Under the pieces are notes generated by a model. The model was given only the letters and a program-made list of their open reading frames with translations. It was not told the origin of the DNA and searched no databases. Positions 1-64,000 of a stretch of DNA of 64,000 nt are shown one piece after another. Source of the DNA: Petrimonas sulfuriphila. GTDB lineage: Bacteria > Bacteroidota > Bacteroidia > Bacteroidales > Dysgonomonadaceae. The translations under genes and the position numbers were made by a program. The stretch covers positions 744,001 to 808,000 of the forward strand of contig CP073276.1 of the NCBI GenBank assembly GCA_038561985.1, given 5' to 3'. How positions within the stretch are numbered: position 1 is the stretch's first letter; every line of letters starts with the position of its first letter.

Positions 1-41
1 TTTCTCCTAACCATTTGCAAGCCTCATATCGCTTTTTTTAT

Positions 42-49
42 TACTTTTG
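42..49 (+). promoter_or_regulatory. Putative -7 promoter box of the pta operon
   Basis: TACTTTTG followed by C matches the Bacteroidota -7 consensus TAnnTTTG. A TTTG at 14-17 could be the -33 element, but the 24-nt spacing is longer than the usual 19-21. The start codon of pta lies about 95 nt downstream, so a leader of roughly 90 nt is expected. No Shine-Dalgarno site is visible before pta. Confidence 0.45.
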
Positions 50-144
50 CAGAAGATTAATTTCAAATTGAAACGGGCGGTAGATCGAACAGGATTTACC
101 TCCCGGATATCTTATTCCAAAAACTCAATCGTCATACAAAATCT

Positions 145-1158
145 ATGAACTTAATTAACGAAATTATCGAGCGTGCAAAAGCCGATAAACAACGAATCGT
201 TCTCCCTGAAGGGACGGAAACTCGAACTCTTCAGGCTGCGGACCAGCTTGTCCGGGATGGGGTGGCAGAAATAATTCTTCTCGGAAATCCGCAAGAAATT
301 AACTTGCTGGCTAATCAGCTTGAATTGAAAAATATCGGGAAAACCCTCGTAATCGATCCTAAGAACCACGACAAAAAACAAACCTACATTGACCTGTTGG
401 TGAAACTCCGGCAGGCCAAAGGAATGACACCCGAGAAAGCGGCCGTTTTGGTGGAAGACCCGCTCTATCTAGCATGCCTGATGATTAAAAACGGTGATGC
501 GGACGGCGAAATTGCCGGCGCACAAAATACTACTGGCGATGTGCTCCGCCCGGCTTTGCAGATCATCAAAACATCACCGGGAGTAAGCGTAGTATCCGGA
601 GCATTTATCATGTTTACGAAAACAACGCAATACGGGAAAGACGGCATCCTTATTTTTGCCGATTGTGCAGTCATGCCCAATCCTACTGCACAGGAGCTGG
701 CATCCATTGCCATAGCATCGGCACAAACCGCACGCGGTATTGTTGGGGTTGAACCGCGCGTGGCTATGTTAAGTTTTTCGACCAAAGGAAGTGCCCAGCA
801 CGAAATGATTGATAAGGTGGCGGAAGCTACCCGCATTGCCAAAGAGATCGCTCCCGATCTGCTCATTGACGGTGAGCTCCAGGCCGATGCTGCGCTGGTT
901 CCATCTGTTGGTGCAAGCAAAGCTCCCGGAAGTGCGATTGCAGGGCAGGCCAACGTATTGGTTTTTCCCACGTTGGAAGCCGGGAATATCGGATACAAAC
1001 TTGTCCAGCGGTTAGGCAATGCCGAAGCGGTTGGCCCCATTTTACAAGGGATGGCAGCTCCGGTAAACGATTTATCCCGCGGATGTTCGGTTGATGACAT
1101 TTACAAAATGGTTGCCATAGCAGCTAATCAGTCCATTGCTGCAAAATCAAAAAAATAG
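145..1158 (+). CDS. pta: Phosphate acetyltransferase
   Basis: Interconverts acetyl-CoA and acetyl phosphate in the cytoplasm. With AckA it forms the acetate branch that yields ATP by substrate-level phosphorylation. The 337-residue length fits the short, single-domain Pta class without the N-terminal regulatory domains of the enterobacterial enzyme. Family landmarks are the N-terminal RIVLPEG and TRTLQAA stretches, GAQNTTGDVLRPAL near residue 130 and the C-terminal NIGYKLVQRLGNAEAVGPI. It is first in a three-gene operon, with a dehydrogenase homologue and ackA behind it. Phosphate butyryltransferase is a related family, but it is usually shorter (about 300 residues) and differs in these motifs, so acetyl specificity is the better call. 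The stop codon lies inside a 15-bp tandem duplication. Confidence 0.93.
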   Translation: MNLINEIIERAKADKQRIVLPEGTETRTLQAADQLVRDGVAEIILLGNPQEINLLANQLELKNIGKTLVIDPKNHDKKQTYIDLLVKLRQAKGMTPEKAAVLVEDPLYLACLMIKNGDADGEIAGAQNTTGDVLRPALQIIKTSPGVSVVSGAFIMFTKTTQYGKDGILIFADCAVMPNPTAQELASIAIASAQTARGIVGVEPRVAMLSFSTKGSAQHEMIDKVAEATRIAKEIAPDLLIDGELQADAALVPSVGASKAPGSAIAGQANVLVFPTLEAGNIGYKLVQRLGNAEAVGPILQGMAAPVNDLSRGCSVDDIYKMVAIAANQSIAAKSKK

Positions 1159-1176
1159 AATTCAAAAAAATAGAAT
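1147..1176 (+). repeat. Perfect 15-bp tandem duplication at the pta stop codon
   Basis: The unit TCAAAAAAATAGAAT occurs twice back to back (1147-1161 and 1162-1176). The first copy carries the pta stop codon TAG at 1156-1158. The second lies immediately before the ATG of the next gene at 1178. It probably arose by slippage in the A-rich sequence and sets the spacing between the two reading frames. Confidence 0.9.
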
Positions 1177-1177
1177 A

Positions 1178-2152
1178 ATGAGTGAATTAATCATTGAACC
1201 TATCGAGAAGTACGGACTCAACATAAGCCATGAGAAGAAAGCGCTCTTCTCTAGAATAGGTGTTGTAGGGGCCGGAAAAGAAGGGCGAACCATAATCAGC
1301 CTGACAGCTTCGGCAGGGATGGATGTGGTTTTTATGGATGAATCTCAAGAACGTATCGACATCGTTTTTGAAGAACTGAACCGGGTAATGGATCAGAAAA
1401 TCAGCAAATGGGGATTGACGCAGTCGGAGAAAAAGGTTATCATGAACCGGATCACTCCCACACTGAGCTACGATGATTTTACCGGATGCGACCTGGTCAT
1501 TGAGTGTACCCGATATTCAGAATCGGGACGCCGCAGCACACCCGTTCGAAAGAATATTTTTAAAATACTGGATGAGATCCTGGAACCCGATGCCATTATC
1601 GCTACTAACGGCCCTACCGTCATTATCAGTGAATTGGCAGCTGACCTTGTTCATAAAGAGCGCTGCGTCAGCCTCTATTTTCCCGTATCTCATCCCGATG
1701 CCCGGATTCTCGAGATCGTAAAGGGAATGTACACATCGGAAGAGGTGTACAATAGAATGGAAATTTTCGCCCAACTTATCAATTACCGGCCTCACCGGAT
1801 AAATGAAAGCAACGGTAATGTAAGCATACGCTTACTGACGACAATGCTCAACGAATCGTGCCAGATGTTGTTGGAGAGGGTGAGCAGCATGCAGAGCATT
1901 GAAGAAACGTTTACCATCATTTACGGACAGCGGTACGGTGTTTTCAGAATGGCGGACATCATTGGTATTGAACGCATTGTCACTATAATGGAAGCCATGT
2001 TTAACGATTTTGGAGAGACACATTACAAACCCAATCCGTTGTTGTGGAAACTTTACCGTTCTAATCAGCTTGGCGTTCGGACAAGTAAGGGCTTCTACAT
2101 CTATGATGAGAACGGAAACGTAATTTCCGAAAATAAATCGTTGTTTAATTGA
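1178..2152 (+). CDS. 3-hydroxyacyl-CoA dehydrogenase-like protein between pta and ackA
   Basis: The 324-residue protein has the fold signature of the 3-hydroxybutyryl-CoA dehydrogenase family. An N-terminal Rossmann motif GAGKEG (residues 31-36) is followed by DLVIECT and ILEIVKG, and by a C-terminal helical domain ending in TSKGFYIY. The family's catalytic His normally sits in an HFFNP motif. The equivalent stretch here reads SLYFP (165-169), so the His appears replaced by Leu166 and the following Asn is also missing. Asn225-Glu226 of the second domain seem retained. I start it at ATG 1178 because the frame could open at a TTG at 1136 only by overlapping pta. Its place between pta and ackA suggests a role in acyl-CoA or acetate metabolism. 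Whether it is an active enzyme is unclear. Confidence 0.75.
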   Translation: MSELIIEPIEKYGLNISHEKKALFSRIGVVGAGKEGRTIISLTASAGMDVVFMDESQERIDIVFEELNRVMDQKISKWGLTQSEKKVIMNRITPTLSYDDFTGCDLVIECTRYSESGRRSTPVRKNIFKILDEILEPDAIIATNGPTVIISELAADLVHKERCVSLYFPVSHPDARILEIVKGMYTSEEVYNRMEIFAQLINYRPHRINESNGNVSIRLLTTMLNESCQMLLERVSSMQSIEETFTIIYGQRYGVFRMADIIGIERIVTIMEAMFNDFGETHYKPNPLLWKLYRSNQLGVRTSKGFYIYDENGNVISENKSLFN

Positions 2153-2180
2153 GAAAAGTCAGAAATCATAAGTTGTTGAA

Positions 2181-3380
2181 ATGAAGATATTAGTATTAAA
2201 TTGCGGAAGTTCTTCCATAAAATACAAGCTTTTCGATATGAGAAGCAACGAGGTTATTGCACAAGGCGGTGTGGAAAAGATTGGCATGAAAGGCTCATTC
2301 TTGAAACTCACACTTCCCGATGGGCAGAAAGTTCAGCTCGAAGGAGAAATCCTGGAGCATCGTGCAGGGATTGAATACATTTTCGGTGTCATGTTGAGTG
2401 AGAAATACGGATGCATCCGGTCACTCGATGAAATTGACGCTGTCGGACACCGCGTGGTACACGGCGGGGAACGTTTCAACAAGAGCGTGCTCATCACCGA
2501 AGAGGTCATAGAAATGCTGAAAGAGTGTATTGAGTTGGCGCCCTTACATAATCCCCCTAACCTCAAAGGTATTTACGCCATTCAGGAACTGTTGCCCCAT
2601 ACGCCACAGGTAAGTGTCTTTGATACGGCCTTCCATCAGACCATGCCCGATTATGCCTATGTTTACGGATTGCCCTACTCGCTTTATGAAAAATACGGCA
2701 TTCGCCGATATGGATTTCACGGCACGAGCCATCGGTACGTTTCAAAAAGAGCCTGCGAGTTCCTGAATGTCCCCTACGAATCTCAACGAATCATCACTGC
2801 CCATATTGGTAACGGCGTTTCCATAACAGCTATAAAAAACGGCAAATCAGTGGATACAAGTATGGGGATGACTCCCGTTGAAGGGCTGATGATGGGAACC
2901 CGGTCAGGAGACCTGGATCCGGGGGTTATATCCTATATTATGGAAAAAGAACACATGAGCGCTTCAGGCATTTCCACCCTGTTGAACAAATTTTCGGGTG
3001 TTCTGGGAATCTCAGGAATCTCATCGGATATGCGTGAGATAGAGGTCGGAATAAAAGAAAACAATCCGAGAGCGATTCTGGCACTAAACACTTACGACTA
3101 CCGCATAAAAAAATACATAGGTGCATACAGCGCTGTTTTAGGCGGAGTGGACATCTTGGTATTTACGGGTGGCGTTGGTGAAAACCAGGCAATTACCCGG
3201 AGTGTCGTTTGTAAAAACATGGAGTATATGGGCATTGAACTTGATGAAGAATTAAACAGATCGGTTCGTGCGAAAGAAGTTGTGATCAGCAAACCGTCGT
3301 CAAAAGTGAAAGTACTCATCATCCCCACCGACGAAGAATTGACCATCGCAAAAGACACTATGCAGATATTGGGGAAGTAA
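2181..3380 (+). CDS. ackA: Acetate kinase
   Basis: Converts acetyl phosphate and ADP to acetate and ATP, completing the pathway begun by Pta. At 399 residues it has the usual length. Visible family signatures are the N-terminal VLNCGSSSIKYKLF (phosphate-binding, residues 4-17), GHRVVHGGE near 90, the DTAFHQTMP region near 150, HIGNG near 210 and the FTGGVGEN motif near 330. It follows the dehydrogenase-like gene by 28 nt, and a strong hairpin terminator comes just after the stop, so it is the last gene of the operon. Butyrate kinase is a relative but lacks several of these exact motifs. Confidence 0.96.
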   Translation: MKILVLNCGSSSIKYKLFDMRSNEVIAQGGVEKIGMKGSFLKLTLPDGQKVQLEGEILEHRAGIEYIFGVMLSEKYGCIRSLDEIDAVGHRVVHGGERFNKSVLITEEVIEMLKECIELAPLHNPPNLKGIYAIQELLPHTPQVSVFDTAFHQTMPDYAYVYGLPYSLYEKYGIRRYGFHGTSHRYVSKRACEFLNVPYESQRIITAHIGNGVSITAIKNGKSVDTSMGMTPVEGLMMGTRSGDLDPGVISYIMEKEHMSASGISTLLNKFSGVLGISGISSDMREIEVGIKENNPRAILALNTYDYRIKKYIGAYSAVLGGVDILVFTGGVGENQAITRSVVCKNMEYMGIELDEELNRSVRAKEVVISKPSSKVKVLIIPTDEELTIAKDTMQILGK

Positions 3381-3392
3381 CGTTTAACTATC

Positions 3393-3435
3393 AAAAAACG
3401 TCGCCAGAGGATAACCTCCACCTGGCGGCGTTTTT
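3393..3435 (+). terminator. Rho-independent terminator of pta-ackA operon
   Basis: The arms AAAAAACGTCGCCAG (3393-3407) and CTGGCGGCGTTTTT (3422-3435) form a GC-rich stem with one G-U pair and end in a T run. The loop contains a second small hairpin, GAGG/CCTC. The A run on the other side means it could also stop minus-strand transcripts leaving the AraC gene. Confidence 0.85.
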
Positions 3436-3478
3436 ACATAGGAAATTTTAGAGTAGAGTTTATATTTATACAACCGAT

Positions 3479-3850
3479 TCAGGTTCTTTGAACAAAATTG
3501 CGATAATGTGATGGAGTAACTCCTGTATGCCTTTTGAACGTACGAGAAAAATAGGCCAGATCAATAAAACCGCAGTTCTTGGCAATTTCACCAATATTTT
3601 TATCAAAGTGAACCAGCTGTTTTTTGGCGTGATTGACTTTCAACTGAATGATATAAGCGTTGGTTGAATATCCCGAAGCCGCATTAATTTTTCTATTAAG
3701 CTGAGACACGCTCATGTTTAACTCTTTTGCTATTGAACCGGGAGACAGGCCGGGGTCAGATATTTTTTGGTTGATAATATCGGTAACCTTTTGAAGAAAA
3801 AACATATTCACCCGCATCGGTCTTGTTTCGTTTTTGAGAGCTGTTTTCAT
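3479..3850 (-). CDS. Free-standing AraC-type DNA-binding domain, resembles the C-terminus of the nearby hybrid two-component regulator
   Basis: This 123-residue protein is almost entirely an AraC/XylS helix-turn-helix domain. The first helix pair lies around SPGSIAKELNMSVSQLNRKI (residues 36-55). The second lies around NIGEIAKNCGFIDLAYFSRTF (85-105), followed by GVTPSHYR. It aligns along its whole length with the last 120 residues of the regulator encoded at 8264-11137, including the linker before the HTH (MKTALKNETRPMRVNMFFL against MKAVLEEGSKEPMDANMIFL). It has no sensor or receiver domain, and an in-frame TAA lies seven codons upstream of its ATG, so it is not the tail of a longer frame. 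It is either a relic of a duplicated regulator or a small regulator that shares the operator. A copy of the cluster's direct repeat lies about 280 bp upstream. Confidence 0.85.
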   Translation of the reverse strand: MKTALKNETRPMRVNMFFLQKVTDIINQKISDPGLSPGSIAKELNMSVSQLNRKINAASGYSTNAYIIQLKVNHAKKQLVHFDKNIGEIAKNCGFIDLAYFSRTFKRHTGVTPSHYRNFVQRT

Positions 3851-4125
3851 GTTTTTATCTTTTTTGTTTTACTACATGAATATAGGTATTACAGACAGGT
3901 GCTGATGATCAGTCAGAATGAACAGATCCTTATGGACTTATCTTCCAACCAAATCCGAAGACACCGTTAAGCTATATGAAGAATAATAAAAGGGCTTGAA
4001 AAGTATCCAACAACAGAATATCGCGCATGTTAAACATTATAATTTTTTAAAGAGATACATCGAGGGCCCTTTTATTGGCAATACATCCATTCTCATACAA
4101 AAATAATTCGAGGTAGAAAAAAACG

Positions 4126-4188
4126 TTAGGATTATTTACACAAAATTTAGGACTCAGTGAGCATTAACATTTCGCATATTTGTATTCC
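4126..4188. promoter_or_regulatory. Direct-repeat element, copy A (candidate operator)
   Basis: TTAGGA at 4126 and TTAGGAC at 4147 are spaced exactly 21 bp apart. They are followed by GCATTAAC and then, after nine bases, ATTTGTA. The same arrangement in the same orientation recurs at 8136-8198. The rest of the 530-bp gap between the AraC gene (3850) and the small gene ending at 4381 is AT-rich. It holds one terminator (separate entry) and no open frame of note. Confidence 0.6.
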
Positions 4189-4330
4189 ACACACATTATC
4201 TCTCAAATAACTAACTTATAAACAACTAAATACGATCCAAAAATATGAATAAAGTTTGGATTGGATAAAGATAAATCTGCGAAGGAAGATTATTTCAATG
4301 ACCTCACAAGTCACTGATTTTCAAGCAATT

Positions 4331-4358
4331 AAAAAAGCCCCAATGAATATCGGAGCTC
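4331..4358 (-). terminator. Terminator of the protease/DUF2589 operon
   Basis: On the minus strand AGCTCC and GGGGCT form a stem (with one G-U pair) around a loop of about 15 nt, followed by TTTTTT. It lies just after the stop codon of the 67-residue gene and closes the operon that starts at 8024. Confidence 0.65.
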
Positions 4359-4380
4359 TATGTGCTGAGAAAACACAAAA

Positions 4381-4584
4381 TTATTGAATAAAGAAATCTT
4401 CTTTTTCTTCCTCTATTGTAATAAAAAAATCAAATTTGGCTTCTGAAACTTCTTTTTCAGTTTCAAACTTAACAATCTTTAATCCTGGATAATATTTGCT
4501 TATTTTTATACCCAAGCCGGTTAATCTCGTTTTAACTTCCTTAAAAGACCTACCGTTCTGTATAACTCCAAAGTATGTTTTCAT
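4381..4584 (-). CDS. Small protein resembling a subtilisin propeptide (inhibitor I9-like)
   Basis: This is a 67-residue protein without signal peptide or membrane segment. Its pattern is an N-terminal strand (YFGVIQ), a lysine-rich helix, a central ISKYYPGLKIVKFET and an acidic tail. That is reminiscent of the beta-alpha-beta propeptide/inhibitor I9 fold that chaperones and inhibits subtilisins. It begins only seven nt after the stop codon of the subtilase gene and is last in the operon, so it is probably made together with the protease. A natural reading is a stand-alone chaperone or inhibitor of that protease. The resemblance is weak by eye, so the function is an inference. Confidence 0.5.
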   Translation of the reverse strand: MKTYFGVIQNGRSFKEVKTRLTGLGIKISKYYPGLKIVKFETEKEVSEAKFDFFITIEEEKEDFFIQ

Positions 4585-4591
4585 ATTCTTA

Positions 4592-5851
4592 TCATTGGAT
4601 AACCTGAATCAACCCTTTCCCGATATCCCTATATTTAAGATTTTCAATCGGTTTTGCTTTGCTTTCAAGTAACTCCCAAATTTCCCGGGTGTTCAGATCC
4701 GGGAATTGTTCCATATAAAGCGCCGCCAGTCCGGAAACATGGGGAGTGGCCATACTTGTTCCACTCAACAAGACATAATTTCCTGAATTTCCGCTTTTCT
4801 TCGGATAAGAACTCAGCACATCCACTCCTGGCGCACAAACATTGACATTGCCTCCGGTAGCCGCATTGATCCCGGCGTTAGAGAACCGGGCAATCCGCAT
4901 CTGATTATCAATGGCTGCAACAGCCATGATGGAGAGAGAGTTTGCCGGTGCAGAAACCGGAACGGGCAATGCAGGCCTTTTACTATCATTGCCTGCAGCT
5001 GCAATAATCAGGCAATTGCTATCCAGAGCCCTGATTCCCACAGTCTCAAAAAGGACAGAAGGCTTTTCGTTCAGCTTCACCGGTGAAGCCAGGGACAAGG
5101 AGATTATTCGGAATTTTTTAGTAATAGCCCAGTCAATCGCATCGATAATACTGCTGGTTGTCCCCTTTCCATTGTTGGAAAGTACTTTTCCTATTTTCAG
5201 GTTGCTGTCTTTTGCAATCCCGTACCGCTTGCCGGTATCGTTTCTAACATTCCCGCAAGCAATACCGGCACAATGTGTTCCGTGTCCGTTAGGATCTTTA
5301 TCCCATTCTTCACCTTCGATGAAGGATTTCCCTTCAACAATCCTGTCTACAAAATCGGGATGCGAAACATCGAATCCGGTATCGAGTATGCAAACATCTA
5401 TTCCTTTGCCCGAAAATTGGGTTTCTCCCATTCCAATAGCTTTCAACCCCCACTCCAAGTCCGTTACAGCCGGTTTTGGAATCGGTTTTCTCCGGATGTA
5501 GTTTTCCAGTTCCAGAATTTTGTTCTTCAATTGATCAACATTTGTCTTCAAATCGTCAATAAAGGTAAATTCATCGGCAGGAAAAAACTCCCTTTCCTTT
5601 TCAAAATAGATAACCGGGCTTTTACTGTCGGCTATCGACCGGGTTAGCTGTTCTTCATCTACATCGTCAACCACTACCACTCCCAGGTTTTTGTAAAGAA
5701 CGGCATTGTTATTGTCGATAATGTTAAACGAGCGGTTATCTTTCGATAAATACTCCGATGAGGTAACGCTTACGGAGAACCCTTTCTCCACGTTACGGAT
5801 CGATTTTTCGTTTTGACTGTCCAGCAAAACAATGTACCTGTTTTTTACCAT
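4592..5851 (-). CDS. Subtilisin-like serine protease (family S8) without signal peptide
   Basis: The 419-residue protein carries the complete S8 catalytic set: Asp157 in ILDTGFD, His190 in NGHGTHCAG, oxyanion Asn288 in AAAGND and Ser366 in SGTSMATPHVSG. The first 130 residues are not catalytic. They begin with a strand-like RYIVLLD stretch as in I9 propeptides and contain a predicted coiled coil (LKTNVDQLKNKILELENYI). There is no hydrophobic leader, so the enzyme should be cytoplasmic unless exported by an unusual route. It is the fourth gene of a five-gene operon, ten nt after the gene before it and seven before the small propeptide-like gene. The substrate is unknown, and the co-encoded proteins are the obvious candidates. 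Confidence 0.9.
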   Translation of the reverse strand: MVKNRYIVLLDSQNEKSIRNVEKGFSVSVTSSEYLSKDNRSFNIIDNNNAVLYKNLGVVVVDDVDEEQLTRSIADSKSPVIYFEKEREFFPADEFTFIDDLKTNVDQLKNKILELENYIRRKPIPKPAVTDLEWGLKAIGMGETQFSGKGIDVCILDTGFDVSHPDFVDRIVEGKSFIEGEEWDKDPNGHGTHCAGIACGNVRNDTGKRYGIAKDSNLKIGKVLSNNGKGTTSSIIDAIDWAITKKFRIISLSLASPVKLNEKPSVLFETVGIRALDSNCLIIAAAGNDSKRPALPVPVSAPANSLSIMAVAAIDNQMRIARFSNAGINAATGGNVNVCAPGVDVLSSYPKKSGNSGNYVLLSGTSMATPHVSGLAALYMEQFPDLNTREIWELLESKAKPIENLKYRDIGKGLIQVIQ

Positions 5852-5860
5852 AATTTTATT

Positions 5861-6445
5861 TCATTGAGTAGTGATTTTGCAAACAACTTTTTCGATAAGC
5901 AAGTAAATATCTTCCGGTATTAAATTCGTGAGCAGTTTTTTGTTTATTACGGAAATAGAACCATTTTGAGAAAGCAGATAGCTCCAGTAAACCTCGATCT
6001 TGGGAATAGTATCCAGGTCTTTCAGCTTTTCGTCCGATAAGACTCCTTGTTGACAAAGGTTAAGAATCAAGTTGGAGAGAATTTCTTCACCCTCTTCGAG
6101 TTTTGTGATTTCTTTTTTATAGACCTCCTGCAACAACCTGTCAAGACTCTCGATTCCGTTGTAAGAAAACCCCCACAACAATTCTCCTTTCCCGGAACTT
6201 ATCTTTTCCATTTTGGACGGATCAAAACCTCTTTTTACCGTTAGGAGCATGTTCCTTATCCTGAGAACTTCTGACTCTTTGGAACTTTCGCCTCTGTTTT
6301 CAAAATAATCCGATAATTTTGTCAGGAAAGTGTTAAACCGATGTTCAAAATCAAATGACTTTCCGGTAAATAACTTCTGAACCCGATTAAACTCCACAAA
6401 AAGATCGTCTATAACCCTGACTTTGTTATGGATAAACTCTTTCAT
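5861..6445 (-). CDS. Unrecognised cytoplasmic protein, subtilase operon
   Basis: I do not recognise this 194-residue protein. It is rich in charged and leucine residues, looks mostly alpha-helical, and has no signal peptide, membrane segment or obvious metal-binding motif. Two stretches stand out: a Lys/Glu-rich helix around KKEITKLEEGEEILSN (about residues 110-125) and a hydrophobic region around EVYWSYLLSQNGSISV. Its ATG follows directly after the stop codon of the previous gene with no intervening base, so it is translationally coupled to it. It lies between the 232-residue unknown and the subtilase and is probably a working part of the same system. Confidence 0.75.
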   Translation of the reverse strand: MKEFIHNKVRVIDDLFVEFNRVQKLFTGKSFDFEHRFNTFLTKLSDYFENRGESSKESEVLRIRNMLLTVKRGFDPSKMEKISSGKGELLWGFSYNGIESLDRLLQEVYKKEITKLEEGEEILSNLILNLCQQGVLSDEKLKDLDTIPKIEVYWSYLLSQNGSISVINKKLLTNLIPEDIYLLIEKVVCKITTQ

Positions 6446-7144
6446 CTATTCAAAAATGATTTCTTCGATCGTTTGGCCATTTTTATCCGTAAACGTTTTA
6501 ATCCGTAACCCCTCCTCTTCCATCTCAATGTGAAGATTAATGAACAACTTGTCTTTGTCCTCCGCCCCCGTCGTGTTCGGGTCGATGTAAATGTCGTTCA
6601 ACTTGGTAGATACCAAAGAGTAACTGTTGGTAATAGCTTCTGACAATATTCTTTTCATTTCCAAACCTTCCGCTTCAACGGTGGTATCTTGAGGTCTGAA
6701 AACTCCGATGTTCAACGATTTGATTTGTGAAGAGACATCCAGTTTTTTCACTTCGTCGCCAATATTTCTTACCAGTTTTTGATCTTTTTTCTCGAGCGAT
6801 TTAAAAAGTTGCTTAAACTCCTGATTTTGTATCTGTTCTCTCGTAACTGGAGAAATGTTTAGGTGTTTTTCTTTGTTTACCACCTCAATTCGTTCGTTTA
6901 AATCATTCAGGAATTTCTCGTCATCGAGCTTAAAATTGTATTTCGACTGAGCACTTATATCACTAACCTTCAACGGTATATCCATCTTTATAGCTGGAAA
7001 AGCAAACCTGGGAGCTTTAAAAAATTTCAAGTATTCGTGGTTGGCGTACTCTTTGGCCACCTGAACCGACTTTTCATCTGCTTTTTTACGAGCCTGGATT
7101 ATCTCGCTGTAGAGATAATCCAGGTAGTCTGAAAGTTTAATCAT
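6446..7144 (-). CDS. Unrecognised cytoplasmic protein, subtilase operon
   Basis: The 232-residue protein has no known domain that I can name. The N-terminal 35 residues look helical (YLDYLYSEIIQARKKADEK). A proline-containing stretch follows (FKAPRFAFPAIKMDIPLKVSD), then a charged middle, and a C-terminal strand-rich part (LFINLHIEMEEEGLRIKTFTD). The frame opens further upstream, but I take the ATG at 7142-7144. It lies four nt after the stop of the DUF2589-like gene and begins a plausible helix, while the upstream extension overlaps that gene and looks unnatural. The PAIKMDIPLKV stretch recalls the way DUF2589 proteins list a ligand-like strand, so the two may interact. That is only an impression. 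Confidence 0.7.
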   Translation of the reverse strand: MIKLSDYLDYLYSEIIQARKKADEKSVQVAKEYANHEYLKFFKAPRFAFPAIKMDIPLKVSDISAQSKYNFKLDDEKFLNDLNERIEVVNKEKHLNISPVTREQIQNQEFKQLFKSLEKKDQKLVRNIGDEVKKLDVSSQIKSLNIGVFRPQDTTVEAEGLEMKRILSEAITNSYSLVSTKLNDIYIDPNTTGAEDKDKLFINLHIEMEEEGLRIKTFTDKNGQTIEEIIFE

Positions 7145-7148
7145 GATC

Positions 7149-8024
7149 TTAGTTTGTTGAACCCAATAAACCCAGTACTTTTTCCAGACCGGCCGGCATT
7201 TCATCGTTGGTTGCCCTGACCTTGACGCCTAAAGAATATTCTTTTTCAACCTTAATACCTGTACTTGACGATCTTTTGTAGGAAACATCCACTTTGAATT
7301 TTACCGGCCCCCAACCGCCAGAAGCTCCGGCATTGATACCAAATTCACTGCTTACGTTTTTCGTGTAGGTAGAGTTAAGCTTAACGTTGAAGTCCACCTC
7401 GCACGATTCAATCCGGAAACTCGGTACATTGAGTAAGGCGATAAACGGTACATTTATTTCTGAATCTTGTTGAATTGTCGGAGAGGTAGTACCCGGATTT
7501 GCAGGATCATATTCAGGATTAGGAACATTTTTCTTGTACTTGAACTCCGCCATCCTAAGTTTTTTTGTACCGGATGTGTCTGTCTCAAATCCCACCTCGT
7601 TAATGAAGCTCACGGTGCTTATCGATGCGTTCGATTGCGCTTTTACGCAAGCATCCAACGGTCCACCAATAATTGTTGCGAAATCAATACTCCCTAGCTC
7701 TGCGGCAAAATCTGCACTGGCAGCATCTGAGGTAATAAAAATCTTATCGTCTTCAGCCATTTGTCCGAAGATTAATTTTAACGCATCGGATGAAGCTCTG
7801 GCGACAGAGCTCTCCCATTTCTGGTCGTATCCGGTTTTAAAATTGTCGATAATGTCTATAATTTCTTTTTTTGTAAGTCCCTGTAATTCAGAAGGATCAA
7901 TCCCGCTAATCTGTTCGTATACCGAAGGGGATAGTACATCTTCCAGCCCCGAAAGCATTTCAATCAATTCACTTTTTGTTTTTTTACTGTAGTCTTGTTC
8001 CAAGACCGATTTTAAAGTTTTCAT
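7149..8024 (-). CDS. DUF2589-like protein, first gene of the subtilase operon
   Basis: This is a 291-residue protein without signal peptide. The C-terminal two thirds carry the pattern I associate with DUF2589: GGPLDACVKAQSNASISTVSFI (about residues 120-141), then VPFIALLNVPSFRIESCEVDFNVKLNS (about 192-218), and the ending MPAGLEKVLGLL. The N-terminal 85 residues look helical (TKSELIEMLSGLEDVL, LTKKEIIDIIDNF). The central part is strand-rich and glycine-rich (GINAGASGGWGPVKFKVDVSY). The family has no established function that I know of. It opens the operon, about 110 bp downstream of the direct-repeat element, and its expression is probably set by the hybrid two-component regulator encoded just upstream. 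Confidence 0.7.
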   Translation of the reverse strand: MKTLKSVLEQDYSKKTKSELIEMLSGLEDVLSPSVYEQISGIDPSELQGLTKKEIIDIIDNFKTGYDQKWESSVARASSDALKLIFGQMAEDDKIFITSDAASADFAAELGSIDFATIIGGPLDACVKAQSNASISTVSFINEVGFETDTSGTKKLRMAEFKYKKNVPNPEYDPANPGTTSPTIQQDSEINVPFIALLNVPSFRIESCEVDFNVKLNSTYTKNVSSEFGINAGASGGWGPVKFKVDVSYKRSSSTGIKVEKEYSLGVKVRATNDEMPAGLEKVLGLLGSTN

Positions 8025-8076
8025 CGTGCATTAATTTTAATAATAAAAACAATAGAATTTATTTGCGATAAAGATT

Positions 8077-8198
8077 CAAACCGTATTATTTGCTGACTTA
8101 TCGCGGATAAAATTAATGGAGGATGGGAGAAAAAATTAGGACAATTCGAACAAAAATTTGGACATTTTGAACATTAACTTCTTGTGATTTGTACTACA
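8077..8198 (-). promoter_or_regulatory. Control region of the DUF2589/subtilase operon with direct-repeat element, copy B
   Basis: TTAGGAC (8136) and TTTGGAC (8157) are repeated at 21-bp spacing, each followed by a GAAC(A) about nine bases further on, then CATTAAC and ATTTGTA. This copies the arrangement at 4126-4188. Nearer the gene, the minus strand reads TACGGTTTG (8077-8085), an imperfect -7 box with one extra base and no clear -33 element. That is what one expects of an activator-dependent promoter. The repeat would lie about 60-110 bp upstream of that start point. Confidence 0.55.
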
Positions 8199-8263
8199 TC
8201 GACGTGACAAAAATATTAATAATCTATTTAACAGACAGTTAACCACGTAAGAAAAGTAAAAAG

Positions 8264-11137
8264 TTATTGAGGCAGGTTTCGGTAAGCCGTTGGGGTAACT
8301 CCGGTAATTTTTTTGAATATCCGGGAGAAATAAGCCACATCAAGGAAACCACATGCTTCTGCCACTTCACCAATGTTCTTGTCGCGCTTAATCAGTAACT
8401 TTTTGGAGTAATCAATTTTCACATGTAGAATATAAGCGGAAGAGGAAAATCCCGAGATAGCGTTCACTTTTCGGTTAAGCTGCGAAGGACTAATATTCAA
8501 TGAGTCAGCTATTTGTTGTGGACCCAGATTGGGATTGGATATTTTTTTGAAAATTAAATTAGTAACATTATGAAGAAAAATCATATTGGCATCCATAGGT
8601 TCTTTTGAACCTTCCTCCAATACTGCCTTCATATACTTTACTTTCATGACCTTAATAAATTCCAGCAGGTTTGAAATTCTGATCAAGAGCTCCTCGGGCT
8701 GAAAAGGTTTTCTGATATACACATCTGCACCGCACTTAAGTCCGGTCAGCATATCTTCGGAAGTAGTCTTTGCCGTGATCACAATAACCGGAATATGATT
8801 TAAAATTGTTGAAGATTTCACTTCTTTACATAAGGTCAATCCATCTTTACGAGGCATCATCGCATCAGTTATGATGATATCGGGTATCAGCCTGAGGGCT
8901 TTTTCCATACCGTCTACACCGTCAACGGCTGCAATGACGTTATACTCGTCTTTTAAAAGTGATTGAACATAAAAGAGGACATCCGGGTTGTCTTCTACCA
9001 GTAAAATGGAGGGTTTGCCATCCACGTGAGGCACCTCTTCCTCAAATACTGATTGGCATGCTTTTGATTCATCTTTCCAATCTACAGAAAAATTCGTGTT
9101 ATAAGGTGAATCACTGCCGGGTTCCCATTTCTCGATATTCACTTTCTCGTTTGTTCTTAACGGAAGTGTAACGGTAAACTCCGAGCCTTTGTTAAGCTGG
9201 CTCTTCACCTCTATGGTTCCATTCATATGCTCTACCAGCTGTTTGGTAAAAGCCAGTCCAATCCCACTGCTCTGCTTATCTCCCGAATTAGGCACCTGAT
9301 AAAAAAGATCGAATATTCTTTCGAAATCATCTTCGCTTATACCCACACCATTATCAGTCACTTTTAATTTCACATCCTTCTCATCGGCCGTAATTAAAAC
9401 ACTAACCAATCCGTGATTTGAGGTATATTTAATAGCATTGGAAAGTAAATTCTGAAAAATGTCGGTTATATAGTTAGGCACAAAATCCATCTCAATAAGT
9501 GGACTTTGGGGATAGAAAGAGATAAATATGTTCTTGTCGTTCGCAAATAAACGATACCGGTCAATCAATATCCCTATAAAAGTTACAATGTTACCGTTTT
9601 TCCATACCGGTTTATCCAGTCCGGAACTTATTTTAGTTATATCGAGCAGCTGATTTACCAGACGCAGCATCTGTTCACCTTGTTTCTCGATAGCAGAAAG
9701 GTAATACTTTTCTTCTTCAAGCGGGACTTTTTTGTTTTGCAGCTGCCTGCTGTGTCCAAGGATTATCGTTAATGGCGTCCGGAATTCATGGGTGATATTG
9801 GTGAAGAAATTCGACTTAACCCTATCTATTTCACGCAACGTTTTATTTTTCTTGGTACGTTGTAAAAAAGCGTACCACAATGTCACAGACAAGGATATCA
9901 ATAACAATAACGCTGCAGCAGATGCCGTAAGTATAATTCTGGTCTCACGCACTTGCATCTCCTTTTCCCTGTTCAACTGATCAATAAACTTCAAGTTTTT
10001 TTCGCGTTCATAATTGATGCGTATATCCGTTACCTGATTATTCTTCTGTATGCTAAGGATACTGTCCTGGTACATTACGCTTAACTTATTGTTTTCTAGC
10101 GCATCTCTGTATTTTCCGATCCGACTATAGTACATCTCGTACAAAGCATAGACTTCCGACAAATGTTCGGGAGATCTGATCTCCTCTGCAGTCTCTTTAG
10201 CTTTCTCGAGATACCTGAGTGCTTCATCAAAATTGTCCAACTTAAGATTGATCCTGGAAACGGCCAGGCAAGAGACAAGCCAATGCCACTTATCGTCCAT
10301 TCCGTCCATTACAGCATAAGCTTTCCGATACTCATCTTCTGCTTTTTGATATTCATTTTGATCTTCAAAAATTTCGCCAAAATGCGTATGACAAAGCCCG
10401 ATCCCCAATTTTGATCCAATCAATTGGTTTTTAATCATAGAAAGATCGTAATAATAGAACGCCGAATCATACTGCTTCCTCATTTGGTAAATAGCTCCTA
10501 AATTGGCATAGTTTATAGCCTGACCGAGATTACTTCCGATGGTGACTTCTCCCTTGAGTGCTTCCCTGAATTTATTTTCGGCTTCGTTAAAATCGTTTAT
10601 TGAAAGCGCGATGTTACCAATACCATTCAGGGCCATAACCCTGTTTTTCTGGTTCGCCTTATCGTTGACATCTTGAAAGCTCTCTGTAATCTGAAGGGCC
10701 TGATAGTGGTAGTCAGACGCTTCGGGAAGGACGCCGATCCTTCTCAGGTTGGTTCCAATATTGTTGTAAGCTTGTGCAATATAAATTGTATCCTTCAAGA
10801 GGAGGGCAGCATTTAACGATTGCTGATGATAGTCGATCGCATTGGAAAAGTCGGATTGTGCCCGATACCTGTTACCAAGCTCACAACTAGTGATATAAAT
10901 ACCGGCGTAGTTTTTGGATGCCGTAAAACTGTTCAGCAGGAGTAATACTGAGTCGGCAGGAAAGTTGCGTGAATATACTTTTTTCTCCAGACTGTCTTTA
11001 AATGCAGTGCTCTCAATTGTGGTGTTTCCCGTTCTTGTACACGAAACAACTGTCAAAAATAAAAAAACCACCGCCCTAACAGTTAGCTGAGTTAACTGCT
11101 GGCGGGAAACATGAACGTATTTTACCAATAAATTCAT
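8264..11137 (-). CDS. Hybrid two-component system regulator (TPR sensor, kinase, receiver, AraC domain)
   Basis: One polypeptide carries a whole signalling chain. From ATG 11137 (957 residues) there is a hydrophobic leader ending in a lipobox-like VVSC (Cys33), TPR-like repeats to about residue 360 and a membrane span at about 403-425. Next come a His kinase domain with phospho-acceptor His450 (THEFRTP) and ATPase boxes NAIKYTS, DNGVGIS and GIGLAFT. A receiver with Asp758 (ITDAMMP) and a C-terminal AraC HTH (about 850-957) follow. The TPR part should lie in the periplasm. It ends about 240 bp before the DUF2589/subtilase operon with the direct repeat between them, so it is the likely regulator of that operon. 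I prefer the second ATG because a promoter box at 11185-11192 would place the transcript start at or beyond the first one (11179). Confidence 0.93.
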   Translation of the reverse strand: MNLLVKYVHVSRQQLTQLTVRAVVFLFLTVVSCTRTGNTTIESTAFKDSLEKKVYSRNFPADSVLLLLNSFTASKNYAGIYITSCELGNRYRAQSDFSNAIDYHQQSLNAALLLKDTIYIAQAYNNIGTNLRRIGVLPEASDYHYQALQITESFQDVNDKANQKNRVMALNGIGNIALSINDFNEAENKFREALKGEVTIGSNLGQAINYANLGAIYQMRKQYDSAFYYYDLSMIKNQLIGSKLGIGLCHTHFGEIFEDQNEYQKAEDEYRKAYAVMDGMDDKWHWLVSCLAVSRINLKLDNFDEALRYLEKAKETAEEIRSPEHLSEVYALYEMYYSRIGKYRDALENNKLSVMYQDSILSIQKNNQVTDIRINYEREKNLKFIDQLNREKEMQVRETRIILTASAAALLLLISLSVTLWYAFLQRTKKNKTLREIDRVKSNFFTNITHEFRTPLTIILGHSRQLQNKKVPLEEEKYYLSAIEKQGEQMLRLVNQLLDITKISSGLDKPVWKNGNIVTFIGILIDRYRLFANDKNIFISFYPQSPLIEMDFVPNYITDIFQNLLSNAIKYTSNHGLVSVLITADEKDVKLKVTDNGVGISEDDFERIFDLFYQVPNSGDKQSSGIGLAFTKQLVEHMNGTIEVKSQLNKGSEFTVTLPLRTNEKVNIEKWEPGSDSPYNTNFSVDWKDESKACQSVFEEEVPHVDGKPSILLVEDNPDVLFYVQSLLKDEYNVIAAVDGVDGMEKALRLIPDIIITDAMMPRKDGLTLCKEVKSSTILNHIPVIVITAKTTSEDMLTGLKCGADVYIRKPFQPEELLIRISNLLEFIKVMKVKYMKAVLEEGSKEPMDANMIFLHNVTNLIFKKISNPNLGPQQIADSLNISPSQLNRKVNAISGFSSSAYILHVKIDYSKKLLIKRDKNIGEVAEACGFLDVAYFSRIFKKITGVTPTAYRNLPQ

Positions 11138-11184
11138 TATTTTCCGTGTCTCTTGGCGGTAAACAACAGATATCCGCATCGTTG

Positions 11185-11217
11185 CAAATGTAATAAAAAA
11201 AAGCTGATAAATACAAA
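11185..11217 (-). promoter_or_regulatory. Promoter of the hybrid regulator gene, overlapping the rplI terminator
   Basis: On the minus strand TACATTTG (11185-11192) matches TAnnTTTG. TTTG at 11214-11217 lies 21 nt further upstream, a suitable -33 element. The -33 box falls in the loop of the rplI terminator hairpin. The predicted start near 11178 supports ATG 11137 as the translation start. Confidence 0.6.
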
Positions 11218-11231
11218 TTTTATCAGCTTTT
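11199..11231 (-). terminator. Terminator of rpsF-rpsR-rplI
   Basis: A perfect 13-bp stem is formed by AAAAGCTGATAAA (11199-11211) and TTTATCAGCTTTT (11219-11231) with a 7-nt loop. The T/A runs at both ends would let it work in either direction. It lies just after the rplI stop codon. Confidence 0.88.
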
Positions 11232-11253
11232 AAAAAATATTATTCCTTGTATA

Positions 11254-11697
11254 TTATTCTGCCACTACTTCAAATGGAATTTCCACAGACACTTCTTTGT
11301 GCAACTTGGCGACAGCCACGTAGTTCCCTACTTCTTTTACAGAATCTTTTATAACAATGGTTTTTCTTTCCACATCAAAACCCTTTTCCTTTAAGGCATC
11401 GGCAATCTGAATGTTGGTAACCGACCCAAAGATCGTTCCGGTGGAACTGGTTTTTGCACCGATGGTAAGGGATACTCCTTCCATTTTTTCGGCCAGAGCC
11501 AAGGCGGTTGCTTTAATTTGTTCCAACTTATGAGCTCGTTGTTTCAGGTTTTCAGCCAACACTTTTTTCGATGATTCGGTAGCAATAATAGCTTTTCCCT
11601 GTGGGATAAGATAGTTGCGGGCATATCCTTTCTTTACGTTTACTATATCGTCTTTGTAGCCTAAATTAACTACATCTTCCTTTAAAATTACTTCCAT
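11254..11697 (-). CDS. rplI: 50S ribosomal protein L9
   Basis: The 147-residue primary 23S rRNA-binding protein L9. The N-terminal domain has the hallmark stretches [30 protein letters not shown] (residues 1-30) with the conserved [10 protein letters not shown] long connecting helix follows ([29 protein letters not shown]), then the C-terminal domain with [13 protein letters not shown]. It is the last of the rpsF-rpsR-rplI operon, the standard order in bacteria, and is followed by a strong terminator. Confidence 0.98.
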
Positions 11698-11715
11698 AAC
11701 TTTTCCTCCTTCTTT

Positions 11716-11982
11716 TTATTTCATTAAATCGGTTACGTACGGAAGCAATGCTATGTGACGTGCTCTCTTAACTGCTTGCGCGATACGACGTTGAAATTTA
11801 AGCGATGTACCTGTTATTCTGCGTGGAAGAATTTTCCCCTGCTCATTCAGGAACTTTTTCAAAAATTCGGGATCCTTGTAATCGATGTACTTGATTCCAT
11901 TCTTTTTGAAACGACAATACTTTTTCTTCTTAACATCCACCGATACGGGAGTCAAATATCTGATTTCTGATTGTTTAGCCAT
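11716..11982 (-). CDS. rpsR: 30S ribosomal protein S18
   Basis: S18 has 88 residues and pairs with S6 on the 30S platform. The conserved [15 protein letters not shown] region and the [29 protein letters not shown] core are present. The retained Cys in the KKKYCRFKK segment is the zinc-free single-cysteine form. It lies four nt after the end of rpsF and 18 nt before rplI, with a strong purine-rich site before its start. Confidence 0.98.
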
Positions 11983-11985
11983 CTT

Positions 11986-12390
11986 TTAATCCTCCTTTTC
12001 CTCTAATTCAACTTTTTTTTCCACCTTAGCGGTATCCTGAGTACGTGCTTCCTGCTTCTTACCGCCTTTGTTGTTTCGTCTTTTCTCGGCGTATTCAAAT
12101 GCAAAATGATCCTGCTTGATGGTTAAGAAACGAATTACACGCTCATCGCGACGGAAGTTTACTTCTAATCTGGCAACCACTGACGGGTCAGCTTTGAATT
12201 CCAGAAACGTATAAAAGCCGGTTGTTTTTTTATCGATGGGGTAAGCCAGCTTACGTAATCCCCAGTTTTCTTCGTTTACAATTTCAGCCCCTTGGTCCGT
12301 GAGGAGGTTCTTGAATTTTTCAACCGCTTCCTTCATCTGTACATCAGACAAAACGGGAGTCAAAATGAAAACGGTTTCGTAATTGTTCAT
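11986..12390 (-). CDS. rpsF: 30S ribosomal protein S6
   Basis: S6 has 134 residues and begins [18 protein letters not shown], followed by the ferredoxin-like core with [22 protein letters not shown] and [13 protein letters not shown]. The C-terminal 35 residues are a charged, lysine/glutamate-rich tail ([13 protein letters not shown] and on), longer than in most enterobacteria and common in Bacteroidota. It is first in the operon. A perfect hairpin sits between its promoter and its start codon and may take part in autoregulation by the S6:S18 complex. Confidence 0.98.
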
Positions 12391-12421
12391 ACTAAAATGA
12401 ATTAATTATTAATGATTTAAA

Positions 12422-12440
12422 CCGAAAAATTATTTTTCGG
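12422..12440 (-). promoter_or_regulatory. Perfect hairpin in the rpsF leader
   Basis: CCGAAAAA (12422-12429) and TTTTTCGG (12433-12440) form an eight-bp stem with a three-nt loop in the transcribed leader, between the promoter (12445-12475) and the rpsF ATG (12390). S6:S18 complexes of other bacteria bind a CCG-containing hairpin in their own leader. The CCG here sits at the base of the stem rather than in a bulge, so the match is only suggestive. Confidence 0.5.
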
Positions 12441-12444
12441 ACGG

Positions 12445-12475
12445 CAAAGATACAATAAAATACGCTAAAAACAAA
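12445..12475 (-). promoter_or_regulatory. Promoter of rpsF-rpsR-rplI
   Basis: On the minus strand TTTG (12472-12475), 19 nt, then TATCTTTG (12445-12452). This is a textbook Bacteroidota housekeeping promoter with consensus boxes and spacing. Confidence 0.85.
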
Positions 12476-12609
12476 GCTCTAAGGCTAATAAAAAAGATAA
12501 AAGACTGAAATTCGCACACTATTCGGATAAAGAAAACAGAGACAGTGACCGTCGTTTAACCGGACAAAACAACTTCTGGAATAATACATTCACGAAAAAA
12601 GGCTACTTT

Positions 12610-13509
12610 CTAGACAACACTTTCCCAAATCCGATAGCGAAGTTCAAATCCTTTAGGAATAAAAATAATCATGGGATCTGTTGTATACGGTACCCTTCTT
12701 GTTTCCCCGTAGATAAATTTCCCGGTCAGTTCCCTGTCTGGGCAACCCATCCGCGTAGACGCAATTTCACCGTCCGAATCAAAAATCATAAACATGTGGG
12801 GAGAAAAATTCATGTCTCCGGCATCTCCGAAAGTTACGTCGATAAGACGATGCCTATTGCAATCCACTTTTTTCGTGATACCTACAACAAGTTCTATTTT
12901 TGAATTTTCAGAGCCTGCTGGCAATTGTAATATATAACCGTCGTATTTGTCTTTAGTCAGGTCGAAAGGACGTTTTTCAAAGAGCTTATTTTCGGGATCG
13001 TGCTCAACCTGAATCATTTCGGCAACTTTCCACACGGTATGCTTCAATTCAATATCTTTTGGGAGATAAACAACCGTGGGTCTTAAACTGTTATAATCGA
13101 CCAAAACCGGCATCCCACGAGCAAACTCGGTGTGCAGGCTGTCTGTTGCACATCCCAGCAACGTCTGCACCACTTCCCCTTCCGACCGGTAAATGTAGCG
13201 TAACACATCTTCATCGGCAAAAGAATCTTCTACAAACTCACCCTGTAAGCTATAATCGTTGCATTCATCCATTTGCATCGTCTTGCCCGGGATTATCTCA
13301 ACGATAAATTGAGATTCATCAGGCTTCCCGGGCACGGAAATGACATATTTTTGATAACCTTGTGGATGAGGATATTTTTTCAGGATTCCAGTCATCTCTA
13401 TTGAATCCAACCGATAAGGATTGTCAGATGATGTCGATTTCCCTTGCGAACAGTTTGTAAGTAAAACCAAAAGTGTAGGTAAGAAAAGAAGGGAATAAAA
13501 CTTTTTCAT
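12610..13509 (-). CDS. Lipoprotein with two tandem ecotin domains (serine protease inhibitor)
   Basis: The 299-residue protein begins with a lipoprotein-like leader (MKKFYSLLFLPTLLVLLTNC). Two ecotin domains follow, at about residues 43-162 and 176-298. Domain 1 shows YPHPQGYQKYVI, Cys83 and Cys120 in the positions of the ecotin disulfide, and VVYLPKDIELKHTVWKV at its end. Domain 2 shows VDCNRHRL (Cys217), STRMGCP (Cys256) and IIFIPKGFELRYRIWE. In E. coli ecotin the reactive P1 residue is Met84, three before the second Cys. Here the equivalents are Leu117 and Arg253, so the two heads should prefer different proteases. It probably stands on the outer or inner membrane facing the periplasm or exterior and protects against trypsin- or elastase-like enzymes. 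The frame also permits a start three codons earlier. Confidence 0.88.
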   Translation of the reverse strand: MKKFYSLLFLPTLLVLLTNCSQGKSTSSDNPYRLDSIEMTGILKKYPHPQGYQKYVISVPGKPDESQFIVEIIPGKTMQMDECNDYSLQGEFVEDSFADEDVLRYIYRSEGEVVQTLLGCATDSLHTEFARGMPVLVDYNSLRPTVVYLPKDIELKHTVWKVAEMIQVEHDPENKLFEKRPFDLTKDKYDGYILQLPAGSENSKIELVVGITKKVDCNRHRLIDVTFGDAGDMNFSPHMFMIFDSDGEIASTRMGCPDRELTGKFIYGETRRVPYTTDPMIIFIPKGFELRYRIWESVV

Positions 13510-13587
13510 AATAGCCATTTTAGGGTTTTGTTATCTGTTAAACGTTTCCTTATTCAAATAGTTCTATGCCTATTGCGTAAAAAGTCG

Positions 13588-13595
13588 TATTTTTG
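13588..13595 (+). promoter_or_regulatory. Putative -7 box for the U32 gene
   Basis: TATTTTTG followed by TATC matches the TAnnTTTG box, 20 nt before the ATG at 13616. No convincing -33 TTTG lies at the right distance. Confidence 0.45.
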
Positions 13596-13615
13596 TATCT
13601 CAAAAAATCACAGAG

Positions 13616-14884
13616 ATGAAAAAAATTCACGATTACGAAATCATGTCACCGGCAGGTTCCTACGAATCACTGACAGCTGCCATTCAGGGAGGTGCTGATT
13701 CTATCTATTTTGGTATCGAGGGGCTGAACATGCGTGCCAAGTCGTCCAACAATTTCACCGTGGAAGACCTGCACAAAATTGCGGAGATCTGCAGGGAAAA
13801 TAAAATAAAAAGTTACCTGACCGTCAATACTATCATTTACGACAACGACATGGAGCTGATGCGAAAAGTGGTGAATGCAGCCAGGGAAGCCAATTTATCA
13901 GCAATCATCGCAGCAGACGTGGCGGTGTTGATGTATGCCCGAAGCATTGGAGTGGAAGTACACTTGTCCACCCAACTGAATATCACCAACACCGAATCGT
14001 TACGGTTTTACGCCCAGTTTGCCGATGTGGTGGTGTTGGCTCGCGAACTCAACCTCGATCAGGTAGCTTCCATTCACAAAGACATCGTCGAACAGCAGAT
14101 AAAGGGCCCGTCGGGTGAACTGATACGCATAGAAATGTTCGCGCACGGTGCTTTATGTATGGCTGTTTCAGGCAAATGCTATCTAAGCTTACACGAAAAA
14201 AATCTGTCGGCAAACCGGGGAGCATGCAACCAGATTTGCCGCCGCGGATATATCGTAAAGGACAAGGACAGCGAAATTGAGCTGGAAATTGACAACGAGT
14301 ACATCATGTCTCCCAAAGATTTAAAAACCATTCATTTTATGAACAAGATGATGGATGCGGGTGTCCGGGTCTTTAAGATTGAAGGCCGTGCCCGCGGCCC
14401 GGAATACGTCCGGACAGTAACCTCGTGCTACAAAGAAGCGGCCCAGGCCTACTGCAACGATACGTTCTCGCAGGAAAAAATCGATACATGGAACGAAAAG
14501 CTGGCCACCGTCTTTAATCGCGGATTCTGGGACGGGTATTACCTCGGCCAACGGTTGGGTGAATGGACGCACCGGTACGGTTCAGGGGCAACAAAAAGAA
14601 AAGTTTATGTGGGCAAAGCCATTAAGCATTTTGGGAACATCGGCGTTACGGAATTTTTGGTAGAAGCCCAACCGGTTAAGGAAGGCGATGAGTTATTGAT
14701 CACCGGGCCGACCACCGGCGCGGTTTTTGTGACGGCAGAAGATATCCGAGTCCATTTGAGGCAAGTTTCCGAAGCAGTTAAAGGCGATCACTTCTCGATA
14801 AAAACGCCCGAGAAAATCCGCCCAAACGACCAGCTTTACAAAATGGTAAAGGCTGAACGCCGCGGGACAGCTCACGAACGTTAA
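13616..14884 (+). CDS. U32-family protein (peptidase U32 / RNA hydroxylase type)
   Basis: The 422-residue protein carries the U32 core. MSPAGSYESLTAAIQGGADSIYFG near the N-terminus is followed by GVEVHLSTQLNI, then the signature FAHGALCMAVSGKCYLS with its Cys pair and further cysteines in ANRGACNQICRR. These four cysteines form the Fe-S site of the members that hydroxylate RNA (RlhA on 23S rRNA, TrhP on tRNA). Others were named collagenases on older evidence. Its length fits the short TrhP-like class rather than the 650-residue RlhA class. It stands alone between the ecotin gene (divergent) and the convergent DCC gene. The exact RNA substrate cannot be told from sequence. Confidence 0.85.
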   Translation: MKKIHDYEIMSPAGSYESLTAAIQGGADSIYFGIEGLNMRAKSSNNFTVEDLHKIAEICRENKIKSYLTVNTIIYDNDMELMRKVVNAAREANLSAIIAADVAVLMYARSIGVEVHLSTQLNITNTESLRFYAQFADVVVLARELNLDQVASIHKDIVEQQIKGPSGELIRIEMFAHGALCMAVSGKCYLSLHEKNLSANRGACNQICRRGYIVKDKDSEIELEIDNEYIMSPKDLKTIHFMNKMMDAGVRVFKIEGRARGPEYVRTVTSCYKEAAQAYCNDTFSQEKIDTWNEKLATVFNRGFWDGYYLGQRLGEWTHRYGSGATKRKVYVGKAIKHFGNIGVTEFLVEAQPVKEGDELLITGPTTGAVFVTAEDIRVHLRQVSEAVKGDHFSIKTPEKIRPNDQLYKMVKAERRGTAHER

Positions 14885-15246
14885 ATCCTCTCGCAGTCTT
14901 TTTGCCGGCAGTGCAACGGAACTATATGCCTGTTTACAGCCAATTGTTTATACAAACAAGAGCCCAACCGGGTGATTTTCAATACCCAGAAAGCCGGAAC
15001 AAGCAACCAGAACAGCGGAAGCCGGAGAATAGTCCGATACAGCGAATCGTATCCGTACTTCCATATCCCTTTGTGAACAGATGCCAATTGCTCTTCCGCC
15101 AAAGTCAGATTCAACCCGGGTGCAATTTTCGTATGCTCTTCATTACGTAACTCTCTGCATGAGATAAGATTAAACCAATCTAACTGACGGATCAGGTTCA
15201 TGAACCGGGTGCAGTTTTTGCACCAATTATCGTAGTAAACAGTCAT
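14881..15246 (-). CDS. DCC-family thiol-disulfide oxidoreductase-like protein (DUF393)
   Basis: A 121-residue protein beginning MTVYYDNWCKNCTRFMNL, which is the DUF393 signature: an N-terminal strand, YD, then a Cys-x-x-Cys pair (Cys9 and Cys12) like a thioredoxin active site. A hydrophobic stretch LPLFWLLVPAFWVLKI near residue 80 may associate with the membrane. The start overlaps the stop codon of the upstream methyltransferase gene by four bases (ATGA), so the two are translationally coupled. Its 3' end overlaps the convergent U32 gene by four bases. Physiological substrate unknown. Confidence 0.8.
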   Translation of the reverse strand: MTVYYDNWCKNCTRFMNLIRQLDWFNLISCRELRNEEHTKIAPGLNLTLAEEQLASVHKGIWKYGYDSLYRTILRLPLFWLLVPAFWVLKITRLGSCLYKQLAVNRHIVPLHCRQKDCERI

Positions 15247-15782
15247 TCAGACAGTTGTTTGAAAAAATCCCAAATCACTATTCCCGCCGTAACCGAAACA
15301 TTCAGTGAGTGCTTGGTACCGTACTGCGGAATTTCGATGCAGTTGTCCGAAGCATCAACAACTTCCTGTTGCACACCGTGTACTTCATGTCCAAGGATGA
15401 CGGCATATCTTCCCCGCCGGTCCAACGTCAGGGTTTCCAACGAAAGGCTGTTCCGGGTCTGCTCTATGGAAAAAACGGTATACCCGTTCGTTTTCAATTC
15501 TTTAATCGCCGAAATAGGTTCCGCGAAATACCTCCATTTCACCGAATCTTCAGCACCCAGTGCCGTTTTATGAATTTCGGCATCGGGCGGTGGGGCAGCA
15601 ATGCCACAAAGGATAATCTCCTCCACCCGGAAAGCATCGCATGTGCGAAAAACCGAACCGATGTTGTGTCGGCTGCGCACATTGTCCAACACCACCACCA
15701 AGGGAATTTTGGGTGCTTCTCGAAATTCTTTAACACTTATTCTGTTGAGTTCCTCAACGTTGAGTTTTCTTCTGTACATCAT
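15243..15782 (-). CDS. TrmH/SpoU-family RNA 2'-O-methyltransferase
   Basis: An SPOUT methyltransferase of about 179 residues. The three family motifs are present: LDNVRSRHNIGSVFRTCDAF (motif 1 with Asn and Arg that contact the ribose), YAVILGHEVHGVQQEVVD (motif 2) and IPQYGTKHSLNVSVTAGIVIWDF (motif 3). It lacks the N-terminal substrate-binding domain of RlmB, so it is closer to the short TrmH/YibK-like forms that modify tRNA. The frame could start seven codons earlier at 15803. I prefer the Met pair at 15782/15779, which follows an AGAG purine stretch. It lies 38 nt after the glycosyltransferase gene and is coupled to the DCC gene. Confidence 0.88.
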   Translation of the reverse strand: MMYRRKLNVEELNRISVKEFREAPKIPLVVVLDNVRSRHNIGSVFRTCDAFRVEEIILCGIAAPPPDAEIHKTALGAEDSVKWRYFAEPISAIKELKTNGYTVFSIEQTRNSLSLETLTLDRRGRYAVILGHEVHGVQQEVVDASDNCIEIPQYGTKHSLNVSVTAGIVIWDFFKQLSE

Positions 15783-15820
15783 CTCTGTTTCTCTCCCCAT
15801 CACTTAAGAGAAAGGGGAGG

Positions 15821-16558
15821 TTATTTCCCAGGTTTTATTACGGCTCGCACTGCAAACCAAACATGGTGAAGGAAAGTTGACACCTGTCCGTAATGCTTCA
15901 CCATGATCCGGTACCGCTCCTTGAGCGAGGCCTTCCGGTTGGCCGTAGTTATTCCCTCGTTCAGGTAATTAATAAGCGTCAGGTGTGTATTACGGATGTA
16001 GCGGGATTTTCTCATCATGCGGATGCACCAGTCCACATCGGCAGAAAAACGATAATTCAGGTCGTAAGGCTCAAAAATCGATTTCTTGACCATAAACGCC
16101 TGATGGCACACCAGCATTCCTTGTTTAAAACTTTTCCAAGAAAGGGTTTCGGGTGCACTTAGTCGACGCATAAACAAAAATTCCCCGTTATCACCGACAA
16201 TAGCCGTTTCACCATACAAGATGTCAGGGGCCGAAGCGGGTTCGAAAGAATTCATCATTTTCTCTACTGTCTCCGGCAGAAAAAACATATCACCTGCATT
16301 TAAAAAGCAAAGATAGTCACCCGTAGCCATCGTTACGGCTTTATTCATTGCGTCGTACAACCCGTTGTCCGGCTCACTCTTCCATTTCAGTTTGGGATTC
16401 TCATACTGCTGGATCAACGCAAGGGTATTGTCTTTCGATTTTCCGTCCACAATAATATGTTCCACATACGGATACGTTTGTTCGCGAACACTTTTCAGCG
16501 TCCGTTCCAACGTTTTTCCTGCGTTGTAGGTAACGGTTATTACGGAAAGCGATTTCAT
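15821..16558 (-). CDS. Family 2 glycosyltransferase
   Basis: A 245-residue GT-A fold enzyme with the N-terminal SVITVTYNAGKTLERTLKSV, the HIIVDGKSKDNT loop, NGLYDAMNKAVTMATGDYLCFLNAGD (the D-x-D-equivalent NAGD) and a later FSADVDWCIR. It transfers a sugar from a nucleotide donor onto a surface glycan acceptor. It overlaps the upstream methyltransferase gene by four bases and is the last glycan gene of the operon that begins with wecC at 20860. Donor and linkage cannot be predicted. Confidence 0.88.
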   Translation of the reverse strand: MKSLSVITVTYNAGKTLERTLKSVREQTYPYVEHIIVDGKSKDNTLALIQQYENPKLKWKSEPDNGLYDAMNKAVTMATGDYLCFLNAGDMFFLPETVEKMMNSFEPASAPDILYGETAIVGDNGEFLFMRRLSAPETLSWKSFKQGMLVCHQAFMVKKSIFEPYDLNYRFSADVDWCIRMMRKSRYIRNTHLTLINYLNEGITTANRKASLKERYRIMVKHYGQVSTFLHHVWFAVRAVIKPGK

Positions 16559-17280
16559 TTGCGGGCGTAAACAACAATAAACGGCGAAAGGAACCGTCCC
16601 TTCACCGGAAAAAGTTTAACGGCATAACTCAACATTTTCACCCATTTTCGGATACGCTTATTTTTGGGTTTCGGCTCCAGCCAAAGCATAGGCTTCCCCA
16701 GGTATTCAATTTCAACCTCCTTTAAATCGAATTCCTGCATAATGCCTTTCAAACGTGGGATCTCCATCGATTTCAGGTTATGTGCTTCCAGATTTTCCCT
16801 ATCCAACCATTGTTGTATTCTTCCGTTCAACCCGAGAAAATTAGGGACCAGCAGGAGTAAATGTCCGTTTTCCGAGAGCAAGTCCACGTGCCGTGCAATG
16901 ACGTCGCGCGTGTCCTGAAAGTGTTCGATAAATCCCGATGAGAAGACTACATCGTATTTTTTTTCGGACGAAATTTCGAAAAAATCGCCATCAATACACC
17001 GGATGGTATGCTCCGGAAGATTATTGACCGCCTCAAACTTACGGACGATAGCAGTATTCATGTAAAAGTCGAGTACGGTAACATCCGGAATACCCTGCTT
17101 GTAAAAATACGCCGCAAAAATACCGGGAAAACCGCCGATTTCGATAAAACTTTTGGCTCCGCTGAGTTTCGGTATAAATTTTCCGAAAACCACGCTGCGA
17201 GGAATCTTGTCAAATTGATAGTCCGACCAGTATGCCTCCCAGTGCGACTGATCGGTAATATTATTGGGATTGTTCTGCAT
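16555..17280 (-). CDS. Class I SAM-dependent methyltransferase
   Basis: A 241-residue protein with a Rossmann methyltransferase core. The SAM-binding motif I reads FIEIGGFPGIFAAYF (about residues 41-55), with an acidic residue after the next strand (VTVLDFYM). The post-motif DVVFSSGFIEHFQDTRDVI is typical of the methyltransf_11/23 group. It overlaps both neighbours (20 bp with the upstream glycosyltransferase, 4 bp with the downstream one), so it is part of the polysaccharide operon. It probably methylates a sugar or a lipid-linked intermediate. Confidence 0.85.
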   Translation of the reverse strand: MQNNPNNITDQSHWEAYWSDYQFDKIPRSVVFGKFIPKLSGAKSFIEIGGFPGIFAAYFYKQGIPDVTVLDFYMNTAIVRKFEAVNNLPEHTIRCIDGDFFEISSEKKYDVVFSSGFIEHFQDTRDVIARHVDLLSENGHLLLLVPNFLGLNGRIQQWLDRENLEAHNLKSMEIPRLKGIMQEFDLKEVEIEYLGKPMLWLEPKPKNKRIRKWVKMLSYAVKLFPVKGRFLSPFIVVYARK

Positions 17281-18493
17281 AAATCGTTAAATAGCGGTTG
17301 ACAATTATTTCCTCTGCGTATTCCGACAATACTTTTTTTCGGGCATTTTCCGAAAGCTGCCGGAAGTCAGCTTCAAAAAGGATCCACTGCAAACCTTGGG
17401 TTAAGTCATCAGCGTCCTTATATTCGGCCACATATCCGTTTTTTCGGTGGTCAATCATTTCGGGGATTCCCCCGGTATTGAATCCAACACAAGGTGTACC
17501 GCATGACATAGCCTCCATAAGGGTATTCGGTAGGTTCTCCTGCAGTGAAGGTGTCACAAAAACATCGGCAGCATTATAAAGATCCGGCATTCTATCCGGG
17601 GTAACAAATCCGGTATTCACGGACAAGGCCGGCAGTTGCTGTGCAATTTCGTTCCCGTTTGTCCCGGCAATCAGGAACAGCACCTCTTTGTTGTTAAGTC
17701 GTTTGCCGGCTTCTATCAAGTAGTCCATCCCTTTTCGTTTGTCGGAAGCTTTAACCGCGGCAAACAAAATAATCCTTTTGTTCGCAGGTAAGCCCAGTTT
17801 TTGTTTTGCTTCCTCCTTATTTTTGGGAAAGTACCTTTGCGTATCGATGGGGTTTGGAATAGAAACTACCCGGCGTCCTGTTGTAAGTGGACTTTTTTCT
17901 GCTAGCCTTCCAAGCCACTGGCTGCAGGCCACAAATTCTATTTTTCCCTGATCGTATGCCGTCTGTTTTTTTCGAAAAATCCGGTGAGAAAGATCGTTCT
18001 CCAATGGAGCTTTCAAGTATGGACAATTTCCGCATGAATGATGAAAGCGTGCACACAGTCCAGCATGATGACAAATTCCGGTGAAGGGCCACATATCGTG
18101 CATCGTCCACACCACCTTTTTACCGCTGGCAAGGATCTCTCCGATTTCGCTGATCGATAACATCCCCTGATTGATCCAGTGTAGATGAATAATGTCAGCT
18201 CGCTTAAATTCGGGAAGCCGGGTAACGGAAATTCCGGTATTGGCGATGGAAACATCAAAAAGGTTCTCCCGCGATAACCGGTTTTGCAAAAATATTTGTC
18301 CGCGCTCCCCATAAAAATGCAGGTTATTTTGAATTTTGCCGCCTGCTTGCATAATATACTCATTGTCAGAACGTTTATCACGAACCAGCATCTTCGCCCT
18401 TACCCCCTTGGCACGGAGAGCATTCATCAACCGGAAAGCTGCAATGGCTGCCCCGCCGTGAATATCGGATGTGCTGATTATAAGTACGTTCAT
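17261..18493 (-). CDS. Family 4 glycosyltransferase
   Basis: A 410-residue GT-B enzyme. The N-terminal domain starts MNVLIISTSDIHGGAAIAAFRLMNAL and holds a Cys/His-rich segment (WPFTGICHHAGLCARFHHSCGNCPYL) as in WcaC/WbaZ-like enzymes. The C-terminal domain has the nucleotide-sugar motif VFVTPSLQENLPNTLMEAMSCGTPCVGFNTGGIPEMI with the Glu-x7-Glu pattern. It overlaps wecB by four bases and the methyltransferase by 20. It adds a sugar to a surface polysaccharide. The unusual Cys/His cluster may bind metal. Confidence 0.9.
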   Translation of the reverse strand: MNVLIISTSDIHGGAAIAAFRLMNALRAKGVRAKMLVRDKRSDNEYIMQAGGKIQNNLHFYGERGQIFLQNRLSRENLFDVSIANTGISVTRLPEFKRADIIHLHWINQGMLSISEIGEILASGKKVVWTMHDMWPFTGICHHAGLCARFHHSCGNCPYLKAPLENDLSHRIFRKKQTAYDQGKIEFVACSQWLGRLAEKSPLTTGRRVVSIPNPIDTQRYFPKNKEEAKQKLGLPANKRIILFAAVKASDKRKGMDYLIEAGKRLNNKEVLFLIAGTNGNEIAQQLPALSVNTGFVTPDRMPDLYNAADVFVTPSLQENLPNTLMEAMSCGTPCVGFNTGGIPEMIDHRKNGYVAEYKDADDLTQGLQWILFEADFRQLSENARKKVLSEYAEEIIVNRYLTIYAEQSQ

Positions 18494-19650
18494 GCTATTT
18501 CCAACATTTTCTCAACGATACGTTCACATGCCTTGCCGTCACCGTATGGATTGGTTCTGGTTGACATAGAATAATAATAGCTATCGTCCGATAAAAGCCG
18601 GGAGGTTTCTGACACAATCAGGCTGTAGTTCGTTCCGACCAGCCTGACTGTCCCGGCCTCCAGTGCTTCGGGACGCTCCGTGGTATCCCGCATGACCAGA
18701 ACCGGCTTACCTAAGCCTGGAGCTTCTTCCTGAATTCCTCCACTGTCGGTCAGGATCAACCTGCTCTTTTCCATGAGGTAGACAAAAGGCAGGTAATCCA
18801 GGGGTTCTATTAAATGGAGGTTTTCGTGCTTATCATCACTAAACACCTCACGAATGGTTTCGCGCACATTCGGATTAAGGTGCATTGGGTAAATGAAATG
18901 AGTTTCGGGGAACTTTTCCGATAACGTTTTTATTGCTTGGCAAATATGTGTAAATCCTTCACCAAAATTTTCCCTCCTGTGGCCGGTAATTAATACAAGT
19001 TGCGGGGTAAGGCTTCCGCCCATTTTTTCGGGCAACCCACTCCGGATTAGGGTTTCCTCGATCTCTTTCCGAAGGTTTTTATCGGTTTTTATTTTTTGAG
19101 TAACCCAATACAGCGCATCAATAACCGTATTTCCTGTTACTGAAATACTGTTTTCTTTGATTCCCTCATCCAACAGGTTCTGCTTGCTTAAGGGAGTAGG
19201 TGCAAAATTGTATGTGGCTATCCGGCTTGTGATTTGACGGTTAATTTCTTCCGGCCAAGGGCTGTACATGTTGTGTGTTCTCAGCCCTGCTTCGACATGC
19301 GCTACCGGTATTTTCTGGTAAAAAGCAGCCAACGCGGTTACCGTGGAAGTGGCTGTGTCGCCATGTACAATCACCCAATCGGGTTGCGACTGCTTCAGCA
19401 CATCCCTCATACCCGTTAATATGCTGGATGTTATGTCGTATAAGTCCTGATTGCTTTTCATAACATTCAAGTCATAATCGGGTCTTATTTCAAACAGACG
19501 AAGAACCTGATCCAACATTTGCCGGTGTTGCCCGGTTACACAAACAAGAACATGAAATTTATCGGGATATTTCTGAAACTCCCTAATCAACGGAGCCATT
19601 TTTATAGCCTCGGGACGGGTTCCAAAAACAAGCATTATTTTTTTTCGCAT
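18490..19650 (-). CDS. wecB: UDP-N-acetylglucosamine 2-epimerase (non-hydrolysing)
   Basis: Interconverts UDP-GlcNAc and UDP-ManNAc, the first step towards ManNAc-uronic acid. The family motifs VFGTRPEAIKMAPLI (N-terminus), HVEAGLRTHNMYSPWPEEINR and the C-terminal LTDSGGIQEEAPGLGKPVLVMRDTTERPE are all present. I start at ATG 19650, preceded by GAGGG, four nt after the wecC stop. An upstream ATG at 19683 would overlap wecC. It works directly with WecC encoded just before it, and together they make UDP-ManNAcA for the glycan assembled by the following glycosyltransferases. Confidence 0.96.
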   Translation of the reverse strand: MRKKIMLVFGTRPEAIKMAPLIREFQKYPDKFHVLVCVTGQHRQMLDQVLRLFEIRPDYDLNVMKSNQDLYDITSSILTGMRDVLKQSQPDWVIVHGDTATSTVTALAAFYQKIPVAHVEAGLRTHNMYSPWPEEINRQITSRIATYNFAPTPLSKQNLLDEGIKENSISVTGNTVIDALYWVTQKIKTDKNLRKEIEETLIRSGLPEKMGGSLTPQLVLITGHRRENFGEGFTHICQAIKTLSEKFPETHFIYPMHLNPNVRETIREVFSDDKHENLHLIEPLDYLPFVYLMEKSRLILTDSGGIQEEAPGLGKPVLVMRDTTERPEALEAGTVRLVGTNYSLIVSETSRLLSDDSYYYSMSTRTNPYGDGKACERIVEKMLEIA

Positions 19651-19654
19651 ACCC

Positions 19655-20860
19655 TCATTTTTTAAAAACCCCACAGAAATCAAGGATCACCTTATCATCT
19701 CTGAAAATCAACTTCTTAAACTCCTTATGAGCTACCAGAAACGCAACTATATCGGCCGTGTCATACGCTTCCGCATAATCGGTAAGCTTAAAAACCTTAT
19801 GCGTCTCTATATTGGGCTCAACGATTAAGAAATCAGCGTTGTTATGCCCTTGCATTACTTTCGAGACAATGTATTTGGCAGGTGACTCCCTCAAATCTTC
19901 GATGTTCGGCTTAAAAGAAAGCCCCATCAAAGCCACAACAGGTTCCCGGCCTTCACGTAAATTGAAATCCTTCATCGTGGAAAGAATTTTCTCTGAACAC
20001 CAAAAAGCTTTGTAATTGTTTATTTCACGGGCCTTTCCTATCAGTTGAGACTCAATCGGAAATTCTGAAGTGATGAAATAGGGATCCACGGCAATACAAT
20101 GTCCTCCCACCCCACTTCCGGGTTGAAGAATGTTTACACGGGGATGTTTGTTGGCTAGCTCGATCAGTTCCCAGACATTGATATGGGCTTTCTCACATAT
20201 GATGGAAAGCTCGTTAGCAAAAGCAATCTGCACATCGCGAGAAGCATTCTCTGTCAGTTTACACATTTCGGCAGTACGCGCATTTGTCTTGTACAGGGAT
20301 CCTTTCACAAAATGGCTGTAGAAGCCGGCAGCTTTTTCCGAGGATCCTTCGTCGATACCTCCTATCACACGGTCGTTGTGAATTAATTCATAAACGGTAT
20401 TTCCCGGCAATACTCTTTCAGGACAATAACTCAAATAGATTTTATCTTTTAACGCAGGCTTTTCGGAATAAATCAACTCTGCCATCTTTTCCGTGGTGCC
20501 CACAGGGCATGTTGACTCAATAATACACAAATCTCCTTCCTTCAAGTAAGGAAGAACGGTGGTGACAGCAGACTCCACGTACGAGACGTCGGGTTCATGA
20601 TTTCCTTTAAACGGGGTGGGCACCACAATGACGTAAACATCACTTGTTTGCGGCTCAGTATATGCTTTAAGGGTTCCGTTGGAAGTGACTTTTTTGCATA
20701 TCTTATCCAATCCGGGTTCTGAGAAATGAACTTTCCCGGAATTCACACTTTTCACTACTTCGGGATTAATGTCTACACCGATTACTTCAATACCGTTATC
20801 AGCCGCGATTACAGCTGTCGGCAAACCTATATAACCCAATCCAATAAAACAAGCTTTCAT
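19655..20860 (-). CDS. wecC: UDP-N-acetyl-D-mannosamine dehydrogenase
   Basis: Oxidises UDP-ManNAc to UDP-ManNAcA with two NAD. The 401-residue protein shows the N-terminal GLGYIGLPTAVIAADNG nucleotide-binding motif and STCPVGTTEKM. The substrate site ELIELANKHPRVNILQPGSGVGGHCIAVDP holds the catalytic Cys in GGHC. LSFKPNIEDLRESPA follows, in the C-terminal domain. Its pairing with wecB in the same operon supports the ManNAc form over a UDP-glucose dehydrogenase. It is first in the operon, with a promoter box at 20884-20891. Confidence 0.95.
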   Translation of the reverse strand: MKACFIGLGYIGLPTAVIAADNGIEVIGVDINPEVVKSVNSGKVHFSEPGLDKICKKVTSNGTLKAYTEPQTSDVYVIVVPTPFKGNHEPDVSYVESAVTTVLPYLKEGDLCIIESTCPVGTTEKMAELIYSEKPALKDKIYLSYCPERVLPGNTVYELIHNDRVIGGIDEGSSEKAAGFYSHFVKGSLYKTNARTAEMCKLTENASRDVQIAFANELSIICEKAHINVWELIELANKHPRVNILQPGSGVGGHCIAVDPYFITSEFPIESQLIGKAREINNYKAFWCSEKILSTMKDFNLREGREPVVALMGLSFKPNIEDLRESPAKYIVSKVMQGHNNADFLIVEPNIETHKVFKLTDYAEAYDTADIVAFLVAHKEFKKLIFRDDKVILDFCGVFKK

Positions 20861-20883
20861 ATACTAATCCATTAATTCAACTA

Positions 20884-20891
20884 CAAAAATA
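20884..20891 (-). promoter_or_regulatory. Putative -7 box of the wecC-wecB polysaccharide operon
   Basis: On the minus strand TATTTTTG matches TAnnTTTG, 24 nt upstream of the wecC start codon. No clear -33 element. The 100-bp gap separates the operon from the upstream glycosyltransferase gene. Confidence 0.45.
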
Positions 20892-20961
20892 AGCGTAAAA
20901 TTCCTAATAAAACGGTTAACGCCACATATATACCCATTTTCTTTGACGGGAGAAAGACAAA

Positions 20962-22170
20962 TCAATTCGATAAAATAGTTTTGTAGGCATTTACATACCT
21001 ATCGCTGACCGTATCCAGGTTGACCTTATTTTTGATGATTTCGAAGGAATGTTCTCCCATTTTTTTTCTTAAGCCGGGATCATTAAACAGCGCAATTATC
21101 TTTTCGGACAGATCTACGGCATCATTTTCCCGGAAAAAGAATCCGTTACTCCCTTCGTAAACCAGATCCCGCTCGGTACCGTCACATACCGAACATATTA
21201 CCGGAAGGGAGAACGTCATGGCATCGTTGATGGACAACCCCCCCATTCCTGCCAAAACATAAACCGATGACGCCAAGAAGTATCTTCCTATCAATAAATT
21301 ATCGTAAATCTCTCCGGTAAAAATAACTCGGCTGCCGATCTTCAAGTCACGGGCTTGTTTTTTCAGATTTTCCATTTCGGGGCCATCTCCTACGATCACC
21401 AGCTCCGCACCGGGGAAATGCGACAGTACTTTTGAAAAGGCGTCCATCAATAAATCCACCCTTTTCCATTTCACCAACCTTCCGATATGAATCATCCTGT
21501 GATCATTTTGAGGCAACAGAGGTTGTTCTTTGGACAGTTCTTGTCTGATCCGGAGCAATTCCTCGGAATTGTTTGAGTTGTAGGTAACAAACACCGACTT
21601 TTCGGATAGGTTATAAGTAGGCAAGATCTCTTTCCCTACAGACGAATAGACTACCGCACCATCAGCGTGTGAGTAACAGTATTTCCTGATTTCTGCAACG
21701 AGTTTCTGCCGTATGTGGAAAAACAACCCTTTATTCAGCAGGTTCATATCTTCATCGTATACAGGGTTTTCTTTGTAGAAGGAGCTGAGTTTTCCATAGG
21801 GTGGAACCTGAAAAGGGATTTCGCGCATCACAAATTTGGATTTGGTCTCCTTTAAAGCTTTCCTTAATTCAGGTTGAGTGAAATACTGCAAGAAAAAAGG
21901 CCAGCCTACGACAAAAATATCAGGCTTCTCTCTGTATATGATGGAAGGAAGTTCCCTGAAGCCGGTTTTGCCCAGCAGCGATTTTCTTTCTTCACTCGTT
22001 ATAACCCTGTAATTTGCCACCTCCCGGCCAATCACCCTTACGCCTTTTCCAATCATTGTACTTTTTTTCGGAGGAACAACCACCACAACTTCCACTCCTT
22101 TATCAGCCAGCTTATTCAACAAAGCATTGGCATAAGGTGGAATTCCTCCAAAAACGTACAATACTTTCAT
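20962..22170 (-). CDS. Family 4 glycosyltransferase
   Basis: A 402-residue GT-B enzyme. The N-terminus begins MKVLYVFGGIPPYANALLNKLADKGVEVVVVVPP. The C-terminal domain has the GRLVKWKRVDLLMDAFSKV and VIVGDGPEMENLKK motifs of group 4, and SSVYVLAGMGGLSINDAMTFSLPVICS. The usual Glu-x7-Glu is not obvious (it reads GLSINDAMTFSLPV), so the retaining mechanism may be altered. It begins 12 nt after the MBL-fold gene and is probably co-transcribed with it. It lies just before the wec operon and likely works on the same surface glycan. Confidence 0.85.
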   Translation of the reverse strand: MKVLYVFGGIPPYANALLNKLADKGVEVVVVVPPKKSTMIGKGVRVIGREVANYRVITSEERKSLLGKTGFRELPSIIYREKPDIFVVGWPFFLQYFTQPELRKALKETKSKFVMREIPFQVPPYGKLSSFYKENPVYDEDMNLLNKGLFFHIRQKLVAEIRKYCYSHADGAVVYSSVGKEILPTYNLSEKSVFVTYNSNNSEELLRIRQELSKEQPLLPQNDHRMIHIGRLVKWKRVDLLMDAFSKVLSHFPGAELVIVGDGPEMENLKKQARDLKIGSRVIFTGEIYDNLLIGRYFLASSVYVLAGMGGLSINDAMTFSLPVICSVCDGTERDLVYEGSNGFFFRENDAVDLSEKIIALFNDPGLRKKMGEHSFEIIKNKVNLDTVSDRYVNAYKTILSN

Positions 22171-22182
22171 TTACAGCGGAAT

Positions 22183-23010
22183 TTAAAATTCAATTTTCGA
22201 AGACAACACATTCCGGCGGAAAACGCCTAAATTTATATTCACTCCCACCTCTATACCTTTGCCGACAAGTTCATTCTTCACCGTCTCATATGCCAGATCG
22301 GGACTGTTGTTATCACCGCTCAGGTGGCAAAGCCAGATATTCCGGAGATGAGGTGAACAGTTGTTTGCCAAAAACTCAGCAGTCTGCCGGTTGCTCAAGT
22401 GTCCCGTTCCGTTACTGATTCGCTGTTTAAGGAAATAGGGATACCTTCCGTTAAGAAGCATTTCTTCGTCGTAATTGCTTTCAATAACCAGGTGGTTAGC
22501 TTTTCCGGCGTAATAGGCTACATCATCGGTTATAGCCCCGATGTCGGTTGCCAGTGTAAGCTTGTGATTACCGAACTCAAAAAAATAACCGGCATTGTCG
22601 CTGCTGTCGTGCGGGACATCGAAAGCGGTAATCCTAAAATCTTCTATCTGAAACGACTCTCCCTTCTCTATAATTCGTTTAGTTGCACCGTTGATGGTGT
22701 TTTTAACAAGGGGACAGTTACGAATGCCCCGGTGTACCTTCTCTGTAGCATAGACCGGTATATTAAGTTTTTCGCTCAGGTACCCTGCTGATTTTATGTG
22801 GTCGTAATGGTCGTGTGTCACCAGAAGGGCGTAAATTGACGAAAAATCGATACCGTGATCACCCAATCTTTTTTTGATAATACGTGGCCCCAATCCAGCA
22901 TCGATAAGCATCCCGTAGTGGCTGTTTCCCAGGTAATAACAATTACCGCAACTACCGCTGCCCAAACTGAAGAACGAGAATTTATCGGAAGAAAATAAGT
23001 TATGTTGCAT
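22183..23010 (-). CDS. MBL-fold metallo-hydrolase (YycJ/WalJ-like)
   Basis: A 275-residue metallo-beta-lactamase-fold protein. The metal-binding motif HDHYDH (THDHYDHIKSAG, about residues 78-83) is intact, and a later Asp/His set (LATDIGAITDDV and WLCHLSGDNNSPDLA) completes the site. The N-terminal FFSLGSGSCGNCYYLG is the signature of the YycJ/WalJ group, exonuclease-like proteins linked to cell-wall homeostasis. A promoter box lies at 23032-23039. The downstream glycosyltransferase is only 12 nt away. Confidence 0.88.
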   Translation of the reverse strand: MQHNLFSSDKFSFFSLGSGSCGNCYYLGNSHYGMLIDAGLGPRIIKKRLGDHGIDFSSIYALLVTHDHYDHIKSAGYLSEKLNIPVYATEKVHRGIRNCPLVKNTINGATKRIIEKGESFQIEDFRITAFDVPHDSSDNAGYFFEFGNHKLTLATDIGAITDDVAYYAGKANHLVIESNYDEEMLLNGRYPYFLKQRISNGTGHLSNRQTAEFLANNCSPHLRNIWLCHLSGDNNSPDLAYETVKNELVGKGIEVGVNINLGVFRRNVLSSKIEF

Positions 23011-23031
23011 ATTCTAACGGACAAAGGTACG

Positions 23032-23039
23032 AACAATTT
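23032..23039 (-). promoter_or_regulatory. Putative -7 box for the MBL-fold gene
   Basis: On the minus strand TACCTTTG followed by TCC, about 22 nt upstream of the start codon at 23010. No -33 element seen. Confidence 0.5.
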
Positions 23040-23071
23040 ATGATTTTTGTGCGTAATCCGACCTACCTTCG

Positions 23072-25213
23072 CTACCGGCAAAAATCCTCAAAATAGCGTG
23101 TGATGTGTTCGTGCAGATGCACACGGTCCCGGCCTATCATGTTATGCTCGTGTCCGGGGTAGACGAAAAAGTCGGGATGCGTGCCTGCACCAATCGACGA
23201 TTTCAAGAACTGCAAGCTGTGCTGCATCACCACTACCGGATCTTCGTCACCGTGAATGATAAGCAGCCTCGATTTCAGCCTACCAGCTTTGTTCAGCAAA
23301 CTTGTCTTCGCGTAACCGTCAGGATTCTCCTGAGGCGTATCCATGTAACGTTCACCGTACATCACTTCGTAATATTTCCAATCGATCACAGGACCACCGG
23401 CAACGCCCACCTTAAATACCTCCGGGTAGCGCAGTAACATGTTAATTGTCATAAATCCGCCATAGCTCCAGCCGTGAACACCCAGCCGGCCGGCATCCAC
23501 GTAAGGCAGTGATTTCAAGAATTCCACACCGCACATCTGGTCTTTGGCCTCCTCCACACCAAGCCTACGGTGAGTAACATCCTCGAAGGCTCGTCCTCGA
23601 AACGATGTACCCCGGTTATCCAACACAAAAACAAGGTATCCTTTCTGTGCCATATACGTTTCCCAACCGCCCGAACCGTATCTCCAGCGATTCTGCACCA
23701 ATTGTGAATGCGGACCACCGTAAACATATATGGCCACAGGGTATTTCTTTGCCGCATCGAAGTTAGCGGGCTTTACCATCCGGTAAAATAAATCGGTTTT
23801 ACCGTCGGCAGCTTTCAGGCTTCCTAGTTCAACACGAGGCATACTGATTCCGGCAAAAGGATTTAGAGCGGAGGTTAGTGTAACCGTTTTGGCGTTTTTC
23901 AAGTCGATAATATCAACTTTACCGGGATTATCGCTGGCTGAATAACGGCTGACCAGGTATCTTCCAGAATTGCTGACGGCAATGGTGTGCATGCCCGGAA
24001 CATTGGTGAGTCGGTGGATGCTTCCGCTCTTTAAATTTACGCTGTAAGCATGCCTTTCTAAAGGGCTGGGCTGGGTTGAGACAAAAAACAGGTGTTGTCC
24101 TTTTCCGTCAAAACCGATAACATCCGTTACTTCCCAATCTCCCCGGGTGAGTTGTTTCAGTAATCGGCCCGACGTATCGTACAGGTACAGGTGGTTGAAT
24201 CCGTCCCGTTCGCTTTGCCAGACAAATTGAGCGGGGTTGTTCCTCACAAACAAAACCGGATTTTCAGGCTCCACGTACTTCGGATGTGTTTCTTCAAAAA
24301 GTGTTTTATCAAAATCACCCGACCCTGCGTCGTACCGGTTCATCTTCAAGTGATTTTGTTCACGATTAAGTTCGGCTACATATATAAATTTTTCGTCGGG
24401 ACTCCAAACCACGTTTGTCAGGTACTTGTCCCTGGGTTCACCTGTTTTCAGGTAAACGGTTTGCCCGGTCTTTACGTTATAAACACCGATCGCCACTTCG
24501 TGACTGCTTTCTCCGGCCATCGGATACCGAATGCTTTTCTCCGTTGCGGTCCGGGCAGAGATATCCACAACCGGATAACAGGCAACCATGGTTTCATCCA
24601 TCCGGTAAAACGCCAGTTTGTTTCCACCGGGTGACCAAAAGATTCCTCCTTTAATTCCGAACTCATCCCGGTGAACCGCCTGACCACAAACAATCCCCTT
24701 GTTTTCTTCCGAAGTGATTGCCGTCTCTTTACCTGTTCCGTCCGTTATATACAAGTTATTCTCTTTTGTATAGGCCAGATAAACATTGTCGGGAGAAAGT
24801 TCCTGGTTGGCACTGTTTTCGGGAAAATCAACAGACAAGATTACCTGTCTGGTTTTCAAGTCATACACACCCGTGCCCTTAGCCGATGAAAATACCAGGT
24901 TATCGCTGCCTTCCCTGTCAAAACTCACACGGGAAACAATTCCCCCGCCTTTTTCTTTTTTCCGGATTTCATCGAACCGGAAAACAAATTTTTTGTGGTT
25001 AGGATTCAACGGGTCGACCCGGAAGACGGAGTCGTCCCTGAGCATCATCAACTCATCGTCGTGCCATTGAAATTGTTCGCCTATTTGCGGATAATAACTG
25101 TAAAAGTTTTTTCCTCCCGGGATAAGTTCGTCCAACGTGAACAACTTGTTTTGTTGGGCAAACAGCAAGCTTGTGCAAACAGATAATAAAAGAAAAATAA
25201 AATATTTTCTCAT
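23072..25213 (-). CDS. S9-family dipeptidyl peptidase IV-like protease
   Basis: A 713-residue exported protease that removes dipeptides from the N-terminus of peptides. A signal peptide (FIFLLLSVCTSLLFAQQ) precedes an eight-bladed propeller domain and the C-terminal alpha/beta-hydrolase. The nucleophile is in GVHGWSYGGFMT. The Asp lies in IIHGDEDPVV and the His in YPGHEHNM. The N-terminal domain carries DEFGIKGGIFWSPGGNKLAFYRMDE with the Glu residues that bind the free amino terminus. A role in peptide feeding in the periplasm is typical for anaerobic Bacteroidales. It is transcribed alone. Confidence 0.93.
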   Translation of the reverse strand: MRKYFIFLLLSVCTSLLFAQQNKLFTLDELIPGGKNFYSYYPQIGEQFQWHDDELMMLRDDSVFRVDPLNPNHKKFVFRFDEIRKKEKGGGIVSRVSFDREGSDNLVFSSAKGTGVYDLKTRQVILSVDFPENSANQELSPDNVYLAYTKENNLYITDGTGKETAITSEENKGIVCGQAVHRDEFGIKGGIFWSPGGNKLAFYRMDETMVACYPVVDISARTATEKSIRYPMAGESSHEVAIGVYNVKTGQTVYLKTGEPRDKYLTNVVWSPDEKFIYVAELNREQNHLKMNRYDAGSGDFDKTLFEETHPKYVEPENPVLFVRNNPAQFVWQSERDGFNHLYLYDTSGRLLKQLTRGDWEVTDVIGFDGKGQHLFFVSTQPSPLERHAYSVNLKSGSIHRLTNVPGMHTIAVSNSGRYLVSRYSASDNPGKVDIIDLKNAKTVTLTSALNPFAGISMPRVELGSLKAADGKTDLFYRMVKPANFDAAKKYPVAIYVYGGPHSQLVQNRWRYGSGGWETYMAQKGYLVFVLDNRGTSFRGRAFEDVTHRRLGVEEAKDQMCGVEFLKSLPYVDAGRLGVHGWSYGGFMTINMLLRYPEVFKVGVAGGPVIDWKYYEVMYGERYMDTPQENPDGYAKTSLLNKAGRLKSRLLIIHGDEDPVVVMQHSLQFLKSSIGAGTHPDFFVYPGHEHNMIGRDRVHLHEHITRYFEDFCR

Positions 25214-25317
25214 AAATAATTTTACTTATAAACCCTTCCACACGAAGCCGGAACATCACTCCAGGTTTAACCCTTCCTGTATGCAGGCAAGTCAGCGGCA
25301 GTTGTGGGAGGATAAGA

Positions 25318-26268
25318 TTAAAATACAATCCTGTTCAATTTTTCAACTGCCTCGTAATATTCTTTCATCATCCCTTCGACCACCTGCTCCGCAGGAACAA
25401 CAGTATCTATCAGCGATGCAACTTGTCCAATTTCCAGTTCACCCTCCACCAGATCTCCTTCAAATATACCGCGTCTTGAACGACCGCGCCCCAGCAACGA
25501 GCGAAGTTCGTCAGCAGATGCACCCCTATCTTCCAATTCCTGTACCTGATGATAAAAATCATTTTTCACCAATCGGGTGGGACTGATTTTCTTCAGTGAA
25601 AGTATGGTGTCACCCTCTTTCAGAGAAATACACTTCTGCTTGAATGCATCACTGGCTGAGCTCTCCTCAGTAAGCGCAAAACGTGTACCCACCTGTACAC
25701 CCTCGGCCCCAAGCGCAAAAACAGCGGCCATTCCTTCGCCTGTTGCTATTCCTCCGGCAGCAATAAGCGGCAAACCGGTGACTTTTCGCACCTGCGGAAT
25801 AAGCGCTAGCGTGGTGGTTTCTTCTCGTCCGTTGTGCCCTCCAGCTTCAAAACCTTCTGCAACAACAGCATCCACACCCGCTTCAACGCATTTCAATGCA
25901 AATTTCGAACCGGATACCACGTGCGCGACGATAATGCCTTCGGCTTTCAGTTTTGCGGTCCACGTTTTTGGATTTCCTGCCGATGTGAAGACAATGGCTA
26001 CTTTCTCATCCATCACGATTTGCATGATCTCTTCAATTTGTGGATACATCAGCGGGATATTTACTCCAAAAGGTTTACCGGTAGCCATCTTGCATTTCTT
26101 TATGTGATCGCGTAACGTTTCGGGATGCATCGAACCTGCACCGATCAAGCCCAATCCCCCTGAATTACTTACTGCCGATGCCAATCGCCATCCACTACAC
26201 CAAACCATTCCGGCCTGAATGATGGGATATCTTATGCCAAACAATTGGGTAATTTTGTTTTTTTCCAT
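25318..26268 (-). CDS. FabK-like enoyl reductase / nitronate monooxygenase family
   Basis: A 316-residue FMN-dependent TIM-barrel protein. Characteristic stretches are IRYPIIQAGMVWCSGWRLASAVSNSGGLGLIGAG, VVAEGFEAGGHNG and LPLIAAGGIATGEGMAAVFALGAEGVQVGTRFALTEE. This is the FabK/2-nitropropane dioxygenase family. FabK reduces enoyl-ACP in fatty acid synthesis, and members in Bacteroidota are often annotated as nitronate monooxygenase. The sequence alone does not settle which, though the length and the GGHNG motif favour FabK. It is divergent from purD. A -7 box (26277-26284) lies only about eight nt from its ATG, so its transcript is nearly leaderless. Confidence 0.82.
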   Translation of the reverse strand: MEKNKITQLFGIRYPIIQAGMVWCSGWRLASAVSNSGGLGLIGAGSMHPETLRDHIKKCKMATGKPFGVNIPLMYPQIEEIMQIVMDEKVAIVFTSAGNPKTWTAKLKAEGIIVAHVVSGSKFALKCVEAGVDAVVAEGFEAGGHNGREETTTLALIPQVRKVTGLPLIAAGGIATGEGMAAVFALGAEGVQVGTRFALTEESSASDAFKQKCISLKEGDTILSLKKISPTRLVKNDFYHQVQELEDRGASADELRSLLGRGRSRRGIFEGDLVEGELEIGQVASLIDTVVPAEQVVEGMMKEYYEAVEKLNRIVF

Positions 26269-26276
26269 AATTCATG

Positions 26277-26284
26277 CAAAGGTA
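26277..26284 (-). promoter_or_regulatory. Putative -7 box for the FabK-like gene
   Basis: On the minus strand TACCTTTG followed by C lies immediately upstream of the start codon at 26268, implying a leader of only a few nucleotides. An alternative is that the true promoter is further up and this match is chance. Confidence 0.4.
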
Positions 26285-26346
26285 ATTTTTTTTCAAAACG
26301 TTATCAAGAAAAGCTTTTAGAAGTTTATTGTTTAATTTAATTTTAG

Positions 26347-26354
26347 TAGTTTTG
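26347..26354 (+). promoter_or_regulatory. Putative -7 box for purD
   Basis: TAGTTTTG followed by TAC is a good TAnnTTTG match, 47 nt upstream of the purD ATG at 26402. A TTG 16 nt further upstream is slightly too close for a -33 element. Confidence 0.55.
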
Positions 26355-26401
26355 TACGTCCAACAGATGATTATTGGCGTAAATTTCTCTTCCAGTTGAC
26401 T

Positions 26402-27673
26402 ATGAACGTATTAATTCTTGGCTCCGGTGGGCGTGAACATGCTTTTGCCTGGCGTATGCGTAGCAGCAAGTACTTGAACAACTTGTTTATTGCGCCCGGA
26501 AATGCGGGGACTGCATCGTTGGGAACAAACGTTGCCATCTCTCCGACAGACTTTCAGGCGTTAAAATCGTTTTCTTTGGGAAACGATGTGGACATGATCG
26601 TGGTTGGGCCGGAGGATCCGCTTGTTCAGGGAATTTACGATTATTTTCGCAATGACGAGGACGTGTGCCACGTTGCCGTTATCGGTCCTTCCCAAAAGGG
26701 GGCCCAGCTGGAAGGGAGCAAGGATTTTGCCAAAGAATTCATGAGCCGACACAATATCCCCACGGCGCGATACAAAACGATCAGGCTAGAAAACATTGAA
26801 GAGGGAAATTATTTTCTGGAATCATTGCAGCCTCCTTATGTACTCAAAGCCGATGGGTTGGCAGCCGGAAAAGGGGTGCTCATCATTGACGATTTAAACG
26901 AGGCCAAACGCCTGCTTTGGGAAATGCTCAACGGGATGTTTGGTTCTGCAAGCGACAAAGTGGTTATCGAAGAGTTCTTAAAGGGGATTGAATGTTCGGT
27001 TTTTGTGCTGACCGACGGAAAGTCGTACAAAATCCTGCCTGTTGCCAAAGACTACAAACGTATTGGGGAGGGTGATACCGGGCTAAACACCGGGGGCATG
27101 GGTGCGGTTTCCCCTGTTCCTTTCGCTGATGCCAAGTTTATGGAAAAGGTGGAACAACGGATTGTTCTTCCCACTGTCAACGGAATTAAGGCAGAAAAGA
27201 TCGACTACAAGGGTTTTATCTTCTTCGGGTTGATTAATATAGATGGTGAGCCGAAAGTGATTGAATACAATGTGCGGATGGGTGATCCTGAAACGGAGGT
27301 GGTATTGCCGCTTGTCAAGTCAGACATTCTGGACCTTTTTGTAAGTGTAGCCACCGAAACTCTGGATACAAAAACAGTGGAAATCGATAACAGGTACGCT
27401 GTTACCGTGATGATGGTTTCTGGGGGATATCCAGGCAGTTACGAAAAGGGGAAAACAATATCGGGAATTGAACAGATAAAGGATTCCATTGTTTTTCATG
27501 CCGGGACAACGTTAAAAAATGACGAACCCGTAACATCAGGCGGACGTGTCTTAGCTGTAACCTCATATGGGCATACAATGAATGAAGCGCTTGAAAATTC
27601 CTATAAAAATATCGAAAAAATCTCTTTCGAAAACAGCTATTTCAGAAAAGACATCGGCTTTGACTTAAGATAA
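26402..27673 (+). CDS. purD: Phosphoribosylamine-glycine ligase
   Basis: The second step of purine biosynthesis joins phosphoribosylamine and glycine with ATP. The 423-residue ATP-grasp enzyme starts MNVLILGSGGREHAFAW. It holds the family signatures GPSQKGAQLEGSKDFAKEFM, PPYVLKADGLAAGKGVLI, and RIGEGDTGLNTGGMGAVSPVP, plus NVRMGDPETEVVLP near the C-terminal third. I use ATG 26402. A TTG two codons earlier is less likely. The next gene, a membrane protein, starts two nt after the purD stop, so they are co-transcribed. Confidence 0.96.
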   Translation: MNVLILGSGGREHAFAWRMRSSKYLNNLFIAPGNAGTASLGTNVAISPTDFQALKSFSLGNDVDMIVVGPEDPLVQGIYDYFRNDEDVCHVAVIGPSQKGAQLEGSKDFAKEFMSRHNIPTARYKTIRLENIEEGNYFLESLQPPYVLKADGLAAGKGVLIIDDLNEAKRLLWEMLNGMFGSASDKVVIEEFLKGIECSVFVLTDGKSYKILPVAKDYKRIGEGDTGLNTGGMGAVSPVPFADAKFMEKVEQRIVLPTVNGIKAEKIDYKGFIFFGLINIDGEPKVIEYNVRMGDPETEVVLPLVKSDILDLFVSVATETLDTKTVEIDNRYAVTVMMVSGGYPGSYEKGKTISGIEQIKDSIVFHAGTTLKNDEPVTSGGRVLAVTSYGHTMNEALENSYKNIEKISFENSYFRKDIGFDLR

Positions 27674-27675
27674 AA

Positions 27676-28701
27676 ATGAACACTTTGCTGGTTAGAAACT
27701 TCAAATCTTTTTTTGTGGAATCCAGATTCATTTCACTAGTTGTTTCTATTACCGTCATCGCGTTGCGTTTTCTGATGTTTTTGAAAAAGGGCTTACCTGA
27801 TTTTCCGGCAAACAATACCGGCTTTATCTGGCCCTATATCGAACCTGTTTTTCTCGAAAATCCCCTTCTCTCGTTTTTAGCGAGCACATTCTGTGTTTTC
27901 ATTATATCTTATCTTCTTTCCGAATTGAACGTCCGCTACGGTGTGATCCGCATGCGAACAGCGATGCCCTTTTATGTTCCGCTGATTCTATTTAGTGTCC
28001 ATCCGTTTTTTCTGAGAATGACTCCCGATTTTCCGGGGCTCATCTTCGTTCTCTGGTCCCTTTTTCCGTTACTGGCATCGTATCAGTACCACCATTCCCA
28101 CCGGTTTGCTTATCAGTTTAGTGCGTTGATAGCCATTGCCGGAATCTTTCAAATCCACGCGTTATTGTTTGTGCCCTTGTGGTTAATTGGGTTATCGGCG
28201 ATGGGCAGAATAAACTTCCGATCTTTTATAGCATCTATTTTTGGAATAATACTGGTGTTTTGGATTGCTTTTGTGTTCTATGTCTTTGGGGATAACATCT
28301 CCGGCTTTATCGAACCTTTTAAAGGTCTCGCCGAGATCTACAACTTTACGCGGACGCCCGGTTTTTCTGTCCCGCAATGGGGTTTTATCGGGACAATGCT
28401 GCTTTTCTTGTTTTTCATTATTACCGCTGATAGCAAGCAGATTACAAGAGAGCGGAGCTTTACCAAAAAAGTATTAATTTTCAGCATTTCCGTAATACTG
28501 CTTTCCTTTCTTTTACAGATTTTGTACCTGACTCACACGTTCATCTGGATCTACATTATCATCGCATTTCTTTCCATCATTGTGGCGCATTTTTACGCCA
28601 ACACCACATTCAGGCTGGAGATTTTATCATATTTCTTCGTTTTGATGCTGTTAGCTTTTTATTACTGCCTAAACCTTTTCACCGATTTATCACCATTCTA
28701 A
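27676..28701 (+). CDS. Polytopic membrane protein (possibly DUF6427-like), co-transcribed with purD
   Basis: A 341-residue inner membrane protein with about nine hydrophobic segments and few conserved polar motifs. The N-terminus resembles the start of small Bacteroidota membrane proteins found beside purine genes (DUF6427-like). An FPWxL-like pattern is not visible, and I cannot assign a function. It starts two nt after purD, so its expression follows purD. Residues that stand out are repeated Phe-Leu clusters and HSHRFAYQF in a loop. Confidence 0.6.
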   Translation: MNTLLVRNFKSFFVESRFISLVVSITVIALRFLMFLKKGLPDFPANNTGFIWPYIEPVFLENPLLSFLASTFCVFIISYLLSELNVRYGVIRMRTAMPFYVPLILFSVHPFFLRMTPDFPGLIFVLWSLFPLLASYQYHHSHRFAYQFSALIAIAGIFQIHALLFVPLWLIGLSAMGRINFRSFIASIFGIILVFWIAFVFYVFGDNISGFIEPFKGLAEIYNFTRTPGFSVPQWGFIGTMLLFLFFIITADSKQITRERSFTKKVLIFSISVILLSFLLQILYLTHTFIWIYIIIAFLSIIVAHFYANTTFRLEILSYFFVLMLLAFYYCLNLFTDLSPF

Positions 28702-28857
28702 GAAACGTCTTAAATCTTAAATTTCTATTCATCTCTACTTCCTTCATGCTGTTTTTCGCTCTTTTTCGCGTCCTTGAATCTTCATTTCTTCAAAATAGCC
28801 CCACTATAGATCCATCAAAAAATAAACATAAAACAAGACATGAAAAAAATCAATAAG

Positions 28858-28887
28858 TTGCTAACAACAAAACCCTATGTATTTTTG
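28858..28887 (+). promoter_or_regulatory. Promoter of the DUF4251 gene
   Basis: TTG (28858-28860), 19 nt, then TATTTTTG (28880-28887) gives both Bacteroidota elements at the right distance. The ATG follows at 28917. The 215-bp gap after the membrane protein gene holds nothing else recognisable. Confidence 0.7.
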
Positions 28888-28916
28888 TTTTACAGTAAAA
28901 AACAAAAGAATTACAG

Positions 28917-29405
28917 ATGAAACGATCAGCATTACATTTACTTATTGTGCTGTCTGTCGCTTTTGGGCTGACAATGTGTGGCACAGCACAGACGGCAAGG
29001 GAGAAGGAAGTTGTAGCCGGAGAAGTGAGCCGGAGCGTAAACGATTTCGACTTTACGTTTAAGGCAACTTACGCTTATCCCACCGGTTTCAAATCCATTT
29101 ACCTGTCTCCCTACTACGACGTAAAAGTATCTCCCGACACGATACGGGCATACCTGCCCTATTACGGACGAGCATATGTAGCTCCCGTTAATCCAAGTGA
29201 GGGAGGAATAAAATTTACCAGTACCGACTTCGATTATCAGGTGAATCCGGGAAAGAAAAAAGGGAATTGGCGGGTAGATATTCGAACGAAAGATACCGGC
29301 CGGGAGATATTTTTGTATTTCGATATCTGGGAGAACGGAACAGCCCGGTTGCAAGTCACAGATACCAACCGGCAACCCATCTCGTTTCAGGGGGATTTGT
29401 TATAA
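28917..29405 (+). CDS. DUF4251 lipoprotein-like protein
   Basis: A 162-residue exported protein with an N-terminal hydrophobic leader ending in TMCGTAQT, where Cys21 could be lipidated. The rest shows the DUF4251 pattern: NDFDFTFKATYAYPTGFKSIYLSPYYDVKVSPDTIRAYLPYYGRAY, then STDFDYQV and the final PISFQGDL. This family is common in Bacteroidota and of unknown function. Its stop codon overlaps the convergent alkaline phosphatase gene by six bases, so both genes end in a shared sequence without room for a terminator. Confidence 0.8.
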   Translation: MKRSALHLLIVLSVAFGLTMCGTAQTAREKEVVAGEVSRSVNDFDFTFKATYAYPTGFKSIYLSPYYDVKVSPDTIRAYLPYYGRAYVAPVNPSEGGIKFTSTDFDYQVNPGKKKGNWRVDIRTKDTGREIFLYFDIWENGTARLQVTDTNRQPISFQGDLL

Positions 29406-31031
29406 CTTCGTTACTAACTCCTTAGGCAAATAAAAGGTATCGTTTTTATCCATATACACCGCGACCGATCCAATATCGAATGGCTTGCCGTTAAGTTTTC
29501 CAACGGACGAAAATGCCTTTATCTCCAGCGTGTTTCTTCCTTTTTTAACCGTTAGGACCGGAAACTCGGGATCTTTCCGGTTCACGGAGTATTTCTGCCC
29601 GGCAAAAACATCGGTATGCTTAACAAAGATTTCATCCGACAGTTCCTGTAATGATTTATCCAACCCCAATGCTTTTTGCAGATACTTGTTCACTTGCACA
29701 TTGCGCACATTCCCTCTCAGGATATCCCCTTGCGGATGATACGATGCCAACAGTGTCTCTTCGCCGGTATGCCCTCCTGTGGTAAATCCGAAGCAGGTAC
29801 GCGAATTCATTATGTTTACTATGTTGTGTGCCATGTTATTACTTGTCCCCACCTGGGTGTAATCACTTTCTTTGTAGTTTTTCGAAGAGAGCAGTGTCTG
29901 CAGTTCTTCCTCGGTAATATCAATGCCGGTGTATTTTTTGAACTCGGCCTTTATGTTTTCGGGTTTGGTATTTATCAGAATGGCTTCGATGCCGTTTGCC
30001 GAAAGTTTGTAATTCGATACCGCTTCAAACAACTGCTGAATCGACAGTTTGTCGTACCCTGGACAATCTCTTGAGCCAATGGTAAAACCACTGTTACCGT
30101 GGTCAGACATAATAATGACCGCCGTATTTCCGTCCTTTTCAGCAAACTTCATCACCTCCCCCACGGCATCATCAAAATCCAGGTATTCGGTAATCATCCC
30201 GACAGCATCATTAGCATGAGCGGCCCAGTCCACCTGACTGCCTTCAACCATCAGAAAAAAGCCCGCTTCTTTTTTGGATAAAAGATCCAGCGCCTTTGCG
30301 GTCATTTCTGCAAGCGACGGAACGTTGTCGGGGTTCCTGTCAATGGAATAGGGCAATGCCCGCTCTCCAAAAAGCGCCCAGACTTTTCCGTCACCGTTGT
30401 AGTTCAACAACGCGTTTCTATCATCTTGAATCAGCACGGTTCCGTTATTTTTAAAGTGTTGCCTGATATCATCGGTTAAAATACTGTTTCCTCCGCCGAA
30501 CATCACATCCATATTCTGGTAAGCCATTTGCGGTGCAATAAACTTATAGGCACTGCGTGTATGGTAATGCGAAGAAAAATCAGCAGGCGTAGCATGAGGG
30601 AACTCACAGGTCACCACCAACCCTACAGCTTTATTTTTCAGCAACTTAGCTGCTTCCAACAGGGTAGCAGCAGGCTGATAGGTGCGGGCAGCATCCACCG
30701 GATAAAGATCGTTTTCCGGATCTGCTTCCGGGTAAATGGCCACGTTGCTTGTTTTCTGTAAAACACCTGTCGCATAGGCTGATCCCGTAGGAGCCGAATC
30801 ACCAATAGGCGCATTGGAGGAATGTGTTGTAACCGTTCCTGTGAAAAAGGGGTCGATATGCAGGCGGTCACCCATTTTGTTGTAAAATTTATACCAGCGG
30901 GAAGCAGAATATACGCCCACCGAGGTACCGTCGGGAATCATCACAATAACGTTTTTTACCGGACGCACTTCCTGTGCTAACATCAAAACTGTACTTATCA
31001 GCAAAGTAAACAGCAAGCTTAATTTTCTCAT
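29400..31031 (-). CDS. Alkaline phosphatase
   Basis: A 543-residue periplasmic phosphomonoesterase. It has a signal peptide (LSLLFTLLISTVLMLAQ) and the metal site begins with IPDGTS. The nucleophile lies in IGDSAPTGSAYATG. Further metal ligands sit in TPADFSSHYHTR, VEGSQVDWAAHANDA and ADKDGNTAVIIMSDHGNSGF-like stretches, and in GGHTGEE. It liberates phosphate from organic esters. It is convergent with the DUF4251 gene and divergent from surE. A PhoB-type box was not looked for in detail. Confidence 0.92.
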   Translation of the reverse strand: MRKLSLLFTLLISTVLMLAQEVRPVKNVIVMIPDGTSVGVYSASRWYKFYNKMGDRLHIDPFFTGTVTTHSSNAPIGDSAPTGSAYATGVLQKTSNVAIYPEADPENDLYPVDAARTYQPAATLLEAAKLLKNKAVGLVVTCEFPHATPADFSSHYHTRSAYKFIAPQMAYQNMDVMFGGGNSILTDDIRQHFKNNGTVLIQDDRNALLNYNGDGKVWALFGERALPYSIDRNPDNVPSLAEMTAKALDLLSKKEAGFFLMVEGSQVDWAAHANDAVGMITEYLDFDDAVGEVMKFAEKDGNTAVIIMSDHGNSGFTIGSRDCPGYDKLSIQQLFEAVSNYKLSANGIEAILINTKPENIKAEFKKYTGIDITEEELQTLLSSKNYKESDYTQVGTSNNMAHNIVNIMNSRTCFGFTTGGHTGEETLLASYHPQGDILRGNVRNVQVNKYLQKALGLDKSLQELSDEIFVKHTDVFAGQKYSVNRKDPEFPVLTVKKGRNTLEIKAFSSVGKLNGKPFDIGSVAVYMDKNDTFYLPKELVTKL

Positions 31032-31160
31032 ATGTTGAATTGTATTTATACTTGAGTTTAAAACAATAAAGTTAATAAATAGTTGAATTTTTTTGAAACA
31101 TAAACTTCAATTTAACGATTTTGTAACACCTCCTATGTATGAAAAGTCGATGAATTTGAT

Positions 31161-31168
31161 TAAGTTTG
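31161..31168 (+). promoter_or_regulatory. Putative -7 box for surE
   Basis: TAAGTTTG followed by TCC matches TAnnTTTG, 25 nt upstream of the surE ATG at 31194. A -33 element at 19-21 nt is not evident. Confidence 0.45.
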
Positions 31169-31193
31169 TCCTTCATTTCTAAAGAAAAAAATA

Positions 31194-31961
31194 ATGAACA
31201 GTAGAAAACCTCTTATCCTTGTCACCAATGACGATGGGTATCAGGCTAAAGGAATAGTATCGCTTATTGAAGCGATGAGAGCATTGGGCGAGGTAGTTGT
31301 TTTCGCCCCGGAATTGCATCAGTCGGGAATGTCGTCTGCCATCTCCACATCACAACCGTTGAGAAGCAGAATTTATAAAAAGGAAGAAGGACTTACGGCA
31401 TATATGTGCACAGGAACTCCGGTGGATTGTGTAAAATTGGCGCTGAACGAGTTTTTAGATCGCAAGCCCGACTTATTGGTTTCGGGCATCAACCACGGGT
31501 CCAATGCTGGAATTAGTGTAATATACTCGGGAACGATGGGCGCTGCTATAGAAGGATGTATTTTTGAAGTCCCCTCCCTTGGCGTATCTCTTTGTGAATA
31601 TGCGTACGATGCCGACTTCACGCACGCCTGTGAAGTAGCCCAAAGGATAGCCTCGACTGTTCTCAAAAAGGGGCTTCCCAAAGGTATCTGTTTGAACGTA
31701 AACGTTCCACAAGGGGAAATAAAGGGAATAAAAATAACATCACAGACGCAGGGGAAGTGGGTGAATGAATATCAACGGTCTGCTGATGGAAACGGCCGCG
31801 ATGTGTTTTGGATGACCGGGAACTTCGAAAACTGGGAAGAAGACAACGTAAATACCGATGAATGGGCATTGGCAAACGGATACGCTGCCATTGTCCCTGT
31901 AAAAATTGACATGACAGCACACGATTTTATCCCTGAGCTGAAAAAGTGGGATTTGACATAA
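31194..31961 (+). CDS. surE: 5'-nucleotidase SurE
   Basis: A 255-residue cytoplasmic nucleotidase acting on nucleoside 5'-monophosphates. The N-terminal ILVTNDDGYQAKGI contains the Asp pair of the metal site. The rest of the site is visible in APELHQSGMSSAIS and LVSGINHGSNAG, followed by YSGTMGAAIEG. The product ends in a short C-terminal tail. It is followed after four nt by lpxB, an arrangement often seen in Bacteroidota, so the two are co-transcribed. Confidence 0.95.
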   Translation: MNSRKPLILVTNDDGYQAKGIVSLIEAMRALGEVVVFAPELHQSGMSSAISTSQPLRSRIYKKEEGLTAYMCTGTPVDCVKLALNEFLDRKPDLLVSGINHGSNAGISVIYSGTMGAAIEGCIFEVPSLGVSLCEYAYDADFTHACEVAQRIASTVLKKGLPKGICLNVNVPQGEIKGIKITSQTQGKWVNEYQRSADGNGRDVFWMTGNFENWEEDNVNTDEWALANGYAAIVPVKIDMTAHDFIPELKKWDLT

Positions 31962-31965
31962 GAAT

Positions 31966-33093
31966 ATGAAATACTTCTTAATAGCCGGCGAAGCATCGGG
32001 CGACCTACACGCATCCAACCTGATGAAGTCGATCAAACAGTTGGACAAGGAAGCCGATTTCCGGTTTTTCGGAGGTGATCTTATGGCCGTCCAGGGAGGA
32101 ACACTGGTTAAGCATTACCGTGAAATGGCATTTATGGGAATTGTCCCGGTTGTTATGAATGCGAAAACCATTCTTAACAACCTGCAACTCTGTCAAAAGG
32201 AGATCGCCGGCTATCAGCCGGACGCGGTTATCCTGGTTGATTATCCGGGATTCAACCTAAAGATGGCTAGGTTTGTAAAGGCTCGATTGAACATTCCCGT
32301 CTTCTATTACATCTCACCTAAAGTATGGGCATGGAAAGAGTATCGGGTTAAATCGTTCAAGAAATATGTGGATGAGATGCTTTGTATCCTGCCCTTTGAA
32401 GTAGATTTCTACGAAAAACACGATTACCGGGTCCATTACGTCGGAAATCCGTCGGTGGATGAGATCGACGCGCGCGAGTATAAAGATGAAACGTTTGCCG
32501 AGTTCATTGCGGCCAACACACTTCCCGACCGTCCGATTATCGCACTGCTTGCAGGAAGCAGGAAACAGGAAATATCCAGCAACCTGCCACCTATGCTGCA
32601 AGCAGTAAAAGGATTCGACGATTACCAACTGGTAGTTGCAGGGGCACCCGGTATTGAACCTGATTTTTACGATAAGTTCACCCAAGGATTTCCGCTGAGG
32701 GTTTTGTTCCACCAAACGTACCGCATTCTCGCCCAGTCACAGGCAGCGTTGGTTACCTCCGGGACGGCCACCCTGGAGACGGCGTTGCTGAACATTCCTC
32801 AAGTAGTTTGTTACCGTACGTCGATGCCGCGGCTATCATACTGGGCCTTCAAAAACATCCTGCACACACCCTATATCTCATTGGTGAACCTTATTTGTGG
32901 CAGAGAAGTTGTGACGGAACTCTTCGCCAAGTTTTTCACCGTTGACAACATCCGAAAAGAACTTACCCAACTTCTCCACGTGAAGAACTACCGAAAAAAC
33001 ATGCTGGACAATTACGCGGAAATGCGGCGGATACTGGGCGGAACCGGTGCTGCGGACCGTGCAGCGGAAACAATATTGAATAAGCTCAGGTGA
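31966..33093 (+). CDS. lpxB: Lipid-A-disaccharide synthase
   Basis: Condenses UDP-2,3-diacylglucosamine with lipid X to make the lipid A disaccharide, at the inner membrane. The 375-residue GT19 enzyme has the N-terminal YFLIAGEASGDLHASNLMKS, YQPDAVILVDYPGFNLK, YYISPKVWAWKEYR and LALLAGSRKQEIS-type stretches, and the late AALVTSGTATLETAL. It shows that the organism makes lipopolysaccharide. It begins four nt after surE. Confidence 0.96.
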   Translation: MKYFLIAGEASGDLHASNLMKSIKQLDKEADFRFFGGDLMAVQGGTLVKHYREMAFMGIVPVVMNAKTILNNLQLCQKEIAGYQPDAVILVDYPGFNLKMARFVKARLNIPVFYYISPKVWAWKEYRVKSFKKYVDEMLCILPFEVDFYEKHDYRVHYVGNPSVDEIDAREYKDETFAEFIAANTLPDRPIIALLAGSRKQEISSNLPPMLQAVKGFDDYQLVVAGAPGIEPDFYDKFTQGFPLRVLFHQTYRILAQSQAALVTSGTATLETALLNIPQVVCYRTSMPRLSYWAFKNILHTPYISLVNLICGREVVTELFAKFFTVDNIRKELTQLLHVKNYRKNMLDNYAEMRRILGGTGAADRAAETILNKLR

Positions 33094-33200
33094 ATCGATT
33101 TTCTGTTGGCATACTGAAAATATTCTTTCCAAAATCTTCACTTTTTAATCCTTTTTTGTTTCCTTTGTATCGGAACTAATGTAAGAAAATCAGAAACAGT

Positions 33201-34223
33201 ATGAAAATTGGAATTCTCACTTCCGGTGGTGACTGTCCCGGAATTAATGCGACCATACGAGGCGTTGGAAAAACAGCCATTAACAATTACGGAATGAAGG
33301 TAATCGGCATTCAGAATGGATTTTCCGGACTGCTTTACAAGGACGTTATTGACCTTTCCGATGCATCGCTCTCTGGGATTCTTAATCTGGGAGGAACCAT
33401 TCTTGGGACCGCACGCGAAAAGGTGTTCCGTAAAAAAATCACATCACCCGACGAAAAAGACCAGGAAGAGATAAAAAAATGCTACCACGAATTGGGCCTC
33501 GACTGCCTGGTTTGTATTGGAGGAAACGGCACACAAAAAACCACTTGGATGCTTTCTGAATTGGGGCTGAATGTAGTAGGAATTCCTAAAACCATCGATA
33601 ATGATGTGTACGGAACCGATGTCACTTTCGGGTTCGACACCGCTGTCAATATTGCTACGGATGCTATCGACCGCCTGCATTCCACGGCAAGTTCCCATCG
33701 TCGTGTAATGGTTATTGAACTTATGGGGCACCATGCCGGCTGGATTACACTGTATGCTGGAATGGCCGGGGGAGCCGATATCATTCTACTTCCCGAACTT
33801 GGTTACAACATGAAAGTAATTATCGACAAGATAAAAAAGAGAATGGAAATGGGGAAAGCCTATTCCATTGTGGCTGTTGCCGAGGGAATTGAAATACAAG
33901 GAAGCAGCGAAAGGCCTGCTATGTATTTCGCCAGAGAAATTGAAAGGCAAACCGGATTTGAAACTCGCGAAACCGTCCTCGGATACATTCAGCGCGGAGG
34001 TTCACCGTCTCCCGCAGACCGTAATTTAGGCACTTTGCTCGGCGGCCATGCAGCACAACTCATTCACGAAGGGAAGTTCGGACGTATGGTTGCACAGATC
34101 AAAAATAAAATAGATGACGTACCTTTAGAAGAAGTTGCGGGCAAACTTCGCCTGGTAACTGTGGATACTCCTTTGGTACAACAGGGAAGAAGGATGGGTA
34201 TTTCATTCGGCGTCTGGGTATAA
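33201..34223 (+). CDS. pfkA: 6-phosphofructokinase (mosaic group III-like active site)
   Basis: Phosphorylates fructose 6-phosphate in glycolysis. A 340-residue enzyme starting ILTSGGDCPGINATIRG. Two positions that discriminate phosphoryl donors are informative. GGNGT (107-111) has Gly110 where ATP-type enzymes have Gly and PPi-type have Asp. PKTIDND (129-135) has Lys130 where ATP-type enzymes usually have Gly and PPi-type have Lys. The Gly/Lys mix is found in group III enzymes, so ATP is more likely but pyrophosphate cannot be ruled out. The catalytic TIDND Asp and the MGHHAGWI and RGG motifs are intact. It is convergent with rnc. Confidence 0.93.
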   Translation: MKIGILTSGGDCPGINATIRGVGKTAINNYGMKVIGIQNGFSGLLYKDVIDLSDASLSGILNLGGTILGTAREKVFRKKITSPDEKDQEEIKKCYHELGLDCLVCIGGNGTQKTTWMLSELGLNVVGIPKTIDNDVYGTDVTFGFDTAVNIATDAIDRLHSTASSHRRVMVIELMGHHAGWITLYAGMAGGADIILLPELGYNMKVIIDKIKKRMEMGKAYSIVAVAEGIEIQGSSERPAMYFAREIERQTGFETRETVLGYIQRGGSPSPADRNLGTLLGGHAAQLIHEGKFGRMVAQIKNKIDDVPLEEVAGKLRLVTVDTPLVQQGRRMGISFGVWV

Positions 34224-34231
34224 GCTGGACA

Positions 34232-35053
34232 TTAGATTTCTATCTGCACGTTCTCTTCCTCCTGCCCGGAAGTTTCTGAAGACTCACTATTCCCTTTCTC
34301 GAAAAGTTTTTCCAGAAGTTCATTATCGTTCCGCAGCTTCTTGATGGCTTTCTTTGCTGCCTTCTGATGCGATTCTTTTTTGGAATACCCTTTTCCTGAA
34401 CCCAGATCCATCCCACCGACAATAACCCTCGATTCAAAAATAGGATTGTTTTGCTCATCGTAGGAAGAGTCGGTCACCTCAAACCCTACGTCAATTTTGT
34501 ATTTTTGTCCCCACTCTATCAGACGCGACTTAAAGTCTACCTCACTTTTCAATACGGTATCGATATTGATGTGTTGCTTAATGAGCGTTTCAAAAACAAA
34601 ACTTTTCGCTACGCGGTAACCCTGATCAAGATAGATCGCTCCAATCAGTGCTTCGAGGGCATCTCCGTAGATATTGGTGTTGTGAGCAAGATTGCGGGTG
34701 GATGAAGTGATGATTTTATCGATCCCTATTTCAATAGCAATTTTGTTCAGCGTTTCACGTTGAACAATCCTCGAGCGGGTACTGGTAAGGAATCCCTCTT
34801 TTTTATTCTCGAATTTTTTGTACAAAATATCGGCTACAATGGCATCAAGAATGGCATCACCCAGAAATTCGAGCCGTTCATTATTAACCCATTTTCCTGA
34901 ATTTGAGCGAATTGATGATGATCTGTGTGTCAATGCTTCCTGGTACAGATCAATTCTATCGGGATAAAATCCCAACATCCTGTAAAATGAAAAGTAGGGT
35001 TCTTTTCCTTTGTGAGGAATTGCCCTTACTTTTCGCATAAATTTTCTTAACAC
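34232..35053 (-). CDS. rnc: Ribonuclease III
   Basis: Cuts double-stranded RNA, mainly rRNA precursors and structured mRNAs. A 273-residue protein with the catalytic signature NERLEFLGDAILDAIVADILY (about residues 57-77), further Glu/Asp in DALEALIGAIYLDQGY, and a C-terminal dsRNA-binding domain (about 173-250, with GKGYSKKESHQKAAKKAI). The C-terminal tail is acidic (SSETSGQEEEN). It starts one nt after fabF stops, so it is translated from the acpP-fabF-rnc transcript. That operon is typical of Bacteroidota. Confidence 0.96.
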   Translation of the reverse strand: MLRKFMRKVRAIPHKGKEPYFSFYRMLGFYPDRIDLYQEALTHRSSSIRSNSGKWVNNERLEFLGDAILDAIVADILYKKFENKKEGFLTSTRSRIVQRETLNKIAIEIGIDKIITSSTRNLAHNTNIYGDALEALIGAIYLDQGYRVAKSFVFETLIKQHINIDTVLKSEVDFKSRLIEWGQKYKIDVGFEVTDSSYDEQNNPIFESRVIVGGMDLGSGKGYSKKESHQKAAKKAIKKLRNDNELLEKLFEKGNSESSETSGQEEENVQIEI

Positions 35054-35054
35054 A

Positions 35055-36317
35055 TTACTTGTTGAATTTCTTAAGGATTACGCTTGCGTTATGGCCTCCA
35101 AAGCCAAAAGTATTCGATAGAACAGCTCTTAACTCGCGTTTTTGAGCTTTGTTGAATGTGAAGTTAAGATTATAATCGATTTCCGGATCCTCGTCGCCTT
35201 CAGTAAAATTGATTGTTGGTGGAACGATTTGGTTCTCAATGGATAGAGCACAAAACATTGCTTCCAGTGAACCGGCAGCACCCAACAAGTGTCCCGTCAT
35301 CGACTTGGTTGCACTGATGTTTAGCTTGTAACTGTGTTCTCCAAAAACCTCCTTTATGGCTTTTACTTCCGAAATATCGCCTACCGGCGTAGATGTTCCG
35401 TGGACATTGATGTAATCTATATCTTCGGGTTGCATTTGTGCATCCTCCAAGGCGTTGTACATTACCAGTTTGGCTCCCAAACCGTCGGGATGGGAAGCCG
35501 TGATGTGGTGAGCATCGGCCGACATGCCGGCACCAGCTACTTCGGCGTAGATATGCGCGCCACGTGCAAGAGCGTGTTCCAGCTCTTCGAGAATCAGGCT
35601 CGAAGAACCTTCTCCCATGACAAATCCGTCCCGGCTGGCGCTAAAAGGGCGTGAAGCCGTTTCAGGCGAATCGTTACGGGTAGAAAGTGCATGCATTGCG
35701 TTAAATCCGCCCACTGCTGAGGCGCTGATGGTCGCTTCAGCACCACCGGTAACAATAACATTTGCCTTATTCAGTCGGATGAGATTAAAAGCATCGGCGA
35801 TGGCATTTGTAGAAGATGCGCATGCCGAAACGGTTGCGTAATTAGGACCTCTCAGTCCGTAAATCATAGAGATATGCCCGGCGGCAATATCGGCTATCAT
35901 TTTCGGAATGAAAAATGGATTGAATCGAGGGCCTTTATCTTGCGTAAGATAATAATTACCAACCTCTTCCTCAAAAGTTTTGATACCTCCAATTCCGGCA
36001 GAGAAGATAACTCCGATACGGTTGGTGTCTTCTTTTTCCAAATCAAGTCCTGAGTTCTCTATCGCCTCTTTCGCTGCTTTCAGGGCAAGCTGAGAATAAC
36101 GGTCGAATCTCCGGGCCTCCTTCCTGTCAAAAAGCTCGTAGGGATCAAAATTTTTTACCTCACAGGCAAATTGTGTCTTGAACAAAGATGCATCGAAAAG
36201 AGTAATAGGTCCGGCCCCGCTTTTTCCCGCTACGGTATTTTCCCATGTTGTTTTAACATCATTTCCCAACGGTGTTACAGCTCCCAGACCTGTTACTACT
36301 ACTCTTTTTAATTCCAT
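35055..36317 (-). CDS. fabF: Beta-ketoacyl-ACP synthase II
   Basis: Elongates acyl-ACP with malonyl-ACP in fatty acid synthesis. A 420-residue condensing enzyme starting RVVVTGLGAVTPLGNDVKTTW. The active-site Cys lies in YATVSACASSTNAIADAF. The two His residues are in NVHGTSTPVGD and KSMTGHLLGAAGS, and the C-terminus has LSNTFGFGGHNASVILKKF. It sits directly between acpP (20 nt upstream) and rnc, which is the common Bacteroidota order. Confidence 0.97.
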   Translation of the reverse strand: MELKRVVVTGLGAVTPLGNDVKTTWENTVAGKSGAGPITLFDASLFKTQFACEVKNFDPYELFDRKEARRFDRYSQLALKAAKEAIENSGLDLEKEDTNRIGVIFSAGIGGIKTFEEEVGNYYLTQDKGPRFNPFFIPKMIADIAAGHISMIYGLRGPNYATVSACASSTNAIADAFNLIRLNKANVIVTGGAEATISASAVGGFNAMHALSTRNDSPETASRPFSASRDGFVMGEGSSSLILEELEHALARGAHIYAEVAGAGMSADAHHITASHPDGLGAKLVMYNALEDAQMQPEDIDYINVHGTSTPVGDISEVKAIKEVFGEHSYKLNISATKSMTGHLLGAAGSLEAMFCALSIENQIVPPTINFTEGDEDPEIDYNLNFTFNKAQKRELRAVLSNTFGFGGHNASVILKKFNK

Positions 36318-36337
36318 GAATTTTACTTGTGGATTTT

Positions 36338-36574
36338 TTATTTAGCGTGTTGCTCAACGTAAGCAATAGCATCACCTACCGTAGAAATTTTCTCAGCTTG
36401 ATCGTCCGGAATGGAGATATTGAATTCTTTTTCGAATTCCATGATCAACTCAACAGTGTCAAGTGAATCAGCTCCCAAATCATTGGTAAAGCTGGCAGTT
36501 TCTGTTACTTCAGACTCTTCAACACCTAATTTATCGACAATGATCGATTTTACTCTTTGTGCTACTTCAGACAT
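36338..36574 (-). CDS. acpP: Acyl carrier protein
   Basis: A 78-residue acidic carrier protein. The phosphopantetheine attachment site is Ser39 in [16 protein letters not shown]. It carries growing acyl chains for fatty acid and lipid A synthesis. It heads the acpP-fabF-rnc operon. The 160-bp divergent region to purN is AT-rich, and its minus strand has a TTACTTTGC box that only partly matches the -7 consensus. Confidence 0.97.
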
Positions 36575-36733
36575 AACTTTTTATTAATTAAATTAGTAAA
36601 TAAAAGATATTTTCTTTTTAATTTTGTGGATGCAAAGTAAATCAATTTTTCTTTAACCACACAATTTTTCAATCAATAAATTCAAAAATAATGCACATTT
36701 ACCGTTTTTTTGTGCAAAACACACACCTGTTTT

Positions 36734-37309
36734 ATGAAGAGAATAGCCATATTTGCCTCGGGTAGCGGATCAAACGCTGAAAATATTGTCCGGTATTTTT
36801 CCGGTAACGACGAAATTGAAATAGCGTTGATTCTTTCCAACAAAAAAGAAGCTTTTGTGCACGAACGGGCTAAAAATCTGGGGGTTCCGTCTTATACCTT
36901 TTCCAAAACGGAATTTGACGAAGCGGAGTTGATTTTGGAAACGTTGCAACAGTATAACATCGATTTCATCGTGTTAGCGGGTTATCTGCTAAAAGTGTCT
37001 GCCCCGCTTCTGAAAGCTTTCCCCAACAGGATAATCAATATTCATCCGGCTTTGCTCCCCAAGTATGGAGGGAAAGGGATGTACGGCGACCGCGTTCACC
37101 GAGCAGTAATGGAGGCCGGTGAAAAGGAATCGGGGATATCCATACATTATGTTAACGAGCACTACGATGAAGGCGATATAATTTTCCAAGCTTCCTGCGA
37201 AGTACTTCCCGGCGACACTCCCGGCGATATTGCCCAAAGAGTACACCAGCTGGAATACAAACATTTTCCTGAAGTCATCGAGAAGATTGTCCGGCGTAAA
37301 TTCAATTAG
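36734..37309 (+). CDS. purN: Phosphoribosylglycinamide formyltransferase
   Basis: The 10-formyl-THF dependent third step of purine synthesis. From ATG 36734 (191 residues) the protein starts MKRIAIFASGSGSNAENIVRYF. The catalytic stretch is IINIHPALLPKYGGKGMYGDRVHRAV, with Asn and His of the motif intact, and SGISIHYVNEHYDEGDIIFQ supplies the Asp. The upstream eight codons in frame do not look like a protein start. It is divergent from acpP, and the IS30 element is inserted about 40-100 bp after its stop. Confidence 0.95.
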   Translation: MKRIAIFASGSGSNAENIVRYFSGNDEIEIALILSNKKEAFVHERAKNLGVPSYTFSKTEFDEAELILETLQQYNIDFIVLAGYLLKVSAPLLKAFPNRIINIHPALLPKYGGKGMYGDRVHRAVMEAGEKESGISIHYVNEHYDEGDIIFQASCEVLPGDTPGDIAQRVHQLEYKHFPEVIEKIVRRKFN

Positions 37310-37348
37310 TAAATGCAACTAAATATCATTTATTAATGGTCAAAAAGA

Positions 37349-37376
37349 TTCCCAAGGGAACGCGTTCCCTTGGGAA
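37349..37376. repeat. Perfect 28-bp palindrome beside the IS30 element
   Basis: TTCCCAAGGGAACG followed by its exact reverse complement, centred on CGCG at 37361-37364. It lies 40 nt after the purN stop and 31 nt before the transposase ATG. There is no T run after it, so it is not an ordinary terminator. It might be a preferred insertion target of the IS, part of its left end, or a hairpin that blocks read-through into the transposase. Confidence 0.9.
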
Positions 37377-38395
37377 AGTTGGCCAAAATGTTTATAATAG
37401 TTGTATTATGAAAAAATTTAAACAATTGACCGTAGAGCGAAGATACCAAATATCAGCTCTACTTCAAAGGGGAAGTACACAAAAACAGATTGCAGGGATT
37501 GTAGGAGTATCGGAATCAACCATAAGTCGGGAGTTGTCCCGCAATAAAGCCAAGCGTGGGAAGTATTCTGCGGCTCGCGCTCAAATGCTTGCCGATGAAC
37601 GCAAGGAACGCTTCAAGCGCAAGCGTAGCTTCAGTTCATCCATGCAGCGGTTCATTGACAAAAAACTACGGGAAGAACAGTGGTCTCCCGAACAGATTAA
37701 CGGCTATTGCAAAGTCAACGGCATTGAGATGGTAAGCGTGGAAAGGATTTATCAGCACATTCGCAAAGACAAGGCGCAAGGAGGAGATTTATACACTTTC
37801 TTACGCCACAAGCTCAAGCACAGAAGACGCCCGGTATCGGATACCCGGGTACACATTAAAGACAGGGTGGGGATTGAACACCGACCGGCAATCGTAGACC
37901 AGAAAAAACGATTTGGAGATTTGGAAATCGATACCGTAATCGGCAAAGACGGCAAGGGTGCCATCTTAACCATCGTGGAGCGAACCAAGGCGTTTGTGCT
38001 AATGGAAAAATTGGAAAAGGGGAAGAATGCCGAGGCAGTAAAGGAGACTGTCATCCGTCTGTTAATGCCTTATAAAGGAAAGATTCACACCATAACATCC
38101 GATAACGGCAAGGAGTTTGCAGAACACAAAGCCATTGCAAGCGCTTTGGATATTGATTTTTACTTTGCCAATCCATACAGTTCCTGGGAAAGAGGATTGA
38201 ACGAATACACCAATAAACTCGTACGCCAATACATCCCGAAAGGAACTGACTTTAATGATGTTAATAGTGAAAAAGTGAAGGAGATACAATACAAATTAAA
38301 CCGAAGACCAAGAAAAAAATTGAACTATAAAACACCGGCTCAATTATTTTTTGCATCTTTGGAAAATAAAATTGCATTTGCGAGTTGAATCTACG
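37377..38395 (+). mobile_element. IS30-family insertion sequence (ends not resolved)
   Basis: About 1 kb containing one transposase gene, between purN and tRNA-Leu. I could not delimit terminal inverted repeats with confidence. A left candidate begins TTGGCCAAAATG (37379-37390) and a weakly matching right candidate overlaps the transposase stop region. No target duplication could be seen. The given limits are therefore approximate. Confidence 0.6.
37408..38388 (+). CDS. IS30-family transposase
   Basis: From ATG 37408 (326 residues). The N-terminal HTH is FKQLTVERRYQISALLQRG plus IAGIVGVSESTISRELSRN. The DDE core follows: Asp in DLEIDTVIGKDGKGA, Asp in ITSDNGKEF, and Glu in SSWERGLNEYTNKLVRQYIPKG. 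The C-terminus is rich in Arg/Lys (KLNRRPRKKLNYKTP). All three catalytic positions are intact and the frame is unbroken, so the element may be active. A longer frame open from 37336 runs through the palindrome and is not convincing as coding. Confidence 0.95.
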   Translation: MKKFKQLTVERRYQISALLQRGSTQKQIAGIVGVSESTISRELSRNKAKRGKYSAARAQMLADERKERFKRKRSFSSSMQRFIDKKLREEQWSPEQINGYCKVNGIEMVSVERIYQHIRKDKAQGGDLYTFLRHKLKHRRRPVSDTRVHIKDRVGIEHRPAIVDQKKRFGDLEIDTVIGKDGKGAILTIVERTKAFVLMEKLEKGKNAEAVKETVIRLLMPYKGKIHTITSDNGKEFAEHKAIASALDIDFYFANPYSSWERGLNEYTNKLVRQYIPKGTDFNDVNSEKVKEIQYKLNRRPRKKLNYKTPAQLFFASLENKIAFAS

Positions 38396-38442
38396 CGGAA
38401 GAAATAACTTCGACAAAAGCCACAAAAAATAAAAATTAATAT

Positions 38443-38450
38443 TAACTTTG
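38443..38450 (+). promoter_or_regulatory. -7 box of tRNA-Leu
   Basis: TAACTTTG followed by C matches TAnnTTTG, 24 nt upstream of the tRNA. The expected -33 region (about 38420) has no TTTG. If the IS right end lies near 38395, the insertion may have replaced sequence further up. Confidence 0.55.
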
Positions 38451-38473
38451 CACTCGCAAATAAAAACAGGCCT

Positions 38474-38555
38474 GCGGCTGTGGCGTAATTGGTAGCCGCG
38501 CCAGACTTAGGATCTGGTGCCGAGAGGCGTGGGGGTTCGAGTCCCTTCAGCCGCA
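38474..38555 (+). tRNA. tRNA-Leu, anticodon UAG
   Basis: The acceptor arm GCGGCTG (38474-38480) pairs with CAGCCGC (38548-38554). The anticodon stem CCAGA/TCTGG encloses the loop CTTAGGA with anticodon TAG at 38508-38510, reading CUA. A long variable arm (TGCCGAGAGGCGTG) fits the class II structure of leucine tRNA. The T arm GGGGGTTCGAGTCCC is canonical. The CCA end is not encoded in full (ACA follows). Confidence 0.97.
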
Positions 38556-38556
38556 C

Positions 38557-38594
38557 AAAAAGCTCCTTTTAGATTTCTCTGAAGGGAGTTTTTT
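38557..38594 (+). terminator. Terminator after tRNA-Leu
   Basis: CTCCTT and AAGGGAG pair with one bulged base around a loop of about 15 nt, followed by TTTTTT. It directly follows the tRNA. Confidence 0.7.
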
Positions 38595-38599
38595 CACAC

Positions 38600-39045
38600 C
38601 AGCACTCACTAAATGTCTCTGATTTACAGTGTCTTACATAGGTAATATCTTCCCCACTCCATCAATTCCATCAATCATCCCAACCTGAGTTATAAATGAA
38701 GTTAAGGTGCCAAATCGGGAATATTTCTCTCATCTATATGGATGTACACCTTTTTAACATTATAGCTATGTATTAAATGGCGTTAAAACAGGTAAATATA
38801 TCAAATAACCGTACACTGCAAAGGTAACGATTCATCGTGAAAAGTAGGATAGTAAAAACGATCTTGTCCCCGGCAGTTCTATTAATGCAAAAAAATTAAC
38901 AGCTACATTGGAACACTTAAACTTTCATTGTACGATGCAATGAAAGACCTGGAAGAAAGGGGAAATCTGGATGAACAAGAAAAGACAAAAGACCAATAAG
39001 TGTACGTATCTATTGGTATAGGACAAATAATTTATGAACAGCGGT
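38600..39045. other. Gene-poor stretch with possible decayed coding remnants
   Basis: No intact gene. One frame starting at GTG near 38837 reads about 20 codons (KSRIVKTILSPAVLLMQK). Another frame just after it, opening at about 38886, reads about 37 codons to the stop at 39000 (SYIGTLKLSLYDAMKDLEERG). They look like two pieces of a broken frame, but the level of confidence is low. The region lies next to a tRNA, a common site for integration. Confidence 0.3.
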
Positions 39046-40035
39046 CTAACTGCCTATACCTTTAAAAGCATATTTAAATACTCGAGAACCCCGTATCGAA
39101 AGAACGTTTCCATCTTTATCAACTGCAAGGGCCATAACTTGACTTTTATCAGAATCATCGGTTACAATCCATTGTTTAATAAATTTTCCCATTAAATCAA
39201 ATTTTTCAATGCGTGCAATATTACCGGCCCCCCCATTTTGTGTGCTATTATCAGCTACATAAACGAAACCATTTGCACTATCAATTGCAATTCCGCAGGG
39301 AAAAAGAAATTGACCGCCACCATTTCCTTTACTGCCCCATTTCATTATATAAGCGCCACTAGACGAAAACTTTTGTATTCTGAAATTCATGTTGTCAACC
39401 ACATAGATATTGCCTGCTTTATCAACAGCCATCTGACCATTCATACCTTGATTGGATAGGTCATTCTGATTGCTTAACATGAGTTGCCCGTCTCCAGTTC
39501 CTGTACCGCCCCATTGCATCATGAAATTGCCTGACAGATCAAATTTCTGTAATACATTTGATACATCAACAGTATAAACCCATTTATTTAACTTATCTAC
39601 AGCAATAGTCCCTGCAAAATCTACTTCCCACTTTGTTACATATAAGCCTGCTGAATTAAACTTTTGTATCCTTAGATTTTTCTCATCAGCTACGTATATA
39701 TTATTATCTCCATCAACTGCTATATATTTGGGCCAACTGAACTGTCCGTTATTGATCCCAAAAGTCCCCCATGTTGTAATTAATGTTCCCGTAGAAGCAT
39801 ATTTGCCTATTCTGTTTCCCATGAGTTCCGAGATATATACATTCCCATTACCGTCGACTGCAATACCCCACGGGATGACGTTTCCATCTGAAGTAATATT
39901 CCAGGAGCCAATTAGATCAGAATTATGAGGGTTATCCTCATCTTTATCTTTAGCCTCATCTTCTTTATTGCATCCTGAAAAGGAAGTTGCTCCTGCAATT
40001 AGTAGTCCAATGGTTACAAATTTTATGATTCTCAT
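39046..40035 (-). CDS. NHL-repeat lipoprotein
   Basis: A 329-residue exported protein. The signal sequence ends in SFSGC, a lipobox with Cys22 as acceptor, followed by an acidic linker (NKEDEAKDKDEDNPHN). The rest consists of about five to six NHL beta-propeller repeats with the pattern AVDGxGNVYISE...RIGKYASTG and IAVDGDNNIYVADEKNLRIQKF. Such propellers usually bind proteins or carbohydrates or act as lyases, so the target is unknown. It stands alone, with long non-coding flanks on both sides, which suggests an accessory gene. Confidence 0.85.
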   Translation of the reverse strand: MRIIKFVTIGLLIAGATSFSGCNKEDEAKDKDEDNPHNSDLIGSWNITSDGNVIPWGIAVDGNGNVYISELMGNRIGKYASTGTLITTWGTFGINNGQFSWPKYIAVDGDNNIYVADEKNLRIQKFNSAGLYVTKWEVDFAGTIAVDKLNKWVYTVDVSNVLQKFDLSGNFMMQWGGTGTGDGQLMLSNQNDLSNQGMNGQMAVDKAGNIYVVDNMNFRIQKFSSSGAYIMKWGSKGNGGGQFLFPCGIAIDSANGFVYVADNSTQNGGAGNIARIEKFDLMGKFIKQWIVTDDSDKSQVMALAVDKDGNVLSIRGSRVFKYAFKGIGS

Positions 40036-40655
40036 TTTGTTGTTTTTTATATATCATTATAATCCAAATAATTTCTTATATTTAATTCCCCTATTTAAAT
40101 GAATATACATGTTTCTCCGGTTACTACCTGAAACTCATGTCAGGCAACAATTGTGATGTCTATAGTATAGAAATACAGCCTGCAAGTTTAGTTATTTTTC
40201 TGATATCTTTTTTATTTTTTACTATTATTCTGGGTTAGTCGTATTAAAATAAGGTTAAATAGAAATTTTCATTACTGATAGCCCTTCACTAAGATTTAAT
40301 GAAATTTCTTCTGTAATGCAATTGGCACTTTGGTGGAAGATAAGGATTATCTCACTATCTTTACACATATTAGTAACTATTTAAAGGAGATGTGTGTACA
40401 TAACCTCTAAGTTTCACCAAATAAAGAAACCTTATAACACTTATGTACAATAGGTTATATAGTTATTGCATTATTTTTATCTTTTGGAGCCTATTATTAG
40501 CAAACGGAATAGATTTTTATTACATTTACAGGAGTCTAATGACCCAATTGTATCATGTAGTGTAATGAATATGGATCATTATGCAAGACAGTATAAAACT
40601 GTCCGTTTGCAAAGAGTGTATTTAATAAGGTAAATGAAATTAAAGATGTCCTATT
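40036..40655. other. 620-bp non-coding stretch
   Basis: An AT-rich gap between the NHL lipoprotein (minus strand) and the pirin gene (plus strand). I see no RNA gene and no frame that looks coding. A tiny six-codon frame (MCVHNL) preceded by AAAGGAG starts at 40392, and a short palindrome AGATAAGGATTATCT lies at 40338-40352. Neither can be assigned a role. Confidence 0.4.
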
Positions 40656-41528
40656 ATGAACAAAAGAAAAGCAAATCAAATTATTAGAGGACAGAATGCT
40701 GTCGATGGCGCCGGAGTTCATCTGCGCCGTGTGTTGGGACCAGTAAACATTGTAGATTTTGACCCATTTTTAATGCTTGACGGCTTTGATTCCGAAGATC
40801 CGAAAGACTACATTAAAGGGTTTCCCTGGCATCCACACAGAGGTATTGAGACCATTACTTATCTAATTAAGGGCAAGGTTGAACATGGCGACAGTCTTGG
40901 AAATAAAGGCACGATCCACGATCTGGAATGCCAATGGATGACAGCAGGTTCAGGCATTATACATCAGGAAATGCCTAAAGAATCTGAAAGAATGCTTGGG
41001 TGCCAGCTTTGGGTAAATTTGCCTGCCAGAGATAAAATGACCATTCCGGCATACGGTGATATCACGCAAGAAAAAGTTACCCTTGTGGAAGAAGAAAACG
41101 CCGTAGTGAGAATCCTAGCCGGCACTTACAAGGGCAAAAGCGGTGTCTTCGAAGGCAAATATGTAAAGGTTAAATATCTAGATATTGATCTGGCTCCCAG
41201 CAGCACATGGACTTACGACGAAACTCCGAATGACCAAACGCTGTTCATCTATTTATTGGACGGCAACCTTGCCGTTGACAACAACCTGTCTCAATTTGAG
41301 AATAAATCATGCGCTGTTTTATTTACTTCAAGCGATAAAGACAGTGACATATACGATTCTGTAGAAGTCCGTTCAGGAAATCAGGGTGCCAGGTTTGTTC
41401 TGTTGGCGGCCAAGCCGTTGAAAGAACCTGTAGCATGGGGTGGCCCAATTGTGATGAATACCAATGAAGAACTGGATCAAGCTTTTAAAGAATTAGATAA
41501 CGGAACATTTATTAAGCATAGCGTATAA
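40656..41528 (+). CDS. Pirin-family protein (bicupin)
   Basis: A 290-residue cupin protein. The N-terminal cupin holds the pirin signature FPWHPHRGIETITYLIKGKVEHGDS, with His and Glu ligands of an iron-type metal site, and LECQWMTAGSGIIHQEMP. The C-terminal cupin follows (SSTWTYDETPNDQTLFIYLLDG). Pirins act as quercetinases or redox-sensing regulators. The role here is unknown. It stands before a small Fe-S protein gene and may be co-expressed with it. Confidence 0.9.
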   Translation: MNKRKANQIIRGQNAVDGAGVHLRRVLGPVNIVDFDPFLMLDGFDSEDPKDYIKGFPWHPHRGIETITYLIKGKVEHGDSLGNKGTIHDLECQWMTAGSGIIHQEMPKESERMLGCQLWVNLPARDKMTIPAYGDITQEKVTLVEEENAVVRILAGTYKGKSGVFEGKYVKVKYLDIDLAPSSTWTYDETPNDQTLFIYLLDGNLAVDNNLSQFENKSCAVLFTSSDKDSDIYDSVEVRSGNQGARFVLLAAKPLKEPVAWGGPIVMNTNEELDQAFKELDNGTFIKHSV

Positions 41529-41675
41529 TTCTACTTCATTTTAAACTCAGAAACTGTTTTAATATTTTTCATGCCCTGTTTTATGCCTATTTCTGGATGG
41601 ATCTGGATTTTCAGCTCACGCATAATAGCGGGCTATTTTAAAGAAATGAAAATTCAAAATAGTTTCTTAATCAAT

Positions 41676-41888
41676 ATGTCAAAAAAAGAATATTCAAACG
41701 AAGAAATTACCATCATTTGGGAATCGGAGAAATGTATTCATTCCGGTATTTGTGTTAAAACACTACCTAAGGTTTATCATCCACAAGAAAGACCCTGGAT
41801 TAAAATCGGTAATGCAACATCCGAAGAATTAATGAATCAAATAAATCTTTGTCCTTCAGGGGCATTGAGTTATAAAAAATTAAAGTAA
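41676..41888 (+). CDS. Small Fe-S domain protein (YjdI / Fer4_19-like)
   Basis: A 70-residue protein from ATG 41676 (the longer frame upstream looks non-coding). It holds ITIIWESEKCIHSGICVKTLPKVY followed by PWIKIGNATSEELMNQINLCPSGALSY. This is the single-cluster Fer4_19 pattern with three cysteines (CxxxxxC, then CPSGA). Homologues such as YjdI often precede acetyltransferases, but none is nearby here. Probably an electron carrier or sensor. Confidence 0.8.
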   Translation: MSKKEYSNEEITIIWESEKCIHSGICVKTLPKVYHPQERPWIKIGNATSEELMNQINLCPSGALSYKKLK

Positions 41889-42003
41889 CCGAACTGACTA
41901 TTCATTATTCTGATTCTATTTCTTTGCACCTTACAAAAAAATAGGATCAGACAACGTTGAATAGAGTCATATTATCTTATCTCTTAGGACGCACAATTCG
42001 CTC

Positions 42004-42507
42004 TTAGGTATAGGCTATGCTTATAATTTCATAAACGATATCTTTCTTGTCTCGTTTTAAAACAACTTTGTCTCCCTCTTTTTTATTCGTCAATGCATTG
42101 GCCAAAGGCGATATAAAGGAGATTTTTCCTTTGGAAACATCAGCTTCATCAACACCCACTATTTGAAAAGTTTTGATTCTCCCGGTTTCTTCCATTTTGA
42201 GAGTTACCCGTGCACCGAACCTTATTTCATCTTGAGGCTGTTCGTCTAAATTAACTATTATGGCGGTGTCGATTCTGTGGTTCAACAGATACAATTTTGC
42301 ATTAATATGGTTCTGCACTATTCGTTTCTCATTTTCATCGGCTTTGTTCAGATTTTCTTTCTCATTGATAAGTTCCTCTCTTTCGGCCAACAGTTCATCC
42401 AGTCCCTCCCGGGTTACATAATTTATTGTTCCTTCCGGTAAATAAGCCCGGGGGGGTACTATCGGAATCTCTTCCTGATCGCTTTCTTTGACAAATCCTC
42501 TGCTCAT
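42004..42507 (-). CDS. GreA/GreB-family transcription elongation factor-like protein
   Basis: A 167-residue protein with a coiled-coil N-terminus (VTREGLDELLAEREELINEKENLNKADENEKRIVQNHINAKLYLLNHRIDTAII). The C-terminal GreA/GreB domain follows (FGARVTLKMEETGRIKTFQIVGVDEADVSKGKISFISPLANALTNKKEGDKV). The coiled coil is shorter than in GreA. Gre factors rescue backtracked RNA polymerase, while shorter relatives such as Rnk only bind it. The Asp/Glu tip of the coiled coil reads KADENEK, which keeps acidic residues. Housekeeping in nature, with its own promoter (42543-42573). Confidence 0.8.
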   Translation of the reverse strand: MSRGFVKESDQEEIPIVPPRAYLPEGTINYVTREGLDELLAEREELINEKENLNKADENEKRIVQNHINAKLYLLNHRIDTAIIVNLDEQPQDEIRFGARVTLKMEETGRIKTFQIVGVDEADVSKGKISFISPLANALTNKKEGDKVVLKRDKKDIVYEIISIAYT

Positions 42508-42542
42508 AACAACTCACGTCTTCTATCTAATGTTTTCCTCTG

Positions 42543-42573
42543 CAAACATAGTTGGATTCTTCAAAATATTCAA
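42543..42573 (-). promoter_or_regulatory. Promoter of the GreA/B-like gene
   Basis: On the minus strand TTG (42571-42573), 20 nt, then TATGTTTG (42543-42550). Both Bacteroidota elements at standard spacing. Confidence 0.65.
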
Positions 42574-42706
42574 GTTTTTGTGTACATTTTTCCTCAGTAT
42601 CAAGACTTAGTCTTACTTGACACGCTACAGGAAGAATTGTTTTTTGTTAAAAAGACACCCGGAAATCAAGGATTGTGTAAATTCATATAAAGGTCGACAC
42701 AGGCAA

Positions 42707-42738
42707 TTTGGCATATTCAACTATTGTTCATACTTTTG
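42707..42738 (+). promoter_or_regulatory. Promoter of the ABC-F gene
   Basis: TTTG (42707-42710), 20 nt, then TACTTTTG (42731-42738). Expected transcript start near 42745, giving a leader of about 127 nt before the ABC-F ATG at 42872. Confidence 0.8.
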
Positions 42739-42762
42739 CATTCGAATTAAAAAGATACTCCA

Positions 42763-42780
42763 ATGAAAATAAACAATTAA
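42763..42780 (+). CDS. Candidate leader peptide MKINN ahead of the ABC-F gene
   Basis: A five-codon frame, ATG AAA ATA AAC AAT TAA, begins about 18 nt into the predicted transcript. Its last three codons, stop included, lie in the 5' arm of the outer leader stem (42773-42784). A ribosome stalled on it would hold that arm open. Very short leader peptides regulate several ribosome-protection genes elsewhere. That this one is translated is an inference. Confidence 0.45.
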   Translation: MKINN

Positions 42781-42867
42781 TAGTTGTTGGTTTTATTAAA
42801 CCGACACCAGAGAGTCCCACCTACTTCGGTTTAATCCGGTTCCTGCATGGAATCCACTATTAATTGT
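42773..42867 (+). promoter_or_regulatory. Leader with nested stems before the ABC-F gene (candidate translational attenuator)
   Basis: The outer stem pairs ACAATTAATAGT (42773-42784) with ACTATTAATTGT (42856-42867), a perfect 12-bp match whose 3' arm ends five nt before the ABC-F ATG and would cover its ribosome-binding region. An inner stem pairs ATTAAACCGA (42795-42804) with TCGGTTTAAT (42826-42835), a perfect ten-bp match. A second CGGTT at 42837-42841 could compete for the inner stem's 5' arm. The layout promoter, short leader peptide, competing stems, gene is that of an inducible attenuator. Confidence 0.6.
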
Positions 42868-42871
42868 AACA

Positions 42872-44476
42872 ATGAGTATTATCGTAAGTGATATTTCCTA
42901 TCACTATTTCAATCGACCTACATTATTTGAATCGGTTAGTTTTTCCGTTTCACCAGGCGGGAAAGTGTCCCTCATCGGCAACAACGGCACAGGAAAATCC
43001 ACTCTCCTTAAAATGCTGGCAGGCGAACTGACACCTTCTTCGGGCAATATCCGGGTATCGGCATCCCCTTATTACATTCCTCAACAGATTGACTTTAAGG
43101 AGCAGACCCTGGCAGAAACCCTGGGGGTATCTGAAAAAATAAAAGCCCTGCAGGCCATCTATGGAGGTTCTGTTGACCAGGGTCATTACGACACCCTGAA
43201 CGATGATTGGGATATCGAAGACAGGTGCCGCGTAGCTTTAACACATTGGGGATTATTGAATCTGCCTATTGACCTACCCATTTTGCAGTTAAGTGGAGGG
43301 GAAAAAACGAAAGTCTTGTTGGCGGGATTAACCGTTCACAACCCCGATGTCGTTTTGTTGGACGAGCCGACCAACCACCTCGACTACGTAGCAAGGAAGA
43401 AGCTTTATGAGTACATATCCCAGACAAAAGCTACGGTTATCATTGTCAGCCATGATATTACGCTGCTTAATCTTTTGGAGGAAACGTTCGAGTTGACCCC
43501 TAAAGGCATTAAGCTGTACGGGGGAAATTACGATTTTTACTGGTCACAGAAAGAGACTGAGAATCGCGCTTTGGAACAGCAAATTGATGCGGAACAGACG
43601 GCTTTACGGATCGCCCGAAAGAGAGCGCAAGAAATTCGCGAACGTCAGGAAAGAAGAGCGTCACACGGTGAACGGAGCAAACAGAAAGGAGGGCTTGCCC
43701 GTATCGTTTTAAATGCACGCCGCAACCTGTCTGAAAACAGTTCCGCCAAGTTGAAAGAAAAACACTCCGGAATCATTAACGACACTCAACAACGCTTATC
43801 CGCCCTAAAAGGAAAACAACAGAGGAACAGTGAATTGAAGATTAATTTTGAGGACGCCAAACTGCATGATGGAAAAGTTTTGATTGCGGCTGAAAATTTG
43901 AATTTTGGGTACACGGAAAACAAATACCTGTGGCCTTCTCCGTTAGACACGGAAGTTCGAAGCGGAGAAAGAATACACATTCTCGGGGACAACGGGAGTG
44001 GAAAAACAACATTGATCAAACTCTTGCTGGGTGAACTTTCACCAACACAAGGCCATGTCTCCCGGGCAGATTTTTCATATATCTATCTTGATCAAGAGTA
44101 TGCTCGGGTCAACAAAAAACTGACGGTGTTGGAATTAGCAGAACAACACAACGAAAACAACCTGTCCGACCACGAAATAAAACTGCGGCTTAACCGCGCA
44201 TTGTTTCCCCAAGAGACCTGGGATAAAAACTGTCAAGCGTTGAGTGGAGGTGAACGTATGCGCCTTTACTTATGCTGCCTGATGATTTCCAACCACGTCC
44301 CGGATATTTTCATATTGGATGAGCCTACGAATAATCTTGATGTCTCAAGTTTATCGATACTGGCCCATACCATCAAAAAGTATCGGGGTACGGTACTGGT
44401 TATTTCCCATGATGCATATTTCATCAATGAGATTGGGGTAACAAAGAGCATTCAATTAGGAACAAAACAAAAATAA
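42872..44476 (+). CDS. ABC-F family ATPase (ribosome-associated)
   Basis: A 534-residue protein with two ATP-binding cassettes and no membrane segments. The first has GNNGTGKSTLLK (Walker A), LSGGEKTKV and VLLDEPTNHLD. The second has GDNGSGKTTLIK, LSGGERMRL and FILDEPTNNLD. A charged linker of about 90 residues (AEQTALRIARKRAQEIRERQERR and on) separates them, as in ABC-F proteins that enter the ribosomal E site. Some of these protect against macrolide, lincosamide, streptogramin or pleuromutilin drugs, and others are housekeeping translation factors. The attenuator-like leader favours an inducible resistance role, but the subfamily cannot be fixed by eye. Confidence 0.92.
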   Translation: MSIIVSDISYHYFNRPTLFESVSFSVSPGGKVSLIGNNGTGKSTLLKMLAGELTPSSGNIRVSASPYYIPQQIDFKEQTLAETLGVSEKIKALQAIYGGSVDQGHYDTLNDDWDIEDRCRVALTHWGLLNLPIDLPILQLSGGEKTKVLLAGLTVHNPDVVLLDEPTNHLDYVARKKLYEYISQTKATVIIVSHDITLLNLLEETFELTPKGIKLYGGNYDFYWSQKETENRALEQQIDAEQTALRIARKRAQEIRERQERRASHGERSKQKGGLARIVLNARRNLSENSSAKLKEKHSGIINDTQQRLSALKGKQQRNSELKINFEDAKLHDGKVLIAAENLNFGYTENKYLWPSPLDTEVRSGERIHILGDNGSGKTTLIKLLLGELSPTQGHVSRADFSYIYLDQEYARVNKKLTVLELAEQHNENNLSDHEIKLRLNRALFPQETWDKNCQALSGGERMRLYLCCLMISNHVPDIFILDEPTNNLDVSSLSILAHTIKKYRGTVLVISHDAYFINEIGVTKSIQLGTKQK

Positions 44477-44676
44477 TTTTTTTATACAGATACAAAAAAA
44501 TACACTACTTTTACTTTTTTTAGAAACAGTAGGCACATAAATAGAAAAGAATCCGTGATGATGTAAACAAACCCCGACGTTTATGTCGAGGCTATCCCTT
44601 GGTAATGCTCAGGTAAATCCTTGCCCGAGTCATCTTACGTACAAATAAATACCCCAATTATCATTATGTAAAGAAG

Positions 44677-44964
44677 ATGAAAAAGTTATTGATCATTACA
44701 CTTATCTTAAGCATTGTTTCCGTTGTATTTATGGTTTTCAATTTTGCCGCTTCAACGGATATTTATCGCGATTATGTTGGAACAGCAATTGTTTCAGGAC
44801 AGATCATCGATAATGTCGGTAAATTGCCCGAATGGACAACCTGTAAGGGTGAATGGCAGTTATTACGGATAGATTTAATTGTTCGGTTCATTTTCATGCT
44901 ACTGGTTACCGTGGTTCTGGCAAAATTGATAAGAAGCCACAAGGTTAGGTCAAATCACCAGTAA
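44677..44964 (+). CDS. Small membrane protein
   Basis: A 95-residue protein with two predicted membrane spans, LLIITLILSIVSVVFMVFNFA at the N-terminus and LIVRFIFMLLVTVVLAKLI near the C-terminus. Between them lies a loop containing GQIIDNVGKLPEWTTCKGEWQ. I do not recognise a family. It follows the ABC-F gene after 200 bp and precedes the convergent MATE gene. In between lies a small stem (CCCCGAC with GTCGAGG at about 44574-44593). Function unknown. Confidence 0.6.
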   Translation: MKKLLIITLILSIVSVVFMVFNFAASTDIYRDYVGTAIVSGQIIDNVGKLPEWTTCKGEWQLLRIDLIVRFIFMLLVTVVLAKLIRSHKVRSNHQ

Positions 44965-44979
44965 GGAAGTTAATCCCTT

Positions 44980-46353
44980 TTATTTCCTAACCCTCATTCC
45001 TTTATACTGATAGGTAAACGTCAGGATTGTTACAAAAAACGCGATTAAATCAGCGGCAGGCATACTCATAAAAACTCCATCCAAACCAAAATACCGGGGG
45101 AGCAAAAGTAAAAAGGGAATCAGAAAAATAAGCTGCCGCGTCAACGATAGGAACACGGCTATTTTTGCTTTTCCAACCGACTGGAAAAAGTTACTGATAA
45201 CCATCTGAACGGCAATAACAGGAAACAAAACAGTGGTAATTCTCAATCCGCGGACAGAGATGTCAAGAAGCTCCCTGTCGCTGGTAAACATGCGCATGAT
45301 CAAAGTTGGGAATAGTTGGGAAAATAAAAAACCGAAAGTCATGATTAAAACACTTACGATGATCGTGTACCTGAGCGCCTTGAACGACCTGTCGATTTGT
45401 TTTGCCCCGTAGTTGTATCCTACGATTGGCTGCATACCCATTGTTAAACCAATAACAATCATCCCGAACAGGAAAAGTATCCGGTTGATGATTCCGTATG
45501 CCCCGATAGCAAGATCACCACCATGTTTCATCAATCCGAAATTGATAATCGAAACAACAAGGCTGGAGGTGAGATTCATAAGAAAAGGAGAAACACCGAT
45601 AGCCATCATGTTGACGACCGTCTTTCCGGACAATTTAAACCCCTTTATCTCAAAACGAATAAGGCTGTTCTTGTTGAAAAAGTGCATCAGCACCCACACC
45701 AATCCCGCAAGCTGGGAGAGGACTGTGGCCAGCGCTGTCCCTTTCATGCCCCAGCCAAGAACAAAAATGAAAATTGGCGCAAGTAAAACATTTACTGCAA
45801 CTGTCAGGAAAGAAGAGAGCATTGCCTTTTTAGGATATCCGGTCACACGCATAATGTTATTCAGCCCGATAAAGACAAAACCAACAGGAATTCCTATCAT
45901 GTAAACCGACAAGAAATCACTTGCGTAAGGCAACAACGTTTCACTAGCTCCAAAAAGCTTTAAAACAGGTTCCAGGAAAAACAGCGTCACTACCCCAAGC
46001 AATGTCCCGTTCACTGTATTTACCAAGGCAACATGTCCAAGTATACTTCGTGCGTTCTCTTCGTCTTTTTCACCTAATCTGATAGAGGTTAGTGTTGCAC
46101 CTCCCACACCAATAAGGGTGGAAAAAGCGGCAAGAATATTCATAATCGGAAAAGTCACAGCCATGCCCGAAAGTGCGGATGCACCGATACCGTGCCCAAT
46201 AAAAATACTGTCCACTATATGGTAAAGCGATGTGATAACCATACCGATAATAGCGGGTAAAGAGTATTGTGCGAGAAGTTTTTTGATGTCGCCCCTTCCC
46301 AAAAGGTGCGGATCGTTAGTGTTGTTTTGGCGTAACACCTTTGTTATGTTCAT
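44980..46353 (-). CDS. MATE-family efflux transporter
   Basis: A 457-residue antiporter of the MATE/MepA class with about 12 membrane helices, driven by Na+ or H+. It starts MNITKVLRQNNTNDPHLLGRGDIKKLLAQYSLPAIIGM. The typical family stretches IDSIFIGHGIGASALSGMAVTFPI and AIGAYGIINRILFLFGMIVIGLTMGMQPIVGYNYGAKQIDR are present. I start at ATG 46353. A start at 46374 would lie beyond the predicted transcript start. Drugs or metabolites exported are unknown. Its position beside the ABC-F gene gives a small drug-resistance flavour to this stretch. Confidence 0.92.
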   Translation of the reverse strand: MNITKVLRQNNTNDPHLLGRGDIKKLLAQYSLPAIIGMVITSLYHIVDSIFIGHGIGASALSGMAVTFPIMNILAAFSTLIGVGGATLTSIRLGEKDEENARSILGHVALVNTVNGTLLGVVTLFFLEPVLKLFGASETLLPYASDFLSVYMIGIPVGFVFIGLNNIMRVTGYPKKAMLSSFLTVAVNVLLAPIFIFVLGWGMKGTALATVLSQLAGLVWVLMHFFNKNSLIRFEIKGFKLSGKTVVNMMAIGVSPFLMNLTSSLVVSIINFGLMKHGGDLAIGAYGIINRILFLFGMIVIGLTMGMQPIVGYNYGAKQIDRSFKALRYTIIVSVLIMTFGFLFSQLFPTLIMRMFTSDRELLDISVRGLRITTVLFPVIAVQMVISNFFQSVGKAKIAVFLSLTRQLIFLIPFLLLLPRYFGLDGVFMSMPAADLIAFFVTILTFTYQYKGMRVRK

Positions 46354-46363
46354 AACCCGGGCA

Positions 46364-46371
46364 CAAAGGTA
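46364..46371 (-). promoter_or_regulatory. Putative -7 box for the MATE gene
   Basis: On the minus strand TACCTTTG followed by TGC, ten nt upstream of the ATG at 46353, implying a nearly leaderless transcript. No -33 element at the right distance. Confidence 0.5.
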
Positions 46372-46466
46372 CAAAATTTATGTCAAGCTCGTTTGGGGAT
46401 TTAGATTTCTTAAGAGTTAAGTAACGCACAAAATTAAATTTTTCCGGGAAACCCCGAGAACCATCC

Positions 46467-46497
46467 TTGTTTTTCTTGAAAAAAAGAAGTAGTTTTG
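46467..46497 (+). promoter_or_regulatory. Promoter of the sugar isomerase/oxidoreductase genes
   Basis: TTG (46467-46469), 20 nt, then TAGTTTTG (46490-46497). Standard spacing, 80 nt upstream of the isomerase ATG at 46577. Confidence 0.7.
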
Positions 46498-46576
46498 CGT
46501 GGAATCAAGTCAGTCTACGAACCCGGCAAACACTTATCCTATAGTATTTTCTTAAATCATAAAAAACAGAATAAAC

Positions 46577-47566
46577 ATGGCACGATTAGTTACACTCTAT
46601 TCCCTGCAATGGGGCGATTTATCACTGGAAGAGGTTTGCGTAAAGGCAAAAGCATTCGGTTACGACGGACTTGAATTAGGATTACCCGACCACCTGGATG
46701 TCCGTCAGACCGATCCTGCCTATTACAAGGGCATTAAAGACCTTTTGGAAAAATACGGCATGCAATTGCGAACCATCTCCTCCCACTTGGTAGGGCAAGC
46801 TGTGTGCGATAAAATTGACGAACGCCACAAAAGTATCCTCCCCGATTATATCTGGGGAGACGGCGATCCGGAAGGAGTCCGCCGACGTGCCGCTGAAGAA
46901 TTAATCCTGACGGCCCGGGCAGCCCGGGTGCTGGGGGTTGACACCGTCGTAGGGTTCACCGGAAGTCCAATATGGCATTTGTTGTATTCTTTCCCTCCTG
47001 TTCCACAATCCACTATCGATAAAGGATACCAAGATTTCGCAACCCGGTTCGCACCAATTCTGGACGAATTTGAAAAGCTGGGGGTTCGTTTCGCATTAGA
47101 GGTACATCCCACCGAAATTGCTTTCGACACCTTTTCTGCCCAAAGGGCATTGGAGGCCTTGGATCATCACCCCGCTTTCGGGTTCAACTACGATCCGAGC
47201 CATTTGGGATACCAGGGAGTAGATTACGTGGATTTTATCTATCAGTTTCCCGACCGGATTTTTCACGTGCACATGAAAGATGCTTACTGGAGTGACACTC
47301 CCAAACAAGTAGGAGTATTCGGAGGACACGTCCCTTTCGGCGACCCCCGTCGCTTTTGGAACTTCCGCAGTGTAGGGCGCGGGAAAATAAAATTCGAAGA
47401 GATTATACGTGCCCTTAATGCCATAGGATACCAGGGCCCGCTTTCGATAGAGTGGGAAGACAGTGCTATGGACCGCGAGCATGGAGCCCGTGAATCGTGT
47501 GAGTACACCAAGCGGCTGGACTTTCAGGTATCCGGACATGCGTTTGATGCTTTTTTTGCCAAATAA
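46577..47566 (+). CDS. Sugar phosphate isomerase/epimerase (TIM barrel)
   Basis: A 329-residue TIM-barrel protein of the AP endonuclease 2-like/IolE-type group. Typical stretches are [36 protein letters not shown] with a metal-binding Glu, [35 protein letters not shown] (Asp, His, His of the metal site) and [17 protein letters not shown] (Glu). It acts on an unknown sugar or polyol. The oxidoreductase gene starts 19 nt downstream, a pair frequently seen in sugar catabolism in Bacteroidota. Confidence 0.88.
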
Positions 47567-47585
47567 TCAACAAAAATACAGTGTA

Positions 47586-48740
47586 ATGGAGAACAGACGA
47601 TTAAAAATGGGAATGGTCGGAGGCGGTATAACCGGCTTTATCGGAGCCATTCACCTTCGCGCAGCCTTGATGGAGAATATGGTAGAATTGGCCTGCGGAT
47701 GTTTCAGCTCAAACCCGGAGGTATCGAAAGAATCGGGACGCACTTATTTCCTGCCGGACCATCGTATTTACAGCACCTACCGGGAGATGTTTGAGAAAGA
47801 AACGGACCTGCCGGAAAACGAAAGGATGGATTTCGTGGTGATCGTCACCCCCAACAAATACCATTTCGAACCGGCTATGATGGCCTTGGAAAGGGGCTTT
47901 CACGTGGTACTGGATAAACCCATGACATTCTCCCTTGAAGAAGCCAAAACACTTCAAAAAAAAGTGGAAGAAACCGGTTTGGTACTGGCTTTGACTCACG
48001 TTTACTCCGGATATCCCGCGGTAAAAGAGATGAAGGCGAGAATTGCCGCAGGAGAGTTGGGCAAATTGCGCCGTGTATACGTAGAATACCCGCAGGGTTG
48101 GCTGGCGGAACGCATCGAGTTAATGGAAGGGAACAATGCGGGATGGCGTACCGATCCACAATTATCGGGGAAGGCAGGTTGTATGGGTGATATAGGAACC
48201 CATGCCTGGCATTTGTGCGAATACGTAACCGGATTAAAAGTGGTGGAACTTTGCGCCGAACTGAATACTTTCGTTCCCGGGCGTCCGATTGATGACGACG
48301 GAGTGGCCATGATGCGGATGGAAGAAGGGGTAAAAGCCCTGCTTTCGGCCAGTCAGGTTGCCGTGGGTGAAGCCAACAACATCAACATCCGTGTCTATGG
48401 GGAAAAGGGAGGAATACAATGGGTTCAGGAGCATCCCAACCAGCTTTTCCTAAAAAAAGGGAACAGCCCCGAGGAAGTGATGCATATCGGCGGGAACCAT
48501 CCTTACCTGGGTAAAAATACCCGGTGGAACATACGTACACCCGGAGGGCATCCCGAAGGTTTTATCGAAGCTTTCGCCAATATCTACCGTAACTTCGCGC
48601 TGACGGTGAAGGCAAAAATGAAAAAAGCCCCCCCTCTGCCGATATACTGGATTTTCCGGATGTGTACGACGGTGTACGGGGTATGCAATTTATTGAAACG
48701 GTCGTGGAGTCAGGATGGAGCGACGGCCCAAAATGGATAA
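47586..48740 (+). CDS. Gfo/Idh/MocA-family oxidoreductase, C-terminus frameshifted
   Basis: An NAD(P)-dependent dehydrogenase. From ATG 47586 it shows GMVGGGITGFIGAIHLRAAL (Rossmann), DFVVIVTPNKYHFEPAMMALERGFHVVLDKPMT, and MGDIGTHAWHLCEYVTGL with His and Asp of the active site. After residue ~345 the reading frame turns into unlikely sequence (PPLPIYWIFRMCTTVYGVC). In the frame two bases on, the family's normal ending appears (DILDFPDVYDGVRGMQFIETVVESGW and so on) to a stop at 48752-48754. The switch lies at a run of seven C (48628-48634). Either a real mutation, a phase-variable tract, or a sequencing error. The active site is upstream of the break. Confidence 0.88.
   Translation: MENRRLKMGMVGGGITGFIGAIHLRAALMENMVELACGCFSSNPEVSKESGRTYFLPDHRIYSTYREMFEKETDLPENERMDFVVIVTPNKYHFEPAMMALERGFHVVLDKPMTFSLEEAKTLQKKVEETGLVLALTHVYSGYPAVKEMKARIAAGELGKLRRVYVEYPQGWLAERIELMEGNNAGWRTDPQLSGKAGCMGDIGTHAWHLCEYVTGLKVVELCAELNTFVPGRPIDDDGVAMMRMEEGVKALLSASQVAVGEANNINIRVYGEKGGIQWVQEHPNQLFLKKGNSPEEVMHIGGNHPYLGKNTRWNIRTPGGHPEGFIEAFANIYRNFALTVKAKMKKAPPLPIYWIFRMCTTVYGVCNLLKRSWSQDGATAQNG
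48628..48634 (+). other. Run of seven C at a frameshift
   Basis: Seven C between GAAAAAAG and TCTGCC. Eight (or five) would join the oxidoreductase to its normal C-terminal frame. Homopolymers of this length are prone to slippage and to sequencing errors. Confidence 0.85.
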
Positions 48741-48771
48741 AGTGGAGGGAGTAGTATTCCATAAAAAACAG

Positions 48772-48779
48772 TAAATTTG
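48772..48779 (+). promoter_or_regulatory. Putative -7 box for the acyl-CoA synthetase gene
   Basis: TAAATTTG followed by C lies 26 nt upstream of the ATG at 48805. No clear -33 element. Confidence 0.5.
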
Positions 48780-48804
48780 CAGCAAAAAATTAAATCCAAC
48801 ATCG

Positions 48805-50697
48805 ATGAGCAAAACAATCATCTCTTTTTTGAACGAAGCTGTTGAGAAGTACAGCGAACGTCCGTTTCTTTACGAAGCAAGAACAGGGACAGATTACACC
48901 TCACTCTCCTACAAGGAAGTCCAGGACAAAGCCAGGCAGTTCGCTGCCGGGTTAATGGCGTTGGGGATCGAGGCGGGCGACCGTGTCGCCCTGATTTCCG
49001 AAGGAAAAAACAACTGGGTGATAGGTGAGCTTGGGGTGCTGCATGCGGGGGCTGTCTGCGTCCCTCTTTCCGTGAAACTGGAAACGGAGCAAGACATCAG
49101 TTTTCGCGTGAATCATTCCGAATGTTGCGCGATTATGGCTTCCGATCAGCAAATAGCGAAAATCCGCCCGATGAAGGGAGCCTTTTCTACTGTCAGGCAG
49201 TACATCCTGCTTGACCCGGAAGAAACCTTGCAGGAAAATGAAACTTTGTTTAACTCCATAATCGAACAGGGAAAGAAGTTGCTGGCCAACAATCCGTCAG
49301 CGTTGGAAGAACGGATAAAAGCCGTTACTCCCGATTCACTGGCCAACATTTCTTACACCTCGGGAACAACAGCTAACCCGAAAGGGATTATGTTGTCACA
49401 CGGCAACTACGTCTGTAACTCGGAACAGGCAGTGGAGCATTTAAACGGAATACCTTCCCATTTCAGGCAACTACTTATCCTTCCGTGGGATCATTCCTTC
49501 GGACACACCGCCGGAATTTATTCGTTCATGAAATGCGGAGCTTCACTGGCATCGGTAGCTATGGGTAAATCCCCTATGGAGGTTCTCCGGAACGTACCCA
49601 AAAGCCTGAAAGCGATTAACCCTCATCTGCTGATGAGCGTACCCGCACTGGCTTCCAACTTCCGAAAAAACATCGAAGCCGGAATTGAAAAGAAAGGCAA
49701 ACTGACCAGTATGTTATTCCGGAAAGCCCTTAAAACAGCATATGCGTATAACAAAGAAGGCTTCAACAAAGGCTCCGGTGGACGTTTCTGGATAAAACCG
49801 CTTCTGGCCTTTTACGATAAAATCATCTTTTCAAAGGTACGTGAATCGTTTGCCAGCAATATGGAATTCTTCATTGGGGGTGGCGCCCTCCTCGATATTG
49901 AACTGCAACGCTTCTTCTATGCAATAGGCATTCCTATGTACCAAGGCTACGGCCTATCAGAAGCGACTCCCATCATCTCCGCCAATTGCCCTCATGCACA
50001 CAAACTCGGTTCTTCAGGGAAACCGCTTCCGCATATGGATATAAAAATTGTGGACGACAAGATGCAGGTAGTTCCCACGGGGAAGAAGGGTGAGATCATT
50101 ATCCGGGGCGGGAACGTGATGAAAGGATATTGGAAAAACCCCGAAGCCACGGCCGAGACCATTGTGGATGGATGGCTCCGGACAGGAGATATGGGATACA
50201 TCGACAACGACGGATACCTGTATGTGCTTGGGCGCACAAAATCGCTGCTGATCAGCGATGACGGTGAGAAATTTTCTCCCGAAGGAATTGAAGAGTCCAT
50301 CATGGCCCAGTCTCCGTTTATCAATCAGATTGTGTTGTACAACAACCAACGCCCCTATACCACAGCGCTTATCACCGTAAATCCCGTTGAATTAAAAAAG
50401 CGAACGTCAGACCCCTCGGAAGCGGCTCTACTTATTGAAAAGGAAATTGCGGAATACCTCAAGGGAGGAAAGAACGACGGGATGTTCCCTTACCGGTGGC
50501 TGCCTTCCGCATTTGCCGTGATTGAAGAACCCTTTACCGAAAAGAACGGCATGGTGAACTCCACGATGAAAATCGTAAAACACAAGGTCTATTCGGCATA
50601 CGCATCGCGCATTGAAGAATTATACACACCTGCAGGGAAAAAATCAACATCACCGGCCAACCTGGAAGTACTGGGAAGACTGTTGAAAGAGAATTAA
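48805..50697 (+). CDS. AMP-binding long-chain acyl-CoA synthetase-like protein
   Basis: A 630-residue adenylate-forming enzyme. The P-loop motif is ISYTSGTTANPKGIMLSHGN. The A5 region reads YQGYGLSEATPIISAN and the A7-A8 regions GWLRTGDMGYIDNDGYLYVLGRTKSLLISDDGEKFSPEGIEE. The C-terminal Lys region (EKNGMVNSTMKIVKHKV) is present. It activates a fatty acid to its CoA thioester via an acyl-adenylate. It has its own promoter box. The preceding genes are sugar-related, so it is probably a separate unit. Confidence 0.9.
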   Translation: MSKTIISFLNEAVEKYSERPFLYEARTGTDYTSLSYKEVQDKARQFAAGLMALGIEAGDRVALISEGKNNWVIGELGVLHAGAVCVPLSVKLETEQDISFRVNHSECCAIMASDQQIAKIRPMKGAFSTVRQYILLDPEETLQENETLFNSIIEQGKKLLANNPSALEERIKAVTPDSLANISYTSGTTANPKGIMLSHGNYVCNSEQAVEHLNGIPSHFRQLLILPWDHSFGHTAGIYSFMKCGASLASVAMGKSPMEVLRNVPKSLKAINPHLLMSVPALASNFRKNIEAGIEKKGKLTSMLFRKALKTAYAYNKEGFNKGSGGRFWIKPLLAFYDKIIFSKVRESFASNMEFFIGGGALLDIELQRFFYAIGIPMYQGYGLSEATPIISANCPHAHKLGSSGKPLPHMDIKIVDDKMQVVPTGKKGEIIIRGGNVMKGYWKNPEATAETIVDGWLRTGDMGYIDNDGYLYVLGRTKSLLISDDGEKFSPEGIEESIMAQSPFINQIVLYNNQRPYTTALITVNPVELKKRTSDPSEAALLIEKEIAEYLKGGKNDGMFPYRWLPSAFAVIEEPFTEKNGMVNSTMKIVKHKVYSAYASRIEELYTPAGKKSTSPANLEVLGRLLKEN

Positions 50698-50713
50698 ATG
50701 GTTTGATTCTCCT

Positions 50714-50875
50714 TTATTTTGTTTTCTGGATATGCCCGGGATTAAAATCGCATCCCTTGCACCCGCCACAAAACCCGGACTCCTTCTTCACAAAAAAGAA
50801 ACGGTAAATCTCACGAACAACCACGATGGAGACAACAATGCCGATGATGATAACGATGAACAACTGTAAACTCAT
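50714..50875 (-). CDS. FeoB-associated Cys-rich membrane protein
   Basis: A 53-residue protein, shorter than most ORF cut-offs. One membrane span (LFIVIIIGIVVSIVVV) is followed by a basic REIYRFFFVKK and a Cys-rich stretch CGGCKGCDFNP with four residues between Cys36 and Cys42 forming a CxxCxxC motif. This is the pattern of the small proteins found after feoB. It lies 30 nt downstream of the feoAB stop in the same direction. It probably assists iron(II) uptake through FeoB. Confidence 0.88.
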   Translation of the reverse strand: MSLQLFIVIIIGIVVSIVVVREIYRFFFVKKESGFCGGCKGCDFNPGHIQKTK

Positions 50876-50905
50876 ATTTTAACAACAAAGAATTGGACGG
50901 AAAGT

Positions 50906-53386
50906 TTAAATAAAGAAACGGCCGGTTTGATAAACCAGGAAAGCTATAAACCAGGCCAGCCCTGTCGAGTAGACCACGCTGAAAAGCGCCCACCTCCACG
51001 AATGGGATTCTTCTTTGATAGCAACTATGGTGGCAATACAGGGGAAATAGATCAGGATAAACAGCAAAAATCCGATAACGACCAGCGGTGAGAAAACAGG
51101 TGTCCCGTCCGGATGCTTCTCCTGTAAAAGCCGGGTTTGCAACGACTGCTGGTCCTCACTGTCACCGGTATAAAGCACCCCCATCGTACTGATTACAATC
51201 TCTTTTGCCGCCATTCCCGACAACAAGCTCACGGAAATTTTCCAGTCGAAACCAAGCGGGCGCATCAATGGCTCCATAAAATGGCCAATTTTTCCGATGT
51301 ATGAATTTACCTGATGTTCGGTGTTCTTTGCGTGTTCAATTTCTATCACCCGGATCTCTTTTTCTGTCTGCGGTAAAACCAGGCTGTCGAGTTGTGCCAG
51401 TTGCCTGTCAAATTGCGCTTCGCGCTGTACATCTTGCGGGAAATACCCCAGAAACCAGATAATGATGGAGGCAACCAAAATGGGACCGCCCATCTTCAGC
51501 AAATACTGCTTGGCCCTTTCCCACATATGGATGACTACCGATTTAAATGTAGGCATCCGGTAAGGCGGCAACTCCATCACAAACGGCGTATCTTCCTTGG
51601 TAAAAAATCGTTTACGGAGCAAAATCGCCGTCAGAATAGCCACAAGAACCCCTACGCTGTACAATCCGAGCATGACAAAACTGCCGTTCCGGGGAAAAAA
51701 TGCACTTACAAATAAAATATAAACCGGCAATCGCGCACTGCACGACATAAAAGGAACAATCAGCATGGTAATCATCCGGCTGCTGCGGCTTTCGATTGTG
51801 CGGGTGGACATTACTGCAGGTACATTACACCCAAACCCCATGATAAGCGGAATAAACGATTTTCCGTGAAGGCCGATGTTATGCATCAGTTTATCCATGA
51901 TGAACGCTGCCCGGGCCATGTATCCCGAATCTTCCATAAACGCGATAAACGCGTACAATATCACAATGTTCGGCAGAAAAACAATAACACCCCCCACTCC
52001 GCCGATAACGCCGTCTACCAGCAAATCCTTGAGTGGTCCTTCCGTCATATTTACACGAATCAAATTCCCTGCCTGGGCCACAATCCACTCAATCCACTCC
52101 ATCGGATAAGCTCCAAGCCGGAATGTAGCTTCAAACATTATCCACAGAAAGACAAAGAAAAGCGGGAGCCCCAAATATTTATTCGTCAGGACAGCATCGA
52201 GCACAGTAGTTTTATCTTCGAATTTTGTTTTTTCGCTCAGTGTCTCTTTGAGTGCTCCTGCAATAAATCCATACCGGGCATTGGTAAAGGCCGACTCTGG
52301 GTCTTCTTTCAACAATCTTTCGATATATTCCCGTTCCTTGTTTCTACGAGCCAGAAGCTCCTTGCCTTTATCGTGCTCACGAATAGCATTTTCTACCTCT
52401 TTATCCCCCTCCAGCAACTTAATACCGACATAACGCTTCGGCATACCTAACGTCGAAAAGCCGTTGGATAATAAATCGCGACACATAAAGCCGATGGATT
52501 TCTCCAATACACGCCCGTAGGGAACCTTTACGTTGTGAGAGTTGTTGCCGGATTCGTAAATGCTAATCACATTTTCGAGCAATTCGGGAATACCGAACCC
52601 TTTCTTTCCCACCGTAGGAACAATAGGAACATTCAGCATTTCAGAAAGCGTCTGGTGCTTGAATAAGCGGCCGCTCTTCTCAAGTTCGTCGTACATATTG
52701 AGTGCTACTACCATTGGTTTCTCCAACTCAATAAGCTCGGTGGTAAGATACAGGTTTCTCTCCAAGGCCGATGCCGACACCACATTCACAATAACATCGG
52801 GTTTTTCTTCAAAAATATAACTTCTTACGTACAGTTCCTCGGGAGAATAAGCAGACAATGAATATGTTCCCGGAAGATCGGTCAATATAAACTTATAACC
52901 GTTGTGCCTCAGCGTTCCTTCTTTGGAATCGACCGTTACGCCGCTGTAATTTCCCACATGCTCATGTGCCCCCGACGCAAGGTTGAAAATGGAGGTTTTT
53001 CCGGCGTTGGGGTTTCCAACCAACGCAACACGAATAACGTTATTATTTTCTTTCTTTAAATCGGATTCGTCAGAAAGTGGTGGATCGCGAAAGTCCGTCT
53101 CTTCAACCTCGTTTTCAGGCCCATCTGTTTTGTCATTGTCCACCGCATACACCACATCTTCTTTCAATTTCGAAATTTCAATCAATACGGCTTCACTGCG
53201 CCGCAACGAAACTTCGTACTCCATGATGCCGTATTTGATAGGGTCTTTCAACGGGGCGTTCAGTATCGACCTCACCTCTTGTCCGCGCACGAAGCCCATT
53301 TCGAGAATCCGTTTCCGAAATGCCCCCGATCCATTTACTTTTACAATGAATGCCTTATCGCCGGTCTGTAGTTCTGAAAGTCGCAT
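50906..53386 (-). CDS. feoB: Ferrous iron transporter, FeoA-FeoB fusion
   Basis: An 826-residue protein. The N-terminal FeoA-like SH3 domain (about residues 1-75, with GDKAFIVKVNGSGAFRKRILEMGFVRGQEV) is joined to an acidic linker and the FeoB GTPase domain. G1 is GNPNAGKTS (about 124-131), with DLPGTYSLSAYS as G3 and NMYDE as G4. The C-terminal permease half has about eight helices and the gate motifs GFGCNVPAV and SCSARLPVY. It imports Fe2+ across the inner membrane. The fusion is the normal form in Bacteroidota. I use ATG 53386. A start three codons earlier is possible. Confidence 0.97.
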   Translation of the reverse strand: MRLSELQTGDKAFIVKVNGSGAFRKRILEMGFVRGQEVRSILNAPLKDPIKYGIMEYEVSLRRSEAVLIEISKLKEDVVYAVDNDKTDGPENEVEETDFRDPPLSDESDLKKENNNVIRVALVGNPNAGKTSIFNLASGAHEHVGNYSGVTVDSKEGTLRHNGYKFILTDLPGTYSLSAYSPEELYVRSYIFEEKPDVIVNVVSASALERNLYLTTELIELEKPMVVALNMYDELEKSGRLFKHQTLSEMLNVPIVPTVGKKGFGIPELLENVISIYESGNNSHNVKVPYGRVLEKSIGFMCRDLLSNGFSTLGMPKRYVGIKLLEGDKEVENAIREHDKGKELLARRNKEREYIERLLKEDPESAFTNARYGFIAGALKETLSEKTKFEDKTTVLDAVLTNKYLGLPLFFVFLWIMFEATFRLGAYPMEWIEWIVAQAGNLIRVNMTEGPLKDLLVDGVIGGVGGVIVFLPNIVILYAFIAFMEDSGYMARAAFIMDKLMHNIGLHGKSFIPLIMGFGCNVPAVMSTRTIESRSSRMITMLIVPFMSCSARLPVYILFVSAFFPRNGSFVMLGLYSVGVLVAILTAILLRKRFFTKEDTPFVMELPPYRMPTFKSVVIHMWERAKQYLLKMGGPILVASIIIWFLGYFPQDVQREAQFDRQLAQLDSLVLPQTEKEIRVIEIEHAKNTEHQVNSYIGKIGHFMEPLMRPLGFDWKISVSLLSGMAAKEIVISTMGVLYTGDSEDQQSLQTRLLQEKHPDGTPVFSPLVVIGFLLFILIYFPCIATIVAIKEESHSWRWALFSVVYSTGLAWFIAFLVYQTGRFFI

Positions 53387-53546
53387 AAATAGCACAATCT
53401 CATTTCCGGATACAAAGGAACATATTTTTTGCCTAAAAAACGAGCTTTTAAGATATATTATTTATAATGAATTTAAATAGCACAAACAACTGACCTATCG
53501 AAAGGTTGTCTACTCTACTGCCTGCTAAAAAGTCATTTTTTCTTTG

Positions 53547-53554
53547 TAATTTTG
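53547..53554 (+). promoter_or_regulatory. Putative -7 box for the fumarase gene
   Basis: TAATTTTG followed by TACC lies 36 nt upstream of the ATG at 53591. A -33 element at the right distance was not found. Confidence 0.5.
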
Positions 53555-53590
53555 TACCTGTTCGAAAAAACATTTACAAAACATCATTAT

Positions 53591-55231
53591 ATGGCAACAA
53601 AATCGTTTCATTATCAAGACCCTTTCCCAATGTCGAAAGACACCACAGAATACTACCTACTGACCAAAGATCACGTATCGGTTTCGGAATTTGAAGGGAA
53701 AGAGGTATTGAAAATTTCTCAGGAAGGACTTACACTGATGGCACAGACGGCTTTTCGCGATGTGGAATTTCTGCTGCGTCCCGAGCATCAGGAACAGGTA
53801 GCCAAAATTCTTACCGACCCCGAAGCGAGCGATAACGACAAATACGTGGCGCTCACTTTCCTGCGCAATTCGGAAATATCGGCCAAAGGAATTCTTCCCT
53901 TCTGCCAGGACACGGGAACAGCAATTATTATGGGCAAAAAAGGGCAACAGGTATGGACGGAAGGAAACGATGAGGAGGCCCTCTCGCGTGGTGTTTACAA
54001 CACGTTTATAAACGAAAACCTACGCTATTCGCAGAATGCGCCGCTCAACATGTATGACGAAGTGAATACGGGGACAAACCTCCCTGCTCAAATCGACCTG
54101 TACGCGGTTCAAGGGAATGAGTACAAATTCCTTTGTGTTGCCAAGGGCGGCGGATCAGCCAATAAAACATACCTGTATCAGGAAACCAAAGCGTTGCTCA
54201 CCCCTGAAAAACTGGAAGCGTTCCTGACGGAAAAAATGAAATCGCTGGGAACTGCAGCCTGTCCGCCCTATCATTTAGCATTTGTCATCGGCGGCACCTC
54301 TGCCGAGGCCAACTTGAAAACTGTAAAACTGGCATCCACAAAATATTACGACAATCTCCCCACCGAAGGCAATGAATTTGGCCGGGCGTTCCGCGATATT
54401 GAAATGGAAGAAAAACTGAAGATCGCGTCTGAAAAGCTGGGACTGGGCGCTCAATTCGGTGGAAAATATTTTGCACACGACGTGCGCGTTATCCGCCTGC
54501 CCCGTCACGGAGCCTCTTGCCCCGTAGGAATGGGAGTGTCCTGCTCGGCCGACCGCAACATCAAAGCAAAAATCAACAAAGAAGGTATCTGGATTGAGAA
54601 AATGGAAGACAACCCAACCCGCCTTATCCCCGAGTCGATGCGTGAAGCCGGTGAAGGCGGCGGCGTGAAGATCGACCTCAATCGTCCGATGCCGGAAATC
54701 CTGGCGGAACTGTCCAAATACCCGGTTTCAACGCGGCTGTCGCTTAACGGCACCATTATTGTCGGGCGCGACATAGCACACGCCAAGCTCAAAGAGCGGA
54801 TCGACCGCGGAGAAGGTCTTCCACAATACATCAAAGACCATCCCATCTACTATGCCGGGCCGGCAAAAACGCCCAAAGGCTATGCTTCGGGATCCATGGG
54901 ACCGACCACGGCAGGGCGGATGGATTCCTACGTAGACCTGTTCCAATCGCACGGCGGCAGCATGATCATGCTCGCTAAAGGGAACCGCAGCCAGCAGGTG
55001 ACCGATGCTTGTCAGAAACACGGAGGGTTCTACCTGGGCAGCATAGGGGGTCCGGCGGCCATTCTGGCACAAAATAGCATCAAGAGCCTCGAATGCGTGG
55101 AATATCCCGAACTGGGTATGGAAGCCATCTGGAAAATCGAAGTGGAGGATTTCCCCGCTTTCATTTTGGTGGACGACAAAGGGAACGACTTCTTCAAAGT
55201 AGTTACCCAACCCAATTGCGCATTGGGATAA
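53591..55231 (+). CDS. Fumarate hydratase, class I
   Basis: An iron-sulfur fumarase of 546 residues that interconverts fumarate and malate, on the route between oxaloacetate and succinate used by anaerobic Bacteroidota. The cluster-binding cysteines lie in [31 protein letters not shown], and further on. The substrate-binding [13 protein letters not shown] and the C-terminal [32 protein letters not shown] follow. I start at ATG 53591, 13 codons into the longest frame, preceded by a promoter box. Single-chain class I, like E. coli FumA. Confidence 0.94.
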
Positions 55232-55265
55232 CTTCTTAAAAACATTTTCATTTCATATTATTTTG

Positions 55266-55273
55266 TACCTTTG
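55266..55273 (+). promoter_or_regulatory. Putative -7 box of the pantothenate/CoA operon
   Basis: TACCTTTG followed by CC lies 30 nt upstream of the first ATG at 55303. No clear -33 element. All six genes from here to 59587 run in one direction with short gaps. Confidence 0.55.
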
Positions 55274-55302
55274 CCTCGCAGAACAGCGACGTAAAATTGG
55301 TA

Positions 55303-56157
55303 ATGAAGATTGCTTTTATAGGTGCCGGCCAAGTTTCAACCGCTTTAGGATTGTATTTCAAAAACAACGGTTTTGAGATAGGAGGTTATTATAGCCGAAG
55401 TTGTAAAAGCACCGAAAGGGCGGCCCGGCTGACCCATTCCCATCCTTATGCATCTGCAGGGGAGCTGATCAATGACAACCAGATGATATGGATCACGACA
55501 CCCGATGACCAGATTGAAGCCGTTGTCCGGCAAATCACCCTTCTCCCTCCCCCCCGGAAGGACGAAAAGCTGGTCTTGCACGCCAGCGGCGCATATCCTC
55601 TTTCCATACTGAACCCGCTAAAAGAAAACGGCTATCAAACGGCTTGCGCACATCCGCTTTTGGCATTCGGCGATCCCGTTGTAGCACAGGAAAAATTAGG
55701 CAACGTATGGTTTGCCATCGAGAAGCCGGGGGAAGATAACGGACAATTGACCGGCTTTTTCAAGGCGTGCGGAAATCAAACGTTCACCGTAGACCCCGGC
55801 AAGAAATCCCTTTATCACGCGGCCGCCTGCGTTTTGTCGAACTACCTGGTAACGCTGTTGGATGCCTCCTTTGCGATTTTCGAGAAATCGGGCATGCCCC
55901 GAGACAATATTCAGGAAGCAGCCCGGCCTTTATTGGAAAGCGTTATCCTTAACCTAAAAGGGAAAGATCTTAAAGATGCGCTTACCGGTCCCATTAAGCG
56001 AGGCGACAAAAACACCGTCCGGATGCATTTGGAAAGTTTGAATGCTCTTATGCCGGAAATGACAGCGTTATACACGCTGATGGGAAGAAAAACCATGCAG
56101 CTGTTGGGCGATTATTCGCTGGAAGAAGTACTTAACACCCCGCTCTCTAAGCAATAA
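55303..56157 (+). CDS. Rossmann/DUF2520 protein, candidate ketopantoate reductase (PanG-like)
   Basis: A 284-residue NAD(P)-binding protein. It starts [33 protein letters not shown] with the GxGxxxxALG fingerprint, has [13 protein letters not shown] and [12 protein letters not shown], and a C-terminal helical DUF2520 domain ([33 protein letters not shown]). That is the pattern of PanG-type ketopantoate reductases described in other bacteria. It is the first gene of the operon with panB, panC, panD, coaB and coaC. No PanE homologue lies in the window, so this is a good candidate for the missing step. The assignment is from context and pattern. Confidence 0.75.
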
Positions 56158-56162
56158 AAAAT

Positions 56163-56996
56163 ATGGCACAAAAATTTACTGTAAAATCCTTTCAGGAAGC
56201 GAAAGACAATAACCGGAAAATAAGTATGCTCACCGCCTATGATTATTCGATGGCGAAAATAGTGGATGCCGCAGGAATCGATTCCGTCCTGGTTGGCGAT
56301 TCACTGGGAATGGTCTTCCAGGGAAACGAATCAACGCTCCCGGTTACTCTTGACGAAATAATATATCACACAAAAGCCGTTGTCCGGGGTGTGAAAAATG
56401 CGCTGGTAGTCGCCGACATGCCTTTTTTATCCTATCATGTTTCAAAAGAAGAAGCTGTGCGGAATGCAGGCAGAATGATCAAGGAAGGTGGTGCTGAAGC
56501 CGTCAAGATGGAAGGCGGCACACTTTTCTCGGAAACAATAAAAGCCGTTGTGGATGCACAAATTCCGGTAATGGGGCATATCGGGTTAACACCGCAGTCG
56601 GTCAACGCTTTCGGCGGGTTTAAAGTACAGGGAAAAGACGAACAAAGCGCAAAGAGAATCTGGGAAGATGCCAAATTGCTGGAGGAAGCTGGCGTTTTTG
56701 CCATCACACTGGAATGCATTCCCGACAAGCTGGCCCAACTGATCACAAAATCCCTCCGCATCCCGACCATAGGCATAGGAGCCGGAAAAAGTTGTGACGG
56801 CCAGGTATTGGTAATCAACGACATGCTAGGAATGTTCAGCGATTTTGTTCCCCGGTTTATAAAGCAATACGCAAAGCTGAACACCGAAATTACGGCAGCT
56901 GTCCAAGATTACATTGCAGAAGTCCGGGAAGGCGACTTTCCGGCCGGAGAACACACGTTTGATATGGATGCGGATATTCTGGAAAAGCTGTATTGA
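56163..56996 (+). CDS. panB: 3-methyl-2-oxobutanoate hydroxymethyltransferase
   Basis: First committed step of pantothenate synthesis: ketoisovalerate plus methylene-THF gives ketopantoate. A 277-residue TIM barrel with [93 protein letters not shown] and [27 protein letters not shown], all diagnostic. It lies five nt after the DUF2520 gene. Confidence 0.97.
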
Positions 56997-57059
56997 AGAG
57001 CAAGGAGCAAAGAACAAAGACAATAGACAATAGACAGTTTAACGTTCATAATTCGTAAA

Positions 57060-57905
57060 ATGATCATTACAACCGTAAAAGAATTGAGGGAGTATCTCGG
57101 TGCGCAACGCACATCGGGAAAATCCATAGGCTTTGTCCCGACCATGGGATTCCTGCACGAAGGGCATCTCTCGCTTATCCGTAGGGCAAAAGCCGAAAAC
57201 GATACGGTAGTCGTCAGCGACTTCGTTAATCCCACCCAGTTTGCCCCCAACGAAGATTTCGAATCCTATCCCCGGAACATTGAACGCGACGAACAACTCG
57301 CCACAGGTGCCGGAGCCGATGTGGTGTTCTATCCTTCCGCGGAAGAGATCTATCCCCGGGGAAGTTCCACTTTTGTGGAAGTCGCCGGCGACATCACCCG
57401 GGTACTTTGCGGAGCTTCACGCCCGGCTCATTTCAAAGGTGTTACAACGGTTGTGGCCATTCTCTTCAATATCGTTCAGCCGCGAAGGGCCTATTTCGGA
57501 CAAAAAGATGCACAACAGGCGGCTATTCTGATAAAAATGGTAGCCGATTTGTACATGGACATCGAGCTGATCGTCTGTCCGATTGTCAGAGAAGAAGACG
57601 GGCTGGCCATGAGTTCGCGCAACACCTATTTATCGGCTACCGAAAGGGCGCAAGCTGTCATATTGAACAAAGCGCTGCGGGAAGGACAGGCGGCATTCGA
57701 AAAAGGGGAAGACAACGTCGAAAAACTGATACGGCAAATTACCGGTAAGATAAACGAAGCGCCGCTTGCCTGCATCGATTACGTAAGCATATATGCATAT
57801 CCGTCGTTAAAAACGATAGAGACCGTCAGCGACAAAGCGCTTGCGGCTGTTGCAGTAAGATTCGGCAAAACAAGATTAATCGACAACATAATTTTAGAAA
57901 AATAG
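57060..57905 (+). CDS. panC: Pantothenate synthetase
   Basis: Joins pantoate and beta-alanine with ATP. A 281-residue class I-tRNA-synthetase-like fold with the HxGH motif (FVPTMGFLHEGHLSLIRRAK), VVSDFVNPTQFAPNEDFESYPRN, and the later YFGQKDAQQAAILIKMV and GLAMSSRNTYLS (KMSKS-like). It follows panB by 63 nt, the widest gap in the operon. Confidence 0.97.
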   Translation: MIITTVKELREYLGAQRTSGKSIGFVPTMGFLHEGHLSLIRRAKAENDTVVVSDFVNPTQFAPNEDFESYPRNIERDEQLATGAGADVVFYPSAEEIYPRGSSTFVEVAGDITRVLCGASRPAHFKGVTTVVAILFNIVQPRRAYFGQKDAQQAAILIKMVADLYMDIELIVCPIVREEDGLAMSSRNTYLSATERAQAVILNKALREGQAAFEKGEDNVEKLIRQITGKINEAPLACIDYVSIYAYPSLKTIETVSDKALAAVAVRFGKTRLIDNIILEK

Positions 57906-58262
57906 ATGCAACTCACTTTATTGAAAGCAAAACTTCATAGGGCGACCGTTACGGAAGCCAATCTCAATTATACGGGCAGTATCACCATCGATAAAACCTT
58001 GCTTGAGCAAAGCGGAATTTTGGTTTGGGAAAAGGTTAGCGTGGTGAACAACAACAACGGGCAGCGGTTTGAGACCTACGTCATCGAAGGAGAGGCAGGC
58101 AGCGGCACCATTTGCCTGAACGGTGCGGCGGCCCGGTTGGTACAACCCGGCGACAAAATCATCATCATGGCATATGTTTCCCTGTCGCCCGAAGAAGCAA
58201 AAGAGCACAAACCCGGTGTATTTATTTTGGATGAGGACAACCGGATAACCGAAAGGATATAA
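57906..58262 (+). CDS. panD: Aspartate 1-decarboxylase
   Basis: Makes beta-alanine from aspartate, the other precursor of pantothenate. A 118-residue pyruvoyl-dependent proenzyme, self-cleaved between Gly24 and Ser25 (NYTGSITID) to give the pyruvoyl group. Other conserved stretches are [14 protein letters not shown] and [23 protein letters not shown]. It begins immediately after the panC stop codon. Confidence 0.97.
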
Positions 58263-58265
58263 TTT

Positions 58266-59048
58266 ATGCTGAATATAGCCATCACGGCAGGCGGAACATC
58301 GGAGCATATCGATGGAGTGCGGAGGCTGACCAACATCAGCACCGGACTGCTTGGCTGGTATTGCCTGGAAACAATCCTGGACTACTTTTGCGCTGAAAAA
58401 CGTTCCGATTTCCACGTAACTTATCTCTTCACCGAAACGGCTTTCAGGAAGGCGTTAGATAAAGAGCAACTTCCGTTCGTGGACTTTGTCCCCGTCACCG
58501 ATGCGGAAAGTGTTTACCATGCCGTGGATGCGTTAACCAAAAGTGTTCCGGTAGATTTCTTCATCCATTCCATGGCCATATCCGATTTCACGCTTGCCTA
58601 TGTCGCAAGTACGGAGGAATTGGCAAAAGAAATAAACAGCTTGCCGTACAGCGGTGACGCTGGAGCGACCGTGAGAGAAGTGCTCGAAAATCCGGAAAAC
58701 AGGTATAGCCTGACGGAAAAAATCCCGTCGGACCACAACATTATTCTGGGTCTGAGACGCACCCAAAAAGTGATTCCGCTAATTAAACGAAACAATCCGA
58801 ATACCTTTCTGGTGGGATTCAAACTGCTGAAAGATGTGCCGGAAGAAGAACTGATCCGGGTTGCCAACCAACTTGCCGGAGAAAACGGATGTGACATGGT
58901 TTTTGCCAACGAACTGGCGCAACTGGGGGAGAGCAATCATCTCGGCATGTTGATAAGATCGGGGAAAGTCGTTGACCGGCCGATCGGGAAGAAACAAATA
59001 GCTGAAGCTATTGTAAGGGAAATGATGAAACAAGGAGGAAATAAATGA
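58266..59048 (+). CDS. coaB: Phosphopantothenate-cysteine ligase, stand-alone
   Basis: A 260-residue protein carrying only the ligase domain. Its N-terminus MLNIAITAGGTSEHIDGVRRLTNISTGLLG is the nucleotide-binding motif of CoaB, with PVDFFIHSMAISDFTLAY and FKLLKDVPEEELIRVANQL downstream, and CDMVFANEL near the end. In most bacteria CoaB is fused behind CoaC in one polypeptide. Here it stands alone, four nt after panD, and overlaps coaC by four nt. This split form is typical of streptococci and enterococci. Confidence 0.93.
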   Translation: MLNIAITAGGTSEHIDGVRRLTNISTGLLGWYCLETILDYFCAEKRSDFHVTYLFTETAFRKALDKEQLPFVDFVPVTDAESVYHAVDALTKSVPVDFFIHSMAISDFTLAYVASTEELAKEINSLPYSGDAGATVREVLENPENRYSLTEKIPSDHNIILGLRRTQKVIPLIKRNNPNTFLVGFKLLKDVPEEELIRVANQLAGENGCDMVFANELAQLGESNHLGMLIRSGKVVDRPIGKKQIAEAIVREMMKQGGNK

Positions 59049-59587
59049 AAACGATCGTTATCGGAGTTTCAGGCGGAATTGCCTGCTACAAAGCCGTAGA
59101 AATTGTCAATCAGCTGAAAAAGGACGGGCACAACGTGGAAGTGATCATGACCCGATCCGCCCAGGAGTTTGTCACGCCGCTCACTTTTAGAACTATGTCG
59201 CACAATCCGGTTGTCACTGACATGTTTGACCCGGTACGGGAATGGGACACCAAGCATATCGACCTGGCCAAGGCAGCCGACCTGTTCGTCATTGTGCCCG
59301 CCACAGCCAACATTATCGGGAAGATTGCCTCGGGAATTGCAGACGACATGCTCACTACCACCGTGATGGCAGCCCGAAGCCCGGTACTTATTTTCCCTGC
59401 CATGAACACCTTTATGTATGAAAATCCGATTGTTCAGGACAACATCGAAAAACTGAAAAAATGGGGATACCACGTCTATGAAACCGCTGAAGGCGAGCTT
59501 GCCTGCGGTGATTTCGGAAAAGGGAAACTACTGCCATGGGAGGAAATCGTGAAGATTATCGAAGAGTTTGATTTACCCGATGACTGA
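59045..59587 (+). CDS. coaC: Phosphopantothenoylcysteine decarboxylase, stand-alone
   Basis: A 180-residue FMN-dependent decarboxylase yielding phosphopantetheine. It has the flavoprotein start VIGVSGGIACYKAVEIV, the catalytic His71 (KHIDLAKAAD), PAMN at 118-121, and the ACGDFGKG motif with the conserved Cys. It overlaps coaB by four nt and is last in the operon, which thus covers all steps from ketoisovalerate and aspartate to phosphopantetheine, apart from pantothenate kinase. Confidence 0.95.
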   Translation: MKTIVIGVSGGIACYKAVEIVNQLKKDGHNVEVIMTRSAQEFVTPLTFRTMSHNPVVTDMFDPVREWDTKHIDLAKAADLFVIVPATANIIGKIASGIADDMLTTTVMAARSPVLIFPAMNTFMYENPIVQDNIEKLKKWGYHVYETAEGELACGDFGKGKLLPWEEIVKIIEEFDLPDD

Positions 59588-59620
59588 TACATAATACCGC
59601 AACTCTTATTTTTCCGGGGT

Positions 59621-61471
59621 TCAGAACGGGAACACCAAAGGCAAGGCAAACACCATAATTACCATGTAGAAAACCTGCAGCGGTAATCCCACCCTAACGT
59701 AATCCAAAAAGCTGTACCGGCCTGCCGATACAACCATGGCGTTGGGCGGTGTGGAAAAAGGACTTGCAAAACACATACTGGCAGCAACCGCTACCGCAAC
59801 CAGGAAAGGATAAGGGCTGACACCCAACGCAACGGCAGCCTGCAGTGCAATGGGCGCAAACAAAATAGCCGTTGCCGTGTTGCTGATAAACATCGTGAGA
59901 ATGGAGGTACCCAAATAAATTCCGGCCAATACCAAATAAGGGCCACGACTTCCCAGCGAACCGACTATACCCGAAGAGATAAGTTCTGATGCTCCGGTTT
60001 TCTCCATAGCCGTAGCCAAAGGCATCATGGCGGCAAACAAGATGACGCTTTCCCAGTTAATCGTACGATAAGCATCGCGTACGCTTCGAAAACATCCCGC
60101 AAGGATCATGGCGACAGCAGCCATCAATACCGCCACCACAGGCGGAAAAAAGTTAAAGATCATCGCAACAACCATCAATCCCATAATAATTCCCGCAACG
60201 GGTGCTTTGTCTTCAAGCGTTACCTTGGATGCCTCTGCCGAGGGTTGCCCGATGACTACAATTTCAGCTTGCAAACGGCTTAACCTGTCAATGTCTTCCC
60301 ATGCACCCTGGACCAACAACATATCGCCCGACTGTATTTTTTCGTCTTTCACATTTTGCACCAGATAGCGCGTCTTGCGTTGTATGCCGATAATATTTAC
60401 GTTGTAGTTCTTCCGGAAACCCGACTCCCTTACCGGGTGACCAATGATGTTGGAGTTGGCAAGCACAACCACCTCGGCCATACCAATCTCATCGAACTTC
60501 AGTTTTCCCGAAAAAGTAGGCATGGAGTCGTCGGAGGACTGATCGATGAATTTAAGGTCCTTCTCTTCAGCAAACCGGGCAACGTTAACAAAATCGCCAA
60601 TCAGGTACAACACGTCATTATCGCCAAGTACGGTCCCGGCTTCAGGCAATTCCTGGGTAACGGTTTTCTTGAACGGCGACGTCGACCTGCGGCGTATTTC
60701 GGCGATAGTCACGGCATATTGCTTCGTTATATCGAGTTCGGAAAGTTTTTTCCCGACCACCGGAGATTTCCCGTTCGTTTCCACCCTGTACATGTTTTCT
60801 GCCAACCGGTATTCCGTTACCAGCTGCTTGGGAGACTTCACTGTCGAACGGTTGTCATCGTCGTCTTTCTTCCTTTTTTTATCAAGTGTTTTGCTCAAAG
60901 GCCATAATAATAAAATTCCGCAAAACAACAAAATTATTCCTACGGGTAATGTGGTAAAAAACGAAAATCCACGATGCCCAGACTCAACAAGCGTATTATG
61001 TACGATAAGGATTGGCGGCGTTCCAATAAGTGTCATCATACCACCTATGCTGCTGGCGAAAGCCATCGGCATCAACAAACGCCGGACACTCATGTTGGAG
61101 GAGGTGGCCATACTCACCACGATGGGCATAAGCAGCGCTACCGTCCCCGTATTGCTCAACACTGATCCGATAAGCGCGGTTACGGATATGACAAGTAAAA
61201 ATAACTTGTAGTCACTGTTTCCGGCAAAGCGCAACAACCCTTTACTTACTCTAGCGGCCAGTCCCGTTTGAAAAATGGCGCCACCCACGATAAATAGCGC
61301 CGCAATCATGATCACAATGGGATTTGAAAATCCGGACAGCGCCTCTGTAGGCGTAAGAATACCTGTGAGTAAAAGGCCCAGCAATGAGCAAAGCGCTACA
61401 ATATCGGAACGTATTTTCCCCCAAACAAACAGAGACGCTGTTGCAATCAATATAATGAAAGTAATAACCAT
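59621..61471 (-). CDS. SLC13/DASS-family permease with TrkA_C domains
   Basis: A 616-residue transporter. Hydrophobic N-terminal helices with ALSGFSNPIVIMIAALFIVGGAIFQTG and GSVLSNTGTVALLMPIVVSMA give the sodium/sulfate-symporter signature. Two TrkA_C-like domains sit in the centre (around VVGKKLSELDITKQYAVTIAEIRRR and IIGHPVRESGFRKNYNVNIIGIQRK), and a second set of helices follows (FISNTATAILFAPIALQAA, FASPFSTPPNAMVVSAGRY). This layout occurs in sulfate and dicarboxylate carriers. The substrate cannot be told. It lies two nt after ligA and probably shares its transcript. Confidence 0.9.
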   Translation of the reverse strand: MVITFIILIATASLFVWGKIRSDIVALCSLLGLLLTGILTPTEALSGFSNPIVIMIAALFIVGGAIFQTGLAARVSKGLLRFAGNSDYKLFLLVISVTALIGSVLSNTGTVALLMPIVVSMATSSNMSVRRLLMPMAFASSIGGMMTLIGTPPILIVHNTLVESGHRGFSFFTTLPVGIILLFCGILLLWPLSKTLDKKRKKDDDDNRSTVKSPKQLVTEYRLAENMYRVETNGKSPVVGKKLSELDITKQYAVTIAEIRRRSTSPFKKTVTQELPEAGTVLGDNDVLYLIGDFVNVARFAEEKDLKFIDQSSDDSMPTFSGKLKFDEIGMAEVVVLANSNIIGHPVRESGFRKNYNVNIIGIQRKTRYLVQNVKDEKIQSGDMLLVQGAWEDIDRLSRLQAEIVVIGQPSAEASKVTLEDKAPVAGIIMGLMVVAMIFNFFPPVVAVLMAAVAMILAGCFRSVRDAYRTINWESVILFAAMMPLATAMEKTGASELISSGIVGSLGSRGPYLVLAGIYLGTSILTMFISNTATAILFAPIALQAAVALGVSPYPFLVAVAVAASMCFASPFSTPPNAMVVSAGRYSFLDYVRVGLPLQVFYMVIMVFALPLVFPF

Positions 61472-61472
61472 A

Positions 61473-64000
<2,528 letters not shown>

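What the first reader, a model, noticed from the sequence alone, without database searches (positions are those of the whole stretch)
3479..11179. HTCS-controlled island with DUF2589-like protein, two unknowns and a leaderless subtilase
One hybrid regulator faces a tight operon of five genes: a DUF2589-like protein, two unrecognised proteins, a full S8 protease without signal peptide and a propeptide-like small protein. Gaps are 0-10 bp, so the parts should act together. The sequence shows co-directional coupling, one terminator, and a shared 21-bp direct repeat. A sensor with periplasmic TPRs commanding an apparently cytoplasmic protease and partners does not match the usual polysaccharide utilisation loci of HTCS regulators, since no SusC/D or glycosidase is nearby. 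A stress or defence role is possible. That last step is inference.
Basis: partly seen in the sequence, partly recalled or inferred. Interest (0 to 1): 0.78.

Follow-up and report, generated by a model that had tools for sequence, protein, structure and literature searches.

The report
Inhibitor-gated protease operon with DUF2589 core
A five-gene bacterial operon, found in the same order in several groups of Bacteroidota, pairs a cytoplasmic protein-cutting enzyme and what looks like its own small inhibitor with three proteins of unknown function; here it sits in a mobile-looking island with its own sensor-regulator, and what it does for the cell is not yet known.

Summary
Window 4381-8024 (-) is a tight five-gene operon: DUF2589 protein, two unknown proteins, subtilase without signal peptide, small protein. 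A hybrid two-component regulator (HTCS) lies just upstream. The gene order recurs in 49 of 54 genome loci fetched with the DUF2589 protein alone. The block from HTCS to a lone AraC gene fills 3386-11249 between ackA and rplI, which are direct neighbours in 3 of 7 relatives examined.

New: (1) The small protein is confidently modelled as a subtilisin-propeptide fold, so most likely a stand-alone inhibitor of the protease. (2) A 21-bp-spaced direct-repeat operator, the published HTCS format, has exactly two exact matches in the 3.83-Mb genome, before the operon and before the AraC gene. (3) DUF2589 and the two unknowns form a three-gene core that also occurs without the protease. (4) A ~100-residue extension on DUF2589 tracks the protease (23 of 23 versus 3 of 26 non-redundant proteins).

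Best reading: an inhibitor-gated cytoplasmic protease acting on, or within, a DUF2589 complex, induced here by a dedicated sensor. Operon, operators and inhibitor fold are well supported; substrate and purpose are inference. Sampled gene context does not favour a defence role.

The parts
3386..11249 (.). whole island: HTCS, five-gene operon, lone AraC gene, inserted between ackA (2181-3380 +) and rplI (11254-11697 -)
   Evidence: ackA and rplI are directly adjacent in G001, G004 and G010; the aligned flanks end at 3385 and 11250 against G004; GC 0.390 against a window median of 0.444 for stretches of the same size, range 0.389-0.488
8264..11179 (-). HTCS P0006: lipoprotein-like N-terminus, TPRs, TM ~415-433, HisKA, HATPase_c, receiver, AraC HTH; likely start 11137
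   Evidence: Pfam, hydropathy; ortholog in 9 of 9 operon-bearing and 0 of 4 operon-less relatives
8136..8180 (-). operator 1: direct repeat with GTCC half-sites 21 bp apart, preceded by GTTAATG
   Evidence: one of the two exact matches in the genome
8108..8115 (-). -7-like promoter box TAATTTTA, 20 bp after operator 1
   Evidence: read from sequence; the Bacteroidetes consensus TAnnTTTG is recalled and this box matches 7 of 8
7149..8024 (-). P0001: ~100-residue helical N-terminal extension followed by a DUF2589 domain (117-288)
   Evidence: PF11655 E 4.7e-28; extension tracks the protease
6446..7144 (-). P0002: unknown, second member of the three-gene core
   Evidence: no consistent Pfam family in 27 members; homologs beside DUF2589 without the protease
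5861..6445 (-). P0003: unknown, third member of the three-gene core
   Evidence: no consistent Pfam family in 27 members; homologs
4592..5851 (-). P0004: S8 subtilase without signal peptide; N-terminal region 1-~90, coiled linker, catalytic domain 148-399; triad D157, H190, S366
   Evidence: PF00082 E 9.4e-51; D, H and oxyanion N in 25 of 25 rows, S in 24 of 25 with one row cut off
4381..4584 (-). P0005: stand-alone subtilisin-propeptide (I9-type) fold, likely inhibitor of P0004
   Evidence: AF2 model pLDDT 88.8, pTM 0.75; top PDB folds are subtilisin propeptides
4334..4359 (-). terminator-like hairpin after P0005
   Evidence: 1 found, shuffles 0.7
4126..4170 (-). operator 2, upstream of the lone AraC gene
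4098..4105 (-). -7-like promoter box TATTTTTG, 20 bp after operator 2
   Evidence: read from sequence; consensus recalled
3479..3850 (-). P0007: lone AraC-type HTH protein, 56% identical to the HTCS C-terminus

Best explanation
The island is a self-contained response module. A membrane HTCS senses an unknown signal through its TPR region (predicted periplasmic) and, through its AraC domain, switches on two promoters that carry the same 21-bp-spaced direct repeat: one for the five-gene operon, one for a lone AraC-type gene. The operon makes a cytoplasmic complex built on DUF2589 (P0001), P0002 and P0003, together with a cytoplasmic subtilase (P0004) and a separately encoded propeptide-like inhibitor (P0005) that keeps it in check. 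Shown by sequence: operon, conservation, island, operators, three-gene core, extension-protease link. Supported by a model: inhibitor fold. Inferred: that P0005 inhibits P0004, that the HTCS binds the operators, that the three core proteins form a complex, that P0001 is the substrate, and any purpose.
For: Gene order in 49 of 54 loci, with median gaps of 15, -1, 11 and 1 bp. Catalytic residues kept. P0005 model pLDDT 88.8, Foldseek ranks 1-3 and 5 are prosubtilisin propeptides (3cnq_P prob 1.00 TM 0.72, 1spb_P, 3whi), with 1scj_B, 2z56_B, furin/PC1/3 prodomain and the inhibitor POIA1 (1v5i_B) also in the top 25. Operator: exactly two exact matches in 3.83 Mb, both in the island; it occurs in 8 of 54 protease-bearing loci over 9 kb, and those 8 are the Petrimonas-type and related loci that carry the HTCS. 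HTCS direct repeats with a mean 21-bp distance are published (PMC3878776, passages). HTCS present in 9 of 9 against 0 of 4. Extension: 53 of 53 distinct protease-linked against 3 of 29 other DUF2589 proteins; at 90% identity 23 of 23 against 3 of 26, Fisher p 5e-11; in the sample fetched by the DUF2589 domain alone 3 of 3 against 0 of 24. Three-gene core without the protease in 9 loci of at least 6.8 kb.
Against: Foldseek E-values for P0005 are weak (best 0.075; none at 0.001 or below), the ferredoxin-like fold is common, and neither Pfam nor a PDB sequence search with its profile names it a propeptide. The profile link of P0005 to the protease's own N-terminus is weak (local probability below 1%; global p 0.0029, probability 4%). 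The HTCS is absent beside the operon outside Dysgonomonadaceae. L063 and L064 carry an extended DUF2589 without the protease. L015 has the operon start and HTCS pieces but no operator match. No structure, interaction, cleavage or expression data exist for the core; the DUF2589 model is poor (pLDDT 62).
Confidence: 0.45

Rival explanations
1. Conflict or defence module: the core senses or sequesters something foreign and releases the protease as a toxic effector, with P0005 as antidote. In other genomes the core is paired with other hydrolases.
For: Patchy distribution and an island with empty sites. The core without protease lies next to a patatin phospholipase in L095 and L102, a CHAP protein in L105 and a peptidoglycan-binding protein in L114. 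A sampled neighbour matches CBASS phospholipase effectors, best E 1.7e-60 (presumably the L095 patatin).
Against: No PADLOC family for P0001-P0003 or P0005, and only generic S8 matches for P0004. Of 90 sampled neighbours, PADLOC matches at 1e-15 are confined to phospholipase and WYL families. No relative was confirmed in three scans of viral contigs. L095 and L102 are from one genus, so they may be one event; other core loci (L100, L104, L106, L108, L113, L063) have no such enzyme alongside. A dedicated HTCS suggests induction by an outside signal.
Confidence: 0.2
2. Envelope- or nutrient-stress proteolysis: the HTCS reports on the periplasm and the operon remodels a cytoplasmic or membrane-associated protein assembly, as regulated proteolysis does.
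For: Membrane sensor with TPRs and a dedicated operator pair; cytoplasmic protease; DUF2589-related genes AF0414-AF0417 of Archaeoglobus are induced on lactate (PMC3949148, one passage).
Against: No substrate or signal is known. The module is dispensable: P0003 family in 9 of 101 genomes of the host family.
Confidence: 0.25
3. Ordinary peptide-utilisation locus: an HTCS, perhaps sensing peptides, drives a protease for nutrition.
For: Petrimonas ferments peptides (PMC7768429, passages); HTCSs usually control uptake of polymers.
Against: The protease has no export signal; no SusC-sized gene in the window; it travels with three non-enzymatic proteins and an inhibitor.
Confidence: 0.1

Closest known systems
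Subtilase with stand-alone propeptide-like inhibitor (SUB1-ProM of malaria parasites, PMC6993865, abstract read; POIA1, PDB 1v5i)
   Same: A small propeptide-fold protein; like SUB1-ProM it is encoded beside the protease gene, and its fold matches subtilisin propeptides
   Different: Bacterial, cytoplasmic, in one operon with three other conserved proteins; no inhibition measured
HTCS regulons of Bacteroides (PMC3878776, passages read)
   Same: Hybrid kinase with AraC domain; direct-repeat operators with two sites, mean distance 21 bp in the paper and 21 bp here
   Different: Published regulons serve polysaccharide use; here no SusC-sized gene, the targets are a protease operon and an AraC gene
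DUF2589 (PF11655) gene arrays, e.g. Archaeoglobus AF0414-AF0417 (PMC3949148, one passage read)
   Same: DUF2589 genes in clusters; three or more DUF2589 proteins in a row in L107, L112 and L064
   Different: Here one DUF2589 with a long N-terminal extension, the P0002/P0003 partners and a protease
Protease plus gasdermin pairs of bacteria (recalled)
   Same: A protease beside a protein it might activate
   Different: No sequence or fold match of P0001 to a gasdermin in the searches made; DUF2589 function unknown
IetAS defence (subtilase IetS with an ATPase, recalled)
   Same: S8 catalytic domain; P0004 matches IetS profiles weakly
   Different: Score far below cut-off (21.7 against 900 bits); no ATPase gene in the operon

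Membership tests
HTCS regulator | periplasmic-type sensor, TM, HisKA, HATPase_c, receiver and AraC HTH in one chain | tested here: met
   domains; hydropathy; periplasmic placement inferred
HTCS regulon | direct-repeat operator, two sites ~21 bp apart, before target genes | tested here: met
   format from PMC3878776; binding itself not tested
Polysaccharide utilisation locus | SusC/SusD pair with glycosidases | tested here: not met
   no SusC-sized ORF in 64 kb besides the HTCS; glycosidases judged only from gene sizes, not by profile
S8 subtilase | Peptidase_S8 domain with D, H, S triad | tested here: met
I9-type propeptide inhibitor | propeptide fold | tested here: met
   model pLDDT 88.8, top PDB matches are subtilisin propeptides, though at weak E-values
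I9-type propeptide inhibitor | sequence match to Pfam Inhibitor_I9 | tested here: not met
   0 families for P0005; no such family among matches of the 23 members
I9-type propeptide inhibitor | inhibits its subtilase | not testable with these tools
   needs an enzyme assay
DUF2589 (PF11655) | score over Pfam cut-off | tested here: met
   98.9 bits against 23
Known anti-phage system (PADLOC-DB 2023) | match to system-specific proteins | tested here: not met
   no match for P0001-P0003, P0005; only S8-type matches for P0004
Bacterial gasdermin with protease | gasdermin fold or sequence in the partner | tested here: inconclusive
   no sequence match; fold search used a poor model

The most novel reading that the evidence does not exclude
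DUF2589, P0002 and P0003 form an undescribed protein platform on which different hydrolases are mounted in different bacteria (subtilase plus inhibitor here; phospholipase or peptidoglycan-acting enzymes elsewhere). In the subtilase version the protease fires the platform by removing the DUF2589 N-terminal extension, a switch comparable in logic to protease-activated pore formers but built from unrelated parts.
Probability: 0.15. Interest if true: 0.85.

Novelty: new variant of a known kind. Interest (0 to 1): 0.62.

Why it matters
DUF2589 occurs in bacteria of several phyla and in archaea, and the only paper found that mentions it does so in one sentence. This operon gives it partners that can be tested: two unknown proteins always beside it, a protease, and a probable inhibitor of that protease. 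The matching presence of the protease and the N-terminal extension names a candidate substrate and region. The operator gives a simple reporter for finding the signal. If the protease does fire or dismantle a DUF2589 complex, this would be a new kind of protease-gated bacterial switch.

Tried and rejected
Function by profile: Pfam, NCBIfam, PADLOC and PHROGs give no family for P0002, P0003 or P0005; scanning all members of their alignments gives only scattered weak names. PDB sequence searches with profiles gave nothing usable for P0002, P0003, P0005, DUF2589 or the protease N-terminus. DUF2589 fold: model pLDDT 62, pTM 0.31; Foldseek best E 1.5, no match taken.

Homology between P0002 and DUF2589: the wider profiles align over 35 columns at E 0.033 but 1.5% probability, the narrower ones not at all; left open. 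The DUF2589 N-terminal extension matches none of P0002, P0003 or P0004.

Phage or plasmid origin: no confirmed relative in viral contigs; P0003 not in plasmids; DUF2589 alone, at 24-31% identity, in 5 plasmids and at 33% in one unverified 4-kb phage record.

RNA: no Rfam family above its gathering score in 3300-11300. A stem at about 3985-4076 looks conserved by eye but folds no better than shuffles (z -1.05, 34 of 200 as good); not claimed.

Selection effects: the 54 loci were fetched with P0001 including its extension, so the extension count is partly selected; the DUF2589-domain sample (3 of 3 against 0 of 24) is free of this but small. Proteins lacking the search motif were dropped before these counts (7 rows). 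The P0003 scan scored at most 8 candidates a genome and found 6 of 395, missing core loci seen, so it is a lower bound.
Full report
What is there. The window lies in a Dysgonomonadaceae chromosome (G000, 3.83 Mb). P0001 is 100% identical to that of Petrimonas sp. IBARAKI, so a Petrimonas close to that strain is likely. Reading from 11249 down to 3386 on the minus strand: an HTCS, a 239-bp gap, five genes with gaps of 4, 0, 9 and 7 bp, a terminator-like hairpin, and a lone AraC-type gene. The HTCS has TPRs, one transmembrane stretch, HisKA, HATPase_c, receiver and AraC HTH domains. P0001 has a DUF2589 domain at 117-288; P0002, P0003 and P0005 match no family above cut-off.

The five genes are one unit. 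A genome scan with P0001 alone returned 54 loci. With family profiles, 49 of the 54 have all five genes in the same order and strand. Of the other five, L014 and L015 are cut by contig ends, L052 has a fragmented protease and no small gene found, L063 has only the three core genes, and L064 has DUF2589 proteins only. The 49 include Petrimonas, Proteiniphilum-like genomes, Chryseobacterium (most of them), Kaistella, Paludibacter, Amniculibacterium, Tenacibaculum, Leeuwenhoekiella and a Saprospiraceae genome (record titles). Median gaps are 15, -1, 11 and 1 bp. Flanking genes differ between groups.

An island in Petrimonas. In G001, G004 and G010 ackA and rplI lie 80-96 bp apart. In the window they are 7.87 kb apart with the module between; against G004 the flank matches end at 3385 and resume at 11250. 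Of the other four genomes examined, G018 has about 8 kb between the two genes (not inspected; one search lists no P0003-family match for it), and G002, G005 and G014 are uninformative. Island GC is 0.390, near the bottom of the range for equal stretches of the window (0.389-0.488, median 0.444). In the host family, P0003 relatives occur in 9 of 101 genomes.

Dedicated regulation. All 9 operon-bearing relatives have the HTCS ortholog at E 1e-100 or better, and none of the 4 same-genus genomes without the operon has one, although those are 78-97% complete. In G008 and G017 it is on another contig, and in G003 two genes lie between. Upstream of P0001 and of the lone AraC gene lies one and the same element: GTTAATG, then two half-sites 21 bp apart, then 20 bp to a -7-like box. 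Without mismatch it occurs twice in the genome, both in the island; up to three mismatches add one site, against five for the reversed control pattern. Among 54 protease-bearing loci over 9 kb (some are the same genome fetched twice) it is present in 8, Petrimonas-type and related loci. Both sites are found in the window, L011, L012/L120 and L062; only site 2 passes the threshold in L013 and L119; only site 1 in L022/L117; none in L015. Published HTCS motifs are direct repeats with a mean distance of 21 bp (PMC3878776, passages). Binding by this HTCS is inferred; P0007, with a 56% identical HTH, might bind too.

The small protein is a propeptide fold. P0005 gives a confident model (pLDDT 88.8, pTM 0.75) with strand-helix-strand-strand-strand order. 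Foldseek against the PDB puts prosubtilisin propeptides at ranks 1, 2, 3 and 5 (best prob 1.00, TM 0.72), with other subtilisin and convertase prodomains and the inhibitor POIA1 within the top 25. E-values are weak (best 0.075; none at 0.001 or below), as is common for short folds, and RRM- and ACT-type folds also appear. Sequence searches do not name it. Because P0005 always lies just behind the protease gene in the 49 loci, I take it as a trans inhibitor or folding helper. The malaria protein SUB1-ProM is a tested precedent for a stand-alone propeptide-like inhibitor encoded beside subtilase genes (PMC6993865, abstract). The protease has its own N-terminal region that may be a prodomain; the profile evidence is weak (global p 0.0029, probability 4%; local below 1%).

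A three-gene core. DUF2589, a P0002 relative and a P0003 relative occur without S8 or P0005 in nine loci of at least 6.8 kb: L063, L095, L100, L102, L104, L105, L108, L113, L115; L113 has another gene order and an extra DUF2589. L106 and L114 have the first two with a third gene of matching size. G456 has both forms (L094 and L095). DUF2589 was found in 28 of 395 sampled genomes of the phylum. So the protease-inhibitor pair looks like an addition to a core that also stands alone; the direction of change was not tested by a tree.

Extension and protease go together. In protease-linked DUF2589 proteins the conserved GGP motif starts near residue 118; in the others mostly at 12-34. Counts: 53 of 53 distinct proteins against 3 of 29; at 90% identity 23 of 23 against 3 of 26. 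The exceptions are L006 (contig ends before the protease), L063 and L064. In the sample fetched by the DUF2589 domain alone the count is 3 of 3 against 0 of 24, with 7 rows dropped for lack of the motif. This is the main reason to propose the extension as the protease's partner or substrate.

Neighbours of the core elsewhere. Next to protease-less core genes I found a patatin phospholipase (L095, L102, same genus), a CHAP protein (L105), a peptidoglycan-binding protein (L114) and a Tc-toxin-B-like gene (L115), but also an integrase (L108), metabolic genes (L104, L106) or nothing recognisable. Ninety neighbours taken from 12 chosen loci (of 102 candidates) are mainly metabolic or unassigned; PADLOC matches at 1e-15 are phospholipase and WYL families only. 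No control set was scanned, so this shows no enrichment and no depletion.

Mechanism and novelty. The best reading is an inhibitor-gated cytoplasmic protease working on or in a DUF2589 complex under a private sensor. No paper describing such an operon came up; the searches were made, in an open-access library that lacks many journals. I rate it a new variant of a known kind (subtilase with stand-alone propeptide inhibitor) because the core's function, which could make it new in kind, is unknown.

Noticed in passing
3985-4076 (-): Between operator 2 and the lone AraC gene a long stem (AATAAAAGGGC / GCCCTTTTATT) seems kept in relatives with changes on both sides in L013 (by eye); the fold is not better than shuffles. 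Possible leader or small RNA.
   Followed up: partly
L119:9542-11849: In G003, whose contig length equals the published P. mucosa type-strain genome, the protease gene is interrupted by a two-gene IS21-type element.
   Followed up: partly
L107:7129-9089, L112:7174-9496, L064: Other Bacteroidota carry three or more DUF2589 proteins in a row, some with a small zinc-ribbon-like protein between them; a similar zinc-ribbon protein follows DUF2589 in L097 and L109.
   Followed up: no
L115:2622-6818: A Tc-toxin-B-like gene lies 230 bp downstream of a three-gene core. Named only.
   Followed up: no
L124, L125 (Vibrio plasmids): Two DUF2589-type frames in tandem on Vibrio plasmids, one annotated and one matched without annotation.
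   Followed up: no
G018:C13:57980-66010: In another genus about 8 kb also separates rplI and ackA; one search lists no P0003-family match for that genome, so the gap may be an insertion hot spot.
   Followed up: no
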